Part shown: positions 1 through 64,000 of the stretch, in pieces
Numbering within the stretch: the stretch's first letter is position 1
Layout of the letters: the number at the start of each line of letters is the position of its first letter
Assembly: GCA_950295325.1 (NCBI GenBank)
Contig: OX485803.1
Location: forward strand, 26,972,001 to 27,036,000
Source of the DNA: Polytrichum commune
Lineage: Eukaryota > Streptophyta > Polytrichopsida > Polytrichales > Polytrichaceae
DNA length: 64,000 nt
Direction of reading: 5' to 3'
Notes under the pieces: model-generated
What the model was told of the DNA's origin: nothing
What the model saw: only the letters and a program-made list of their open reading frames with translations
The model's database searches: none
Made by a program: the position numbers and the translations under genes

Positions 1-465
1 AGTCACAAGTTTTGTCATGTGTTCTCCCAAGGTTGGGTTAGCTTGAGTTTCTGATTTCTAGGTCCAATGAAGTGATGAAATTGTACATAAATATTTAAAA
101 CTCTAGAAACTGGTGCCAAACTCTGAGGGCTTCTTGATGGACCCATTCAGTCAACGCAGTCATCTCCCATCTCCATTCATGCACACATACAATTTTGTGT
201 AGCCAGTATGTATATTTTGCACTTGATTCTTCGAGTTTATTTTCAAATTTACAGTTGGAACAGTACTTGGCTAAGAATTACTCTCACCTTTGAAAACAAA
301 AAAACCATCTACTTGGCACCCATCTAATATGGCCACTGGCCACCAGCCTCGTCAAAAGCTCACGTTGCTACATACACATGCATGCCTCTCAACTAGGCAA
401 ACCTCTATATATTACAACTTCTCATTATCATCAAACTTCATGAGTGTCTAAGTAGGATACTCTTT
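1..465. other. 3' flank of the reductase gene; no gene seen
   Basis: No coding signal was recognised. On the minus strand, downstream of the reductase stop codon, an AATAAA hexamer lies at 236..241, about 225 nt after the stop. It is a reasonable polyadenylation signal candidate. Otherwise the stretch is AT-rich and featureless. Confidence 0.35.
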
Positions 466-1452
466 CTACTCAGAATGCTTTGAGAATCGACTGCGGTCAT
501 GCTTTGTGGAGTAATTGATAGCCTGTCCCACAGGGACGATGCCATGTGGGTTGATGGTAGGATGGCTACGAAAGTAGTGTTGTTTGATATGGAACATGTT
601 GACAGTCTCCCCAATCCCACCTGTTTGAAAGAGGTCCTTAGTGTAGTTGAACAGATTAGGATACTCCCGGATCATCTTCTTGTTACACTTGAAGTGCACC
701 ACATAAACTTCATCAAACCGAATGAGTGTCACGAACAACCGAATGTCCGCCTCCGTCACCACATCCCCTGCAATATACCTCTGGTTAGACAAAATCTCTT
801 CACACCTGTCCAGAGCTGCAAAGAGCTCTGCAAAAGCTTCCTCATAGGGTCCTTGCTGGGTGGCAAACCCACACCGGTACACGCCATTGTTGATGGCATT
901 GTAAGTCCAACTGTTCACCCCCTCAATGCTCTTCTTCAGATGCTCAGGGTAGAGGTTAACCTCAGGGTGGGATGCAATGTCATTAAACTCATCATTGAAC
1001 ATTTTCGTAATCTCTGAGCTTTCATTGTTGACAATCCGACGTGTCTTGGTGTCCCACAGCACAGGGACAGTGTACTTGCCAGTATACTCTGAGCTTGCAA
1101 GCTCATATAAGTCACGCACTGACTTTGCCCCATTAAGCACATCCGGGTTAGCTCCCGGGACTTCGTTTGCTTTGGAAGGAAAAACCCAACCCATGTGGTC
1201 ATCAACAGATGGCTTGGTCTTTTCCCACTTAGGTTTCACTGCTGTGACCCCCACTGCGTGCCTAAGCCCCTTGAGATTCAGAAAGGCTAGGCACCGAGAT
1301 GCCCATGGGCATGCGTAGCTAATGTATAAATGGTACCTGCCTGCTTCAGGGGGAAACTCTGCACCCAGTTCCCGCGAAATGTGGTGTCTGAATGTCGACT
1401 CTGTTCTCTTAAACTCCCCATTTTCTGTTTCAGTCAACGCAGTGTTCGGCAT
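466..1452 (-). CDS. Glutathionyl-hydroquinone reductase (Xi-class/omega-like glutathione transferase)
   Basis: This 328-residue protein should reduce glutathionyl-hydroquinones through a catalytic cysteine, releasing hydroquinone with glutathione as co-substrate. The family is known in bacteria, fungi and plants. The thioredoxin-fold N-terminal domain carries SYACPWASR with the catalytic Cys at residue 48. The all-alpha C-terminal domain carries NNGVYRCGFA, EADIRLFVTLIRFDEVYV and the family-typical HYFRSHPTINP end. Length fits the plant family. The frame is open further upstream, but only from a TTG at 1572. The ATG at 1450..1452 is the first real start, gives the usual short N-terminus, and lies 15 nt inside the exon that follows a strong acceptor (ACAG ending at plus position 1467). 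The coding part is uninterrupted, whereas plant family members often have introns, so an old retrocopy remains possible. No damage is seen. A cytosolic place is likely because no transit peptide is visible. Confidence 0.93.
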   Translation of the reverse strand: MPNTALTETENGEFKRTESTFRHHISRELGAEFPPEAGRYHLYISYACPWASRCLAFLNLKGLRHAVGVTAVKPKWEKTKPSVDDHMGWVFPSKANEVPGANPDVLNGAKSVRDLYELASSEYTGKYTVPVLWDTKTRRIVNNESSEITKMFNDEFNDIASHPEVNLYPEHLKKSIEGVNSWTYNAINNGVYRCGFATQQGPYEEAFAELFAALDRCEEILSNQRYIAGDVVTEADIRLFVTLIRFDEVYVVHFKCNKKMIREYPNLFNYTKDLFQTGGIGETVNMFHIKQHYFRSHPTINPHGIVPVGQAINYSTKHDRSRFSKHSE

Positions 1453-1466
1453 TGCAAAAGAGTTTG

Positions 1467-2885
1467 CTGTGACAACAAGAAAATGTTTCCAAGACGAGAA
1501 TCGAGTTCTGCTCCAGGCACAAGATCTCACATTTAATATCTTAAAAATGTGCTCAAATATCCCTCCTTTCAATTCCCCCTCCCTCCACTATACAAAGTAC
1601 CTCTTTCAATAATTCAACAACAAAGCTTCATGTTTACATATCTCAAAAATCCAGATAGCACAGTAAGGCACAATCACATGGACACTCCAGATTCTACTTA
1701 TTCTGAGATTAACAACTTGAAAGACATCATCATGCCCTCAACCATAACGGTGTATAATGAGTATCAATATGTTATATAAATCTAGTTTTAAAGAGTTAAA
1801 ATTAGATAAGTGTAGCCTCACAGCCCAAACTGGTACAATTGCGGTACATGTGAGACTGACACATGAAAGTTCAAGGGTTTCCCCTGAAACACACAACTTA
1901 CCCAAACAATGTACAATAACTGAGCAGAAATACAATAATTTCCAAGAGCGCAAGAATTTGTAATGACTTGAGTTGTCAGCAAACTCAATGCAGATCAACA
2001 TGGACTTTGGACAATAAAACTTGTTCCTTTAGAATGCAGGTATTGCAATTAATAAACAAACCATGCACAGAAGTTCATTGTAGATAGGCAAAAGTGGGTT
2101 ACAATTTGCACTCCGTCCAGCCATGGCCAGTGCCTAACAACGTCAATTGGTGACTAGTACTGGGGGATGAAAATTTCCTCATTGTAATCCCCGTCAGGAT
2201 GCCAAGCGGGCGACACAGGCGCAAAACCTCCATGGAACCCCCGAATTGCAATCTACCCACCATCAGTAGTACTGGAGACTCAAAATACTAGTGGCAGAAT
2301 CTTGACAACTCTAAAACCTTCACAGGAATATATTCTACTCATATACCTACACGCCACAACTGATTTGAAAAATGTCCTGCTGGAGATCACAAACGGCATA
2401 TTTGCTGACCATATCTGGAAAATCTCAGGTTTCGCACTCAGGTTCCATGGGAATTTCCAAAATTGCAAACCTTGACAGACGACAAACAGGTTTGTGCACC
2501 TCAGTTCCATGTGAATTCCCAACATTGCAAACCCTAACACAATAAAAACTCGAAGTTTCGCACCTAAGATCCATGTGAATGCCCAAAACTGCAAAACCTG
2601 ACACACTACAAACTCAGGGTTTGCACCTCGGTTGCATGTGAATGCCCCAAATTGCAAACCCTGACACACAACAAATTATCCTCACAAAGCATGCACACAA
2701 GTGGATGTACACCACTAACCCAAAATCTGTTTAGTTGTAAAACCCATAAATGAAAGTATCCCAGCTCCAGCAAATGACATCAAAAAATGCTGAAAACTTG
2801 CTCAGAAATCATAGCTCTTTCCCCCAACCAATCCACCCACACTCCAGATCAAACACCCAGATATGCCAACAGACTAGCAACTAAC
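1467..2885 (-). other. Probable 5' UTR intron of the reductase gene
   Basis: On the minus strand a good donor (AACAG|GTTAG, cut at 2886/2885) and a pyrimidine-rich acceptor (TTCTTGTTGTCACAG, cut at 1467/1466) would define a 1419-nt intron that ends 14 nt before the reductase ATG. The intron contains the 63-bp minisatellite at 2427..2677 and no other recognisable feature. This is inferred from splice-site sequence only. Confidence 0.4.
2427..2677. repeat. Minisatellite, four units of about 63 bp
   Basis: Four imperfect head-to-tail copies begin at 2427, 2488, 2551 and 2615. Each carries a core such as CCATGTGAATGCCC followed by AATTGCAAACC and CTGACACAC. Because 63 is a multiple of three, one minus-strand frame stays open and spells a 21-residue repeat. 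That openness is expected from the period and is not evidence of a gene. The array lies in the probable 5' intron of the reductase. Confidence 0.8.
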
Positions 2886-3250
2886 CTGTTTCCGAAAAAT
2901 TTAGCTCGGTGCCCTTCCTCCTGCGGCCCTTGAAACTCCAAACCTTCCAATCAAATGCCACGACTTTGCAGCCTAATCTTAATCTTCCGAGGTGATACTA
3001 GAAAGCCTGTGCGAGTCTTGAGAGCAAGCACACATTCCTTGCTAAGCTGATGCCACACTGACGTTGCACACTTCGGAATTGAATCGTGAAGAGGGAATTG
3101 GCGGAGGTACAAATACCGAGCGTTGAGGAAAGGGTCAGGGGAGCTTCCTCTTCCTCCTCTTGGAATGATCCATGCAGTGATCTCCGTGCTTTCTGGTATG
3201 AAAACAGTGTCCGGGGAAATTTTTGGGCATAATCAATCAAGCTCCTAGTG
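2886..3250 (-). other. Probable non-coding first exon and promoter side of the reductase gene
   Basis: This minus-strand stretch ends in the donor at 2886/2885. It contains purine-rich and pyrimidine-rich leader-like sequence and no long frame beginning with ATG. A G-box-like ACGTGG (minus strand) lies near 3257. The 5' limit is a guess. The upstream part (about 3190..3404) belongs to a dispersed repeat, so the promoter may be repeat-derived. Confidence 0.25.
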
Positions 3251-3404
3251 CTTCCACGTCCAACCAGTTACATGTTATGATCTTTCGGGTTTTCTTTATT
3301 AAGTCGAGGAATGTTCCATAGATTCCCCCAAAATGATGGGTAATTTTTGTTGAAGTCTTGAACTTCAACCGGTTATTTCTCAAACTCAACCAGTTCATCT
3401 GTAA
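3190..3404 (-). repeat. Dispersed repeat shared with 42772..42985
   Basis: Read on the minus strand, this stretch resembles plus-strand 42772..42985 along its whole length. Shared blocks include TTTGAGAAATAAC, GGTTGAAGTT, GAATCTATGGAA, AACATGTAAC and CACTAGGA. By eye the identity is around three quarters. The family is not recognised. It overlaps the presumed promoter of the reductase gene. Confidence 0.55.
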
Positions 3405-3633
3405 CTATAATGTTTTGTCTAATTAGTGTGGGTTGTCATTTGGAGTTACGCATTGCTATAACATTTTACCGAGAGTATTTTTTTTAACCCAAATAATAGA
3501 AGTAGTTAGTATTCACATCAAAGGAAAAATGATATGACTTAGTTGATAAAAAAAAAACAATAATGTCAATAAAAAGTTATAGCAACACATAACTCCACAT
3601 GGTAACCCACACTAATTAGGCAAAACAGTGTAG
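3405..3633. mobile_element. Short MITE with long terminal inverted repeats (ACTACACT family)
   Basis: The two ends pair over roughly 60 nt: left CTATAATGTTTTGTCTAATT and right, read in reverse, CTACACTGTTTTGCCTAATT, followed on both arms by AGTGTGGGTT and GTTGCTATAAC-type sequence. No coding capacity. The same end sequences recur at 17195..17805 and elsewhere in the window. The CACTA-like termini hint at that superfamily, but the target duplication is unclear. Confidence 0.65.
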
Positions 3634-3794
3634 TTGTCGGTTCTCCCCGTCCATTGGTTAAAAATCGACATGAATTAGAAATTCTATAGGAAACTGCCAC
3701 AATCACCACTATGATGCCTCGCCCTCTGCTAGCTTGACGAATACTTGACAAATACCTAACCTATACATAGATCTTCATTGTCTTTTCATTTGGG

Positions 3795-4760
3795 CTCAAT
3801 TCCTCCCTCCCATCCAATGTACATGTTCCATTAGCACCTCAAATCCATAGCCCCTGCCCCAATTATGTTGACTATTGAGAGTAGAATAGTTATCATATTT
3901 TGAGCACACAATTCTATCTCCTTTAAACACATGACTTTTTAGTATATGTTCTTGGAGCCACACCAAAGCACATACCAATCCAATATAGGTATTCTAAAAA
4001 GAAAGTAATCGAATAAGGATTGTCTACCTAAAGTTGGACGAATTTTTCTTGAAGGTCTATGTATGTGAGAATCTGTTAGGCTTGTGGAGGGCCATGGATA
4101 CCTAGCATGTGGGGGTTGCACCTATCACTTACACCCTTTCTAAGGATAGTCCCTTGGGGGATTGTCTAGTGTCCCCCTTCCCTTGAGTCTCATCTAATAA
4201 GGTATTTGGCCCTATTGTGGGCACTTGCAACTCCACAAACTATTTGGGCCGTTGGATTGGATTGAATTGGAATCTATGATCTCATCTGTTCAACAATAGC
4301 AAATCACACAAATTTTCATTTCAAGTTTCAGGATCGGAGTTGAGAAGCAAATTTCATAATTAAAAAGGTCAAGGTAATTTTATTTGTTTATTTATTTATG
4401 TTGTTTCTTCAGTTGATCACATATGCCTTCACAATTGTGTTACCCAATTTATCAAACTTGAAATGATGTCTATATTTTGAGCACATAATTTAATCTAATT
4501 GTGACATGCATCTTTTCTATGTCTACTCTTGACTACAAGTCTTGCTATATACCACCCAAATATTGCCATCCAATTAAGGGTGACCACGTAAGTCCCATAT
4601 ACCTTAAGGTAGCCTTGTTGTGAGTTAATATTTGAAAACTTCAAAAAATTCTTTTTGTGATTGCGAGTGAGTCCCAAGCTGTTTCGATTCACTATACAAT
4701 TTATGGCATTTAGTATCACCTGACTAATTAGTGCCACTTGCCTTATTATGTGGCCTATCA
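3795..4760 (+). repeat. Two diverged copies of an abundant interspersed repeat (GAGCACATA family)
   Basis: Copies around 3795..4260 and 4380..4760 share blocks such as ATATTTTGAGCACA and TACCACCCAAATAT with others at about 25075, 37245, 37640, 55590, 55980 (reverse), 58430 and 60050 (reverse). This is the most frequent repeat in the window. No ORF of recognisable type, no clear ends and no target duplication were seen. It may be a decayed LTR or other non-coding retroelement part. Confidence 0.5.
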
Positions 4761-5019
4761 TAGGTTGTACTAATGGTCAACAAGATTGACCATTAGTGTG
4801 ACCACAATTTTCTTTTGCACAATCAATAATATTTTCTTTTAACGCAAAAACTTTCATCTCAAACACCCCAATGTGTTTCGCTAAAAGGCATAAAGTGAAT
4901 AAATTTGCACTTCAAAAAGTGACAACTCTTGACAAATAATGTCATGTTGACATTTAGTGGACATGACACAACTAGACCTCTAGGCATCTAGTTTAGGCCC
5001 TTAGCAAAGTGTACATGAC

Positions 5020-5660
5020 ACTAAATATCATGAACGGTGTACACTAAATATTGTATTTAGTGTTACCAACTCTATTTCTCTTGCTCAATACGAATTGTAA
5101 ACAACCTTTGTAGTGTCACCAACACTAAATGTAAACCTAACATTATTTGTCTTGTGATAACATATGGGCATCATAGATTTATTAATGTCACTTACTAAGC
5201 GATGTTTCATCCAAATTTCAATCATCCATGACAATTTTCCCTCACAAAAATGTTAAGATGCAGAACATACCAAACTTTGGTTTCAACAATTGGCGTGGAT
5301 TTCATCCATATTTCATTCATCCATGATGCTCCTTGCCAACTTATGAATTCATAAGAAGCTTCATTAGAAACATTACCACGGTGACACAAAAATACAATCT
5401 GGTCACGTGTCTTCCTTGTTTTGTGCTTCGTTATGGGGACCCGGGACTCAACTAACTCTGCAACGTCACTCATGAAGTCATGCGCGATGTCATCCCCTCT
5501 TTGCTTCATAGCCGGCCAATGGATGGAGAAAACGGAGAGTATGATTTTCTACCCAAATAACATAAGTACACTAAATATGATATTTAAGTATTAAATGGTA
5601 TTTAATGTCACTATGGTAACAATACCCACACTAAAGATAAGAAAGAATCTATAATAGAGG
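5020..5660. mobile_element. Decayed long MITE (ACTACACT family)
   Basis: Blocks such as GACACTAAATATCAT, TAGTGTCACCAACACTAAAT and CCAAATTTCAATCATCCATG recur in the same order at 17240..17700, and in reverse in the half copies at 24091..24312 and 26440..26640. It is non-coding. The ends are blurred, so the limits are approximate. Confidence 0.5.
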
Positions 5661-6104
5661 TGCATATTCCCAATCATGATACCATCAACAATCTAACGTA
5701 TCAGTATTTCGATTAGGTCGGAATCAATAGTGCCATGAACAATGTCTTGGATTTAAGTGCTAAAGTGAGGAGGAATGAACGGTGAAAATGAGCAATGATG
5801 ACAAACTCTAGACAGGCCAACTTTTGACTTTTAAAAATTCACAATAATTTCAATTTAAGAATAAAGGATAAAATTACTGAAAAATTTAAATCCTCCTTAT
5901 CTTCTTAAATCTCTTCTTACATGGGAAAAATTTGCACTGATTATACTTCTCCAGATCTGCCGCAGAATCTCTTAAGCGATCGGTTATGAGCGCCTCCACT
6001 CTAGCTTCGTGTATGAGCATGAAACAAGCATCCAAGCGACAAATAAAAAAAATCCTAGAATTACAAAAGATATATGTATATATATAAAAAAACTCTAGCA
6101 AAAA

Positions 6105-6186
6105 TGCACCGGCCGGGAATCGAACCCGGGTCTGTACCGTTCTACTGACGTGGCAGGGTACTATTCTACCACTAGACCACCGGTGC
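6105..6186 (-). tRNA. tRNA-Gly(GCC) with an 11-nt putative intron
   Basis: The minus strand folds as a complete tRNA: acceptor stem GCACCGG with CCGGTGC (6180..6186 with 6106..6112), D arm with an intact box A (TGGTCTAGTGGTA), T arm with an intact box B (GGTTCGATTCC), anticodon GCC at 6152..6154 and discriminator A at 6105. A TTTTT Pol III terminator follows directly (6100..6104). Without the 11 nt at 6140..6150 the gene is 71 nt long and matches plant tRNA-Gly(GCC) almost base for base. The extra 11 nt (CGTCAGTAGAA) can be placed between positions 37 and 38, the standard eukaryotic tRNA intron site. Its third base from the 3' junction is G and can pair with C32. The placement is ambiguous by one or two bases, because the same insertion can be read one base to either side. 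Confidence 0.9.
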
Positions 6187-6189
6187 CCA

Positions 6190-9120
6190 CTCAGATCCCT
6201 CCAAATCAGCATGCGGCGCACCAGGGCGCACAGGAAGCGATTGATGCATAACACTGCAATTGTTTTGTTATTATATGTGGGAACCTCAAACAAGCCCTTA
6301 AGGTCATAGGACACCGCAAGTTGAATCACTACCTCAGTAGTTTTGAAGGTCGAGGAATAATGAGAAATTGGTCTCATAGATCTCCATGAGAGATACGGTT
6401 ACATAGAGCAGTGGCTTGTAGTTTGTTTTCCTAGATGAATGGATTTACAGGGAGATGTAGACTGAGAAATGTAAGTTAATCATTACAGGTGATAAGAGTA
6501 AAGGGGGAGCAATTTAGAGGCTGAAAGAATGCCATCAGAGAGATGACCAGTAAGGTCTACCAGAGAAGGCTGAATCTGAAGGATCAAGAACTGAAGAATA
6601 GAGAGTGTTTAAGGCCCTCAAAAATCTACTTTGAGAATCATCTCATACAAGGTTATAACATGCTTTTCCAAAGGTGCTGAACAACTAGGGGGTCACGCAG
6701 ACCTAGTGAATTCACTGCAGGAATTGCGGTTGCTTACCACTGTGACTAGACATTTTTCAATTCCATGAATATGGACTAGAAATCTACTATTATGGTAGAT
6801 CGTCAAACCATCCAGTAGTAAGGTACTGTGATGCCCGTAGTGATAAACGTGAAGAGCAACCGCAACTATCCTTCAAATTGAAGAGCTCGTGAGTTTGATA
6901 GTCTCTTGGCCACTCTGTCATGGAAGAATGTCCCATATTGATAAGAAGTATAAGACAATGACCATTACGGACCCAGCTGAGTGGCGAGCTCGGCCACCCA
7001 ATGGCTATTATGAAAAGTAAATTCCAGTTGGAAAAGTTTTTGCACATCATTGAAGAACTTCATAAACAAATTGGACCATGTGACATCTATAACAAGAAGA
7101 AATGAACAGAAAGTCGAAAGAAAGGTCTCCTTCTCACAAATGCCTCAAGAATCCCGACATCAACGCTTCATTATTATCTGTTCTTATGCTATTTAAATGG
7201 CACAAGGAACTCTTGACGAGTTGTAGTACACACTCATCAGAACATTCATCCACCTCTCTGTGCCCTGTTAATAATGGTTGTAAATGCATCTGGGTATGGC
7301 AAGAATTAATACAAGTGTTACAGATTCATACAATTTGAGCAGTCGAGAGATAGTCCATGTCCAAATTAGTGCACCTCCGTCGTCTCTCAATTCTACTATT
7401 GCCATTCTTAGCGTTTGTTGATAGTGTTTAAACAAGTCTAGCTCTTTTTCCCACTGATACAACCTAGTACTAAGTGAGAAAGGATGAATTGATGTTCAAA
7501 ATGAAATGTATCTTGCAGAAACCAGAATGGGAGTCCCAGGAGCCCAGAAATTCTAGAAAGCTAAGTTCAAATCTTCTACTTGAAAACCTAGCAACAAAAC
7601 TAAGAGCGACTTCAAATTTGTCAAAAATCAAACAACCCAGTTCCAGGGAATTTGTAGAGTAGATTGTAATGAAGTGCTTCAGTATTTACTCTACTTTAAA
7701 GACCATTAAGTCTCTGAGGTCTCTAGAGAAATGTTTCCCCACCTGTAATATTATACTAAAGTGCCTAACAAGTGATTTAAACGAGTTACATATTTCCATG
7801 CGCAAGAGGCCACAGCTTTTGAATTATACTACCTGCCTAAATCATGGAATCCAGATGATTTCTTCCAGAGTTCCAGTACCCGTATGTCTCCTACCCGATC
7901 AAAACTTGAGTACCCCTCTTCCACGCCGAAAAGGTTTAGCAAAAGGAGGAAAAATAAGGAATCCAAAGTTGTGACAAAAGTGATGTGTTCCATGGCCACA
8001 TGGCTCAAGTGCAATATTCTTGTGGTTGCACCAATGCAAAGGAGAAGTCCTCTTGAAGAAGGAGGTTGCTATCTTATATATGTGCACAAATACAACTTCC
8101 ATCCATTTCTCAAGCAATCTAAGGATTCTACATAGTAATCAGCGTTTTCACTCTCCCCCTTGGTAGATGATATGAAACATCACCCTCTTCTATCGAGATT
8201 CAATTGCAAAATTAATTTTAATTGCAAATGACAAGATTAATTTTGCAATTAACTTAAAATCACATCATCAGGTCCAAGTTAATTTTAATGATGCCAGGGA
8301 AAAGTATTGTAGAATCTTTTTCCAGGTTATTTTGGTGTCAGAGCACATTTATTTATGCTGTGACAATGACAATGGGAATGGTGCCCGAAAAAGAGCGGAG
8401 CAACTCTATTGGGTGCATGTGATGGAACTAGACATCCTTGGTCTTGTATGTCAAATCATTATGGAATTAATTTCATTTGTCTCCAAAACATAATTAAAAT
8501 AATCAGCATTGGCAATGATATGATATCAAATAGAAAACACTCTACAACATTGTTGGTCCACAAGTGTTAATTATGATGCTCAAATGCCTATTAACAAATC
8601 AAGTGTTTGTTTTAGTGGCTTCAATGTGCAACTGAGTATGCATTGGGCCTTGATATGTGGTAATTCTTTTTGATCGGTCGCACTTCTTGGAGTTTTATAT
8701 GCAATGCGGCTTCTAGTTAAGAACGGACACCAAAAACACATCATGTGTTACAATGAGATTTAAGTATGTGCTCAAATTATAGGCGTTGGTCTAGTAGGTT
8801 CTACACTAAAAACAATTTGGAAGAGTATATGATCATATGTAGAGAAAGAAAGTACTGTAGATTCTTCGCTTTGATTTCTCTTAAATTTTTACATCTCAAC
8901 TACAGCTTCAAAACTTGAAATAAGAATGTTTTGAATTTGCAAGTGCTAATTGGATGAGCAATCCATTTTTCGATACAACTGTCAAAAATGTTGATGGAGT
9001 TTTCATGTGTTCATGATTCTAAAGCGAGAATACTTGGTCCATTGTTGATGCAATCTTAAAAAATTAGTGCCAAAAAGAATGAATATCTTAAGTCATGTGG
9101 GCCTTGAGCCTTAATTAAAC
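6190..9120. other. Intergenic; no recognisable gene
   Basis: Short open frames occur between about 6790 and 8135, but none shows a known domain, a convincing splice pattern or a conserved motif. A small perfect inverted repeat (arms AATTGCAAAATTAAT) lies near 8210..8260. From 8300 on the sequence is AT-rich without structure that I can see. Confidence 0.4.
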
Positions 9121-9127
9121 AAGTCAA

Positions 9128-9535
9128 TTAGACACTAGGGTGTTGTGCACATGGTGGAGGTCCACGTGGTCCCTTGCGGTTGGTTGGTGGGGTGCGTTCA
9201 GACCTCTGCCTGCAGGCTAATACGCCACGCGTGCACAGAGCGCCTTGGTGCGCCCGCCTCCGCCTCCCCCCCCACCTTCCATTTATTCTATCCTGATGAT
9301 TTTTATCCCAATATGTGTCTGTGAGTGTGAGAGAGAAAGGTGAAAAAGGGAATTTGAGAGTGTTGAAGTTGTTATGTAGTAAGAAACTTGCCAAGGAATC
9401 ACCTGGCGGAGGGTGGTGAACCCGAGGCTTTTGGGCTAGGGCGGATGGTCTGCTAGTCCACCCTCGCCGGCGGAACTGGATGAGATTCATTCCCTCTGCC
9501 AGGCGGAGTGGTTGATGGTTGCTCATGTGCGCGGC
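9128..9535. other. GC-rich island in AT-rich DNA
   Basis: Base composition changes sharply here compared with both flanks, with stretches such as CCGCCTCCGCCTCCCC. The minus strand has an open frame of about 130 codons that begins with a non-ATG codon and is rich in Pro, Arg and Gly, as expected for GC-rich random sequence. It could be a piece of an unrecognised transposon or a relic promoter. No function is assigned. Confidence 0.3.
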
Positions 9536-9539
9536 ACCT

Positions 9540-12500
9540 AGTCTTATGCAAATACTTGTATTTGAATGGTATAGTTATGTAGTGAAGACCAAACGTTAAC
9601 AAGACATGTGTTCAATGAGATTGGACTATGTGTTTAGAATGAGGGGCACCATTCTAGATTTAGTAGTTAACAAATTGGGAAGGAAACATGTAATAATTTA
9701 AAGTGAAAAAAAAAATCTTCACTTTAACTTCATATGATTTTTGCATCTCAACTTTGATTTTAAAACTTAAAACGACAATCTTTTAGTTCTCTTCTTGATT
9801 CACAAATGCTAATTAAGGTAGGAGCACCTTAAATTGAGAAGTTAAGATATTTGGCATACATGTGGTAGCTATATGGACAAAAAAAGATTATTCCCATGTA
9901 GGACTAAAACAACCATGTGTATTGGGATTAAATTTTTATGTTCCCCCCCCCCACTTTGAAATAAATACTAATTTTTGAAGTGAAAACTATGTTGACACCC
10001 AAAACCGTTAGGGAACCCTTATGTACATCTGATAAACATTTTCAAAATCAATATGTACTTATTATGCAATATTTCGAGGGCGTTGGTTTTGAGTGATGTT
10101 GTGGTTTAAGCTATTCCTACCTTAAGTAGGACAACTTCCAACGCCCAAGAGTGTACATGGAGTTTGAATTGTTTGTTGTAGGCCCGCATTCCTTAGTACC
10201 AAACTTGAGATCAACTGAGCGACCTGATTTGAATAATTTTGTTAAACAATAAAAGAAGCGTACAGAGAAGTCAAGCTGACGAGCGCAAAGGGGAGGGAAA
10301 AAATTTCTCTCGTTATGCATTTGCCCAGAAGTGACCAAGTGAAATGCATGAGCCGTGGACGCCAGGGGGCCTGGATGGACTCAGCCCAGTTCCGAGAAGT
10401 CATCAGCTCATTAGGGACTTATATATATATATATATATATATATACCAACCGGCAGATGATTTGCAGTTGGGTACATTCATGTAAAACATATTGGAACTA
10501 GGAATAGATACTAGGTGTCATGCATTAAGTTTGAACCAGTGCATGTATGGAATCCTATTAAGCGGCCATCTGGCAGTATCTTCACTGGCTCTGAAAAATA
10601 TGTAATCAACCGACACTCATCATTCATGCTGATGATTTAACTGCATGACGGATATGTATCTTTACCTTTAGTGTAGTACTACAGTCTAATCACAGAATAT
10701 CACGCTAATCTTATTATTGTTATCAGCGTCAGTGGTTTGTGTGACTCATGCAAACTTACAAGTCACAGTATTTTTGAAAGGATAGACTTGATGAGCTCCA
10801 CAGAAAATTTTCATCCAAAAAGGTGTGAGTAGTATCAATATGTTTGTGATGTTTAAAGGGTTAGTAAATCATTTTTAGAGATAATGTGACTTATGAAGGT
10901 TATTTGCACAAGAGATTTACCTAGTGACAGTTACATGCTTTGCTTTCAGATAGATTGACAGGCAGATTGATTCCATGTTGTTTTGGAAATTACAATTACA
11001 ACAAGAACACCAATTCACCAAGAAAGGCCATGTTCAAAGGTGATTGGGCCAGTGACATTACTTAATTAGTACATAATTTTGGACACATGGACAACAGAAG
11101 TAGAATATATTTTCATTTCTCAAAAGGCACACTTTGGAATTTTGTAGTCTTGGACTGCATTTAGGGTTTAAAGTAAAATCTTATGAGCCAACAAACAAAC
11201 TTGTAGGTACTTTTTGTTTGCTCGCAGCTTGTACTGATGGGAACTTCTGAGTCTTACAGTCTTCCCTCTCTAACACTTGCTCTTGGGAGCCCAACTCTTC
11301 AAAGCTTTTTCTTAAAAAGAAAAAGGAAAATATCAAACTGATGAGCTCATGAGCTGCTGATGCGCCCATAAAGGACTTAATTAGATAGTTGTCTAGCAGC
11401 TGCTACTGTAGCTTGTCATCCGGTCTCCTCTACCTGGTTATTAATAGTCCATACCTGTCGGTCGAAGTGGAGAGCACTTCAATCAGTTCTATGTACTTCT
11501 CTATGCACAAATCAATATATTTGGTTGTCAACTAGAGGTGTTTGGTTGCAATTTCTGGACAAATGGCAACAAAAAGCCATTGGTGGTCAACCAAACAAAT
11601 ATAACTATACAAATTTCTTGTTGTGAGTTCCAATAGACAAGTTGCACCGGATGTTTATAATAGATAAGTTTCTTCTAATGTGAGTAGACATATCCCTTCC
11701 TTTAACTTCAAATTTCTTTTTCACTCATGGGTAGAAATTGGGGGCTATGGATGAAATGTTATGTGCATGCCGGATAGAGAAACAATTGAAGTTCTCTCCA
11801 CTTGAATGAGCAATTGGTTATGTACTACATAACCGGCGAGAGGAGAAGGGAGGCTGCTACACATCCACCTAATCAAATTGTTTAGTATAAGACATTATAT
11901 ATGGTTTGCTGATCATGTGTATGAAATGTTCTCTAAGTTGATTAAGAGATGTTGGAGATGCTCTCCACTTGGATGATAGACTGGTTAAGGACAAACATTG
12001 CAATTCGATGGCTAGCTGCTTGATTGCTGAAATGGCATCTTTCTATGTGGGCTGCTGCTTAATATTCGGTCCTACCACGTGTTGGTCGGTGATCTGCTTG
12101 AGGCATATTTGAATACCAATCCAATGTGTAGCTGAAATTCCTAAATGTGTGCTAGACCGCTTGCACATGACCATAATTAATTGACCATATTGCTTGCATC
12201 TGAACTTGCACCTCAAGCCTCTTGCTGACAAACAATCTCCGACCTGTATACGTGGGACCTGTTAGGGCCTACCTACTGCGTCTAATAAGTATAGCCCGGG
12301 AAAGAGTGCAAGTTATTAGGTTCAGTGCAACAGGGTTTTTCCGGCACAAGTTCACAATATGTCGGAGAGCCATGCAGTGTCCAGAACGTCGTCTGAACCT
12401 GTTGACTTCATCTACTGTGCTGATGTCATGTGAGAAAATGTAGCAATTGACTAGATGAGGTTCACTGAACAGGTCCTTAACTATAATCCAAGCTATAGGG

Positions 12501-13225
12501 CACCTAATCCTCCCTGGACTAAATAGCTGAGCTATGGTCATGTGTAAATATGAGGTGGAAGAATAAATTTGGCTTGCATAACTATGTCACATGAATAACT
12601 TTGACATAGAACATTTGTGGCATGTAAACAATATTAATGATTTGACAACAGCCTGACGATTGAGGTTTGGGCCGCACTTAAATTACATTCAATATTCTTG
12701 AGGACCAGGAGGGTGTGGAATGGATCTGGAAATTTGATACTCATTCACTGGTTATAAACTTCTTTTGTAATCAAGAAGCATGCCTGTACTGGCTTAGTTC
12801 TGGAAATTCTATCATTGCTTCTAGAACAGGGGCGCCCATATTGATCACTAAAGAGATTATGCGCCAGATATGGAGAAGTAATAAGGTGGTGCAATTTTTT
12901 TCCATGTAGGAAGATAGATATCAAGAGGATTGCAAGAAAATTCAGTATTTGTATTCCTTAAATTGAAATTATTATGAAAATTTGAAGCCAAAATTTGGTT
13001 TGAACACATTATCAATGTCTAGAGTCTCCATAACCGATCATTCCTCTTCACTTTAGTACTCAAAACCAAGACATGTGTCATGGCACTATTGGTTCCTACC
13101 TAATCAAAATTCAGTCTTAGGTTGATTAAAATTCTAGTACCCTATGGATTGCTAATGGGGTCCCTATCAAGATTAAGCGCCTCTACTATAGTGGCCATCC
13201 CATGATTAAATGTTCCGGCCATGGA
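9540..13225. other. Intergenic; only a microsatellite recognised
   Basis: No supported gene. A TA dinucleotide run of about 12 units lies at 10421..10444. Short open frames in both strands look random. No terminal inverted repeats with target duplications were spotted. Confidence 0.4.
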
Positions 13226-13229
13226 GTAA

Positions 13230-13640
13230 GGTTGAGGCATCCATAGTTGACCATGTTCATTTAACCCTTCACTAGGATCATGTAAATGCTAACATAGATG
13301 AGATCTATATATTTTTAGACAAACGGAGTTGACGTTTATGTGATGGCAGCTTGTGATTGACTACCCTCATAAGAGATTTGATAATTATTGTAGCCAAGCA
13401 TTAGCATTCAGATGAGTGGTTATGGATTAACCTATAGATCGACTATATGTTACCATAACTTTACCACTTCAAAATTTGTAACAATTTCCATGTTCGTGAA
13501 AAAAGAAAGAAAGAAATAGCATTCTCCTTAAAATTTGTTTCTCTGCGCAAGGAAAATAATTCCCTGCTAATACTCCTAAATAGATGCAAACTCTCTTAAT
13601 TTTATCGTTTTAGTTGCCTCAACCTTAAATTGGCCTTGAT
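13230..13640 (+). repeat. Dispersed repeat also present inverted near 26 to 27.3 kb
   Basis: The part around 13440..13640 matches the reverse complement of about 26080..26240 (shared blocks GCATTCTCCTTA and GCCTCAACCTTA). The part around 13230..13440 matches the reverse complement of about 27100..27310. The two parts therefore belong to one longer repeat whose second copy has been interrupted. Family unknown. Confidence 0.5.
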
Positions 13641-13644
13641 CTAG

Positions 13645-15033
13645 TACCCTTGATCTGGTCATTTCGTGCTTCAGTAACTCACAATGCACAATATTCCAAG
13701 GCAAGGGACACAGTAGTTCATGTTGGAGATTCTTGGTGAGACTTGAAATACATGGATATGCGTGTGTCCAAGGACCCACATAGATCCATTAGAATTAAGG
13801 CGAAGGCCCACAACTTCAGATGTGTTCTACAAGATGTCACAAACAACTCTCATGAGTCCTTGTAAACTAAATGCGCGCTGTAAATCATGAGTAAAGCACA
13901 TAGACTTATTACATATTAGGTGAGCATATGTATGCAAGTATACATATAATACATATATCTTCCTTAAAATTCACACAGGCTGCAGCTAGCCATGGGTGTG
14001 CCATCGTGTCTAATTAATTTGTGGGCGAAACCTTGTGACATTGTTGAGCTGGATACAGGAACTTGTATAAATCCACCCTCTCCTACAATTAACGTCGCTG
14101 TGCTTTCTTAATCAAGCCTGAATATGAACTAGCATAGATGGCTAAGCTAATCTTTGAAGTCTGGGATGTTTATGATCTGCCTGCAGCTGAATGAAGGGAT
14201 TAACTTGGGAGCATCTGAAGCTACGGGCATATTGATGTCGAGGATGCTTCACATCCACTCCATGTCGATTTGATCACAAAGAGAAAGATGCCATGACCCA
14301 CGGCATCCTGGTACATCAAATCAACCCACATCCTGACTTGCCTGCTTGGTGCTGTTGATCCGAAAGGATCATAAGTGATCAGTTTCCGCAGAATTCTTCG
14401 ATGGGTTGCGGCAAGTGATCGCGTGGAAATAGTACTGATAACCCCACAAGGAACTTTTGCCAATTTACCACCTATGATGGAAACATGTGATAAAGTGGTA
14501 AGAACCTGGTGAATGGGCCTTCCAAATGCTTGCGGCTCCGGCGAAACAAATTCATGTGGCATGCATGCATACATGCCTGCACATGTAGTGGCAATCCGGC
14601 TTGCGAAAGCCTTCGTGAATTCCGACCGCATCACATGTGATGAATCCGATGACATGCACGAGGACTATCACCGGAATTCGTGAAGCAAAAAACTGCTCCC
14701 GGAAATTGGCAGATGTCGACACGCTCAAGGAAGACGACTCGAATTCATTGAACTCCAAAGAATCTCCCTGATCAGCCAGTGGGCCAGCACACAAGGGCCC
14801 TAAAGTTTATCAACCTTGTCCCAGTATCTAGGATACATGTACATGCTACCACTGATGAAAGCGGTACATCTACCAATATCCTAGATATTCTAGATATTGG
14901 GATAAACGCAATGATGAGGCTTTCGTAGGCCCCTGTGGTTCCACCAATTCAATCAATTTTGTGCAAACTTGGAACAAGAGACTGATCAGCAGCATGTCGA
15001 TGATGTTGTTGCAACATGCATAGTTCGCTTGGG
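13645..15033. other. Intergenic; no recognisable gene
   Basis: Minus-strand frames of up to about 144 codons occur at 14221..14794, but they contain no known domain and no support from splice signals. The 14.2-14.8 kb part is richer in GC and in GAATTC sites than its flanks. I cannot say what it is. Confidence 0.35.
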
Positions 15034-15384
15034 TCATGGACTGAGATTCAAGTCCAGGAAGGTGAAGTTGCCTCCAGCAGCCGACAAGTACAAGCTCAAT
15101 GTGTAATAGTGAGCATACAACAGCCAGGCATCCCCCACAGACCACACAAGAACCAACACAAGCAGGAAGAGGGAGGCAATGTACGCCTTCACCATCACGG
15201 ACAGGACCTCGCTCTGGGAGTCGAAGTGCCTCGCAAACTTCTTCATCTCCAGAATCAGCTCCTTGCTGCCTATCATGGGTTGGGATGGAAGGTACTCCCG
15301 GGAGCAGTAAATCAGGAATGCAGAAGCTATTGCAGCAGCACACAACAGGATCCCAAAAATGATAACTGCTTCCATGAACTCCAT
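15034..15384 (-). CDS. Small two-span membrane protein of unknown function
   Basis: The frame begins with ATG at 15382..15384 and codes for 116 residues in one exon. Residues 6-27 and 65-83 are hydrophobic and should cross the membrane, separated by a charged loop (about 28-62) containing KELILEMKKFARHFDSQSE. The second span runs into the striking VWSVGDAW (80-87). A second ATG at codon 4 is an alternative start. I do not recognise the family. Support that it is a real gene comes from a diverged paralogue at 32830..33590, which conserves KAYI, the leucine-rich span and VWSVGDAW. The 5' flank consists of a ~240-bp repeat in about three copies, each with AT-rich TATA-like sequence pointing toward this gene. 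Confidence 0.6.
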   Translation of the reverse strand: MEFMEAVIIFGILLCAAAIASAFLIYCSREYLPSQPMIGSKELILEMKKFARHFDSQSEVLSVMVKAYIASLFLLVLVLVWSVGDAWLLYAHYYTLSLYLSAAGGNFTFLDLNLSP

Positions 15385-15439
15385 ACTGAGGGTAACTGAC
15401 CTTGTCTAAGTATATATCCAACAAATGATAACCTCACAA

Positions 15440-16125
15440 GATCAACCACAACACTAACTTGTTGCATGCAAAGATCAGTAGGCTGATATATACTTAGTGG
15501 AGGATTCTGAATCTAAAACGCTGCCTGGTTGCAATGGAGAAAAAGTTCTTGACAACAGATCAAGAGCTTTCAGGAGAACCTGGATTCAACCATTACAGGA
15601 GGGCTGGTGAGCCTGGTGGGTCATATATAAGCTATAAAAATATCTATCTCCTCGCAAGAAGAATCACAACAACACGACAAACCCGGCTGCTGCACTAACT
15701 TGTTGCAATGATCAGTTCTACTAGGCTGCTTGCTTCAGTGGACAATTCTGCTGCTTAAGGAGAAGTTCTGGACAACCGATGGAAATGTTTTAGGAGAAGC
15801 TAGCTGGATTCAAATTTTACAGAAATTGTTTGCTGAGAGTGGGGTTATAAGCTACAACAGGAAGATCTCCCACAAGATGATCGATCAAGAATCACAACAA
15901 AGCCAAAAACGGGCCAAAAACTCGGCTGCTCTATTTTCAAGTTGCATGCAATGATCACTACCAGGCTAGTACTCGGGGAGGAGGGATTGTGAATCCAAAC
16001 TGCTGCTTTGATGCGATGGAGAAGCTCTTGACAACAGATGAGATGCTTTTAGGAGAAGCTGGACTGGATCATTGCAGAGGGCAGATCGTGAGGGTGGGTC
16101 ATAAACTATAACAATATTGGGCGTG
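15440..16125. repeat. Promoter-side tandem repeat, about 2.8 copies of ~240 bp
   Basis: Anchor words recur with a spacing of about 240 bp. GTTGCA-type anchors start at 15461, 15702 and 15941. The line (CTT)GACAACAGAT, then TTTNAGGAGAA, then GGATT-type sequence appears in each unit, and a GGGTCATA(T)ATAA(G)CTATAA block closes units one and three, with a decayed version in unit two. The array starts about 55 bp upstream of the minus-strand membrane protein gene. Confidence 0.75.
15620..15632 (-). promoter_or_regulatory. TATA-like element in the first upstream repeat unit
   Basis: On the minus strand the sequence reads TTATATATGAC, about 240 bp upstream of the ATG at 15384. Related AT-rich words occupy the same place in the other two repeat units. 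It is a plausible core promoter but is not shown to be used. Confidence 0.25.
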
Positions 16126-16216
16126 TAGGCTGTTGCTGCTGCTGCTAGTAGTTAGCTGGGACACGTTGATGATTGTCGATGACAGGCACTTGAAAGTTGA
16201 ACTCACTTGTTGCAGA

Positions 16217-16560
16217 TATTCCCTCCTGTGCAAGTTGCTCAAGATCTTGGGGGCCAGGGGATTTGGGTACCAGCAAGTTGCTGCTCGGGGACCGGCCAAG
16301 GGAGGTGAACCAGCCATGAAGGTCCAGGAGCTGAGGCTAGAACTGTTGCAGACTGTAGTGCAGGTATGTAGCCACATAGCTTGCCTGTAGTAATGTGACT
16401 TGCAGCAAAGGAGCTGCAGTAAGTACAAGCTACAGGTTGAAGCTATGTAGTCTACAATATATATATTTATATTGTAGGTGGGCGATGTCAACAACTTTAC
16501 CTCCATGAAGCCCACATCAAAAGCACATCCTCCTCCGACAGGCCGGGCCTGGTGAATATT
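16217..16560 (+). other. Possible two-exon gene fragment, unknown product
   Basis: A stretch after an acceptor-like TTGTTGCAG (about 16217) stays open through AMKVQELRLELLQTVVQ and ends in a strong donor, CAG|GTATGT (cut near 16363). A TATTGTAG acceptor follows near 16478. Joining these keeps the frame open for about 27 more codons to a stop near 16554. The family is not recognised and the upstream start is not seen. It could be a relic or chance. Confidence 0.2.
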
Positions 16561-17194
16561 TCTGCCATCCGAGCTGTGCCATTGGAGGTGGGCAAGGTAC
16601 GGAAGGGAGTTCCACTTTATTATTCTATTTCACATGGACAGTAACTTAATACCTACTACACCATTTCTGGTGTTTTGTGCCATGTACACTATTTGCAAAG
16701 GGCGTAAATTAGATGCCTTCAGATCTCAAAGTGTCACGTCTGTTAATTGTCAATATGATATTTTTTTTTACATAAAGTAACTTTTTTTAATGAAAATCTA
16801 TTTACATTATGATATTTAGCATAACACATTGGGGTATTGAGATAATAATTTTGCATTTTAGTGTGGAAGATGGAGGTACTATTGAGTATACTAATAGCAA
16901 GTGTCATGTGTTTACATTTTAGTATGCAACATGAATATATTGTTGAGCGTACAAATGTCAAGTGTCATTTGTGTACATTGTAGTCAACGTGTAGACCAAT
17001 GTGTAACATTAGCATATTACACCTCATAATGTTATTGAACATACATGACAAGATATTAGTAAGCGCACTTGAACACCAACTGTCATGAGGTGACACTAGT
17101 GATGAAATTATTGGTCATTAGTGTAACCTAGCAAACGCCTCAAAGTAGAGTAAGTGACACTATTACTCATGTGACACTAAATACCATAAACAAT

Positions 17195-17805
17195 GTACAC
17201 AATTTTGTCTAATTATTGTGGGTTGCCATTTGGAATTACATGTTGCTATAACATTTTATTGAGAGTATCATTTTTTTTACCCAAATAACATAAGTACATT
17301 AAATATGGTATGTAGTGTCACCAATTCTAATTGTCTTACTCAATACTATGTGTAAACCACGGTGTAGTGTCACCAACACTAAATGCTAACCCAACATTAT
17401 TTGTCATTCCTTGTAAAACTTTTGAAAAATTATAGATTTACAGTGCTGCAATTACTATCACTTACCAAGTGTTTTTTAATCCAAATTTCAATCATCCATG
17501 ACAATATTTCATCACAAGTTGCTGACAAGAAAAGGTAGGGGTTCGCCCAATGGATGAACTCATCCATCATCCGTCCATGATAATATTTGTAAACTATTCA
17601 TAAGAAGTGTCATCCAAAAAGTTACCATAGTGACATAAAATACCATATGACACTAAATATCATTTATAGTGTAGTTAGTATGCACACCAAAGAATTTGAT
17701 AACTTTGTTGGTAAAGAAAATGATGTGGATAAAAAGTTATAGCAACATGTAACTCCGAGTGGTAACCACACTAATTAAACAAAATAGTGTAGTTGTCTAC
17801 GGAAT
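17195..17805. mobile_element. Long MITE (ACTACACT family), fullest copy in the window
   Basis: The left end (ACAATTTTGTCTAATTATTG, then GGGTTGCCATTTGG) and the right end read in reverse (CTACACTATTTTGTTTAATT, then AGTGTGGTTACCA) form long inverted repeats of the same kind as the short element at 3405..3633. The inside contains further copies of CACTAAATATC-type words and the ATCATCCATGA block. No ORF of note is present. Confidence 0.6.
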
Positions 17806-17889
17806 CCTTAGCTTCGAGTAGCCCACGGGGATTAGCTAGGGTTACACTCATCCATTATGAAGGTGAAATTGTCATGCACTATTTCATAG

Positions 17890-18725
17890 CTTGTAAATGC
17901 CTTATTGTAGAGAATTTGACTTTGGAACTAGCATCAAAAACCTCGAACTAGTTTCATGGAGTTTTGGTTGGAATAAATTGACCTTCAATCTTATAGGGGA
18001 TTTGATTCTCCTAAGAGCTCCTTCATCCAAAATGGATGAGTTTACATGGATGCCACAAACCCCAAACCCAAGGGCACAGGGAATTGCCAAAACGTTTCAG
18101 TGAGGTCTGAATCGGTGCAAGCCAGCTGTGATACATTAGGTTGCTTCTCTTTAAGTTGGGTGGTGGAATCACATGACAATTTTCCATTGGTGAAGAAAAT
18201 GAGACACTTCACAGAACAACTCCGTGACCCCAGCTGTACTCAAAAAAATTTGTAGGGCTAAGACCATGACTTGAGTGGTCACATGCCCCAACCCCCCAAC
18301 CCCGAGAAAAAGGAGTTTTCGTATACTCGTACTTGTAAATTTAGCATGTGACTGCAAGTGGGCTAGTTGCCAACTATGAACTTGGCACTGCAATTTGGAC
18401 TAAGTCATGCACATGCAAAGCAATTAAATGCAGTAGCATGGGATCGCCAGAGATATATATTCATGAGAGTTGACGTGAAGATGCCAGTTTTTGTTCACGA
18501 TTCCAAGAAAGTGCAAATTGGATCACTGCAATTGGATCTGTAAGTCTAGATGTTACTAATTTGTCACATCAGCTTTCATTTCTTTCCTTCTTTTAGTATT
18601 TGTTCCATGTCTGAAAACCCAAGATTTGATCCTCTGTAAGTTCTTTTACCTCAAATGGGGACATAGGTATAAACAGCCTCCTTCACGAAGCCCTCATGAA
18701 GTGGACTAAACTGAAACACTACTCA
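17890..18725. other. Intergenic; no recognisable gene
   Basis: Short open frames exist in both strands around 17900..18400 but overlap each other and show no domain. Nothing else was seen. Confidence 0.35.
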
Positions 18726-18730
18726 TCTCA

Positions 18731-18965
18731 AATTGTCATCAACACACTAAATATTGTAGTAGTGTCACTTAGCATGAAATCCTATAAATATTTATTGTAC
18801 ATCTCATTTTTACCAACAACGGTCAAATTGGTTATTTGGACATTATAGAACATTAACATCTTTACTTGATAAAAATTTACATTAATGTTATAAATATATA
18901 AAATTGTGTAACTTCGAACAGTAAGAGAGTTAGTGACACTAAATATCATATTAATGTACTTTTTA
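18731..18965. mobile_element. MITE copy (ACTACACT family, second subtype)
   Basis: It shares GGTCAAATTGGTTATTTGGA, CATTATAGAACATTAA and CTTTACTTG blocks with 23337..23570, and CACTAAATAT words at both ends. It is non-coding. Confidence 0.5.
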
Positions 18966-19771
18966 TTGTCCTATATTAATTGTCTATACAATGAATTATC
19001 GCCCATCTATTTTCCTCCTCATTTAGCCTCGTTGAAAGCATCTTTGAGGCTTGCCAAATCATAGATGTGTGTATTTATTAGAAATATCAAGAATCTTTGG
19101 GGATTAGAGGTGGAGATTGAATTTGTGGGTTCCATCATCTTTGGGATTAAATTGTTGGAATTTTAAATATTGTTACAAACACATGTGGCCACCCAACTTC
19201 TTAGTGCAATCACATTGGTATTTAGTGATGAACATTGTTGGGTGCCAATTCAAGAAGGCATGTAAGAAATAAGAAGTCAGATTGAAACTTTCAAGTTCCC
19301 ATGTCCGGCTAATCTCCTAAGCCTGTGACAAGCATAGGACTCATGTAGGCCAACTTGGATATATACTATCATTATCCTATGCTTGTTACTATCTATAATA
19401 GTGTGTGATGTGACAAATACTGATAATAGAGGGCCAAGGCACATTGTTCTTGATGGTTGGGGCTCACCTCATTAATGTTGCTCACCAAGAATTAAACTAG
19501 AATATTGTTATGCTAAATGATATATAAAACTAGGCCAATTCAATGATGTGTGTGCCTGATCTCACATTAGGGTGGGTTTACAATGTACATAAGGTTCCAA
19601 GACCAAGAGACTCCAAAATTGAGAGATCTTATTGTTTGAGAGAAAATTTTGAACTCAAAAGAGTATCAACTAGGGTTTGGGTCCAAGGTAAAAATATAAT
19701 GAAGTGGTGCTCATGTGACATCACTTCCTGCCAAATATTGTGCATGTTCCAAGAACATACTCCTCCTAGTG

Positions 19772-20078
19772 TAAGGAACCAATCTTCAAACTTCAGTCCG
19801 ATCTTAAGTCTGAAAATTTAATGTCCACTAAAGTAGGGATGCAAGGGGATCGGTACCCAAGATGCAAGGTCACGATTTTGAAAGTGAACTTGATGGAATC
19901 ATTGAGGTGGCATGTGACTTTGCATAAGGAACCAATCTTCAATCTTCAATCCGATCTTAAGTTCGAAAATTTAATGTCCACTAAGGTAGGGATGCAAGGG
20001 GGTCGGTACCCAAGATGCAAGGTCATGATTTTGAAAGTGAACTTGATGGAATCATTGAGGTGGCCATGTGACTTTGCG
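19772..20078 (+). repeat. Tandem duplication, two copies of 153 bp
   Basis: Copies begin at 19772 and 19925 and are nearly identical (both contain TAAGGAACCAATCTTCAA, GTAGGGATGCAAGGGG and TTGATGGAATCATTGAGG). The downstream flank (to about 20130) matches the reverse complement of about 26676..26800, so the duplication lies inside a larger dispersed repeat. Confidence 0.85.
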
Positions 20079-20324
20079 CACCATTACTAGTTGGGCTTTG
20101 ACCTAGCTTGATTCTAGTACTCAGATCTACACGAATGCCTCAATGTAGATGCTACAGCGTTGCTCCAATCGTCCTCATTGGGGTTGCTATGACTAGCAAA
20201 CACTGAGCATGGATGAAACTCTGGACAGCAATGGATCCACTTTGCTTTCATAAAATTCAGAATTACCTTCACTAGAGGCCGAATCGTGCACAGAGGAGTT
20301 TTGACCTAACATTTAGTGATCATG

Positions 20325-20830
20325 AGGGCGCTCAAAGTGCATTGAGCCCGATGACCTTCGGAGCCCATCAGCGTGGCAACCGAACTTCAATCCCACTTGC
20401 CCGGTTAGAATAAGAATTTTGATCTGGATCAGACTTCCAGTAATTGAGGACAACTCCTTCATATACCTCCCCACATTCGTACAAGAACTAGGAGAAGTAG
20501 TCTGGGCTGGCCTAGAAGCTGAATACCTCAAAAAAGTTTCCACAACCAGAATGTGTATGCCGGCCCTTTCCGGTTGAGAATCTTTAAAATTTTCCCTGCT
20601 CTCTAATGTTGTCAATCGCTCACTTAGGTCAGCTATACGAGCAGATCCTAGAGTACGAGAATATCCCAAATCAGTGTTGCAAATGCCATCAATTGGGTCA
20701 CACCGAAACTAACTGCAGTCAGAATCCTTTCTCTGCATCCTTGCAGACAAGGCACGTTCAGCTCAAACTGAGGCCAGGCCCCAACCACTTACTGGAACCA
20801 GAATTGCACCCCTGCAGGAATGAGTGAAGC
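20325..20830 (+). pseudogene. Broken LINE-type ORF1 (DUF4283-like region plus CCHC zinc knuckle)
   Basis: A frame from about 20345 reads WQPNFNPT, ILIWIRLP, then a LGEVVWAG-type stretch, typical of the RNA-binding ORF1/gag-like proteins of plant LINE elements, and hits a TGA at 20576. In another frame the zinc knuckle CCKCHQLGHTETNC (C-x2-C-x4-H-x4-C) follows near 20680, preceded by LEYENIPNQ. At least one stop and one frameshift separate the two. No reverse transcriptase was found downstream. Confidence 0.65.
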
Positions 20831-21380
20831 AGCCACAACCACGGGGAAGGAGACATAATTAGGCGGAGAGATAATCCCAGCTAAAGAGAGCTCCAACACC
20901 AATATGGCCCAACCAAATAATCCCGAGGCATGTAGACAAAGAGAGCTTCAGCCCCCACTGCATGCACAGACCGGCCTTCATACAGCCATGAAACAGACAG
21001 AGGAGGGTGAACTCCACTCTCTAACACCAACCACCCAACTTGGAGAAGGTTGGATAGACGTCCCATAATATGCGAAAGATTGCACCCACTCTGGATAGAC
21101 ACAATAGAGAGACACCACGGGGGACCAAACGAGTCACGGAATCAACAAGTGATTGAAGAAGCATGCTGGGATTCTCCTGGCTTTGACAACACACCTCTAG
21201 AAGGTCAAAAAACTCGAAGTGTGGCTAATAATTTGGAAAAAAGAGAGTAACAACTGCCTCCTCCTGACCAAAGTAGGAGGCGAACTAGCAATAGTTTACG
21301 TAAAATTCCCGCGATAGGAATCATACCCAGAGCAGGATATTAAGGACGACATTTTCAGAACCAAACTTCTCCGAAATTTG

Positions 21381-21719
21381 ATGACAAAAGATCGGATCAG
21401 GAGCCAACATCATCTAGAGGATGGATTGGCAATTTGCACAGTGGACAACCCGATGGGAGGGGGGAGGAGCTTAATATTGCGTGCCACTTCCTTATCTTTT
21501 TGTGATATCTCCGGGAAAGCACGAGAATTCTACCACAATGAAACTCTCTTCATGTGGACAGAAGGGTTTAACGTGACAGTGCTAGCTTACTCGGAATGGG
21601 AACTCGCGAATGATGATCGATTCCCGTTCCAAATGCTTGAGGTAGCTTGGAAACACTACCTAAGCACGGAAGCAATCCCACGAGAAGATTCGGCAACCAC
21701 CACGACCAATGCAAAGTGA
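21381..21719 (+). other. Open frame of 112 codons, unknown
   Basis: The frame starts at an ATG and encodes a mixed, non-repetitive protein with a tryptophan-rich part (ELANDDRFPFQMLEVAWKH). It lies 550 bp downstream of the LINE-like zinc knuckle on the same strand and may be more of the same decayed element. No family recognised. Confidence 0.25.
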
Positions 21720-21969
21720 GAAGGCATTGGAGCTCGGGTCACCAATCCAGCCACGTCGTCCAAAGCGACAAGCACCGGAATCAACTTGGAAGGAGTGGAG
21801 GACACAAAACTCACACCATTTCCAGAAATTTGATATGCAAGACCATCAGAATGCACCAACGAAGGCACTCTAACTCATGGAGTGAGGAGCTTATTTGGGT
21901 GACATTGGGAGACATCGTTTGCATGAGAGTGTTGGCGGGTAACTTAAGTTGGCCTAGCACCAACTAAAG

Positions 21970-23330
21970 CTTGCTATAGCACCAAAAGTACTTACATGGA
22001 GAGATGTAAAGGATCCCAAGTCTCAAGCATCATGTTTGAAACTTGGATATCTCGGTATTAGTCGAATGACATCCAAAGGCAATGGTTTTTCCCGCATCAA
22101 CAAACCCTTCTAACAACTTGCTTCAACACATCAAAGAATGGAAAGGAGGACTTCACTTTGTTAGCACATAATTGCTTTGAAAAAATACCACTATCTCCAA
22201 GGCTAGTTGGGAGACCAAGGGTGGGCCCTTCCTCACTTCAGTTTTATGAATAACTTTAATCTTATCCAAAAACAATTAATCCAAACCCGCCCCGCATATT
22301 CTTGGCTTCTTGGCCCATATGCATGTTATCTAGCTAATGCGCTTGTGCCATTTGTCGACAATAATTGTTGCCCATTCAACCAATTGGACCAATCACCATC
22401 CAACTATGGATCTTCAAATAATACATAGTGCAAGAAAAGGCATAAGCCCATGCATGAGACTAGGTGAGGCTCCCCTTATTTCAAAGCCCAAGTTTACGCC
22501 CCACTCTTCACTAAAAGTGAGTGTCGCTTTTGGCAGAAGGAAATCAATATTACTTTACAATTGGTTTACACCAACTAGATCATGTAAATTGATTGTAAAA
22601 CATCAATGGTAACTTGGTTTTTTTTAATACAAAACATGGGAAGTGGCCAAGGATTCGTGGCAACCTTGTTAGTTGAAGCATTCCATCACAACTCAAATTT
22701 TTCAAAATGAAAGTGAATTGACGTCAAGATTTGCATTAGATATCCCAAATAAGTTCAATAATATTATATTGAGATGAATTAAGTTATAGGGGTAGATTTA
22801 ATATGGATATCCTAACATGGACACTATGAGCCGTAACCCATAGGAAGCAGGGCTGCGACTTGAAAAAAATGAATAAATATAATGCAAATGATACTTCATC
22901 CCTCTCAAGTGTCTCAAAATATTTTTTGGGTCCCCAATGGTTCATTAGCATAAGTGTCCCTCACCCTTGTCAAAAAATTCAACAAAAGAAAACCAAAAAT
23001 CAAAATAAATATACATGTATCCATATCATGACATGGACATCTTCTTGACCTCAATGAATATAAGGGGGGAGGGGGGACCCCACACACACACACAATTCTA
23101 GATAAATAAATATAATATGACCATGTAGGATTCCAAGCAAATCTTTGGTCCACCAAAAATGGCATGGCCTACAATATCACAAGCGGCACAACCCAACTTC
23201 ATCAAGAATTTACCTCTTGACTAAATGCCAAGCCCTACACTCAATTCCAAGGCCCATAATTTCATACTCAGAAGGTTTCCCAGTATAAAGCACATACTAA
23301 TTAAATCCATGCACAAAATACTCTACCAAC
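21970..23330. other. Intergenic; no recognisable gene
   Basis: Short overlapping frames only. A short CA-repeat lies near 23080..23095. A mononucleotide-rich GGGGGGAGGGGGG stretch precedes it. Confidence 0.35.
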
Positions 23331-23336
23331 CTAAAA

Positions 23337-23570
23337 GAAGTACACTAAATATTGCACTTAGCATCACTTACTTAGTTGGAATTATGCAATGCTACAACTA
23401 TTTCCTATATATCTCATTTTTCATCAGTAAAGGCCAAATTGGTTGTTTGGACATTATAAAACATTAATATCTTTACTTGGTAAAATTTTACATTAACAAT
23501 AAAAAGATATAACATTGTCTAACTCCAAATAATAACGGACACTAATTAAAATATTTAGTGTAGTGACAAG
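23337..23570. mobile_element. MITE copy (ACTACACT family, second subtype)
   Basis: The left end GTACACTAAATATTGCACTT and the right end ATATTTAGTGTAGTG form imperfect inverted repeats. The inside is closely related to 18731..18965. It is non-coding. Confidence 0.55.
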
Positions 23571-23696
23571 TACTTAACACTTCATGAAGAACCTCTAAAC
23601 ACAAATGAACCGAGAGACTCCAAGTCTCCACAAGTATATGTGTGGTATCTAGATGACACCAAAAAAACATCATTCTAAGATTGTTCCAAGACTGTT

Positions 23697-23721
23697 CACA
23701 CACACACACACACACACACAA
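23697..23721. repeat. CA microsatellite
   Basis: About twelve CA units, followed by ATATATATA. Confidence 0.9.
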
Positions 23722-23768
23722 ATATATATATAGAATAATCAGCCTCAGAGTCAAAAATGAAATTGGAC

Positions 23769-23993
23769 TATCACTACATTGATTATCCCAATCAATACGT
23801 ATTACTAGCTACATAGTGCTATAACCAGTTAATGAGAATGTAATATTTTACCAAGCAAAGTCATTTATGTTCTATAATGTCCGAACAAATTATTGAACTT
23901 TCGTTGAGTAAAAATTGACCTCTTGAGTAAGACGTTAATGCATTGTGTAACTCTGAATAGTAACACGCACTAAATGGGATAATCAGTGTAGTA
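23769..23993. mobile_element. MITE with ACTACA termini
   Basis: Left end ACTACATTGATTATCCCA, right end in reverse ACTACACTGATTATCCCA; 18 bases with one mismatch. The inner parts share words with the two copies just described (ATGTTCTATAATGTCC). It is non-coding. Terminal CACTACA recalls the CACTA superfamily, but the other end lacks the C and no clear 3-bp duplication is seen. Confidence 0.65.
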
Positions 23994-24090
23994 GGTTGGT
24001 TTACTAAAACCAGCCAGCTCTCATTTACTAGCCACTTCCACTCAGGTTCCGTTGCTAAGAAATTTCACGTAGAGCACGCAGAGCCTAAGA

Positions 24091-24312
24091 AACTACACTA
24101 AATATGGTTTTTAGTGTCATATGATAAGTAACTATGTCACTATGTCATGTCACTATGGTAACTTTTTGGATGACAGTAATGAATAAGTGAACAAATACTG
24201 TCATGGATGATGAATGACTTCATCCATTGTCCAAATCCCTACCTTCTCTTGTCACCAACTTCTGATGAAATATCATTATCGATGATTGAAATTTGGAATC
24301 ACTTAGTAAGGG
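24091..24312. mobile_element. Half copy of the long ACTACACT MITE
   Basis: It begins ACTACACTAAATATGG and contains GTCACTATGGTAACT and CATGGATGATGAATGAC, ending after GATTGAAATTTGGA. It matches the reverse complement of 17450..17700 and the copy at 26440..26640. Confidence 0.55.
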
Positions 24313-24319
24313 GCAAAAA

Positions 24320-25070
24320 TGAATGTCAATTGACATAAACATTTTATTTTAAAATTTCACCTCCATTTTGGGTTACACAATATTTTATATTATTTTAATA
24401 ATAAGAATACAATCTTGATATGTAACAAAAAAAACTATCAATTGAGGATAAGTATCCTTCAGTCTTGCATGTTTGTCCAAATGTTGAAGATGGTAGCCCA
24501 AGCCATTGCATGCACTTCCAACTCACAAAAGGGAGACCCGCATTAGAGCATCAAGGGTTTTCAAGTTCAACCTATTACCCAAGTGGCTTGTGATTGCATT
24601 TTGTTTGGAAAAATCCTCTCTCACAAATAGCTATACTTGATGGAATGAGTATAATTTTTTGCCAAAGTTGCATGAGTTTAGGCCAATTTTTGTGTCATTC
24701 CAAACTGCTACCACATATGCGCCAAGCCTCAAATATCGTTTTGTTCTCACACTCATGTCAAAGTGTTCCCGTAAATTCCAGGAGTTCTCCCTTACACATG
24801 TCACTTTCTTTTTTGATATATTGAAACTTCAACAATATCCTTTTGAGCCATAATTCGGTATTTGTAATTCGGTCATTATTATCACTTGGATAATTACGTG
24901 AGCTGAAAAGTTTGGCTGCATTGAATATTGGAAGATCTAAGAAACGATCTTTCAAAGAATGAACAACTTTTCGCACATAAGATGCACCCAACAATATGCA
25001 TTGTTATAGTTTATTGGGCCCATTGGTTGTCAATGCATGAATAATACGAACATACACACTGGTTAGTATG
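24320..25070. other. Intergenic; no recognisable gene
   Basis: AT-rich; no domain or element ends recognised. Confidence 0.35.
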
Positions 25071-25074
25071 AGAC

Positions 25075-25505
25075 GGTTAGGAAATCCCAATTGAGGTTGT
25101 CGCCAATTTCCTCATTATTTTTGGAACTTAGATGAATATCTTATTCATTATCAAAGTGGAGATTCTCGTGCTCATGAAATGGTCATTTTGCCCCCCCCCC
25201 CCCCCCCATTTATATTGACTATTGAGTTTAGAATGGTCATCATATTTTGAGCACATAGGTGAACTTCTTTTAAAACACATTTTTTTGTTATTCTTCACAA
25301 TCCTACTCCATCATTTACAATATTTAGTGTCACTTACTAATCAGTACTATAGTTTTTTACCTACAATGTATATGTTTTTACCATGTTGAGTCATTTATGT
25401 CCTATGATTCCAAACAATGTATTTGACTTTTTTTGGTAAAAATTAAAATCTATAGCAAAAGTTATAGGATAGGGTAATTCCAAATTAGTAAGTGGCACTA
25501 CATTG
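25075..25505 (+). repeat. GAGCACATA interspersed repeat followed by a degraded ACTACACT MITE
   Basis: 25075..25300 matches 37200..37400 (CTTATTCATTATCAAAGTG and ATATTTTGAGCACATA). 25318..25505 is related to 23769..23993 (TCATTTATGTCCTATGATTC). A run of about 17 C lies at 25191..25207. Confidence 0.45.
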
Positions 25506-25959
25506 TAAACATCATAAGCATTATAAACATTGTAATGTGTGCTCTTCTTTGCAATAAGTTATAATAAATCCATGGTTGCCCGATTTTGTGTTAAAGCCCT
25601 TTATTTGAGGTTAGAACATTTTAGGCTCATCAGTCTAGTTGACACCAAATGGGAGGGCCTATATATGATCACTTAAAAACAAAGGTATAGTTTTCTTACT
25701 TTGACCTCTTGTAACTTTCGCACCTCAACTCCAAACTTGGAATGACAATCTTTGTGATGTGTAGTTACGTACCCAACAAAACATTTCTCGGCAACTAAAA
25801 TGTTTGTGATTTGGATGTGCCCGTAGTTGAAACTAGGATGAAAGTGTGAGATGAAAAAACATGAAAAGATGTACCCAAAATGAAATTCATTATGGCCCCA
25901 TTATGTTGGACCTAGGGATAAGTAGCAGTGACCGAACCTACCTAGTAGCTGGCAATCCT

Positions 25960-27310
25960 TGCAAGTACATAGCTGGTCATGAAACCCAATTGGAACCTTT
26001 TTTGAAGCCCTCCGGGGAAGTCGTCGAAACTTTTGACATGAAACGAAAGATGTCACGTGGCCATGTCATGCAGCTAAGGTTGAGGCATCTATAGCCGATA
26101 GCATAAGTGAGCTTGCATCCGTCTAGGAGGAGTGCTAGTTGGGGATTACTTTTACTTGCGAAGAGAAACATATTCTAAGGAGAATGCAATTATTTAAAAA
26201 AATTCATGAATATGAGAATTGCTACAAACTTTGAAGTGTGAATTTTAGGGTTACACATAAGGTAGAGGGTGCTTAAACCAACACTTTAAACTATTGCACA
26301 TGCGTATGGCCATGTGGTTGATATAATATGTATATGTATATGTGTATTCATATTAGCCTTTGGGCTAAGCAAGGGTGTAAAGAAAAGAAGAGATACTTTT
26401 AGCCTCGATTGAATATTTGATGAATATCCAAAGTCAAAACCACTACACTGAATATGATATCTAGTGTCATATGGTATTTAATGTCACTATGGTAACTCGT
26501 TGGATGATACTTATGAATGGTTTACAAATATTGTCTTGGATGAGGGATGAGTTCATCCATTGGCCAAAACCACACCTTCTCTTGTCAACAACTCGTGATG
26601 AAATATTGTCATGGATGATTGAAATTTGGATGACCTTGTATATGATGAGGACCCCCACCTTCATTGCTTAGAACCAACACAACATAGTTGGGTACTCAAT
26701 CTAAGCTAGATCAAAGCCTAACTAGTAACGATATGCAAAGCCACATGGCCACCTCCATGATCCCACCTGATTCGATTGCAAAACCGTCACCTTGCAATCT
26801 GGGTACCATCCCCTTTGTGCTTTGTGGGCCTACTTCCTTGGCTTTTTGAATAGAATGCCTAGAACCATGCCCCCCCCCCCCAAGTGTAGAGAATGGCTAG
26901 AATAGGCATTGACAAGCCACCCTAAACCCACCTTGAACCAACCCGAGATATAGTGGAGGTTGCTATGAGGTGGCGCCAGTATTGGCACCTAGAACTGTTA
27001 CCATGTGGACCTGGACACACCTACACCATGAAGAACAGTTAAAGGTAATAGAGTGTTGGCAATAGGGAGGCGTTTATAGGCATTGGTTTTAGCACCTTCT
27101 ACCTTCGTCAATCTATAGGTTAACCCATAACCGCTCATCTCAATACTACTCCTTGGCTACGACGAATGCCAAAACTCTTACAAGGCAGTCAATCACAAGT
27201 CACCAGCACATAAACTTTAACTTTGTTTGCCTAAAAAATACATAGATCTCATCTATGTGGGCATTCCATGACCCTAGTGTGAACAATCAAATGAACTTTT
27301 GTTCACTACG
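25960..27310 (-). repeat. Mosaic of inverted dispersed-repeat pieces and a MITE half copy
   Basis: About 26080..26240 and 27100..27310 match the reverse complement of 13440..13640 and 13230..13440. About 26676..26800 matches the reverse complement of the 20.05..20.13 kb flank of the tandem duplication. A half copy of the ACTACACT MITE sits at 26440..26640. The order suggests that one longer repeat was split by later insertions. Confidence 0.45.
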
Positions 27311-27519
27311 GATGCTTCGACCTTACTTACCTTACTTACTCATATATTCCGTACCACCATTACCACTTCGGCACTAAATAAACTTTTTCTTTATTCAAAA
27401 ACCATTTTTTTGAAAACCATATTCTTAAAATTTCAAAGATTAATATGGGAAATCCTGGTCTTTCCTCCAAATCCGGGATTGACGAATCTTGAATAGATAT
27501 ATGAGATAATCATTCGCTT

Positions 27520-28120
27520 ATAAATAGCTGAAGTGGGAAAGGTACTTCGGTATGCTTGAGCTCCTCCGTCGACCCCCGGCTTCGGCTCTGAGTCAAGTTT
27601 CAATATAATGCTTGTGCTATTTTTGCCTGCTCGCCTGCATGGGGACCTGATGAGTGATGAGTGGGGGTGGCCGGCATAAAGAGCAAGTGCATGGGCCGGG
27701 CCTGCTGTAAGTAATCAAAGCAAGCTAAGTTATTAATGAAGGTGCGCGCGAGATTGTGGCCAATCTGCAACGATGGCCCAGTTGTCTGACAACGCACACT
27801 ATAAATGTAGCACAAGTGACGCACTCGATTCTGCCCCAAATCTTCCCCTGTTGCAGATTCCCCTCCCCTTCTCGCCCATGTATGGTGGTCGATCGTGACA
27901 ACGAAGAGCTCGGAAATGCATCCGGTCTTAAAGAGCATCCCGGCCAGCCCGGGTCTTTGCCAACGCGTGAAGGGGGCATATACCTCTCCCGGTGACCCTG
28001 GCTAAGTGGCGAGCGGGTGGGCCCATTTCCAACTTCACGGGCCTCCGGGAAGGGCGCCTGGGGGGGGGGGGGGTGCCGGACCCCTTCCAAGTTCTAACTT
28101 CGTGCCGTTTCCGGTCGGGA
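27520..28120. other. GC-rich stretch, unknown
   Basis: GC is clearly higher than the flanks. Overlapping frames on both strands are Pro/Arg/Gly-rich and lack recognisable domains. It ends at the MITE at 28127. A run of about 14 G lies near 28060..28073. Confidence 0.3.
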
Positions 28121-28126
28121 ACCTCA

Positions 28127-28624
28127 GGGCCACTTCACACTCGAGCCAAGAGCCGTGACCATGACATTGTGAGAGCCAAAAAGAAAGTGTTCAAAGGCCA
28201 TCCGAACACACCTCCAAAAATATGTAGTGTGGTCACGGACCCTCAAGTGTAGTGTGAAGTCATATGTGACCGGGGCCTCAATCAAATGTTATTCCAATGA
28301 GAATCTATTCACGCAAGTCTTCGCACATGATAAAATAGGATGAACCAATGGTTGTGAACATTTGGAGTGCCATGGTCTCCCGGTTTTGTGTTAGGCCTAC
28401 CTCCAAGAGGTGGTTTTCGAAAGTAGTCCAAGTGACCGTGAAACGTGATCCATTTGATGCCATGTAGGAATCCATGTAGACTTTACATCCATCTTGCATT
28501 CACTTACTCCGTCGGTCCCTCAAGCGTGTGAAGCGAACTTGGACCAGCTCCACCTTTTCCACCGATGAGAGTGCTTGAAGTGCAATGGTTACGGGCTCTT
28601 ATAGTGTTGTGTGTGAAGTGGCCC
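28127..28624 (+). mobile_element. PIF/Harbinger-type MITE, copy 1 (498 bp)
   Basis: Terminal inverted repeats begin GGGCCACTTCACAC at both ends. The element is flanked by the 3-bp duplication TCA (28124..28126 and 28625..28627). The whole length matches the reverse complement of 58564..59062. Non-coding. GGGCC-type ends with 3-bp T-A-like duplications are typical of Tourist-like MITEs of the PIF/Harbinger superfamily. Confidence 0.85.
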
Positions 28625-28629
28625 TCACC

Positions 28630-30770
28630 CCACCCACGTTGCTGGGCTATCGGGCCACCAATATGCCCTGCCCGCAAAATAAATTCTCAAGCCTGACGTC
28701 AGCTGCACCGAATGAATGCATGGATGAGTGCATGGGCCCATTCCAAGGCGGGTGTGCCTTATTCGGATAATTTGGTTGCACTAGCTGCTTCTTCTAGGGT
28801 ATGTGGGATATTAATAGGCTATAAGGTTTCTCAATGTACGTTCTTATTGTCCACACCGAATCCCATAACATCCAATTATAGGTGCCCGATTCATTTTTAT
28901 ATTGGAAATATGTACGTCTGCTTTATTGGGCCCTTCGAAGGAAGATGGAGCTTGAAAGCAACGGATCCCCACATATTCTATCGATATTTAGCATTTCATT
29001 TATCGATGCCATTGGATCTAGATGTCTTGTTTTTTTGATTTGGGGTTGCGTAATGGGTAGGTCTACCTTATTACTTTATAATAAGTTGTGAAGTACTTTA
29101 TACGCATGTTAGTTCGTAAAGGGCTTAGGAATTGGGGTTTGTGGTGTTCGCTATATTCAGTATCCTCCTCCAACAAGGCTTTCGATTTCATATTGTAAAA
29201 GGGTTGTGGGGGTTCTCGATTTAAGGGTTTAGGGTTGTTTAGGTTTTATGTAACTAGTATCTTTAATTTGTGATGTCAAAACAAAAAATCTATTATTTTT
29301 TATTCGCTGCAGTTTTTTTTTCATTGCCTAGTCTCATTCGAAGGTACCCTTGTGGATGATGATGAAGAAGAATATACAATGAACCAAATTATGTTCAACA
29401 ACACTATAGACTCTTCAAATGATGAGTTGGTTCAAAGGGGTGGTAGACGATATGGGGGAAAACCAAACAAGGGTAGGCTAGCTTTGTTTCATGCAAAATT
29501 GTAACACAATGATGATTTTGCAAAGAATCTTGTCTTTTGATTCTAATACCTTTTGTGAAGTGTTTCACATGTGCAAATGCTTATTCATGTGACTTCATGA
29601 TGTTATTTGTTTAACTAATAATTGCTTTCAGTAGAAAATCAACTGCATTGGTGCAATTGTATTGTCTTCTCTTCCAAAAACAAAAAAACAGCTCCTTTGT
29701 GCACGCTATAGCTTGGAACACCAACGAGGGCGTAAGAGGAGTATTGTAGGTTGGTACCCACAATTGCTTGAGAGTTCGTGTTGCATTGGTGTAGGGGTGC
29801 TCACAAATGCTTTTAAGGTGACCACTTGCACCAACCTACACATAATGACATTATCAAGCAAATGACTGTGCATGAGGAGAGAGGTTGGTATAGTATGTTT
29901 GGAAGCAATGATTGCATGTAGTACAAGTGGAAACTTTGACTAGTGCCACTATAATGGTCACATCGAAACAAGGACAAAAATAAATCGATTATTTTGGAGG
30001 TTGTTTGTGATCACATGCTCTAGGTATGACATACATTTGTCATTATATCCTCACATGTTGGTGGAAGGGGGGGGGGGTCTCGAGGTTTTTTTATGCACTC
30101 AAGTACATATTTCAAATTTCACATGTCACAATTAACACAAATATGTTTTGCACGAGTTTTGTTAATAGCTAAAGAACGATATATGTTATGAAGAAGAGAA
30201 ATGATGATGAGATAGAATAATGCCAATGAAAAACTTTGAAGCAACGGCCAACAAATGTCGTAGTTCCAAGATTTCGATCCCGAGACATGGGACACAGACA
30301 AGGTTCAAAGCGGGTGACATGCTAACTTCCCATGACCTAGGTTGGAGGTGTTTGAAGACAACGTTGTCATTCCACATTTTATAGTCATGCCCCACCACCT
30401 TCCAAAGTTGGCGGTGGTTGGTTTACCTTTGTTGGCTTACAAACATTGGCTCATTTAATGTGTGGGGTGCAAGGAAACTCATATTAAGTTTGAATCCACA
30501 CTATGTTGGGGCATCTCATGGTTATATTCTCAGGACCCGCATGAATGAATGTACATTGCTTAATAATGTTATGCACAATATGTTGTTGATTGACGAATTT
30601 TTGCAAGGACAACACAAAGCATGGCAATTGAACGGTGAGCTATCCGCATTCTTAAACCTTGCTCCTTGTTATTTCGCACGACTTGAATTTTGTTTTGTAT
30701 TTATCACCCCTCTTGCATTCATGTTGATCTCTTGGCTACTATTGTGGATGCTCCTTGAGTAGTAATTTGG
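28630..30770. other. Intergenic; no supported gene
   Basis: An open stretch near 29346..29500 reads an acidic segment followed by GGRRYGGKPNKGRL. It faintly recalls the N-terminal part of PIF/Harbinger transposases but is too short to call. Other frames show nothing. G-rich run near 30067..30077. Confidence 0.3.
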
Positions 30771-30780
30771 TTGGGTTGTG

Positions 30781-31140
30781 GGCAGAGCCCTACATTGGGT
30801 GCCCATACCCATGCCCATGCCCATACCCACCCATGCCCATGGGTTTTGGGTGGGCATGGATGCAATATTATTGTTCATGAGTGGGCATGGGTGGGCATGG
30901 CTGCGATATTATTGTTCATGGGTGGGCATGGGTGGGCATGACTGCGATATTATTGTTCATGGGTGGGGCACAATTACACAATCGTACAAGACTTATTACA
31001 CAATTACACAATACACAATACACAATTTTTGAATACATGGGCGCAATTTGAATAGCATGGGTGGGCATGGGTGCGCACATGTCATGCTATGGGTGGGCAT
31101 AGGTCACTGGTGATGGGCATGGTCTGGGTATGAGTGCAAT
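30781..31140 (+). repeat. Minisatellite of GGGTGGGCATG words
   Basis: A longer unit of about 41 bp (GTGGGCATGGCTGCGATATT followed by ATTGTTCAT) is repeated about three times at 30848..30968. On the left it is bordered by the reverse-strand version of the short word (CCCATGCCCATACCCA), giving a local palindrome. Scattered copies continue to 31140. Confidence 0.75.
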
Positions 31141-31149
31141 TAAAAAGGA

Positions 31150-31745
31150 AAATGTTGGGCTCTGGTTGTGGGTGGCATCTAGGGTTTTCAAGGTTTTGGG
31201 TTGTTTGGGTTTGTGATTTTGGCAATTGCCACCATAGCTGTAAAGAATGATAAATATTACACTAGTATCTAATGTCCCCACCTTCAAGCAATGACCATCT
31301 TCAATGCTCGCACATGCCTATAGTGATCCAACGTGTCTAAAGGAAAGGGGTCTTGGGGCACATGGTGTCTAGTTGATTTGCAATGTAATATACTCACCAC
31401 AAAAATGTAAAAATGACCATGGTCAATAGCACATGACCCAAACGACAACACATTAGATGTGGGGTACATATTTGCTTTGGCCTTTTATAATAGTGGAAGT
31501 GACCATAATATGTAAAAACTCTATTATATCATAGTTGGTTAAGTACTCATAATCCTAGTAGTATTTGCATGGGGTGGGGTATTGTTGGGAAGGGCACGGC
31601 AACTTCTTTGCACCTTATTCCTTGGAGGCTATTTGAAGGTGTCCCTAGGCTAGTTTCAAGTTTGGAATGGGGTAAATATGTGAAGATTTCAAAATAAAAT
31701 CAAAACAAGTGGACATGTACCCTTCTCAAGGGAGCAATGAACCTC
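31150..31745. other. Intergenic; nothing recognised
   Basis: AT-rich sequence with short random frames only. Confidence 0.35.
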
Positions 31746-31749
31746 CCAT

Positions 31750-32670
31750 AGTCAACATTGAGTATGGGAAGGAAATGTTATAAAAAGAATTATATGAGCA
31801 CAATTCCCTCATTATTCTTGACCCCACAAATTCACATAATGTCTCATGCATAATTACTAATGTTATAAACGACATAAAGCCTACACACCTTCATGTATGA
31901 TAATAAAGACTTGGCTATGAAATACTCAAAGCCACTTACTTAAGGGCTCAATTGTCTTGCAACCGTATCCCATGAGAAACCCAAATCTACTAGGCCAAGT
32001 TGTTGCAGGACCCCACAATGGAGTCCGGCAACTACACCTAAAGTCATGTTCAACAATAAATACGGGAAGGACACGACCTAAAAAAATAAAAATAAAGACA
32101 TGACATAAAAATAATCATGTGAGCAGAGTTCCTTCATGATTCTTGGCCCACAGAAAGTCTATTGCAAGCTTAATAATGTTATGAACCACATATTGCCACA
32201 TAACTTTATGCATGAGGAGGCTACAAAGTACTCACATCCACTTACTCCAAGGCTAGCTTGCAATGAAACCCCGGGAGGAGCTGTAAAATACTCACTTCCA
32301 TTTAAATCAAGGGCCGAGAACTTGAGTCCAAGGAGGAGCTAGCTAGTAGCTAGACCAAATGTAATAGTGTTGCAAAGCTCCACAGTGGGGTCCGACAATT
32401 ACACCTAAACTTAAAGTTCCTACATTGAACATGAGAAGCACCATGAGCGCAATTCCCTCATTATGTATTCTTGGGCCCACGGAACATCTCGTGCATGCTT
32501 ATAGTATTATGAGCCACTAATGGGCACATACCTTTATGTATGACTCATGATGAGGAGGCTATGAAATGCTCACATCCATTAAGTCTAGGGCTAGTCCCGG
32601 TCAGTCAGGCTGCAGGGTCCCACAGTGGGGTCCGACAGCTACGACACCTAAGTTAAAGTTATGTTCAGAC
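31750..32670 (+). repeat. Tandem array, about 2.8 copies of ~325 bp
   Basis: Anchor words GAGCACAATTCCCTCATTAT, GAGCAGAGTTCC and GAGCGCAATTCC start at 31796, 32121 and 32445, spacing 325 and 324. Each unit also has a CCCACAATGGAGTCCGGCAA-like block (31..32 kb, then CACAGTGGGGTCCGACA twice) and a GAGGAGGCTA-type block. The array ends in an AC microsatellite near 32670..32688, about 140 bp before the membrane-protein paralogue. Confidence 0.8.
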
Positions 32671-32829
32671 ACACACACACACACACAACGTTGCAGCCAC
32701 CCATCACGGCCGACTTATAAGGCTCGGCTAGATAGATGGCTAGCCTGCCTGCCTGCCCACCAGCCTTGCCCACTTGCTCCCAAATAAAGTACCACACATC
32801 TTTATATTATTCTGCAAACTCGTGGCAAA

Positions 32830-33590
32830 GTGCAGCCCCTCTGCAACTTGGCACTGTTGGAGATTTACAACTTCATCCAGCCCTCAGGTGGACTGATCTG
32901 CCTGCTAGTCTACACTGCAAGTGCTTGGCACCTAGTCTACTTTCTCCCCTCCAAGTGGATGCATGCTCCAATGGGCCCCCGGGACCCCAACCTCTCCTTT
33001 TATGTTTCCACTACAAACTTCTGTCTGGATCTGCCTCCACAGTTGCAACAAGCAGCATTGACAAGTACTAGAGCGTGTTGGGCACTGCCTTTGCCTGGGA
33101 ATTTGAGTTGCATGCACAAAGGAGCACGACCATATCACAAGTGCAGTTTAAGTTACGCAAAGCAAGCGGAGAGCAGCAAGTATTTGGGAACAAGTTCTGA
33201 GCTTGTGTGGAGTATTATTCATCCGTGGAAGATTTGGGTCTGCAAGGGCTCGTGAGTTTGATCTGCATTATCGACTTAGCCTGGAGGCTCCGAAAGCTTG
33301 GTGTTTTTTTTTTGTTTGCGCTGGGAGAATCGTTTCTTCCACTCTGGATTGCAAGCAGGTTTCCCTTGTTGCACTGGAACTAGGCAGAGATGAAGACCAT
33401 TGTGACACAGTTGGATTCCCGAACTGAGGTCTCCGCACTAGTCATCAAGGCTTACATTGTGTCCCTCCTCCTGCTTCTGTGTGTGTTAGTTTGGTCCGTG
33501 GGAGACGCCTGGGCACAATATGCCCAGGAATACAGTTTCTTATCAACTCACAGCACCCACTTCACTTTCCTCAGTTTCCCTCAGCACTGA
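32830..33590 (+). pseudogene. Diverged, probably broken paralogue of the 15-kb membrane protein
   Basis: The 3' part (33386..33590) follows an acceptor-like CTAGGCAG and reads EMKTIVTQLDSRTEVSALV, then IKAYI, a leucine-rich span and VWSVGDAW, ending FTFLSFPQH. This aligns without gaps to the second half of the 116-residue protein at 15 kb. The 5' part (about 32854..32960) has a hydrophobic stretch with ICLLVYTASAWHLVYFLPS that resembles the first span (LLCAAAIASAFLIY then YLPS). The codon aligned with the start Met is TTG, and no clean donor joins the two parts. Either the N-terminus has been lost or a different first exon is used. Confidence 0.5.
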
Positions 33591-33594
33591 AGGA

Positions 33595-35340
33595 TTTGCC
33601 TTCGTATCTGTCGACCTCTCTGAGCTCTGCAATAAATCTCCTTCCTTTCATAGTTGTCCAGTCTTCTTGTCACAAGGTTTATAGGTAAATTTTGCGACCT
33701 GTCTATTCTAGTAGAAGGAGCAGAAACTAGGAAAAGAAAAAGGGGCTAAGCTATGCACATGGTGTTTGGGCTTGCAAACCTGGAGAAAGAATTGGGAAGT
33801 ATGGTAGTACTCTGTAGGTGGGCGATCCATATGTCCTTGCAAATGGGTCTACAAGCTGCTCCTAGATCTCCATGTGACACTTTCCTACACACCGGGCCGG
33901 ATCGCCTCCTAAACCTCAGCAACTATGCCGGCACTCTGTGGCTCCAGGAAATGTTTGAACCTGCTCTTATCAGGGAGGAATTTAGATTTCAAGCTTGTGT
34001 CTCCGAAGTCTCTGCATCAAACGCTTGAGCACCGGTATTCTTGCAAACCTTATCTCGATGTGTCAGCCAGTAGTGCAAAATCTTGCAAGTTAGGTCTCAT
34101 GGTGCAAAATTTGAGGTGAATCGCATTCATATTAAGAATCTTGCTTCGACAAGATGCTTAAAGAGTCAAGCCCTAAGTTGCACAAAACAACATGCTAACT
34201 TGTCTCTTCCTGTGATTGTTGTGCAGGTCACCGCGGTTTCCCTAACCAATGAATCCTCTGAGATGTAATATGAAGAGGATGTTATAACCTTGGTTAATGG
34301 TGGTGCGCCAAAGAATCCGAGACACTTCAGAAATCTGGATGTCTATGTCAGGTAATTTACCTTCCATGCTCCATACTTGAAACTCTGGGAAAAGGCCGAT
34401 TTTCACTTCATTTTTGTTGATGAACCTGTTCCTTCTCAAGTTGCATGATTTGTTATTCCTCAACTTATTGGTTTTAACTAGTTAGTTTCCAAGAGCGTTG
34501 TCATTGATATTCTGGGATGTTATCCTGCAGGCATGACAATCAAGGGCAACTCATCGCCACCACCTTTCCAAGACCTAATTTTGTAGCAGGCATGTGCACA
34601 TGACTGGATGTATTTTGCCTAGACTTCCATGATGTGCGTGTTACTTAGCGAATCCTTGTTATATATATAGATATATACGTATTCTGAGATCTGTATAGCC
34701 AGGAGGCAGACAAGATATGACTGGACCATAGCACAGGATAGAGATGATACTGTTCTTAATTCTACATTCTCTTTGCTGAATATCATTGTTACAGACTAGT
34801 AAGATGAGTTCTAGGAGATGTAGACACATTATTCTTAATTTTACCCAGCCAGGGAAAATGAGTCCAACTCTTCGCAAATTCTTTACCTATTTACTGCCTA
34901 TGTTACTCTGTTTTCAGGGAATTGTCTCTTTGTTGCATCAGATCGATTTCTCTGCTGACGATCATGAAGTTCTCCCATCACTGCTTGTCACCTGCTCAGC
35001 TAGGTCACTAACCATTGCTAATTTATTTCAAAGGTTTATGGAATCTGGCTGGATTGTATGGATCTCATTTTTCACACTTCTACTCACTCCTTTCCCCCTA
35101 TGATCTAGTAATCGAAAGGATTGACAAAACTGCAATATGATGCAGATTTAGAAACCGAAATTCATTTTCTAGCTGCAGGGTGAACCCAACTTCTGTTGTA
35201 TAGCCTGCTTGCAGAATTGTATACTTGGGGATTTCTGTTTTCATTGATGCGAGAGACAGAGGATTTTGTAAGTTTGAAACTGGCCTGGCAATTTGGTTAA
35301 CGCAGGCATCCAGGTGAACCCCTGATGTCCATTTTCAATT
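33595..35340. other. Intergenic; one weak exon pair
   Basis: A stretch from about 34269 reads YEEDVITLVNGGAPKNPRHF to a donor CAG|GTAATT (cut 34351/34352). An acceptor CCTGCAG (cut 34530/34531) continues in phase through QGQLIATTFPRPNFVAG to a TGA at 34601..34603. An in-frame TAA sits just before the first stretch, so the 5' boundary is unclear. No family recognised. Confidence 0.25.
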
Positions 35341-35342
35341 AA

Positions 35343-35641
35343 GAGCATCTCCAACAATCACTGTAAAAGAATCCTCTCAATAATCGACTTTCAAAGTTTT
35401 TTGGGTCAACACTGCATGCTCGTCCTATCCATAAAGTCCATAAATGTCATAATTCTTCATTGCTGCCCAATTATTATGATAGAGGCAACCCTCTAAAGTC
35501 CTCGGCGACCCAATTTTTTGAGAGAACAATTGGTCTTTGGATTGGATGAATGTTCTACCTTGCGCCCCTCCCAAAACAATAAAATTTAGAGAGCTGATTA
35601 TTGAGAGAATCATTTCAATTTAGTGTCCATAAGTGTGGCTC
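35343..35641. mobile_element. PIF/Harbinger-type MITE with GAGC ends (299 bp)
   Basis: It begins GAGCATCTCCAACA, a start common to many plant MITEs, and ends GTGTGGCTC, flanked by TAA on both sides (35340..35342 and 35642..35644). Subterminal inverted repeats AGAATCCTCTCAATAATC and, at the other end, GATTATTGAGAGAATCAT support the call. Non-coding. Confidence 0.65.
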
Positions 35642-35989
35642 TAAAACATATATAAATGACAGGTTCTAACAGATGTGAAAATGGGCATCACGTTGCATGC
35701 ATATTGCCACTTTGGTACGACTGAAAGGCAATCCACATGATACATACCTTTGAGCAAGTGACCACATGAAACATGGTAGCCCAGGTTGCTAGGAAACATA
35801 GCATTCACACCCATGCAGTTTGAAGGATTTCTCTACACTGAAATTATCGCACCTAGTTGCAAATCAATAGTAGCTCTTGTTCTACCAAGAAATGAGATCA
35901 AATGATGTTCAATTAAGTGTTAACGGAACAATGTAAGGGACACTTCCATGTGCTGGCTGTTCCCCCAAAACAAAATGAAATTTGCCGAC

Positions 35990-36535
35990 ACCGATGAAGC
36001 TTTCGCTAGTATCTTCAAGCATCTTGATAGTCGACATTTACATGTGGAGTAATGGGGGCCAACGCATGAGAGAATAGCTTTGCTTTGTTGTCCAACATGC
36101 AGGTTGGAACGTGACTATCCTCGCACTTAGTCATTTTGAATGTTGCATGACCAGATTGATTGAACTTTAGTATGTCTTGAGATGCTAGATAAATGACCAA
36201 AAATCCGAAAAGTATGAAAACTTTGGGCAAGGTTCGTATAATAAGAATATGTGAAATTTAATAACCTCGGGTCCACACCAGCAAATTTAGGACAATCAAT
36301 TTTTCTTCCCGCTCAAATGAAAGTCAATTTTTGGATCCTTGAAAGGAGAGATAGTCAAGAGTCAAGATCTCCTCCTCATACTTCAACTATCCCCTACAAT
36401 CGTGTCGTTGGTGACTTTTTTCTTTGTCTTGAAATGTTAGCTCACACTTTCATGTGGAGGGGATCCACATTTTTGTCATCTAATAGTTTTCACCAATTTC
36501 GCTGGCACATTGCAAGTGTGCCCTAAACTTTAAAG
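35990..36535 (+). repeat. LTR-like direct repeat, left copy
   Basis: It matches 38030..38545 in the same orientation over about 520 bp (CATGTGGAGTA, TCATTTTGAATGTTGCATGA, GGGTCCACACC, GGCACATTGCAAGTGTGCCC). The identity is moderate. With about 1.5 kb between the copies, they could be the LTRs of a small non-autonomous retrotransposon or two copies of one dispersed repeat. Confidence 0.5.
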
Positions 36536-36566
36536 CTTGGTTCTGTAGACACACTTTACATGCTAA

Positions 36567-36928
36567 GGGCCGGTTCACACTATGGCCAAACTTCGAGAGG
36601 AGAAGCGTTTTGATCAATGAAAATGCATAAATGTCCAAAGTCCGTCCTCTCGGCCTTCACACTAGAGGCCGAAGTCCAAAGGACGTCGCCTCCAAAAGAG
36701 CCTAGGTGGCAACACTTTTAGGAAAATATGGCGCCAAGAGTTCGGCCTCTTGAGCCAAGTTTGGGTCGAGCAAAATGCTCGACCCAAACTTCCGTCGAGA
36801 GGCCGAACATTTTTAGCCGTGGATTATTTTAATATACTTTTTCAACCCAAAGGCTTCTCCTCTCGACATAGTTTGGTCTAGAAAAGTGACGCTTCTCCTC
36901 TCGACTTGGGCATAGTGTGAACCGGCCC
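36567..36928 (+). mobile_element. PIF/Harbinger-type MITE (362 bp)
   Basis: Both ends read GGGCCGGTTCACACTATG inward, with the similarity continuing through GAGAGGAGAAGCG. A perfect TAA duplication flanks it (36564..36566 and 36929..36931). The centre holds a palindrome around GGGTCGAGCAAAATGCTCGA. Non-coding and apparently young. Confidence 0.92.
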
Positions 36929-37244
36929 TAAGCCCAAATCCTTTGAGATTTGTTTTGGTGATAAACCTCCGTTAGACTCCAACAAAAGTGCATGCATCGA
37001 TCAACAATAGTCGAATGTTGATTCTTTAGTATCTTCCAGGCCCATGCTGAATACGAAGCATGACGCATGATGGACAGCAGGTTCCACCACTTGGGAACTT
37101 TTGGGACCACAAACGCCTCAGATATAAGGTAGACGTATGTTATTTGGATACTTTAATCTCTGACCCACTTCTCATACGATATGAAACAAGCAATTAGTGC
37201 AAGATGATTAGCAAATCCAATTGATGCATGTAACCATTGCCTCA

Positions 37245-37870
37245 TAGTTCATTTGGATATCTTATTCATTATCAAAGTGAAGATTCTCATGTTCATCATG
37301 TGGTCATATAGGTCCCCCCAATCATGTTGAGTATTGAGCATACAATGATTAGCATATTTTGAGCACATACTCCTATCTTCAGTAGACATATGTCTTTTTG
37401 TGCCTATTTTTAGATTTACACCTAACCACATACCACTCAAATATAGGTGTTTCAAATTATTACTATGTTCAATTTAGGCACGTCTACCTTATATGTGGGC
37501 CTATTGTAGGCACTTCTAGCTCCAAAGACATGACCGTTGGATTGGATTGACAACTGTCTCAAGTGATTAGCATTTGTGAGTTACAAAAGTTTTCATCTTA
37601 AGTTTCAAAAGCAATGTTGAAATGCAAAAGGCATAAGTGGTCAAAGTGAAGATTCTCCTTCTCTTTACATGATCACAAATGCCCTCCCATTTGTGTAAAC
37701 CATTCAACTTACAATGGTGTCTATATTTGGAGCACAAGGTCTAACATCAACTTCACACATGTATTTTGGGTGTTTTTCTTAACTACAAGTTGTGCTACAC
37801 ACCACTCAAATATAGGTTGCCAATTAAGAGGAGTGGGGGAAGTGTGACCCACATGAGGCTCACATCTTAA
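37245..37870 (+). repeat. Two copies of the GAGCACATA interspersed repeat
   Basis: Blocks TATCTTATTCATTATCAAAG, ATATTTTGAGCACATA and CCACTCAAATATAGGTG occur at 37255..37460, and a second diverged set occurs at 37640..37830. They lie between the two LTR-like repeats. Confidence 0.5.
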
Positions 37871-38029
37871 CCATCACCAAACTTGGGGCATATTATATAC
37901 ATGCATGTGAGCATCAAATTCTCATTACTTAGATCCAAGACACAAAGCTTTGTCTTGAGGGTACGCTATCCCGGTGTAGCTTCCATACCAACCATTTTGG
38001 TGAAGCTTTGGTTGGTATCTCCAACTTGC

Positions 38030-38545
38030 ATTTTGTTGGCCGAGCACTTCCATGTGGAGTATGGAGGCCAACATACGTGAGAGAGAGAGAATTTGCCTTG
38101 TTGTCTAACAAATGTCATGTATGTTGGAATATGGTCATCTTTGTATTTATTCATTTTGAATGTTACATGACTAAATTGATTGAAATTTGATATCTTGAGA
38201 TTCTAGAAAAATAAAATAAATCCACTAAATTGAAGGGCATGCTTGTATAATAAAAATATTTCACCTTGAAAACTTTTTGTGCAAAATGATGGGTCCACAC
38301 CGACATGTTTATCATTTATGCAAATCAATTATTTCCCACACAAACAAGAGTGAGTTTTGTGTTTCTACAATAGAGAGGCGGTCAAGTCCCTCTTCTTTGA
38401 AACTTTCAACTTTCCTCTAAAATTGTGTGGACCATCAATTGCTTACATTTCCATGTGGAAGCCTAGATCCAAATTTTGTCATTTAGTTGTTTTTCACCAA
38501 CTTTGCTTGCACATGGAAGTGTGCCCAAAGTCACCACTTGTTTTG
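38030..38545 (+). repeat. LTR-like direct repeat, right copy
   Basis: Partner of 35990..36535. No clear TG..CA ends or target duplication were identified in either copy. Confidence 0.5.
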
Positions 38546-38549
38546 ACTA

Positions 38550-39208
38550 CTATTTGAAGCATTTATTTTGAGTTTTAGAACATCCATATTGAGTAGAAAG
38601 ACGAGGAGAGAGAGAAAGGGGGGGGGGGGTGGTGCAAGGAGCCTAAACCCTAATTCTCACCATTGCTCCACACTAATTTGCAGTCAACATCAATGTCGAT
38701 TACACTAAAATGGTTTGATATTCACTACATTAATTTTTATCCACCAGAAGCAATATGTATCATGACACAATGTGATGTCATAGATTTGGAAATTTATAAA
38801 TGCATACTCCATATCAAATTCTAGCTACAATTAACAAGTGCACTTAGTGAAAATTTCCAACATCATGCATGTTAGAAGGGCTTGCAGTTGTTGAGTTCTC
38901 AATGACAATCATATTTATTGACTTGAAATGGTAAATGGATGCACTTATAATGTCTAATGACAAATGGCTTGACTATTTGATCTGGTACAAATCCAAGCAA
39001 CTTTTAAATCAAGGTCAAGTTCATCCTAATTTTTGCACACATTCTTTGGATGTTTATACTAATTGAATTAAGTGGTATATTTCCTATTTGCATCAAGCTT
39101 TCCCATGTAATACACATTGGTTTTTTCTCCTAAATTTGAGATCATAGCTACAAGATACAAACTTCATATAGAATTATGTAATTTGCATACCATTGCACCT
39201 AAACATAC
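38550..39208. other. Intergenic; nothing recognised
   Basis: AT-rich, with a run of about ten G at 38619..38628. Confidence 0.35.
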
Positions 39209-39210
39209 TA

Positions 39211-40153
39211 CCGTAGTTTACTAGCAGGTTCGGCAACTTGCTGCCTAATATTTAATTAAAGTTCAAAAAGTAGGTTCGGCACCTAAAAATAGTATATTCA
39301 CATTTTCGGCAATTTTCTCTTTTAATTTTTAAAAATTCGGCTTAAATTCATTTTTAATTTTCTATTTAAGCTTATATCTTGTACATCTCTCTTGCATTGA
39401 ATGACAAGTAAGATGTAAGTGAAGAGATGAAAATGCTCTGTGCTTTATGCAAGTAGAGTGGAGTTGTGTTCAACAATGCATATGGGATATGTAAACTTTG
39501 AGGTGAAGCACCTAGTTAGACTTCATTTTTATAACACGCATAACTTTTGCATAGAGTCTTCAAATGACATAAAATTTGTTGGAGGTGAAAGATTACTTGA
39601 TTTCTAAACTTTTCTTAGACCAACAAAATTCCAAAAAAGTTGATCTTCTATGCACAAATGAGCTCCGAAAAACTGTTATGAACGCATTTTAATTTTTTGA
39701 TCTTTACACGGCTGCAATGTTTTGTCCATATCTTTTGCATAAAGACTTATTTTGACACAAAACTTGTTGGAGGTGGAAGAAGGATTGATTTCTCAACTTT
39801 TGTTAGTTGGACAAAATTCTGTAAAACTTCATCTTCTATGCTCAATTGGACTCCAAAAATTTGTGTACAACACATTTGAAAAGCCTCACCTAGAATCTTG
39901 CTACATCTTAACCCATATTCTTTGTGGACTAATGTAAGTGAGCTTGATTACAAAAGGAGCACCTTCTCTCCTTCAAAATTCACATATGCTTCCACTGTAA
40001 GTAAAACTCTAGTGAGAAGTAAAAATTTCTTACTTTTTGGCAATTTTGAAAAATAATTAATTTTATATTGGGCAAAAAATGCCAATAATATTCCAAAATT
40101 TTAGGCACCTATTTTTAGAATTATTTTGTGCCGAACCTGCTATTTAACTACGG
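39211..40153. mobile_element. Non-autonomous Tc1/mariner-pogo-type element (943 bp)
   Basis: Left end CCGTAGTTTACTAGCAGGTT and right end in reverse CCGTAGTTAAATAGCAGGTT, both continuing CGGCA; 25 bases with two mismatches. TA flanks each end (39209..39210 and 40154..40155). The ends match those of the autonomous pogo-like element at 48326..51591 in all but a few positions. Inside there is no transposase, but a diverged tandem duplication of about 178 bp (39533..39710 and 39711..39890) is present. Confidence 0.8.
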
Positions 40154-40466
40154 TATACAACATTATTCTAGCAAGACTATGGCTGGTGCATTAATTTAAT
40201 ACAAATCTATTCTCTATAAGTTTATGGTTGATTCATCACAACTTAATCTAGGTTAATTTTGGAGCTTTGATGCTAATGTTTGGGTCTACTATGATAATGA
40301 ATAACGACTTTTGAATTATAAAGAGGCCTCAAGATTTTAACTTGAACTTGCTTGAATGACCAACAAATTTTTTTGGCCCCTACAAGGATCTTCCACTGAC
40401 ACCACCTTTGTGTTGTGTAAATAAGCATTGCTAGTACACATAACACATCGTGTGGAAATATTATAA

Positions 40467-41614
40467 GAGCATGTTCACTTATTATCAATATAGGACCACG
40501 CAATGGGATAGTGTTGGGTTTAGTTTGGAAGTTGGACCCACGTGTCATGTCCAACTACTATTGTACTACTAGCGGGGATTGAAAGGGGAAGGGGACGTTA
40601 AACCTCCCCCTACAAGCTTTTCGGGGCAGATACATGCAAGGACGGCCCCCATAAAGAAATTGAGATTTTTGGGATCCGACTGAAAACTTCTGCCCACCCT
40701 GCCCGACTTAGTTTAGGTAATGCCTTCTACTTTCACAAGTATTCATATGCATTCAAACTAATTAATCATGATTAAATGTAATCAAACCTAGTTAACTGTC
40801 AATGAGCGCAAGGCCTAAGTTTCTACAAGTATTTGTACACATTTGAGCTAAATAAGCCTGATTAAGTGCAAGTAAGCACAGTAAACATAATTAAGCTTAA
40901 TGAAGCCTAACAAGTATATTTAATCACATCGATTCTCATCTCTGAATTTATATCATTATTAGTTCAAGTAAGTACACATATTACATTAATTAGGCTTGAT
41001 TACATTTAGTCACGCTTAATTAGTGTGAATGTGAATGAATACTTTTGAAAGTAGAAGGCATTACCTAAACTACTATAAATTATACATATTAAAATTAACA
41101 CACTACTTTAAGTTTCATTTTATTATGACAAAGACCCCTTCAAATGGTAAGTGGCGTTCACAAATGCAAGAGCAATGGTTTTTTGGAAGTCAAGTGGGGT
41201 GGGCAGAAGTTTTCGGCTGGGTCCAAAAAATCTCAATTTCTTTCAGTGAGCTACCCTTGCCTGTATCTATGTCCCCCGAAAAGCTTGTAGGGGGAGGTTT
41301 AACGTGCCCCCTTGGAGAGTTCTTCCAGGCTGGAATGGCTTGGGTTTATTGCATCCCAACTTTAAACTCCTCTATAAGAGAATCAACTATCAATACCTCA
41401 CAATCTTGACCAAATAGAATCTTGCTTCAACTGTTTCTATGTAAAGCCTTGTGTATGGTAAGAAATTAGTTTTGATCATGGGACCCATAATTTATGAAGC
41501 TCATATAGAGTGAATGTGTAGGACATATAATTGAGACTACCCCCTCTAAAACATTGTTACTTGATTTAGCACCCCTTTGTGTTAGCATTTGGTGTAGAAT
41601 GTGTGAACATGCTC
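40467..41614. mobile_element. GAGCATGTTCAC-ended element (1148 bp) with nested inverted repeats
   Basis: The ends are perfect 12-bp inverted repeats, GAGCATGTTCAC, flanked by TAA (40464..40466 and 41615..41617). Inside, 40589..40770 and 41020..41313 form a long inverted repeat (AACCTCCCCCTACAAGCTTT, GAAATTGAGATTTTT, AAAACTTCTGCCCACCC, then GTTTAGGTAATGCCTTCTAC). The right arm holds about 120 bp of extra sequence. The centre is rich in AATTAAGC-type words. No transposase. Confidence 0.75.
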
Positions 41615-42307
41615 TAACAGAAGAAAAGAAAAGAAAAGAAAACACTAATCCTAGGTTGAGTGATTTACTTGCATAATTTCACACATGTTATTTCTTCACA
41701 TAAGATAATGCATGTGATTATAAACACTCTTTTGATCATTCTCATGCCATCACTCATGCACTTTGAAACCTTAGAATTGAGGTACGAGAATAATAGAAGG
41801 CTTTGATGAAGCAACAACTCCATCATCGCCACTCCAAGCAAGATTTGTGTTCTTTGGGCGTCAACTCAAATTTCAAGCTTCCAATTAATGAAGTTTATTT
41901 GCCACTTAAGTAAGCAAATGTTTCTCATCCATTTTGCAAGATTCTACTCCATGAAGAAACTCTCCCCAACATACATGAGTCAAATTATTCTTTTCCCAAC
42001 CATCATGGTAAACACAATAGGCATACATAAACCAAATTTTTAAAAAAAAAAATCCATTTTGCATAACACTCAATGACAATGATATGGGCTTGTGAATGAT
42101 TTTTATTTGTTATGTTTTGTTTAGTGTAAGATAAAAGTGTTCAATTCCATAAGCTTTTTGGACATTATGTGTTTAGTATAGATTATACAAGCAAATGACA
42201 TGCACTTCGCGTAGTGTCCACGAAGGGTTCGCTCACCTTCCGTTTTAGCAAATTTACAGACCCAATACAACATTTCAAAGTCCCTTGTTGGTTGTTCTAA
42301 CATTTCC

Positions 42308-42535
42308 GGAATGAAAGTAGGCGGTGTTACTAAAGTATTTTAAAATATACATACTAAATCAGCAAGAGCAATATTTTTTTTGAAGTTGGTCGGGGCGGGT
42401 AACAGTTTTCGGTCGGGTTCAGAAATTTCCTTGGAGGCTTGCCCCTTTCTAAGGGGGGGCTTCCCCATAAAGAAGGATGAAGTTTTCAGTGTCATCCGCG
42501 AGGCCTTCATCCCCCGAGGGTACGAGTGTGGGAGT
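42308..42535 (+). repeat. Partial second copy of the inner inverted-repeat arm
   Basis: Words in the same order as at 41045..41300: TGAAAGTAG, then ATACATA, GCAAGAGCAAT, TTTTTTGAAGT and GTTTTCGG. Diverged; limits approximate. Confidence 0.45.
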
Positions 42536-42771
42536 TGGTTCACCATAGCCCTGTGCTTTGGCGTTGGCCTGTCGGCCTTCTGTCTCAAAAATAAAATAAA
42601 AATTAGATTGCCTGACTTGGACCTCAAATTCTTCAAAGTTTGAACTTCAGTTCCCATTCCGGTCTCCACACCCGCCTTCTAGAACTTGTGCAATGGTGCA
42701 CTTCCTGACGGCTTGCAAATATTCCGGTCAGCAAAGTTGCTTCTGTTTCCTTTCATAGAAACTGTTTGGGG

Positions 42772-42985
42772 ATGAACCGGTTGCGTTTGAGAAATAACTG
42801 GTTGAAGTTGGAGACCTCAGGAGAATTACCGAGCATTTTAGAGGAATCTATGGAATATATCTCAAATGAATAAAGCAACACCGGAAGATGATGTCAACAT
42901 GTAACCGGCTGGATTTAGAATCACTAGGATCTTGACCCAAAAACTTCCCGGGCATTGTATCATTGTAAACTACAGATTCGGGCGA
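42772..42985 (+). repeat. Dispersed repeat shared with the reductase promoter region
   Basis: Partner of 3190..3404 (reverse). Family unknown. No ORF. Confidence 0.55.
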
Positions 42986-42989
42986 ACCA

Positions 42990-43615
42990 ACCCATACACT
43001 CGTTCCTTGTTGGATGCCTAAACCCTTGCCTTCAAGGAACCAGTTTACAGGTTGTTTTGTCCTAGTCGTAATTTATAGAACTTACAAACTTTCTCACTTG
43101 TGTTTTTGATGTAACTACAGTAGCTTGCTTTCAAGGCGAGAGGGTTTTATCGTATGCGAGTGTTCCTCTCGTTTATCCAACATAAAAGCCCTGAGATGGT
43201 ATGCAGTATGGAGGTTGCTTTTTAAAGCTGATTTGACACTGAATTTAGTTTCATAACATTACTCAGTTTGAAACTAATAAAATAATCTAGAATCTTAGCC
43301 ATGGCCCACAAAATACCAATAAGGCGTTGAGTAATGTTATGTTTCAAAGACTTTGAATATCTCTATCTTATACCATAATTCTTTCTTAGTTTTTTTGTTG
43401 GTTTGTTTAGATTGATAAAGGGCAATTTATATTACATATCTAGAGCATCCAATGATGATCTCGCATTTATTAAGGTTGCAAGTTTATGTTCAAAGGGAAG
43501 CCCCTAGGTGTCGGTGTTAGGTTGAGCTACTTAGAGCTTGAAGGCATATGATTATTGATATCTAAAATCTCTCATTTGTGGGGAAGGTTGAGACCATTCC
43601 ACTTCACTTTACACT
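42990..43615. other. Intergenic; nothing recognised
   Basis: Random short frames only. Confidence 0.35.
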
Positions 43616-43619
43616 AGAT

Positions 43620-43960
43620 CTTTAGGACATAACATGAAAACGTACATAGAGTCTTATATAACATGGAATAGATGATGTTTATGGTCTACCAACTTTTTTG
43701 TGTCAAGCCCACTTTAAAGAGGTAGGTCTTAACACAAAACCAAGAGACCGAGACACTTCAAAGTCTTATTTATTATAGCTTATTGTATGGAAGGACCCAC
43801 GTGAATAGGACGGCAATGAAATAGCATTTAGTTGAAAGTCCAGTGGCGTATGTCTTCACACTACACTTGACGACTTGTGACCTCAAATAATAAAATTTCA
43901 TTTTCCCTTGGTGTGGCCTTTGGATGAGTTTCGAGAACCTCACAATTTTGTGGTGTTAAG
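43620..43960 (+). mobile_element. Degraded third copy of the GGGCCACTTCACAC MITE
   Basis: Blocks AGTCTTATATAACATGGAAT, GAGGTAGGTCTTAACACAAA, GGACCCACGTGAATAGGA and CTTCACACTACACTTGA are in the order found in 58700..58960. Both ends are lost. Confidence 0.65.
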
Positions 43961-43964
43961 TGGC

Positions 43965-46475
43965 CTATAGCCTTAATCACTATAATGGAGGTCCAAATCC
44001 CCCCTTTAGATTAGAGATTGAAAGGGAGTTTGCTTGAATGAGTTCTCCACTTTGGTTATTTTTCAGATGCGGTATGGACCTTCACCACACACAGTTATTG
44101 TCCCTCCATCATTGACAACCTTGACCTTAGGTGACCACACTCCTCCCCACAAACCTTTGTTGCCTACCATTGCCCGTCTTTCTCACTAACCAAACTCGTC
44201 CCACAACCCCACCCCACCCCAGTAAGTTAAGATGTATCATGATCCTAGTCATAAAGACCACCATTAACATGTGACATTTACCCTCAGATGAAGAGACTCT
44301 TCATGTACGCTTCTCCTTTTGGGACCTGACATTTATATATATCTATCACATGCGATAATGGGTCTACCAATTTTTTCCATATAGCACAACACAAAAACTT
44401 CAAAGTCTCACTTTAATTCCTATGCGTGCATATTCATGTGACTTGCACTACTTATCACATCAAAATCTTTTAAAAGTAGAGATTTAGCGATCTTCATAGC
44501 CCCTTCATAGTGATTGCAACATCCAAGATTTAATGTAACTATCATCAGTACTGTATTCTTTATAATTATACTACATGATAGTAACATCTTAATTCAAATT
44601 TCAAATTATGATTATATTATCGTATGACTGGGAGTTTGTTCATCAATAATCACGCTAGTTTCTTAACAATTTTGAAATTTGTTGTGCCTCACTATGAATT
44701 ACATTGATGCTTAAGATACTTCAGCCAAAAGATCAAATTATAACCACAAAGAAGGTGTAGTTTCCATAGTATGTTCCCTTGAGTTGGATGCACACCCAAA
44801 GCAATTCCTTGGCTATTTTCCTTATTGCGCACACATCATGTAACATACATGCAAGTATAGTTGGGCATGTTTTTGCCTAATATTTGGTTTTGTGATACCT
44901 ACAATCATATGTGCAATTAGTTTGTCCCACACTAATTGAATGACAATCCATACAATTTGAATATTGACTATGAGGGTAACAAAATACAATTTATTCATTT
45001 TAACGGTTGCTATACACATGAATAAAAGGGCGCAAGCATGGTCAAGTACACAACGCCATTACCTTACACAAGTGAAAGTTCAAGTGATTCAAAACTATAG
45101 ACTAACTTCGAATCTTGTGAAGGAAAAAATCATAAACATTTGGAAAACACATTGATCTACAAAGTCAAGCAATTTATAATGCCCAATTTTTTTTCAAGAA
45201 AAGTCTACATATTTTAAAAGATGGTGCAAGTAGTGTGCAAGTAGATATATTTAGCACGTAATTGTTTAGAATTTGTTTAAAACTTGATAAAATTACATAA
45301 AATTGATGTCTTTCTACAAATTTTTGTAATGTTGCCCTGTAGTTTATAATAAATTCAAGGAATATGGAAAAAAATCCAACTTCAAAATATTTAAGGTCAT
45401 GAAATCTACACTCAAAACCAAATTTAGCCATTACCTTTTGAGCATTACTTTTAATGATAAGTTTTGAAGATCTCATCTTGATATTCCATATGTGAGTACC
45501 TAACGCAACAATAAAGGGTTTCAATAAACAAAATTCCAATTTGAACAACACTTTTCTATTATTTTTAGGCGTTTGACCAAAAGAAATTATGGTTTTAATA
45601 TACCAGAGCATTTTTTCCGTATACTTGACCATGCTGGCTCCCTAAACAAGTTATAAGGTTTGTGTTTTGGTTTTGACCCAAGTTAATTTTCATGGGTAAA
45701 GAGGCAACCTAATTGCACATACAAGTGTAGATGATGTATCCCCTAACTTCCCATGCCCAATTTTCCTCAAATTTCCCTAGAAAATGTGACCTCAATTTTA
45801 GCAACTGTAGCTAAAGATCTAACGTGTTTTCGACAAATCCAACCGTATACACATTTGCAGGTTAGAGGTCATAGTCCAAATTCCAAATGTTGAAGTTTTG
45901 TTATGTAGGAGAATAGAATAGGGATGTCAACAATAATCTTGAGGAGCAACAATTTAGAAATGAAATTGGGGTTGGGTTTTTGATCGAACATCCACTCACA
46001 TCATCTCCAAATGACGGAATGTTACCCTCATTCAAAATAGGGGCAATATACCTACTCAAATTAGCTCACAAATCTTGAAACCATTATTTTGTGATTTTTT
46101 CAGGGAGCTTTGCAATGTGAGGCAACGGTGCCACAATTGCGCTCCTTCCACATCGATTTACACCCACCAACACATGTCCAACTAGAAACTCTAATGGTAG
46201 GTGTTTAGAATTTGTTTCATTTGAGTGTCATGCAAATTTTCACATTGATTGGGAATCATTTGCACATATGAATCAACAAAAAACATGTTTAGGAAATGTT
46301 GCCCCTAAACCGCGGAGGTGGCAAATGTCAAGCATGCATTCGTGGAGAAATTTCACTATAAACTAGCTAAGGGCACACTTTCATATTTGAATAAACCCAA
46401 AAACAGCTAACCCTACTAAAACAAAATTATCCATGTGGTAGGACATAGTAGACTTGAACCTGAACAAGAGGAGTA
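43965..46475. other. Intergenic; no recognisable gene
   Basis: The longest frame is 152 codons on the minus strand at 45174..45632. It starts with a non-ATG codon, is rich in Lys, Ile, Phe and Asn, and looks like AT-rich chance sequence. No elements with defined ends were seen. Confidence 0.4.
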
Positions 46476-46493
46476 GTTGTAACGGTCTAGAAG

Positions 46494-46609
46494 AGGCATA
46501 ACGCCCTATATTGCATCACGGGATACCGTGATCAATACAGGGCTAACGGGCTCGCATTCATGCCGGTATGCAATACCGGCGTTTTTTTATTTTTTATTTT
46601 TTATTTTTT
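46494..46609 (+). mobile_element. Two-hairpin insertion flanked by 14-bp direct repeats
   Basis: TAACGGTCTAGAAG is repeated exactly at 46480..46493 and 46610..46623. Between them lies a hairpin at 46503..46543 (GCCCT/AGGGC, TATTG/CAATA, ATCACGG/CCGTGAT, loop GATA, one mismatch and one bulge), a second hairpin at 46562..46580 (GCCGGTAT, loop GCA, ATACCGGC), and a T-rich tail (TTTTTTTA repeated). The length of the target duplication and the tail suggest insertion of a small RNA copy by a LINE-type mechanism. Pol III boxes are not convincing. Confidence 0.6.
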
Positions 46610-46624
46610 TAACGGTCTAGAAGC

Positions 46625-48320
46625 CATCCGAACTAGTGTCAAAGGGGTCAAAATGAACCAGTCACGACCATATTATGGTCACATAGGACATTTGGATTCT
46701 AGAATATCCAAGTCCAAAGGTTCGAGCATGTTGACCTAAATGTTTGTATATGCTTTCAACGATTCATGCACTTGTTAAAGATGTTCAGATACTTGACTTG
46801 AAGAATATGTGCAGTGCTAGTGTATGGGATATTTGAAGAGACTCTCTCTCGTGAGCTTCATATTAAGACATGAGTGAATGCAATGTATTGTTTGAGTCAT
46901 ATATTCTACACATTCTTAAAGTCTGAAGATACTTGTCCATTTACAAAATGTTTTGAATATCAGAAGTTTTACTTCTTTAAGTTTTCCAATGATTTCAACA
47001 TTGTGAAAAAAACAATTTGTCTACATGGTTCAACTCATGCATGTATAGGTAAACAACCCAAATACTTTTTGAGACTCTAGTCGGCCCTTTACACATATGA
47101 TGTAGGGTACTTGCTCCGTGGGGCCAAACTGGTCATCAACCATTTAGACGCTTCCCCACTGAAGTCTTCTGGTTGCGTGTCTTGGGATGAGGCTTGGAAT
47201 TTGTCTACAAAGTGAATTTGACCAGTGATGGGAATCTGTTCACGTTTGTACCTAAGGTAGATGGTACTAAAATATTCACTTTAAGTGTTGAGTGTATTAC
47301 TATTATACTGATACAATTTAGATATTTCCTATTAGTGATTGCAGGGGGATCCCAACACACCAAGGTGTGTCTTAACGAAATTCCATATGTAAAAGTTATA
47401 AGGATTCCAAGTTCTATTGGTGGAATGGGTTATTGCACCCTTATATAATCACATTACTCATTGTCTGATGATTATGGCACACGTGAGTGTATTATCCTAT
47501 TGAATGATTACATCCATGGTAGAAGAATATTGGGACATGTAGAAGACATTGATAGTTACTCTAGGTCAATAGGTTACATTGTTACTGGACCGATTATCTA
47601 ATGATGCACCATCTTCCCTCTACCAATAGGAGGGAAGGTCAATGGACCAACGTCTTTATGATTGATTGAGATAGTAATGTCCAATCTATTTTGTATGTAG
47701 CTCCGATTATGTAATCTCTTTAAGCACTTGCATGCGGGGGTTCCCCAACTGTCCCCCAATGGTCGCCAGTTAACATAGTTGGGTATGTAGCTTGCCAAAG
47801 CCTCCCACCAGTGGCTGAGCTCAATGAAAAGGTGGCCAGTACCGGCATAATTCCAAGCCAAGCCCGCCATATTCTCCTCGGGTATTAAGCTTGTATTGAC
47901 CCCAACACTTCCTAGGATGGAACCAAGTTCTACAATTAGAATGGTGTTTGGGGCATGGACCACATATGATTGCACAAAGAAATGGAGAAACTTCTCATCC
48001 GGCAAGAGTATCATGTATGCGGAAGTATTAGGGATGTGTCTATCAATGATCAATAGGGTTTGGGATAGAAGAATGTAGGTTTTAAAAAAGTTGATGGTTG
48101 AGCATTACGAGAAGAACAAGTCAAATGGTTGTGGATTCAAGCCTACATGAAGCCTTGAAACTAAGAGGGGAAACATCCCCAAGGCTATGATTTTATTTGA
48201 TGGGTGTTATAATTTAATTATGGCTTTGAACATCTCAAGGATTATTGAGGATGAATTCATGCAAGAATTCTTGGAGTTGTTCTAAAGAAGCAAGAGGGGA
48301 AGAAGCCTTTTGTCTACTGC
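46625..48320. other. Intergenic; frames without recognisable domains
   Basis: A plus-strand stretch at about 47340..47610 stays mostly open across a single stop (IRIPSSIGGMGYC, then YGTRECIILLNDYIHGRRIL). A minus-strand frame at 47598..48053 reads AGLAWNYAGTGHLFIELSH. Both could be relics of transposon proteins. I recognise neither. Confidence 0.3.
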
Positions 48321-49215
48321 CATTACCGCAGCTTACAAGCAGCTTCGTCCATAAATAATTAAAAAAACAGAAGGCGGATTTTTTTGGAAATTACACTTCA
48401 AGGCTGCCGAAACAAAGAGAAATTACAATATAATAATTTCGAAATATTCAAAAATGACAGCACATGGGCCAAAAATAGGAAAAACAATGAATCAAACAGT
48501 CCCTAAAGTCCACATACTCCACACACGAGCTCCTTGCACGATCAGAAAGTAACTATAGTACTCAGCACATGGTCCCCACATGGTCAAGCTCCCCACATGG
48601 TCTATCAGCAAAAATGTAGGACGCCGAGCTCTTCCCACAAGGGTGGCATGCACCACAAACGGCATTCAAGCTTGCACCATATGAGAGCCTAGGGTTACGG
48701 AGTTCAGTCTTTTCTCCTATCGATGGAGGTTTCTTGTCCCCAACCTACGCACCTGATTCTGGATCCTTCTCTGCCACGGGGCGCGACCAGCTGCAACTTG
48801 GATACCGGCTCCTGTAGCAAAGTGCACATCTGTTGCGGCTGCAGCACGCTGCGGTGTAATTGGAGCTGCTAGTCGATCCTGGGGAGGAGTTTGGTCTTGC
48901 TGCAGCTGCACAGGGTTAAGTGCAACCGAACTCAAAAGATTGGTAATTCCTGCATGAGTAGAAGAAAGAATGCATGGCAATGGTCTGCGATCCTTAGCGA
49001 GTGCCATGAATCCCCAAGCCCCCCCCAGTATCTTCTCGTGCATGCAAGGATCTATACACATTCAAATCATAGCATTTTAGTTCAGGTATCAAACATGGGG
49101 TTTGAGCCATCATGTGCAGTCTGGCTTGGGAGTTCTTAATATGACCTTTTCATGTGTTCGCTCCAGAATCTGTCTTGTTGATTTTCTCAATACGGTACTG
49201 ATACTTGTCTGGTAG

Positions 49216-49419
<204 letters not shown>

Positions 49420-49426
49420 TAAGAAC

Positions 49427-49855
49427 CAAAGCTCATACCATTTCAGACCTGAAACAAAATGTTTATTTGGATTGGTAGGGACGTACCTTTTGCGTGCAAG
49501 TTCTTTCAGAGAAGCGACCTTAGGCTGGTTCGCTGTTGCAACTTCTGCAGCGTGATGTAGACTCTGTTCCATGATGGCTTCAATGGGGATGTCTGTATCT
49601 ATTTCCTCGTCATTTTCTTTTGAGTCTGGTTCAACTTCAGATGCTTCATCCTTGAACAAAGATTTTTTCATGTGCTCATCCATGGCGCTGGTTTGAAAAA
49701 CCTGGTTGAATGCTCTGTCCAGACCACACATTTCCCATCCTCTTCTTATCATTTTCGGTTTGTTCACATACCCCCATGCTTGCAGGAGCCAGGAGCATAG
49801 ATGTGGCTTTAAAGTGGTCATCTTTGTGTCCAACTTTGACATCTTTCAGTTCTTT
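49427..49855 (-). pseudogene. Out-of-frame C-terminal part of the transposase
   Basis: This frame contains LKPHLCSWLLQAWGYV and RRGWEMCGLDRAFNQVFQ, which fit the C-terminal region of DDE_1 transposases, then an acidic tail (EVEPDSKENDEEIDTDIP). Below about 49427 the same frame is only the antisense of the captured helicase exon. A further frame at 48717..48949, after the acceptor TTCTTCTACTCATGCAG, might be a last exon, but its phase does not fit the donor at 49487. Confidence 0.6.
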
Positions 49856-51277
49856 TTCGCCAATCTGCTTCTCAATACTTTTTGTCGTGTAACTGTCAAA
49901 TTGCTGCATGAAGCTATGTTTAAATGGTCTCTGTAAAATGACATCTGCCGGCTGAAATACACTGGTGCAATTTGCTGGGACGAAAATGAGCAAGATCTTT
50001 GGATGTGTCACTTTCACCCATGTTACAAACTCTTTTGAGATGTGGACGCTCCAACAATCCAACAGCCAGATCAATTTCGAGTCTTCCTCTAAACCCATCT
50101 TCTTCACCTGTTGCTCCCTATATGGTTGTAGAATGCATTCTACAAATTGCTTGCATGTTTCCATATTGCTCCAATGGTTACTTGTGCATGTCAGCTGCCA
50201 TCCTTCATCTTCACATTGTTGACGTCCAGCATTCATACGAAGTAGGCATCTTTGAGTAGCTCCTGTAAATATCAATTGGAATGGTAGGAGGTTACCTGCT
50301 GCTGCAGAGGATACTGCGACTATAATCTGTCGTTTGTCCTCCATGCCATGGACCAAAACATGTTTTGTACCTTTCTCTGCCCAAGTTCTGGACCCCCCTG
50401 TTGGTACCAGGTGGATTCCTGTTTGATCTGTGTTAACCATCATCTCTGGAGTTATTGAATGGGCTCTCACCAAGTAAGCTGCCCTTTGAGCCATTTGTAA
50501 ACCCTTCAGCTCCCAATCGCTTGGAAGTTTTCGAGCAGCGCCTGTTGCTTTTCTCAAACTCCAGTTCAAGTTTGTTCTCAAGAAGTCGCGTGTCCAATGC
50601 AAGCCAACCCTAAATCCGGTTTTGTTGTTGTAGTCAAGTAAATTAGGGTTTCTCATGCGGATTAATCCCCTAATTATACCTTGAGCAGATGAAGCGTACA
50701 AAGGTTGTCCGGCATCTCGATGGGTCTTGAGTAAAGTGATGATATCCTCTTCCAATTCGGGATGATTGGCAAGGATATAAGCATGTTGTGCACCCCCTGT
50801 ATAAGCGGCTCTTTCTTTGAAAATAGATTGTTTGGTACCCGCTTTCAACTCTCCAGTGCTAGTGAACCATTCTCTTAAAGTGTTTGGGGTTAATTTGTCA
50901 TAGACACTCACAGTTTCACCTGGACGTCTATATTTCAACTGCAAGTAACGTAACGCACTCCTCAAATTCCTATGCTTGCTTACAGTTGCAAAAATAGGAT
51001 CCCATAGGGGGGGCACAAACCAATTCATGTATGTTCCCCTGCTCCTTGATGACTTTGATGATGATTTGACAGGCGTCTCCACTTTTGTTGGAAGTAGAAC
51101 AACCTCCATCTCCTTCTTGGGCCTCCCTACAGGTCTCTTTTCAGCTTCAGGCTTCTTCATGGCTTTCTCCAACTCCAACTTCGAATTAAGTGCTGCAAAC
51201 TCACGCTCCACATTGACCTCCATTTCTTCTTTACTCACTGTAGTAAACAAACTACTTAAAAGCTTCTGCTTCGCCAT
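49676..51277 (-). CDS. pogo/Tigger-like DDE transposase, frameshifted near its C-terminus
   Basis: The frame starts with ATG at 51275..51277 and runs 533 codons. An AT-hook-like GRPKK sits at residues 51-55. A helix-turn-helix region is expected between about 95 and 250. The DDE_1 catalytic core follows: D284 in NTDQTG, D407 in WLLDCWSVH and D445 in PANCTSVFQPADV with PFK after it, in the usual spacing. The end of this frame is not the natural one. Near 49845..49856 the family-like continuation (LKPHLCSWLLQAW, then RRGWEMCGLDRAFNQVF) is in another minus-strand frame, down to about 49487. A donor-like AAAAG|GTACGT lies there. A single-base lesion, or sequencing error, would explain this. Function in trans is doubtful as read. 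Confidence 0.85.
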   Translation of the reverse strand: MAKQKLLSSLFTTVSKEEMEVNVEREFAALNSKLELEKAMKKPEAEKRPVGRPKKEMEVVLLPTKVETPVKSSSKSSRSRGTYMNWFVPPLWDPIFATVSKHRNLRSALRYLQLKYRRPGETVSVYDKLTPNTLREWFTSTGELKAGTKQSIFKERAAYTGGAQHAYILANHPELEEDIITLLKTHRDAGQPLYASSAQGIIRGLIRMRNPNLLDYNNKTGFRVGLHWTRDFLRTNLNWSLRKATGAARKLPSDWELKGLQMAQRAAYLVRAHSITPEMMVNTDQTGIHLVPTGGSRTWAEKGTKHVLVHGMEDKRQIIVAVSSAAAGNLLPFQLIFTGATQRCLLRMNAGRQQCEDEGWQLTCTSNHWSNMETCKQFVECILQPYREQQVKKMGLEEDSKLIWLLDCWSVHISKEFVTWVKVTHPKILLIFVPANCTSVFQPADVILQRPFKHSFMQQFDSYTTKSIEKQIGEKELKDVKVGHKDDHFKATSMLLAPASMGVCEQTENDKKRMGNVWSGQSIQPGFSNQRHG

Positions 51278-51599
51278 AGCCTCTCACTTTCTCCACACAC
51301 AATCCTAAACCATAACCAAACTTGTCAATAAGACTCGCCACCTAATGAAATTAGGGAAGTTAAGTGAACATTAGGGAAAGCTAAATGAAGGAGCAACCAC
51401 CAGTCTTTAATGCATACTGTATAAAACGGCCATGAAAAATGAACAGTATTCTGGATGAAAGTCGAACTTATGAGTATTTATTTTTCAAAAAAATCGATTT
51501 AAAAAAATTCATTTTGGAGGTGACGAACATCATTTTTCCAAAATAATTAAATATTCGCCGGTGCATGCGGGAAGCTGCTTGTAAGCTACGGTATTGGCT

Positions 51600-52480
51600 C
51601 CTCCTTAAATCATGTCCATGCTTCGCCACCATTATCGTAAGGCCATGTTGTTGCTGCCATGACCATGTGCAAGCGCAAGCTGCCAACCAATCTAGCTACA
51701 TGCTCAAATGTCAAGTGCATTGATGTTTCAGAGGTACCACAAACCTTCACTAGCTCAGTGGTAACCACCAACGTCACTATGGTGAAGCAAAGGCAATAAG
51801 GCGTTGTTGAGGACATCGATCTCCTTTAGTGGGGGAGAGACGCTAGTAGCACACTTAGCTTGGAGGCAATGCCCTCCACAACATGTACTTGTTCTTGGAC
51901 TTGAGGCAATAAAGTTCAACTTTAGTGGTGCAAAAAGAAGGGTACGAGATGAGGTCCTAGTCTTGTATTTGTGCTTGGTTAGTGGAAGAGTGGGAATAGA
52001 CATGCCAAACTAGGTTGGGTAAGCCGAGCAATTTGGGGGCCATGGCTTGGAGGGGCCTTGGATAAAACTTAGAACCTTCTTAGCCATGGGCTTGTCCGGG
52101 CGGGGGCAAGATGATGGCACGTGCTCATAAAAATGCAACCTATGAGCTAACGAGAGTCGACGCATGGGAGTTATGCACCCATGTCTTGAAAAAGCAAAGT
52201 GGGAACCGAGTCGGGCGGGACTTGGCCTCACCCCTGTGCGATCAAGGCGTGGCTTAACAATGGAAAGCCATCTCGGAGTTGCAACTGAGACAACTTAGTG
52301 AAAACGTTGAGGTCCAACCTAGTTGTGTCAAAAGGTTGAGTTAGGCTAGAGGAGCCTAACGTTGGAGGCCCAAAAGGAGGGGCAACCCAAGTGAGTTTCA
52401 AAGTAGGTCGGTTACTGTAGTTTAGGTCCTTGGAAAAGAAATCCAAGGTCGCTAACGGACCACCTAGGATCGACACCTTT
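51600..52480. other. Repeat-like sequence, unassigned
   Basis: Many overlapping frames on both strands, no domain. Words such as GGGCGGGGGCAAG and CCAAGGCCCC-type runs suggest the non-coding part of a retrotransposon, but I find no partner copy in the window. Confidence 0.3.
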
Positions 52481-52599
52481 GGGACTTTGCCAAATTTGAA
52501 GATGTATTATGAGGGTCGCGCCCCAAGAGACACAATGCTGCACCAAGAGAGGATGACAACTTGAGAATTGGTATGCCCATTACGAGTATAGTCGATGAG

Positions 52600-54000
52600 G
52601 ACATCAACTCCATTTGGTGGGGGTGAGTGTCACACACCTCTCCATAGGGAGTGCTCGAAACAACATGGGCACAAGGGGGACCCCAGAATGACACTCGGGA
52701 CTGCCTTGGTTTGAACAACCATAACTTCCTCAATACTTGTCAGAATGGGACATGTGAGAAGTCTATTGGCATCTACATGAAGAGTAGATGTCGATGGAGG
52801 TTGATAAGAGCAAAGATCACATAACAAAGTTATGGAGGTCTAAAGCATGTTGCAATCTTTGCTAGCTCCCCTTAACTCTCTTGACCATTTTTCAATTCTA
52901 GCAAGGGTCATGAGTGCTCACCCTTCGCATTCCGCCATGTGAATGATTAGCTTCCCCTACCGCGGACCTTTTAGCCCATAGGAGGGGGACCAACCCTCCT
53001 ACTCTTCCATTCAGGATTCTTCCCTTAATCGGTAACCAATGCTTAGATGTGGACTTCCATCTATGGAAGTACAATCCTTAGTTGATAATCACGTTGCCGA
53101 AGCAACACTACAACAACCTGAACCATACTAGGCAACTATGCCCCCACATTGGCCCAACACCTGTGAAGGCCGTGTTGTTAAGCCTCGAGTGGGTTTGGCC
53201 GGCCACGTTGCCTCACTCATATAAGCCTCTAGGACTTTTGAAAGGGCCCCTACCCCACTATCAAGAAACATTTTGTCTCTCTACTAAGAGTTGAGGCCAA
53301 GTAGACATTTTCCCTTAACTGCTGGGACTAGAAGCCCCCAACAACTTCAGACCACCATAACTTCTTTGTATGATCTTTGATGCTCACATGCAACCACTTC
53401 ATCGTCATCTACGTGAAACTTTCATCGTATTGAGGAAATTATGCCTGTTCAAACCTTGGCAGTCCCGGGAGCCACTCCCAGGCCACTGTTGTACCAGAAC
53501 GTTGTCCTGGGACATCGCCCCATTCAAATTTCCATATCTTCTAGCTCACACCTCCGATTGAAGTGTTCTTGAGCATTCTAGAATCCGCACGCCATAAGGT
53601 AAGCATAGCTTATGGCCTTACCCTCGTGACTTATAGTCTCCATGGGTGGGAGGCGTTCCTAACGCCCGGGGCCCTCACCCAGACTAGGATCACTTGGGCC
53701 CTCTCACCAACGGTACCACAAGTCCTGGTTGTCATTCCGGGGTCCCCATTGTGCCCATGGTGTTTCGGGCACTCCTCATGGAGAGGTGCACAACAAAGCT
53801 GCTGGGGCTTCTAGCCCCAATGGCTAAGAGAAAATATCTACATGGCCGTCATTCTTAGGAGAGAGACAAAAGGTTTCTTGACGGTGGGATAGGGGCCCTG
53901 CCTGAAGTCCTAGAGTCTTATATGGCTGAGGCGACGTGGCCGGCTGAACCCACCCAAGGCTGAACGGCATGGCTTCCAACGAAACAACACGGTACGGCAA
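52600..54000. repeat. Head-to-head inverted pairs of a degraded repeat
   Basis: 52630..52690 matches the reverse of 53730..53810 (GAGTGC..GAAACA, ATGGGCACAA, GGGGACCCC). 52700..52850 matches the reverse of 53340..53480 (GGGACTGCC, GGTTTGAACA, TTCCTCAATAC). 53160..53340 matches the reverse of 53790..53990 (GGCCGGCCACGT, AGGGCCCCTA, CAAGAAAC, TTTTGTCTCTCT). Together this is at least three diverged copies of one unit in mixed orientation next to the gypsy relic. It may be that element's LTR or leader region. Confidence 0.55.
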
Positions 54001-55590
54001 GGTCATATTCTTGAAGTAAGAGCATCTATCTAGCAATTCGTCTGGATACTACCAGTCGGTTAACCAAATAGATTAAAGCTTGATGGTCCATGTAGAAAAC
54101 AAAATGGTTGGCTAGGAGATAGTGCCTAAATTTTCCCACGGAGTAAATCATAGCTAGAGCTTCACGCTTTGTAGTGTTATAATTCTTCCTAGCACTATTT
54201 AGGAGTCTACTGGCATAATAAATAGGAAAAAGTCTTTATCTCCATGTAAATTTTGAGCCAAGACTGCCCCAATGGCTATGTTGGATGCATCACAATGTAC
54301 GTGGAACTCCATCGTCCAATTGGGGGTAATTAATATGGGTGTGGTAATCAACCTTCTTCTTACCTCTTCGAATGCTTGTTGGCAAGATTGGTTCCAATTA
54401 TACATTTCTCCTTTCTTCAGTAATAAGTACAAAGGTCTAGAAATTTCAGCCTACATCTATATAAATTTACAGTAGTATGTAGCTTGTCCTAGGAAGCTTT
54501 GGATTCCCCGTACTATGGTTGGTGGGGGTAAACCTTTTATAGCCTCCACTTTTTTAGGGTCTACTAACAAACCTTCCTTGCAAACCACATGTCCCAAGAT
54601 TCTCACTGAATTGACACAAAAATAACACTTTTCTGGGTTCACGCTTACTCCATTCTTACGGCATTTGATGAGGCATTTCTCTAGATATTCAATATGGTCT
54701 TCTTTGTTTCCATGTACAATGAAATCATCTAGAAATACCTTCATAAATTTGTCTAGGTATTCCACAAATATCTCCATCATGCCCCTTTGGAAGGTGGCTG
54801 GTGCGCACATCAATCCCAAAGGCATTACTCGGTACACAAATGCTTCGTACTCGGTAATGAAAGGAATCCTTAGCTGATCTTCTAATGCAATCATGATTTG
54901 GTTGTATCCGCTATATCCCTCCATCAAGGTACACATCTCGTGACTAGCTATTGCTTCCAAATTTGATTATGTAAAAGGCAGAGGAAAAGGACCACCTTAG
55001 TGATTACATTTAATTTTTGATAATTAACACACACTCGGAGTTTCCCATTCTTTTTGGGCACAATCACAATCGGTGATAACCAATTTGTTTTATCAACGGG
55101 GTATATAAATCATGCTTCCAATTATTTGTCAATTTCTTCTTTTCCTTTGGCTACATAATTGGGGTTCATTCTATAACGCATCTGTCTTACATGCTTTGCA
55201 TCTGGTTGTAGTTCAATCTTGTGTTCGCACACATACGGAGGTATCCCTTTCATGTCCTTGCATGTAAATGCAAACACGTCTTTGAATTGTAACAAAAATT
55301 ATTTTATTCTTGCTTCATATTCGCCCAAGTCTTTAGCTAATTTTGATTAACTTAGGATCCTCAGGGGTTCCTAAGTTCGAACTTTTGACTAGGTCTTCAT
55401 CTTCAATGGTACATCTTGCTATTTTCTTTCCCTTGATTGCCTTTGAGGCAACGGTAGTGTCCACTGTTATATCCCTCTCTTTTACTTTGTAAAATTGGTT
55501 GGGATATATAGGTTTCTCCTCCATGGCTTCTTGCTCTTTCTTGGTTGCTTTCCTAGGCTGAGGTTTCCCCTGATTGAGCAAGTATTGATC
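53990..55590 (-). pseudogene. Decayed Ty3/gypsy polyprotein: protease-RT linker, reverse transcriptase, RNase H
   Basis: In order on the minus strand: a linker-like frame (55333..55581), then KDVFAFTCKDMKGIPPYVCE and VRQMRYRMNPNYV (about 55140..55290), FIYPV and SPIVIVPKKNGKLRVCVNYQ (about 55020..55090, after stops), GYSGYNQI, YRVMPLGLMCAPATFQRGM and the catalytic FLDDFIVHG (54457..54960), TYYCKF, then RNase H with HCDASNIAIGAVLAQ and, after a frameshift near 54226, KNYNTTKREALAMIYSVGKF. At least two stops and one frameshift break it. Gag and integrase are missing. It is not active. Confidence 0.9.
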
Positions 55591-55594
55591 AAAG

Positions 55595-56240
55595 CACGGT
55601 TAAGAAGTTTTGAGCACGTAGTCCAATTTTTTATAAACTAATATCTTTTTTATGGTTGTTCTTAGATTCACAACCAACTACATACCACTCAAATATAGGT
55701 GTTGGATTAAAAAAATGTTTATGAAAGGCCCAAATCTAATTGAAATAACAATATGAAGGAAAGATGGGAAATAGCATTGCTTAGCCTCATGCTCCCTCAT
55801 CGTTTCTAAATAAAAGAAATACCATGTTCCATGAGGACCTTGTCACAACACTAAAGCTTTGACCGTTGCTTTTTTTGAGAATCACAACATGTTTATTTCC
55901 AACCCTTGACCATATAATTCTCCTTCCTACAATGAGGGACTGTGAAGCTTAACAATCTTATGGAAAATGAATGCCATTAAGGTGGACCTACCTAATTCAA
56001 TCACTTATTTCAATCAAACACCTATAATTGTGTGGTAATGTAGTTATGTGTGCCGTCAAGAATTGATAGCCCAAAACATATGCTTAAAAGAGGTTCGACT
56101 CTGTGCTCAAAACATAATACCCATTCTCGAATCTAGGGTTAGTAGTCAACATAATTTGGGGAGACCTATATGACAATTTAAAGAGCACAAGAATCCTCAT
56201 GTTTATAAATGAGTAAGATATTCATACAAGCTCCTAAAAT
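55595..56240. repeat. GAGCACATA repeat copies in opposite orientations
   Basis: 55595..55720 is plus-oriented (TACCACTCAAATATAGGTG). 55980..56240 is minus-oriented (ATTTCAATCAAACACCTATA, GTGCTCAAAACATAAT). The pair faces each other beside the gypsy relic. Confidence 0.45.
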
Positions 56241-56393
56241 TATAAGGAAAGTGGCTTTGGCCTCGATTCGGGTTTGCTAACCATCATGGAAAAAAGTAAG
56301 CATTGAAGACCCATCTACCTTAACTTGAAGAGAAGCTTGACTCCCCCCAAAACAAAGAGAATAACAATATAAGAGAAAAGGGAAAGCAGGTTG

Positions 56394-56639
56394 ATACCAG
56401 GGCCACACCAAAAACCCCAGCGGCTCCAGTAGCCAGAAACACCAGCCCTACGTATTCTCCGGAAATACAGGGCTGGGATTTCAGATGGCTGGAGCTACTG
56501 GAGTGGCTACTGGAGTGGCTGGAAGAAGGCAGGTAGCCTGCAACCAACAGCTCCAGCCATCTGAAATCCCAGCCCTGTATTTCCGGAGAATACGTAGGGC
56601 TGGTATTTCTGGCTGGGCCGCCCGGTGTGGCCCTGGTAT
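56394..56639. mobile_element. Fold-back element with 55-bp perfect arms (246 bp)
   Basis: Outer ends are 16-bp perfect inverted repeats ATACCAGGGCCACACC. The inner arms 56442..56496 and 56549..56603 are perfectly complementary over 55 bp, with a 52-bp spacer. Each arm is itself nearly palindromic: CCAGCCCTA with AGGGCTGG, and within it GTATTCTCCGGAAATAC. No clear target duplication (GAAAGCA occurs near both ends, but with extra bases on the left). A transcript would form a long hairpin. Confidence 0.8.
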
Positions 56640-56644
56640 GAAAG

Positions 56645-57085
56645 CAAAGTGACTTACAAAGTGCCAATTGTATGAAACAGAGCCAGTCAACAGAGCGGTG
56701 GAGCCCAAACGCATCAGCCGGCACAGTCGATGGTGCTTTCCCCACTTTTCTCAAACTTGGCTCTCAACTTCTGGGTTGTTGTTGTTGTTGTTTGAATAAG
56801 TAGAGCCGGCGCAGTTGCAAAGATGACATCGAAAGCTGTGCAACCCTGTCCGTTGCTCCCGTGAGCTTCATGTCGTGTTCCATGTAAGATTATGCTGTTG
56901 ATCTGGACATACATTGACGTTAAAGTGGAGACTCGAGAATTAGAGAGGGCCGGGCGCCAGGGTCATGCATACTGTTGTAGTTGGGGAGTGATGGAGATGT
57001 TTCACCAAATTTTTATCCACTTCTTGTCTCGTTCTGCCTCATGCATGAGGCATGATATTTGAGGGTTGAGTGATTCCCATCGCTT
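56645..57085. other. Upstream flank of the membrane protein gene; nothing recognised
   Basis: A short GTT microsatellite (about six units) lies near 56777..56791. The minus-strand frames here are short and begin with non-ATG codons. Confidence 0.3.
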
Positions 57086-57088
57086 CCT

Positions 57089-57622
57089 AGGTAAGTGAAG
57101 GTAGGCTATCCATTAGAAATCCACTGTGAGGCTCTTTGATTTTGAGGGGTATTTGGCTAGCTAGCAAGCATGGTCGCTTACATAAATGAAGGTCGGTTAG
57201 TTGTTTGAAGGAAAGGGATTTCATTGTGAGGCTTATTAGACTGGGATATATGTCAATATATTTTGAGGGGAGCACTGTGAGGCTCAAATCACTGGAATAT
57301 TTCGTTTAAATTTAGTCCTGAGGGGGAGCTTAGCATGGTTGCTTAGGTAAATGAAGGTAGGCCATCTGTTAGAAATTCACGGTGAGGCTCATTGATTTTG
57401 AGAGGGAGCTACCTAGCACGGTTGCTTAGCTAAATGAAAGTGGGCCAGGGGTTGAAGGAAAACAATTCACTCTGAGGCTTACTAGATTGAGATATGTCAT
57501 TATATTTGAGGGGGAGCTAGCATGGTTGCTTAGTTTAATGAAATGTAGGCCATGTGTTTAGAGGAAGAAATCCACTGTGAAGCTCAAATCACTGGGATAT
57601 ATCATTTAGTCTTGAGTGCGAG
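57089..57622 (+). repeat. Higher-order tandem repeat: two blocks of three related subunits
   Basis: Subunits share a start such as AGCATGGTTGCTTAGGTAAA, then TGAAGGTAGGCC, ACTGTGAGGCTC and TTGAGGGGGAGCT. They fall into three types, A (57089, 57332), B (57167, 57415) and C (about 57272, shortened; 57519), repeated in the order A-B-C, A-B-C. The second block starts at 57332. The array ends about 260 bp upstream of the membrane protein start codon. Confidence 0.75.
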
Positions 57623-57878
57623 GAGGGTTCCGGGTTTCAAGTTCTTCGTCGATGCTGACCCAAGCGCGCATGCCCATTAAAGACGAGGGAGTTGGGTCTT
57701 TGAGAATTCGTGACATAGGTAGGCAGGCGAACTTGAGGGTTGGGATCACAGGAACCACCTGGGTCACTTGAAAGGCGAATTCGTAGATACCTCAGACAGA
57801 CAGCCAGACAGACAGACACGAAATTGATCAGGACAACAATTTCATATTGCAACGCATTCTGCGCAACGTAGGGGCGGC

Positions 57879-58091
57879 ATGACGATGGAGGATTTTCCCG
57901 TACCACATGATCTGGGCAGGATGGGGGCATGGGGCATCGTGGCGGAGTCTGCTCGCCTGATGCGCCAAAATTTCTCCCTCTTCTTCAGCTTTGTGTTGAG
58001 CTTCACGGCACCTCACTCGGCCTTCACGGTCCTCCTCGTGGCAGCCATTGACCTCAACCGCCACTACACCATGGATGACTTCTTTGCCCAG
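57879..58091 (+). CDS. Multi-span membrane protein, exon 1 (71 codons)
   Basis: The ATG at 57879..57881 (a second lies two codons on) opens a frame reading LGRMGAWGIVAESARLMRQN, then a hydrophobic span (FSLFFSFVLSFTAPHSAFTV), ending AQ at the donor CCCAG|GTCAGT. This amphipathic start followed by a membrane span is typical of the plant family described under exon 2. The frame continues 42 codons past the donor only by chance. A short CAGA repeat precedes the start near 57796..57820. Confidence 0.75.
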
Positions 58092-58563
58092 GTCAGTCCC
58101 TTATCCTCCTTCTTCATGTTTTGTTACTCGTCCGCACATCCTCCACACATCATCGCAAGTTTCAATGGCCGTTTAATTTTCAGCATTAAGATCTGTCGTG
58201 TTATGTGGTTCCATTTTCATGTTCTCCAACTTCTACCGATTAGATTTGCCAAAAAAAAATTTGTGTTGCATTAGCAAATCTACAATGAAGCATCACAAAA
58301 ATTGGAGTGAAAATCGGACCTCCCATGATTTAGTAATGGTTATTGGAAGTTCATGTTTGTTGATTTCTTGATTGAATACACAAGTCCTCTCAAACATGTG
58401 CATTATTAAGGTGGGATAGTTAATCAAACTTGAAGACGTCGTCCAATCTTTTTTAAACATGTTTTTTTTATGGTGTTTGTTCTTTGATTGTCACTTAACC
58501 ACACACAAATCAAATGTAGGGGTCCAACTAAGAAAAGTAACCAAATAGCATCTGCATACCTTA

Positions 58564-59062
58564 GGGCCACTTCACACACGAATCTGAGAGCCTGTGACCA
58601 TTACACTTCAAGCACTCTCATTGGTGGAAAAGGCAGAGTTGATTGAAGTTCACTTCACACTACACTTGAGGGACCAATGGAGTATGTGAATGCAAGGTGG
58701 ATGTAAAGTCTACATGGATTCTTATATGGCATCGAATGGATCATGTTTCATGGTCACTTGGATTATTTTCAAAAACCACCTCTTGGAGGTAGGCCTAACA
58801 CAAAACTGGGAGATCATGGCACTCCAAATGCTCACAACCATTGATTTATTCTATTTTATCATGTGTGAGGACCCACATGAATAGAAATTCATTGAAATAG
58901 CATTTGGTTGAGGGCCCAGTCACATATGACTTCACACTACACTTGAGGATCCGTGACCGCACTACATGAGTTTGGCGGTGTCTTGGGACGGCCTATGGAC
59001 ACTTTCTTTTGGGCTCTCACGATATCATGGTCACGGCTCTTGGCTCGTGTGTGAAGTGGCCC
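58564..59062 (-). mobile_element. PIF/Harbinger-type MITE, copy 2 (499 bp)
   Basis: Ends GGGCCACTTCACAC on both sides, TTA duplication at 58561..58563 and 59063..59065. Full-length match in reverse to 28127..28624. It lies in intron 1 of the membrane protein gene. Confidence 0.9.
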
Positions 59063-59644
59063 TTAGCTAGGTAGTCTTGTTGGTGAAGATACTCATCAAC
59101 GGCATGATGGTGTGTATGTCGAATACAAATTTGGGCATTGTGTTTCAGAGTTTGACTTGATGCATTTCTAAACCTGGCATTTAAACATGGCCTTTGGTCA
59201 ATTCAAATCTCTTGGAAACCACCACTGTATAAATTTTGGTAGGTCAGCTTTCCATTCCGTCAATGGTGACCAACTTCTCAACTGCACATAATGTGTTCCA
59301 TCTGTGATTGTCTCGTGGGTTTCTTCGTAGTAAACCCATCGACTGGGCAACGATGGGTTTTCTACTCCACATGCCTGTCAGTTTTCTACAAAATTAAATT
59401 CTCATCCTGGATGCCTAGATTTCTAACCACCACATGGCATGCTGTCGATGCTCAAGAGTTTCCCCTGGAAGTCAAAAGATTCCTTCCATAGCCTAACATG
59501 TACAGTGTATACAACCCCTCTACTGTTGATTCTCAACGTGTTACCGTACATTTCGGTCAGTTTTGAACACTGATATGATGAAATAATCATTTCCAAGATT
59601 AGAATTTAATAGCACACTCAGCCTATGACATCATACCACATGCC

Positions 59645-59790
59645 ACATAAAAAATTCAGACAATCATAGTTACAATTGATTATACACAATACTAACAAGC
59701 ATGTACCCTTTCCAAGCATGTACCTGAACCCTACATGCTTGTTAATTTGTACATAAACAATTGTAACTATGATTGTCTAATTTTTTAATG
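59645..59790. repeat. Imperfect hairpin of about 60 bp per arm
   Basis: The arms read AATTCAGACAATCATAGTTA and on to CAATTG, TAACAAGCATG, and in reverse from the right AATTAGACAATCATAGTTAC and on to CAATTG, TTAACAAGCATG, with a few mismatches and a loop of about 30 nt. It is in an intron. It could be a tiny MITE or a small-RNA precursor. The words CAAGCATGTACC and ACCCTTTCCAAG are repeated beside it. Confidence 0.6.
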
Positions 59791-60049
59791 TGTTCAAGTA
59801 CACAGTACCCTTTCCAAGCATGTACCAATATACACATGTCTCCTAATATTTCAGAGGTGTACATTGTAGAGTCTAGACAGAGCAAAAAGACCCGAAGTTT
59901 TATTTTTTCAAATTTGTCGCATGTAGGTATTAGACCCTTTTGCATGTAGGCTTGGGGAGAGCCTGCTGCTCCCTCATATTCACATTGAAGTTATTCCAAG
60001 GTTTTTGACATGGCCCATGGGTTATGAAGGTCTCTCTTACAGTAAGTGG

Positions 60050-60740
60050 GACTAATTCAATCACTTATTCTAATCAGGCACCTACATGTGACTGATGTGT
60101 AGTTAGGTGTGGATCTAAGAATGGACAAAAAATAGACATGTTTTTATCATAAATTGAAATATGTGTTCAAAATTTGTTAGCTTAATTTTAGGTTCAAATA
60201 GTAAATGGAATTGCGGAGATTTATGTGATTAACTAAGCATTAGGTAGTTGGTTGGATGAGTTTGAATACCCTCTTGAGAATTTGGGGGTCAAGAAGGTTG
60301 AGGCTAGTAGGTCGAAAAAAATTTGGGTCCCAAATTTCCAGGAGGGTGGCTGGAGCCCGGGCGAGTCCCACCAACTACCTTATGTAGCCGATTCAAGCCA
60401 TTGGATTGAGTCTACATCTAATAGGGCTTCGTTGGTGATGACATAGATGCTTTTGAATTCACTATCAACATGGTAGGTGCAAAGGATTTTGGTTGGTGAG
60501 AAGCAAGAATATCCTACAAGATTGTAAAGTATCTTTGCATATCCTCACAAAATGAAGGTCAAAATTTTTGGTGTCGGGGACCTCGCCCTTAATACCAACC
60601 AAAATTTGACACGTTGGCGAGCAGTACTAGGTCAAAATCCAATGTAAAGAAAGAGAATCTCCCCTTTGATAATGAATAAGGCATTCATATGAAATCCAAA
60701 ATTATGAGGAAATTGAGATCTAGAATTGCTAATAATCTCA
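60050..60740 (-). repeat. Reverse copy of the GAGCACATA interspersed repeat
   Basis: Parts 60050..60260 and 60640..60740 match, in reverse, blocks of the copies at 25.1 kb and 37.3 kb (TAATGAATAAG and AAAGAGAATCTCC). The middle is not matched in this window. Confidence 0.4.
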
Positions 60741-60983
60741 TACTAATTGTGCTCTTAGCATCCTAGGAGAGGTGGGTGCAGAGATGAATGCATTCATTTT
60801 GAACCCATTGGCATTACTAAGGAGATGTACAATGTTATGAAACGAAGTGAAACTGATCTTAAAGTCTTATGGAACTAAAAATACATTAAGATGGTGTCAA
60901 AAAGGCTAATTCCCTCGAGTATCGGAGTGCACTGGCCTCAGTAAGATAGAAGCTAATACCGTTTACGTTGTGTCGGTGTGCAG

Positions 60984-61748
60984 GAACAAAAAGAGTTTTT
61001 TGGGTTGAGATTCACCCCACTCACGCCCGAAGCCCTCCACCTCGTCTTCCTCGTCCTCAACATGGTGCCTTTGGCCTGGCTGAACACCGTCGTGTGTGCC
61101 CGGGGTGTAATCAACATCTACGCACAGCAAAACCTCGCAAGCTCGCTCAAAGACAGCTACGAAGGCCTTCCATGGGGGGCGTTGAGAGTGATCGCCACTC
61201 AAGTGTGGTTTTACCTCGCCTGGTCCCTCTTCATCGTGGCCCAAGCCTGCCTGGCCCCCTTGGATCCCCCCAACTCCTCCAACGTCTGGCTCATTCTAAC
61301 AAACGCCGTCAATCTAACGGGATTCGTCATCCTGCCTCTGCTCGTTTTCTGCTTCTTCTACCCCCTCCCTGCACAGCAGATTGCAGCATTGGAGCCCGGA
61401 AACTACGGCATCAAGGGGTATTTACGAGCAGCAAACTTGTTGACGGGGAAAAGAGTAACCTCCATTAACCTGGCCATGCTCACGTTCCTGTACGTGGTCA
61501 TCCTGAAGCTCCTGGTGGACTTTGCGCTCCAGAAATCGTTCCCCTTCTGGACGCAATTCCTGGCGTACCCGCCCCTCGTGTTGTTTGTCATTGCGATGTC
61601 GATATTTTGGCAGGTGGCATTCACAATCCTCTACCTCTCATGCGTGGCTCGCAATGACCCGGGTGTATTGACGAGCCTATTGAGCAGCTGCAAGGCCGTG
61701 AAGGAGGATGAAGAAGCTGCCGCGGAATTCACGACGGATCCCCTCCTT
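60984..61748 (+). CDS. Multi-span membrane protein, exon 2 (255 codons)
   Basis: The exon follows GTGTGCAG and reads EQKEFFGLRFTPLTPEALHL onward in phase with exon 1. It has about five hydrophobic segments: around VFLVLNMVPLAWLNTVVCA, IATQVWFYLAWSLFIVAQA, LTGFVILPLLVFCFFYP, LAMLTFLYVVILKLLVDFA and PPLVLFVIAMSIFWQVAFTI. Between the third and fourth lies EPGNYGIKGYLRAANLLTGK, which matches the loop of a plant family of uncharacterised membrane proteins (relatives of Arabidopsis At1g31130, sometimes labelled polyadenylate-binding protein 1-B-binding protein). The family has no established reaction. It should sit in an internal or plasma membrane. GC content is much higher than the flanks, as expected for real coding sequence. 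The exon ends at the strong donor CTT|GTAAGT. Confidence 0.88.
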
Positions 61749-61947
61749 GTAAGTATATACAATCCCTGATCTTAAATTGCAATTGTAAATTTAGACAAGG
61801 TAGATGATGCTAACCTGGTCACTTGAAGCGCTGAGTACGCACATTATTGCGAGATTGATAAAGTCTTAGATGCGTCTCGTTAGCAGTTGAAAGAGGATTC
61901 CAACTTTGCACCAAATTATGCCTTGTTTGAAGTTTGAATGTATGTAA

Positions 61948-62489
61948 GGGCCGCTTTACACCTAGAGGCCGGGCCAATTCCCCTTGAGGCCGATTGCATG
62001 AAATTTCAGCCCCTTTTGGGTTGGAGACCGGCCTCAACAACACATTATAATGAGATTATAATGGGGGCCAATTTTTCCATATGTAAAGGCCTTAGGGCCA
62101 AGAAGCTAGGCCGATGCAATAAATCTAGCATAATCCAACGGATCTAGCATAATCTAGGATAGAGCCGTTCATATTTCCACATAATCCAATGGATATGGTT
62201 CGCTAAAAAATCATGTTTTATTAAAAAATAAAAATAAAAATAATTTATTGAAATTTGACATTGGCCCCAAGGCCAAGAATTGGCCTTCCATTTTGGGTGC
62301 ACCCCCTTCAATGAGCTCAGGCCGTGTCATACCATGCATTTTTTGATTAAAAAATTCATACCACCAAATTAGCCCGGCCTCTAGGTGTAAAGGGGTTGGG
62401 GCCGATTTCAGCCTTTTGGCCAATCACAAGTGAGGATTTCAAGCCTCTTACACAACGAATTGGCCCGTCCTCTAGGTGTAAAGCGGCCC
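61948..62489 (+). mobile_element. PIF/Harbinger-type MITE (542 bp)
   Basis: Both ends read GGGCCGCTTTACACCTAG inward and agree over 33 bases with one mismatch. TAA duplication at 61945..61947 and 62490..62492. An additional internal copy of the right-end sequence (GGCCTCTAGGTGTAAAGG) lies at about 62373..62392, so the element may have formed by one end being duplicated. Confidence 0.92.
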
Positions 62490-63159
62490 TAAGTCATAAG
62501 GGTTCATAGATTTATAGGTAGATGACTTAAACCAACATGGGGCTTTGATGTTAACGTGGTGGATGTTCTCATGATTATTGTGTAGTTATTGGGGAAGGTT
62601 TTAGGGTGTTGGTTTTGGGTGGGGTGATAATTTTAGCATCATGTACCTTGGTGGATACAATTCATGTCAAATACACTATACATTTGTTGTAGTGTGGTCC
62701 ATTAAAAATGAGTGTCATGTTGATTAGAGTAGTGGCCTCCATGATTGTCCTATAGTAGCTAGTTTCCCATGCTAGGAGTCTTCTATGGTTGCCATCTAGC
62801 AATTGCAAGATCATGACCGTGAGTTGATGATGACTAGTGTGGACCGCACCAATTAGATGTATAGCGTATCATAGGGGAGAGTGAAAATGCAAAGTGACGT
62901 TGTATAGCCCATGTTTTCTTTATTTAAAACAATTTGAAACCTAAGTGTGACCTAGTTGGAATGTAATAACAACAAACTTGGGAGGGGCGTATTTTTATCA
63001 CATCCCCACAATAGTTGCCATGAACTAAATCATGGGTAGTCACACAATGAATGACCTCGTTTGTATACAAGGACTTTAAACACTTTACCACCCTAGGAAG
63101 GAATGGCAAGTGGAGGGTAAAGTGGATATTACAAATCATGTTATCTTCATCCTTTGTTC

Positions 63160-63400
63160 ACCAAGTGTTGTCCATTGTACCTCATGTTTCCCTAGGTAGT
63201 AAATCACCCAAGGAAGTGTTATGTGGAATGTAGCATATAGCAAACAAATGATGTTGTCTTTACCCTCTACTCTCCACTTTACCCCATGTTTCCCTAGGTG
63301 GTGAATTGCCCAAGGACGTGTTTTGTCCACTTTACCCCCACTCACCATGTATTATCCGCTTTACTCCATGTCTCCCTAGATGGTAAATTACCCAACTTGG
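63160..63400 (+). repeat. Three degraded repeat units of about 95-110 bp
   Basis: Each contains CCATGTTTCCCTAGGT (or a close form) followed by GGTAAAT-type and CACCCAAGGA-type words. Copies start near 63165, 63267 and 63351. Confidence 0.6.
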
Positions 63401-63946
63401 CTCCTTGTACTACTAGCTAGGTAGCACATTGCTCCATTGTTAGTTAGTGGACAAGATTCACGCGTGAATGTCTTGTGGACATCTTGAAAAGAAATGTATG
63501 TGGTTGTACAAAGGAGGAGTGAAGAGAAGAATTACATTGAACATCCAATCCAGTGTGGCTCACATTATTCATCATCGACCCACAATAATTTTCTTGAAAG
63601 TATTGGGTGATGACTAGGGGGAGTGTCATATGACACTTGGTGCTATATGATAAGTTGTGAAGACCACTCTAATTGACATGGCACACCAATTTTGATGGCA
63701 CACCAAATCAAATGTTTAGTGTAACTAGCATTATATTCAAAAAAAGGCAATGGTCTTCGAGGGCCCTCTATATCTTGTAATGCCCATTTTAGGATCATAT
63801 GTAAACTTAGACCAACTCGAAATTGAAGCAACACCATAATCCATGCCAGTGGCAACATGATTCCAAGTCGGAGTCGTATTTTCTTTTCCTTTTTGTTGTT
63901 GTAGCATGACAAACTAAAGGGCCTAACTTTTGTTGCTTTTTTGTAG

Positions 63947-64000
63947 GCTGACAGAATGGAAGGAAATGAAGATGGAGTTGGACATGTCCTTGTGCCTGTG
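63947..64000 (+). CDS. Multi-span membrane protein, start of exon 3 (partial)
   Basis: After the acceptor TTTTTTGTAG the frame continues in phase as ADRMEGNEDGVGHVLVPV to the window edge. The gene continues beyond the window. 344 residues are visible in total. The acidic, soluble stretch after the last membrane span fits the family's cytosolic tail. Confidence 0.6.

Follow-up and report, generated by a model that had tools for sequence, protein, structure and literature searches.

Introduction

Introns in the nuclear tRNA genes of plants are usually described as a matter of tRNA-Tyr and elongator tRNA-Met (eMet). In a survey of 50 species, including four mosses, Met and Tyr account for 86.87% of the 1826 intron-bearing genes, and introns reach all 20 amino acids (PMC12652284, drawn on in part like the other papers cited here). 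In rice, for example, introns occur in Met and Tyr genes and in a few Cys, Ser, Thr and Ala genes (PMC5492330). An 82-nt gene in the moss Polytrichum commune raises a simple question in this context. It reads as tRNA-Gly(GCC), the most numerous tRNA type in the four mosses surveyed (PMC12652284), and carries 11 extra bases in its anticodon loop. Is this a working gene with a spliced intron, a dead copy broken by an insertion, or a tRNA of another identity?

An earlier note on this DNA put forward the first answer and held that introns in land-plant nuclear tRNAs are confined to tRNA-Tyr and eMet. That rule was too strict, since rare others have been reported in flowering plants. Among 69 genomes passed through a high-confidence filter, one intron-bearing tRNA-Gly gene is listed (Musa balbisiana), and nine intron-bearing tRNA-Phe genes of Gossypium hirsutum are among the rare non-Met/non-Tyr cases (PMC11700998, Table 2).

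Throughout, the window is the whole stretch of 64,000 nt that was analysed (C1:26972001-27036000). The genome searched is a 408-Mb assembly of 64 contigs, seven large ones making up nearly all of it (six of 42 to 78 Mb, and C4 of at least 47.7 Mb). Seven chromosomes would suit the Polytrichaceae. The PsaB gene of the assembly (L031, on C8) points to a moss as well: it scores highest against PDB entries 8htu, 6l35 and 7ksq (1700.6-1704.6 bits), which are photosystem I of the moss Physcomitrium patens, followed by 9lut (1667.2 bits).

The gene in the window

Direct reading and the Rfam tRNA model (52.9 bits, gathering threshold 29) confirm a tRNA-Gly(GCC) gene with 11 extra bases (Table 1). The A and B boxes, which we assigned by eye against the consensus, and the immediate T5 terminator are present, as the earlier note states. 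Without the 11 nt, the gene is identical at 71 of 71 bases to three intronless copies in the genome. In the window copy alone, three adjacent placements fit the insertion (CCA|CG..). The proposed site between positions 37 and 38 is one of these, and it is unambiguous in six other genes (two at L010 and one each at L012, L013, L014 and L020) because they carry unlike introns.

Table 1. Features of the window; positions are counted from its first base.
Feature	Positions	Strand	Basis or remark
tRNA-Gly(GCC) gene with intron, pre-tRNA of 82 nt	6105..6186	minus	direct reading and Rfam
5' exon, through A37; anticodon GCC at 6154-6152, C32 at 6156	6151..6186	minus	
Intron CGTCAGTAGAA, 11 nt, position 37/38	6140..6150	minus	boundary set by unlike introns at other loci
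Intron bases I-6 to I-3 (GTAG), partners of loop bases 35, 34, 33 and 32	6142..6145	minus	
3' exon, starting at C38	6105..6139	minus	
A box TGGTCTAGTGG	6169..6179	minus	by eye
B box GGTTCGATTCC	6116..6126	minus	by eye
T5 Pol III terminator (TTTTT), adjoining the gene end	6100..6104	minus	
Open reading frame, 373 aa, containing glutathione S-transferase domains	466-1587	minus	possibly of the glutathionyl-hydroquinone reductase type (our guess)
DDE_1 transposase-like frame of 535 aa	49676-51283	minus	
Reverse transcriptase fragment	54457-54966	minus	

The motif GTAGAA within the insertion also occurs in the D arm, and the earlier note suggested an internal duplication as the origin of the intron. 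Seven other genes with intact exons, and an eighth at L009, read GCAGAA at that place. The match is therefore a one-base peculiarity of the window copy and lends no support to an internal duplication, which we rejected as a source.

ARAGORN (bacterial code) names the window gene tRNA-Thr(CGT), with an anticodon taken from the insertion. Its calls for all 15 intron-bearing genes described below are nine Thr(CGT), three Ser(GCT), one Ser(ACT), one Phe(AAA) and one undetermined; none is Gly. At face value, these would be unspliced tRNAs of other identity (Thr, Ser or Phe). Every copy, on the other hand, has the body of a tRNA-Gly, the anticodon loop would have to span at least 18 nt, and the call shifts with the intron sequence. 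These three points rule out the identities named by ARAGORN and leave the idea of unspliced tRNAs next to no credibility.

A family of intron-bearing tRNA-Gly(GCC) genes

A DNA search with the window gene returned 38 matches, 30 of which were cut out as loci; the other eight include two 77% matches on C6. A pattern of the 5' half, allowing up to three mismatches, occurs at 28 places, four of them outside the loci cut out and examined. Of the 28, those with no more than one mismatch number 22 and comprise 18 full-length genes and four 5' halves joined to other DNA, and two of the six places with two or three mismatches (in L021 and L030) are fragments.

Fifteen of the 18 full-length genes have the insertion and three do not. 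Exons are intact in 14 intron-bearing genes (L001-L008, two at L010, L012, L013, L014 and L020), which occur on C1, C2, C3, C5, C6 and C7; the fifteenth, L009, combines an intron with a C-to-T change in the T loop. The three intronless genes (L015, L016 and L017) have intact exons and terminators, and a T-run of at least four begins no more than 9 nt past the gene end in all 18. What the earlier note saw at one locus recurs in 14 genes with intact exons, and in different forms, so the single-locus half of the note's condition for a dead copy does not apply. The 14 intact genes hold eight distinct introns of 11, 12 or 14 nt: CGTCAGTAGAA in the window copy, CGTCAGCAGAA in seven genes, and GCTCAGCAGCAGAT, GCTCAGCAGCAGTT, TAAATAGCAGAT, GCTCAGCAGTT, ACTCAGCAGTT and AAAACATCGCAGAT.

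The exons are far more uniform, with one 71-base mature sequence common to 14 of the 17 intact genes. Over these 17, the exons differ only at acceptor pairs 4-69 and 6-67, always with pairing kept: C4-G69 becomes T4-A69 in L013 and L014, and L020 adds G6-C67 to A6-T67.

Could these be dead copies, in which an insertion broke the anticodon loop and the broken gene was then duplicated? Intron-bearing genes score 52.6-52.9 bits with Rfam (L009, 50.2) against 62.3 for intronless ones, and ARAGORN does not recognise any of the 15 as Gly, as dead copies might lead one to expect. The deficit of about 10 bits, however, is what an insertion necessarily costs. Moreover, the exons have stayed intact at 14 loci despite eight intron forms and diverged flanks.

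Two features lie upstream of some copies. CACGTG or CACGCG is present at -20 of nine of the 18 full-length genes (L003-L007, both genes at L010, L013 and L014) and at -13 of L020; it is absent within 60 nt upstream of the intronless L015-L017 and of L001, L002, L008, L009 and L012. This box is possibly an upstream element; in some copies it could instead reflect common descent. The intronless tRNA-Gly(GCC) gene of L017 has a U5 spliceosomal RNA gene (L017:622-734, 90.6 bits) some 0.8 kb upstream.

Pairing at the splice sites

In all eight distinct GCC introns, bases I-6 to I-3 (GCAG; GTAG in the window copy, where U forms a wobble pair with G34) pair at four of four positions with loop bases 32-35 (CTGC). 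Four other registers give no more than two of four. The probability of four pairs in a shuffled intron is 0.002-0.018 for the eight GCC introns and the one tRNA-Gly(CCC) intron described below, and 0.003-0.018 for the GCC introns by themselves. The resulting 4-bp helix lies between two 3-nt bulges (36, 37, I1 and I-2, I-1, 38), a motif recognised by tRNA splicing endonucleases. Cutting on the 3' side of 37 and on the 5' side of 38 would match the archaeal bulge-helix-bulge (PMC4090602). It also contains the pair that the earlier note had predicted between C32 and the G third from the intron 3' end: this A-I pair, C32:G(I-3), is found in every distinct GCC intron (8/8) and in the CCC intron.

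When the anticodon arm is folded by itself, the 4-bp helix and both 3-nt bulges appear in nine of nine distinct sequences, and a further helix within the intron is absent in seven of them. Folded in full, the pre-tRNA of the window gene has a minimum-energy structure with neither a cloverleaf nor a bulge-helix-bulge, another pairing taking the place of its D and anticodon arms; we set this structure aside because the competing pairing uses exon bases that the intronless copies have too. In an alignment of the nine distinct arms (eight GCC, one CCC), 81 of 81 cells pair, compared to 14-41% in slid controls. Shuffles of this alignment match the observed value in 3 of 500 cases for four measures; for the number of pair types they do so in 50 of 500. 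Pair 34:I-5 is seen as G-C, G-U and C-G, and the anticodon-stem pair 28-42 as U-A and C-G; two of nine arm pairs vary on both sides, with both double changes coming from the single CCC gene.

According to PMC4090602, yeast and Xenopus extracts do not require such a helix for splicing, so the tRNA-Gly helix is supportive rather than decisive alone. As for the enzyme, the genome has one match to PF01974, the endonuclease domain family (46.7 bits, cut-off 27), which is partial and holds one internal TGA.

Other glycine isoacceptors and the wider survey

Exact pattern matching finds two tRNA-Gly(CCC) genes. A 13-nt intron (AAAATCCGGAGAT) interrupts the gene at L034 on C2. The gene at L035 on C3 is intronless, and its mature sequence agrees by eye with that of L034. 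Bases I-6 to I-3 of the L034 intron are GGAG, where GCC introns have GCAG, and they pair four of four with its own loop, CTCC. In a swap test, GCC introns set against the CCC loop reach three of four, as does the CCC intron when it is set against the GCC loop. That is, the pairing bases of the CCC intron match its own, different anticodon. Dead copies are again hard to square with a helix that is kept against 32-35 in every distinct intron and altered to suit the CCC anticodon. The likeness of this intron to the A-rich GCC intron AAAACATCGCAGAT is no more than suggestive of kinship. L034 scores 51.1 bits with Rfam, though it was missed by default filters, and ARAGORN reports nothing there. The 21 tRNA-Gly(UCC) genes found by exact pattern match are all intronless; given their number, GCC is not the sole well-populated glycine isoacceptor.

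Among pattern-matched genes, introns are present in 12 of 12 tRNA-Tyr and 10 of 10 eMet. In the register of the glycine introns, pairing is complete (four of four) for 11 of the 12 Tyr genes and three of four for the remaining one; the register test is less sharp for Tyr, as its introns reach three of four in two other registers. The six distinct eMet introns, with boundaries placed by analogy, all pair at 32, 33 and 34 and not at 35 (three of four), again in the same register. For Tyr, eMet, Gly(UCC) and Gly(CCC) alike, the counts cover exact pattern matches, with diverged genes falling outside them.

The tRNA family search scored 63 of 24132 candidates, making the total of intron-bearing tRNAs a lower bound. 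Two narrower gapped patterns, bound to one D-arm type (tRNAs with other D arms fall outside their scope), matched 35 and 44 places, compared to 18 and 21 for reversed-pattern controls. By eye, introns within these matches are limited to Tyr and Gly(GCC); the other matches in both are tRNA-Leu, plastid tRNAs, repeats and chance matches. A broader gapped pattern occurs at 174 places, and among the matches listed for it are near-identical tRNA-like repeats (TGGTGTAATGGTTGGAGGTGGG..GGGTTCGAATCC and variants) at C1:69785680-69785740, C2:47429356-47429416 and C3:12605696-12605756, which could be a tRNA-derived SINE.

Exon constraint, flank divergence and broken genes

Copies with identical 82-nt genes have flanks that have drifted apart. 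In best local alignments, the upstream DNA is 88% identical over 371 columns for L002/L008, 88% over 140 columns for L003/L005 and 95% over 247 columns for L006/L007. If all sites were equal and neutral, the chance of zero change in 82 nt at the flank rate would be 2.8e-5, 2.8e-5 and 0.015, respectively. Gene conversion could contribute to the exon likeness among copies.

Broken genes provide a contrast. At seven fetched loci the 3' half of the tRNA gene has been severed by a retroelement, and these loci hold four further distinct introns. The A-I pair is lost in one of the four, and exon errors occur in four of the seven severed halves (L021, L024, L027 and L028). We regard it as very unlikely that the intact intron-bearing genes are dead.

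A second alternative grants that the introns can be spliced and gives them little weight: the three intronless genes would make most of the tRNA, and the intron copies would be mostly silent or homogenised by conversion. Three copies with intact exons and terminators do exist and could be the sole supply of tRNA-Gly(GCC), and the single exon sequence of 14 in 17 intact genes could stem from conversion. However, intact intron-bearing genes outnumber intronless ones by 14 to 3, and the compensated acceptor-pair swaps of L013, L014 and L020 are unlike the work of conversion alone. A minor role for the intron copies is thus improbable.

A retroelement within tRNA-Gly genes

The repeated element within tRNA-Gly(GCC) genes has 3' junctions at L018, L019, L021, L024, L027, L028 and L029 and 5' junctions at L018/L022, L023, L025 and L026; L033 also belongs here. 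Its 3' end, ..ACCTCGGTGAGGTCTTCAC (L027 departs from this at one base), meets the tRNA at the same base, AGTACCCTGCCA, in the seven fetched loci. Both sides of the element are present at L018, with an 18-bp repeat, AGTACCCTGCCACGTCAG, and the same 18-bp repeat accompanies the halves L025 and L021, which flank about 11 kb. Frames in this interval encode DUF4283, endonuclease, reverse transcriptase and zf-RVT domains, so the element has the appearance of a non-LTR retrotransposon whose specific target is the anticodon arm in tRNA-Gly genes with introns. Dada elements, which also sit within tRNA genes, are of a different kind, namely DNA transposons (PMC3706591). By eye, the end sequences of the element are unlike the introns, which gives no sign of the retroelement as intron source.

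A probable working gene that would need splicing

Taken together, the observations lead us to read the window gene as a functional nuclear gene for tRNA-Gly(GCC) that belongs to a family of like genes and whose canonical intron is spliced by proteins. We put the probability of this at roughly 0.93. Judging from the DNA, the introns are most likely real and protein-spliced in most found copies of one glycine isoacceptor in this moss. We observed the sequences, the gene family, the pairing and the constraint on exons directly, and from them we infer transcription, cutting and ligation. Pol III would transcribe a pre-tRNA of 82 nt between its mature ends, in which I-6 to I-3 and loop bases 32-35 would form the 4-bp helix with a 3-nt bulge on each side. 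The Sen endonuclease would then make two cuts, one after 37 and the other before 38, leaving the halves to be joined by the plant tRNA ligase. The loci would yield the same mature tRNA-Gly(GCC), save for the paired acceptor-stem swaps. Because most of the tRNA-Gly(GCC) genes found are intron-bearing, this tRNA probably needs splicing before use.

A wider scenario can be offered tentatively, and we lean somewhat against it. The intron may have spread through most Gly GCC genes in this moss lineage and entered CCC with its pairing bases re-suited; decoding of GGC/GGU would then rest mostly with the endonuclease and ligase of tRNA splicing, and this would be a rare family-wide gain in land-plant nuclear tRNAs.

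Whatever their history, these genes form a natural set: one isoacceptor has eight introns, a sister isoacceptor has one, and there are paralogues with none. Such a set would allow direct tests of tRNA-intron gain/retention in land plants, and of the extent to which a heavily used tRNA can rely on splicing.

Comparison with known systems

Among the matches listed in our literature search, which extended to titles and the starts of abstracts (supplements lay outside its scope), no paper describes a moss tRNA-Gly intron. The supplementary tables of PMC12652284 may list some. Counts of moss tRNA-Gly genes may themselves be wrong, given that ARAGORN (bacterial code) calls none of the 15 intron-bearing GCC genes Gly and misses the CCC gene with an intron.

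The closest likeness is to the tRNA-Tyr(GTA) and eMet(CAT) introns of plants, which share position 37/38, the C32:G(I-3) pair and the helix register with Gly(GCC) and have similar lengths (Tyr 10-11, eMet 10-12, Gly(GCC) 11-14 nt). Unlike Tyr (12/12) and eMet (10/10), three of 17 intact Gly(GCC) genes are intronless, and the isotype is glycine. The rare introns of flowering plants likewise fall outside the two usual isotypes; that table, however, lists one Gly gene in one species and gives no intron sequences, whereas in the moss most GCC loci found are involved (PMC11700998). In yeast, the tRNA-Gly(UCC) intron of Kluyveromyces lactis is, like the moss case, a late-gained eukaryotic intron in tRNA-Gly, but it concerns two genes thought to be of bacterial tRNA-Glu origin (PMC4090602). 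The archaeal bulge-helix-bulge offers a structural parallel, with a 4-bp helix, two 3-nt bulges and the first two anticodon bases paired to the intron (PMC4090602). The moss differs from it in being a eukaryote, in using the canonical site only (in the copies seen) and in having no extra intron helix in seven of nine folds. In mechanism the moss introns most likely belong to a known kind; what is unusual is their isotype and how widely they occur in the family.
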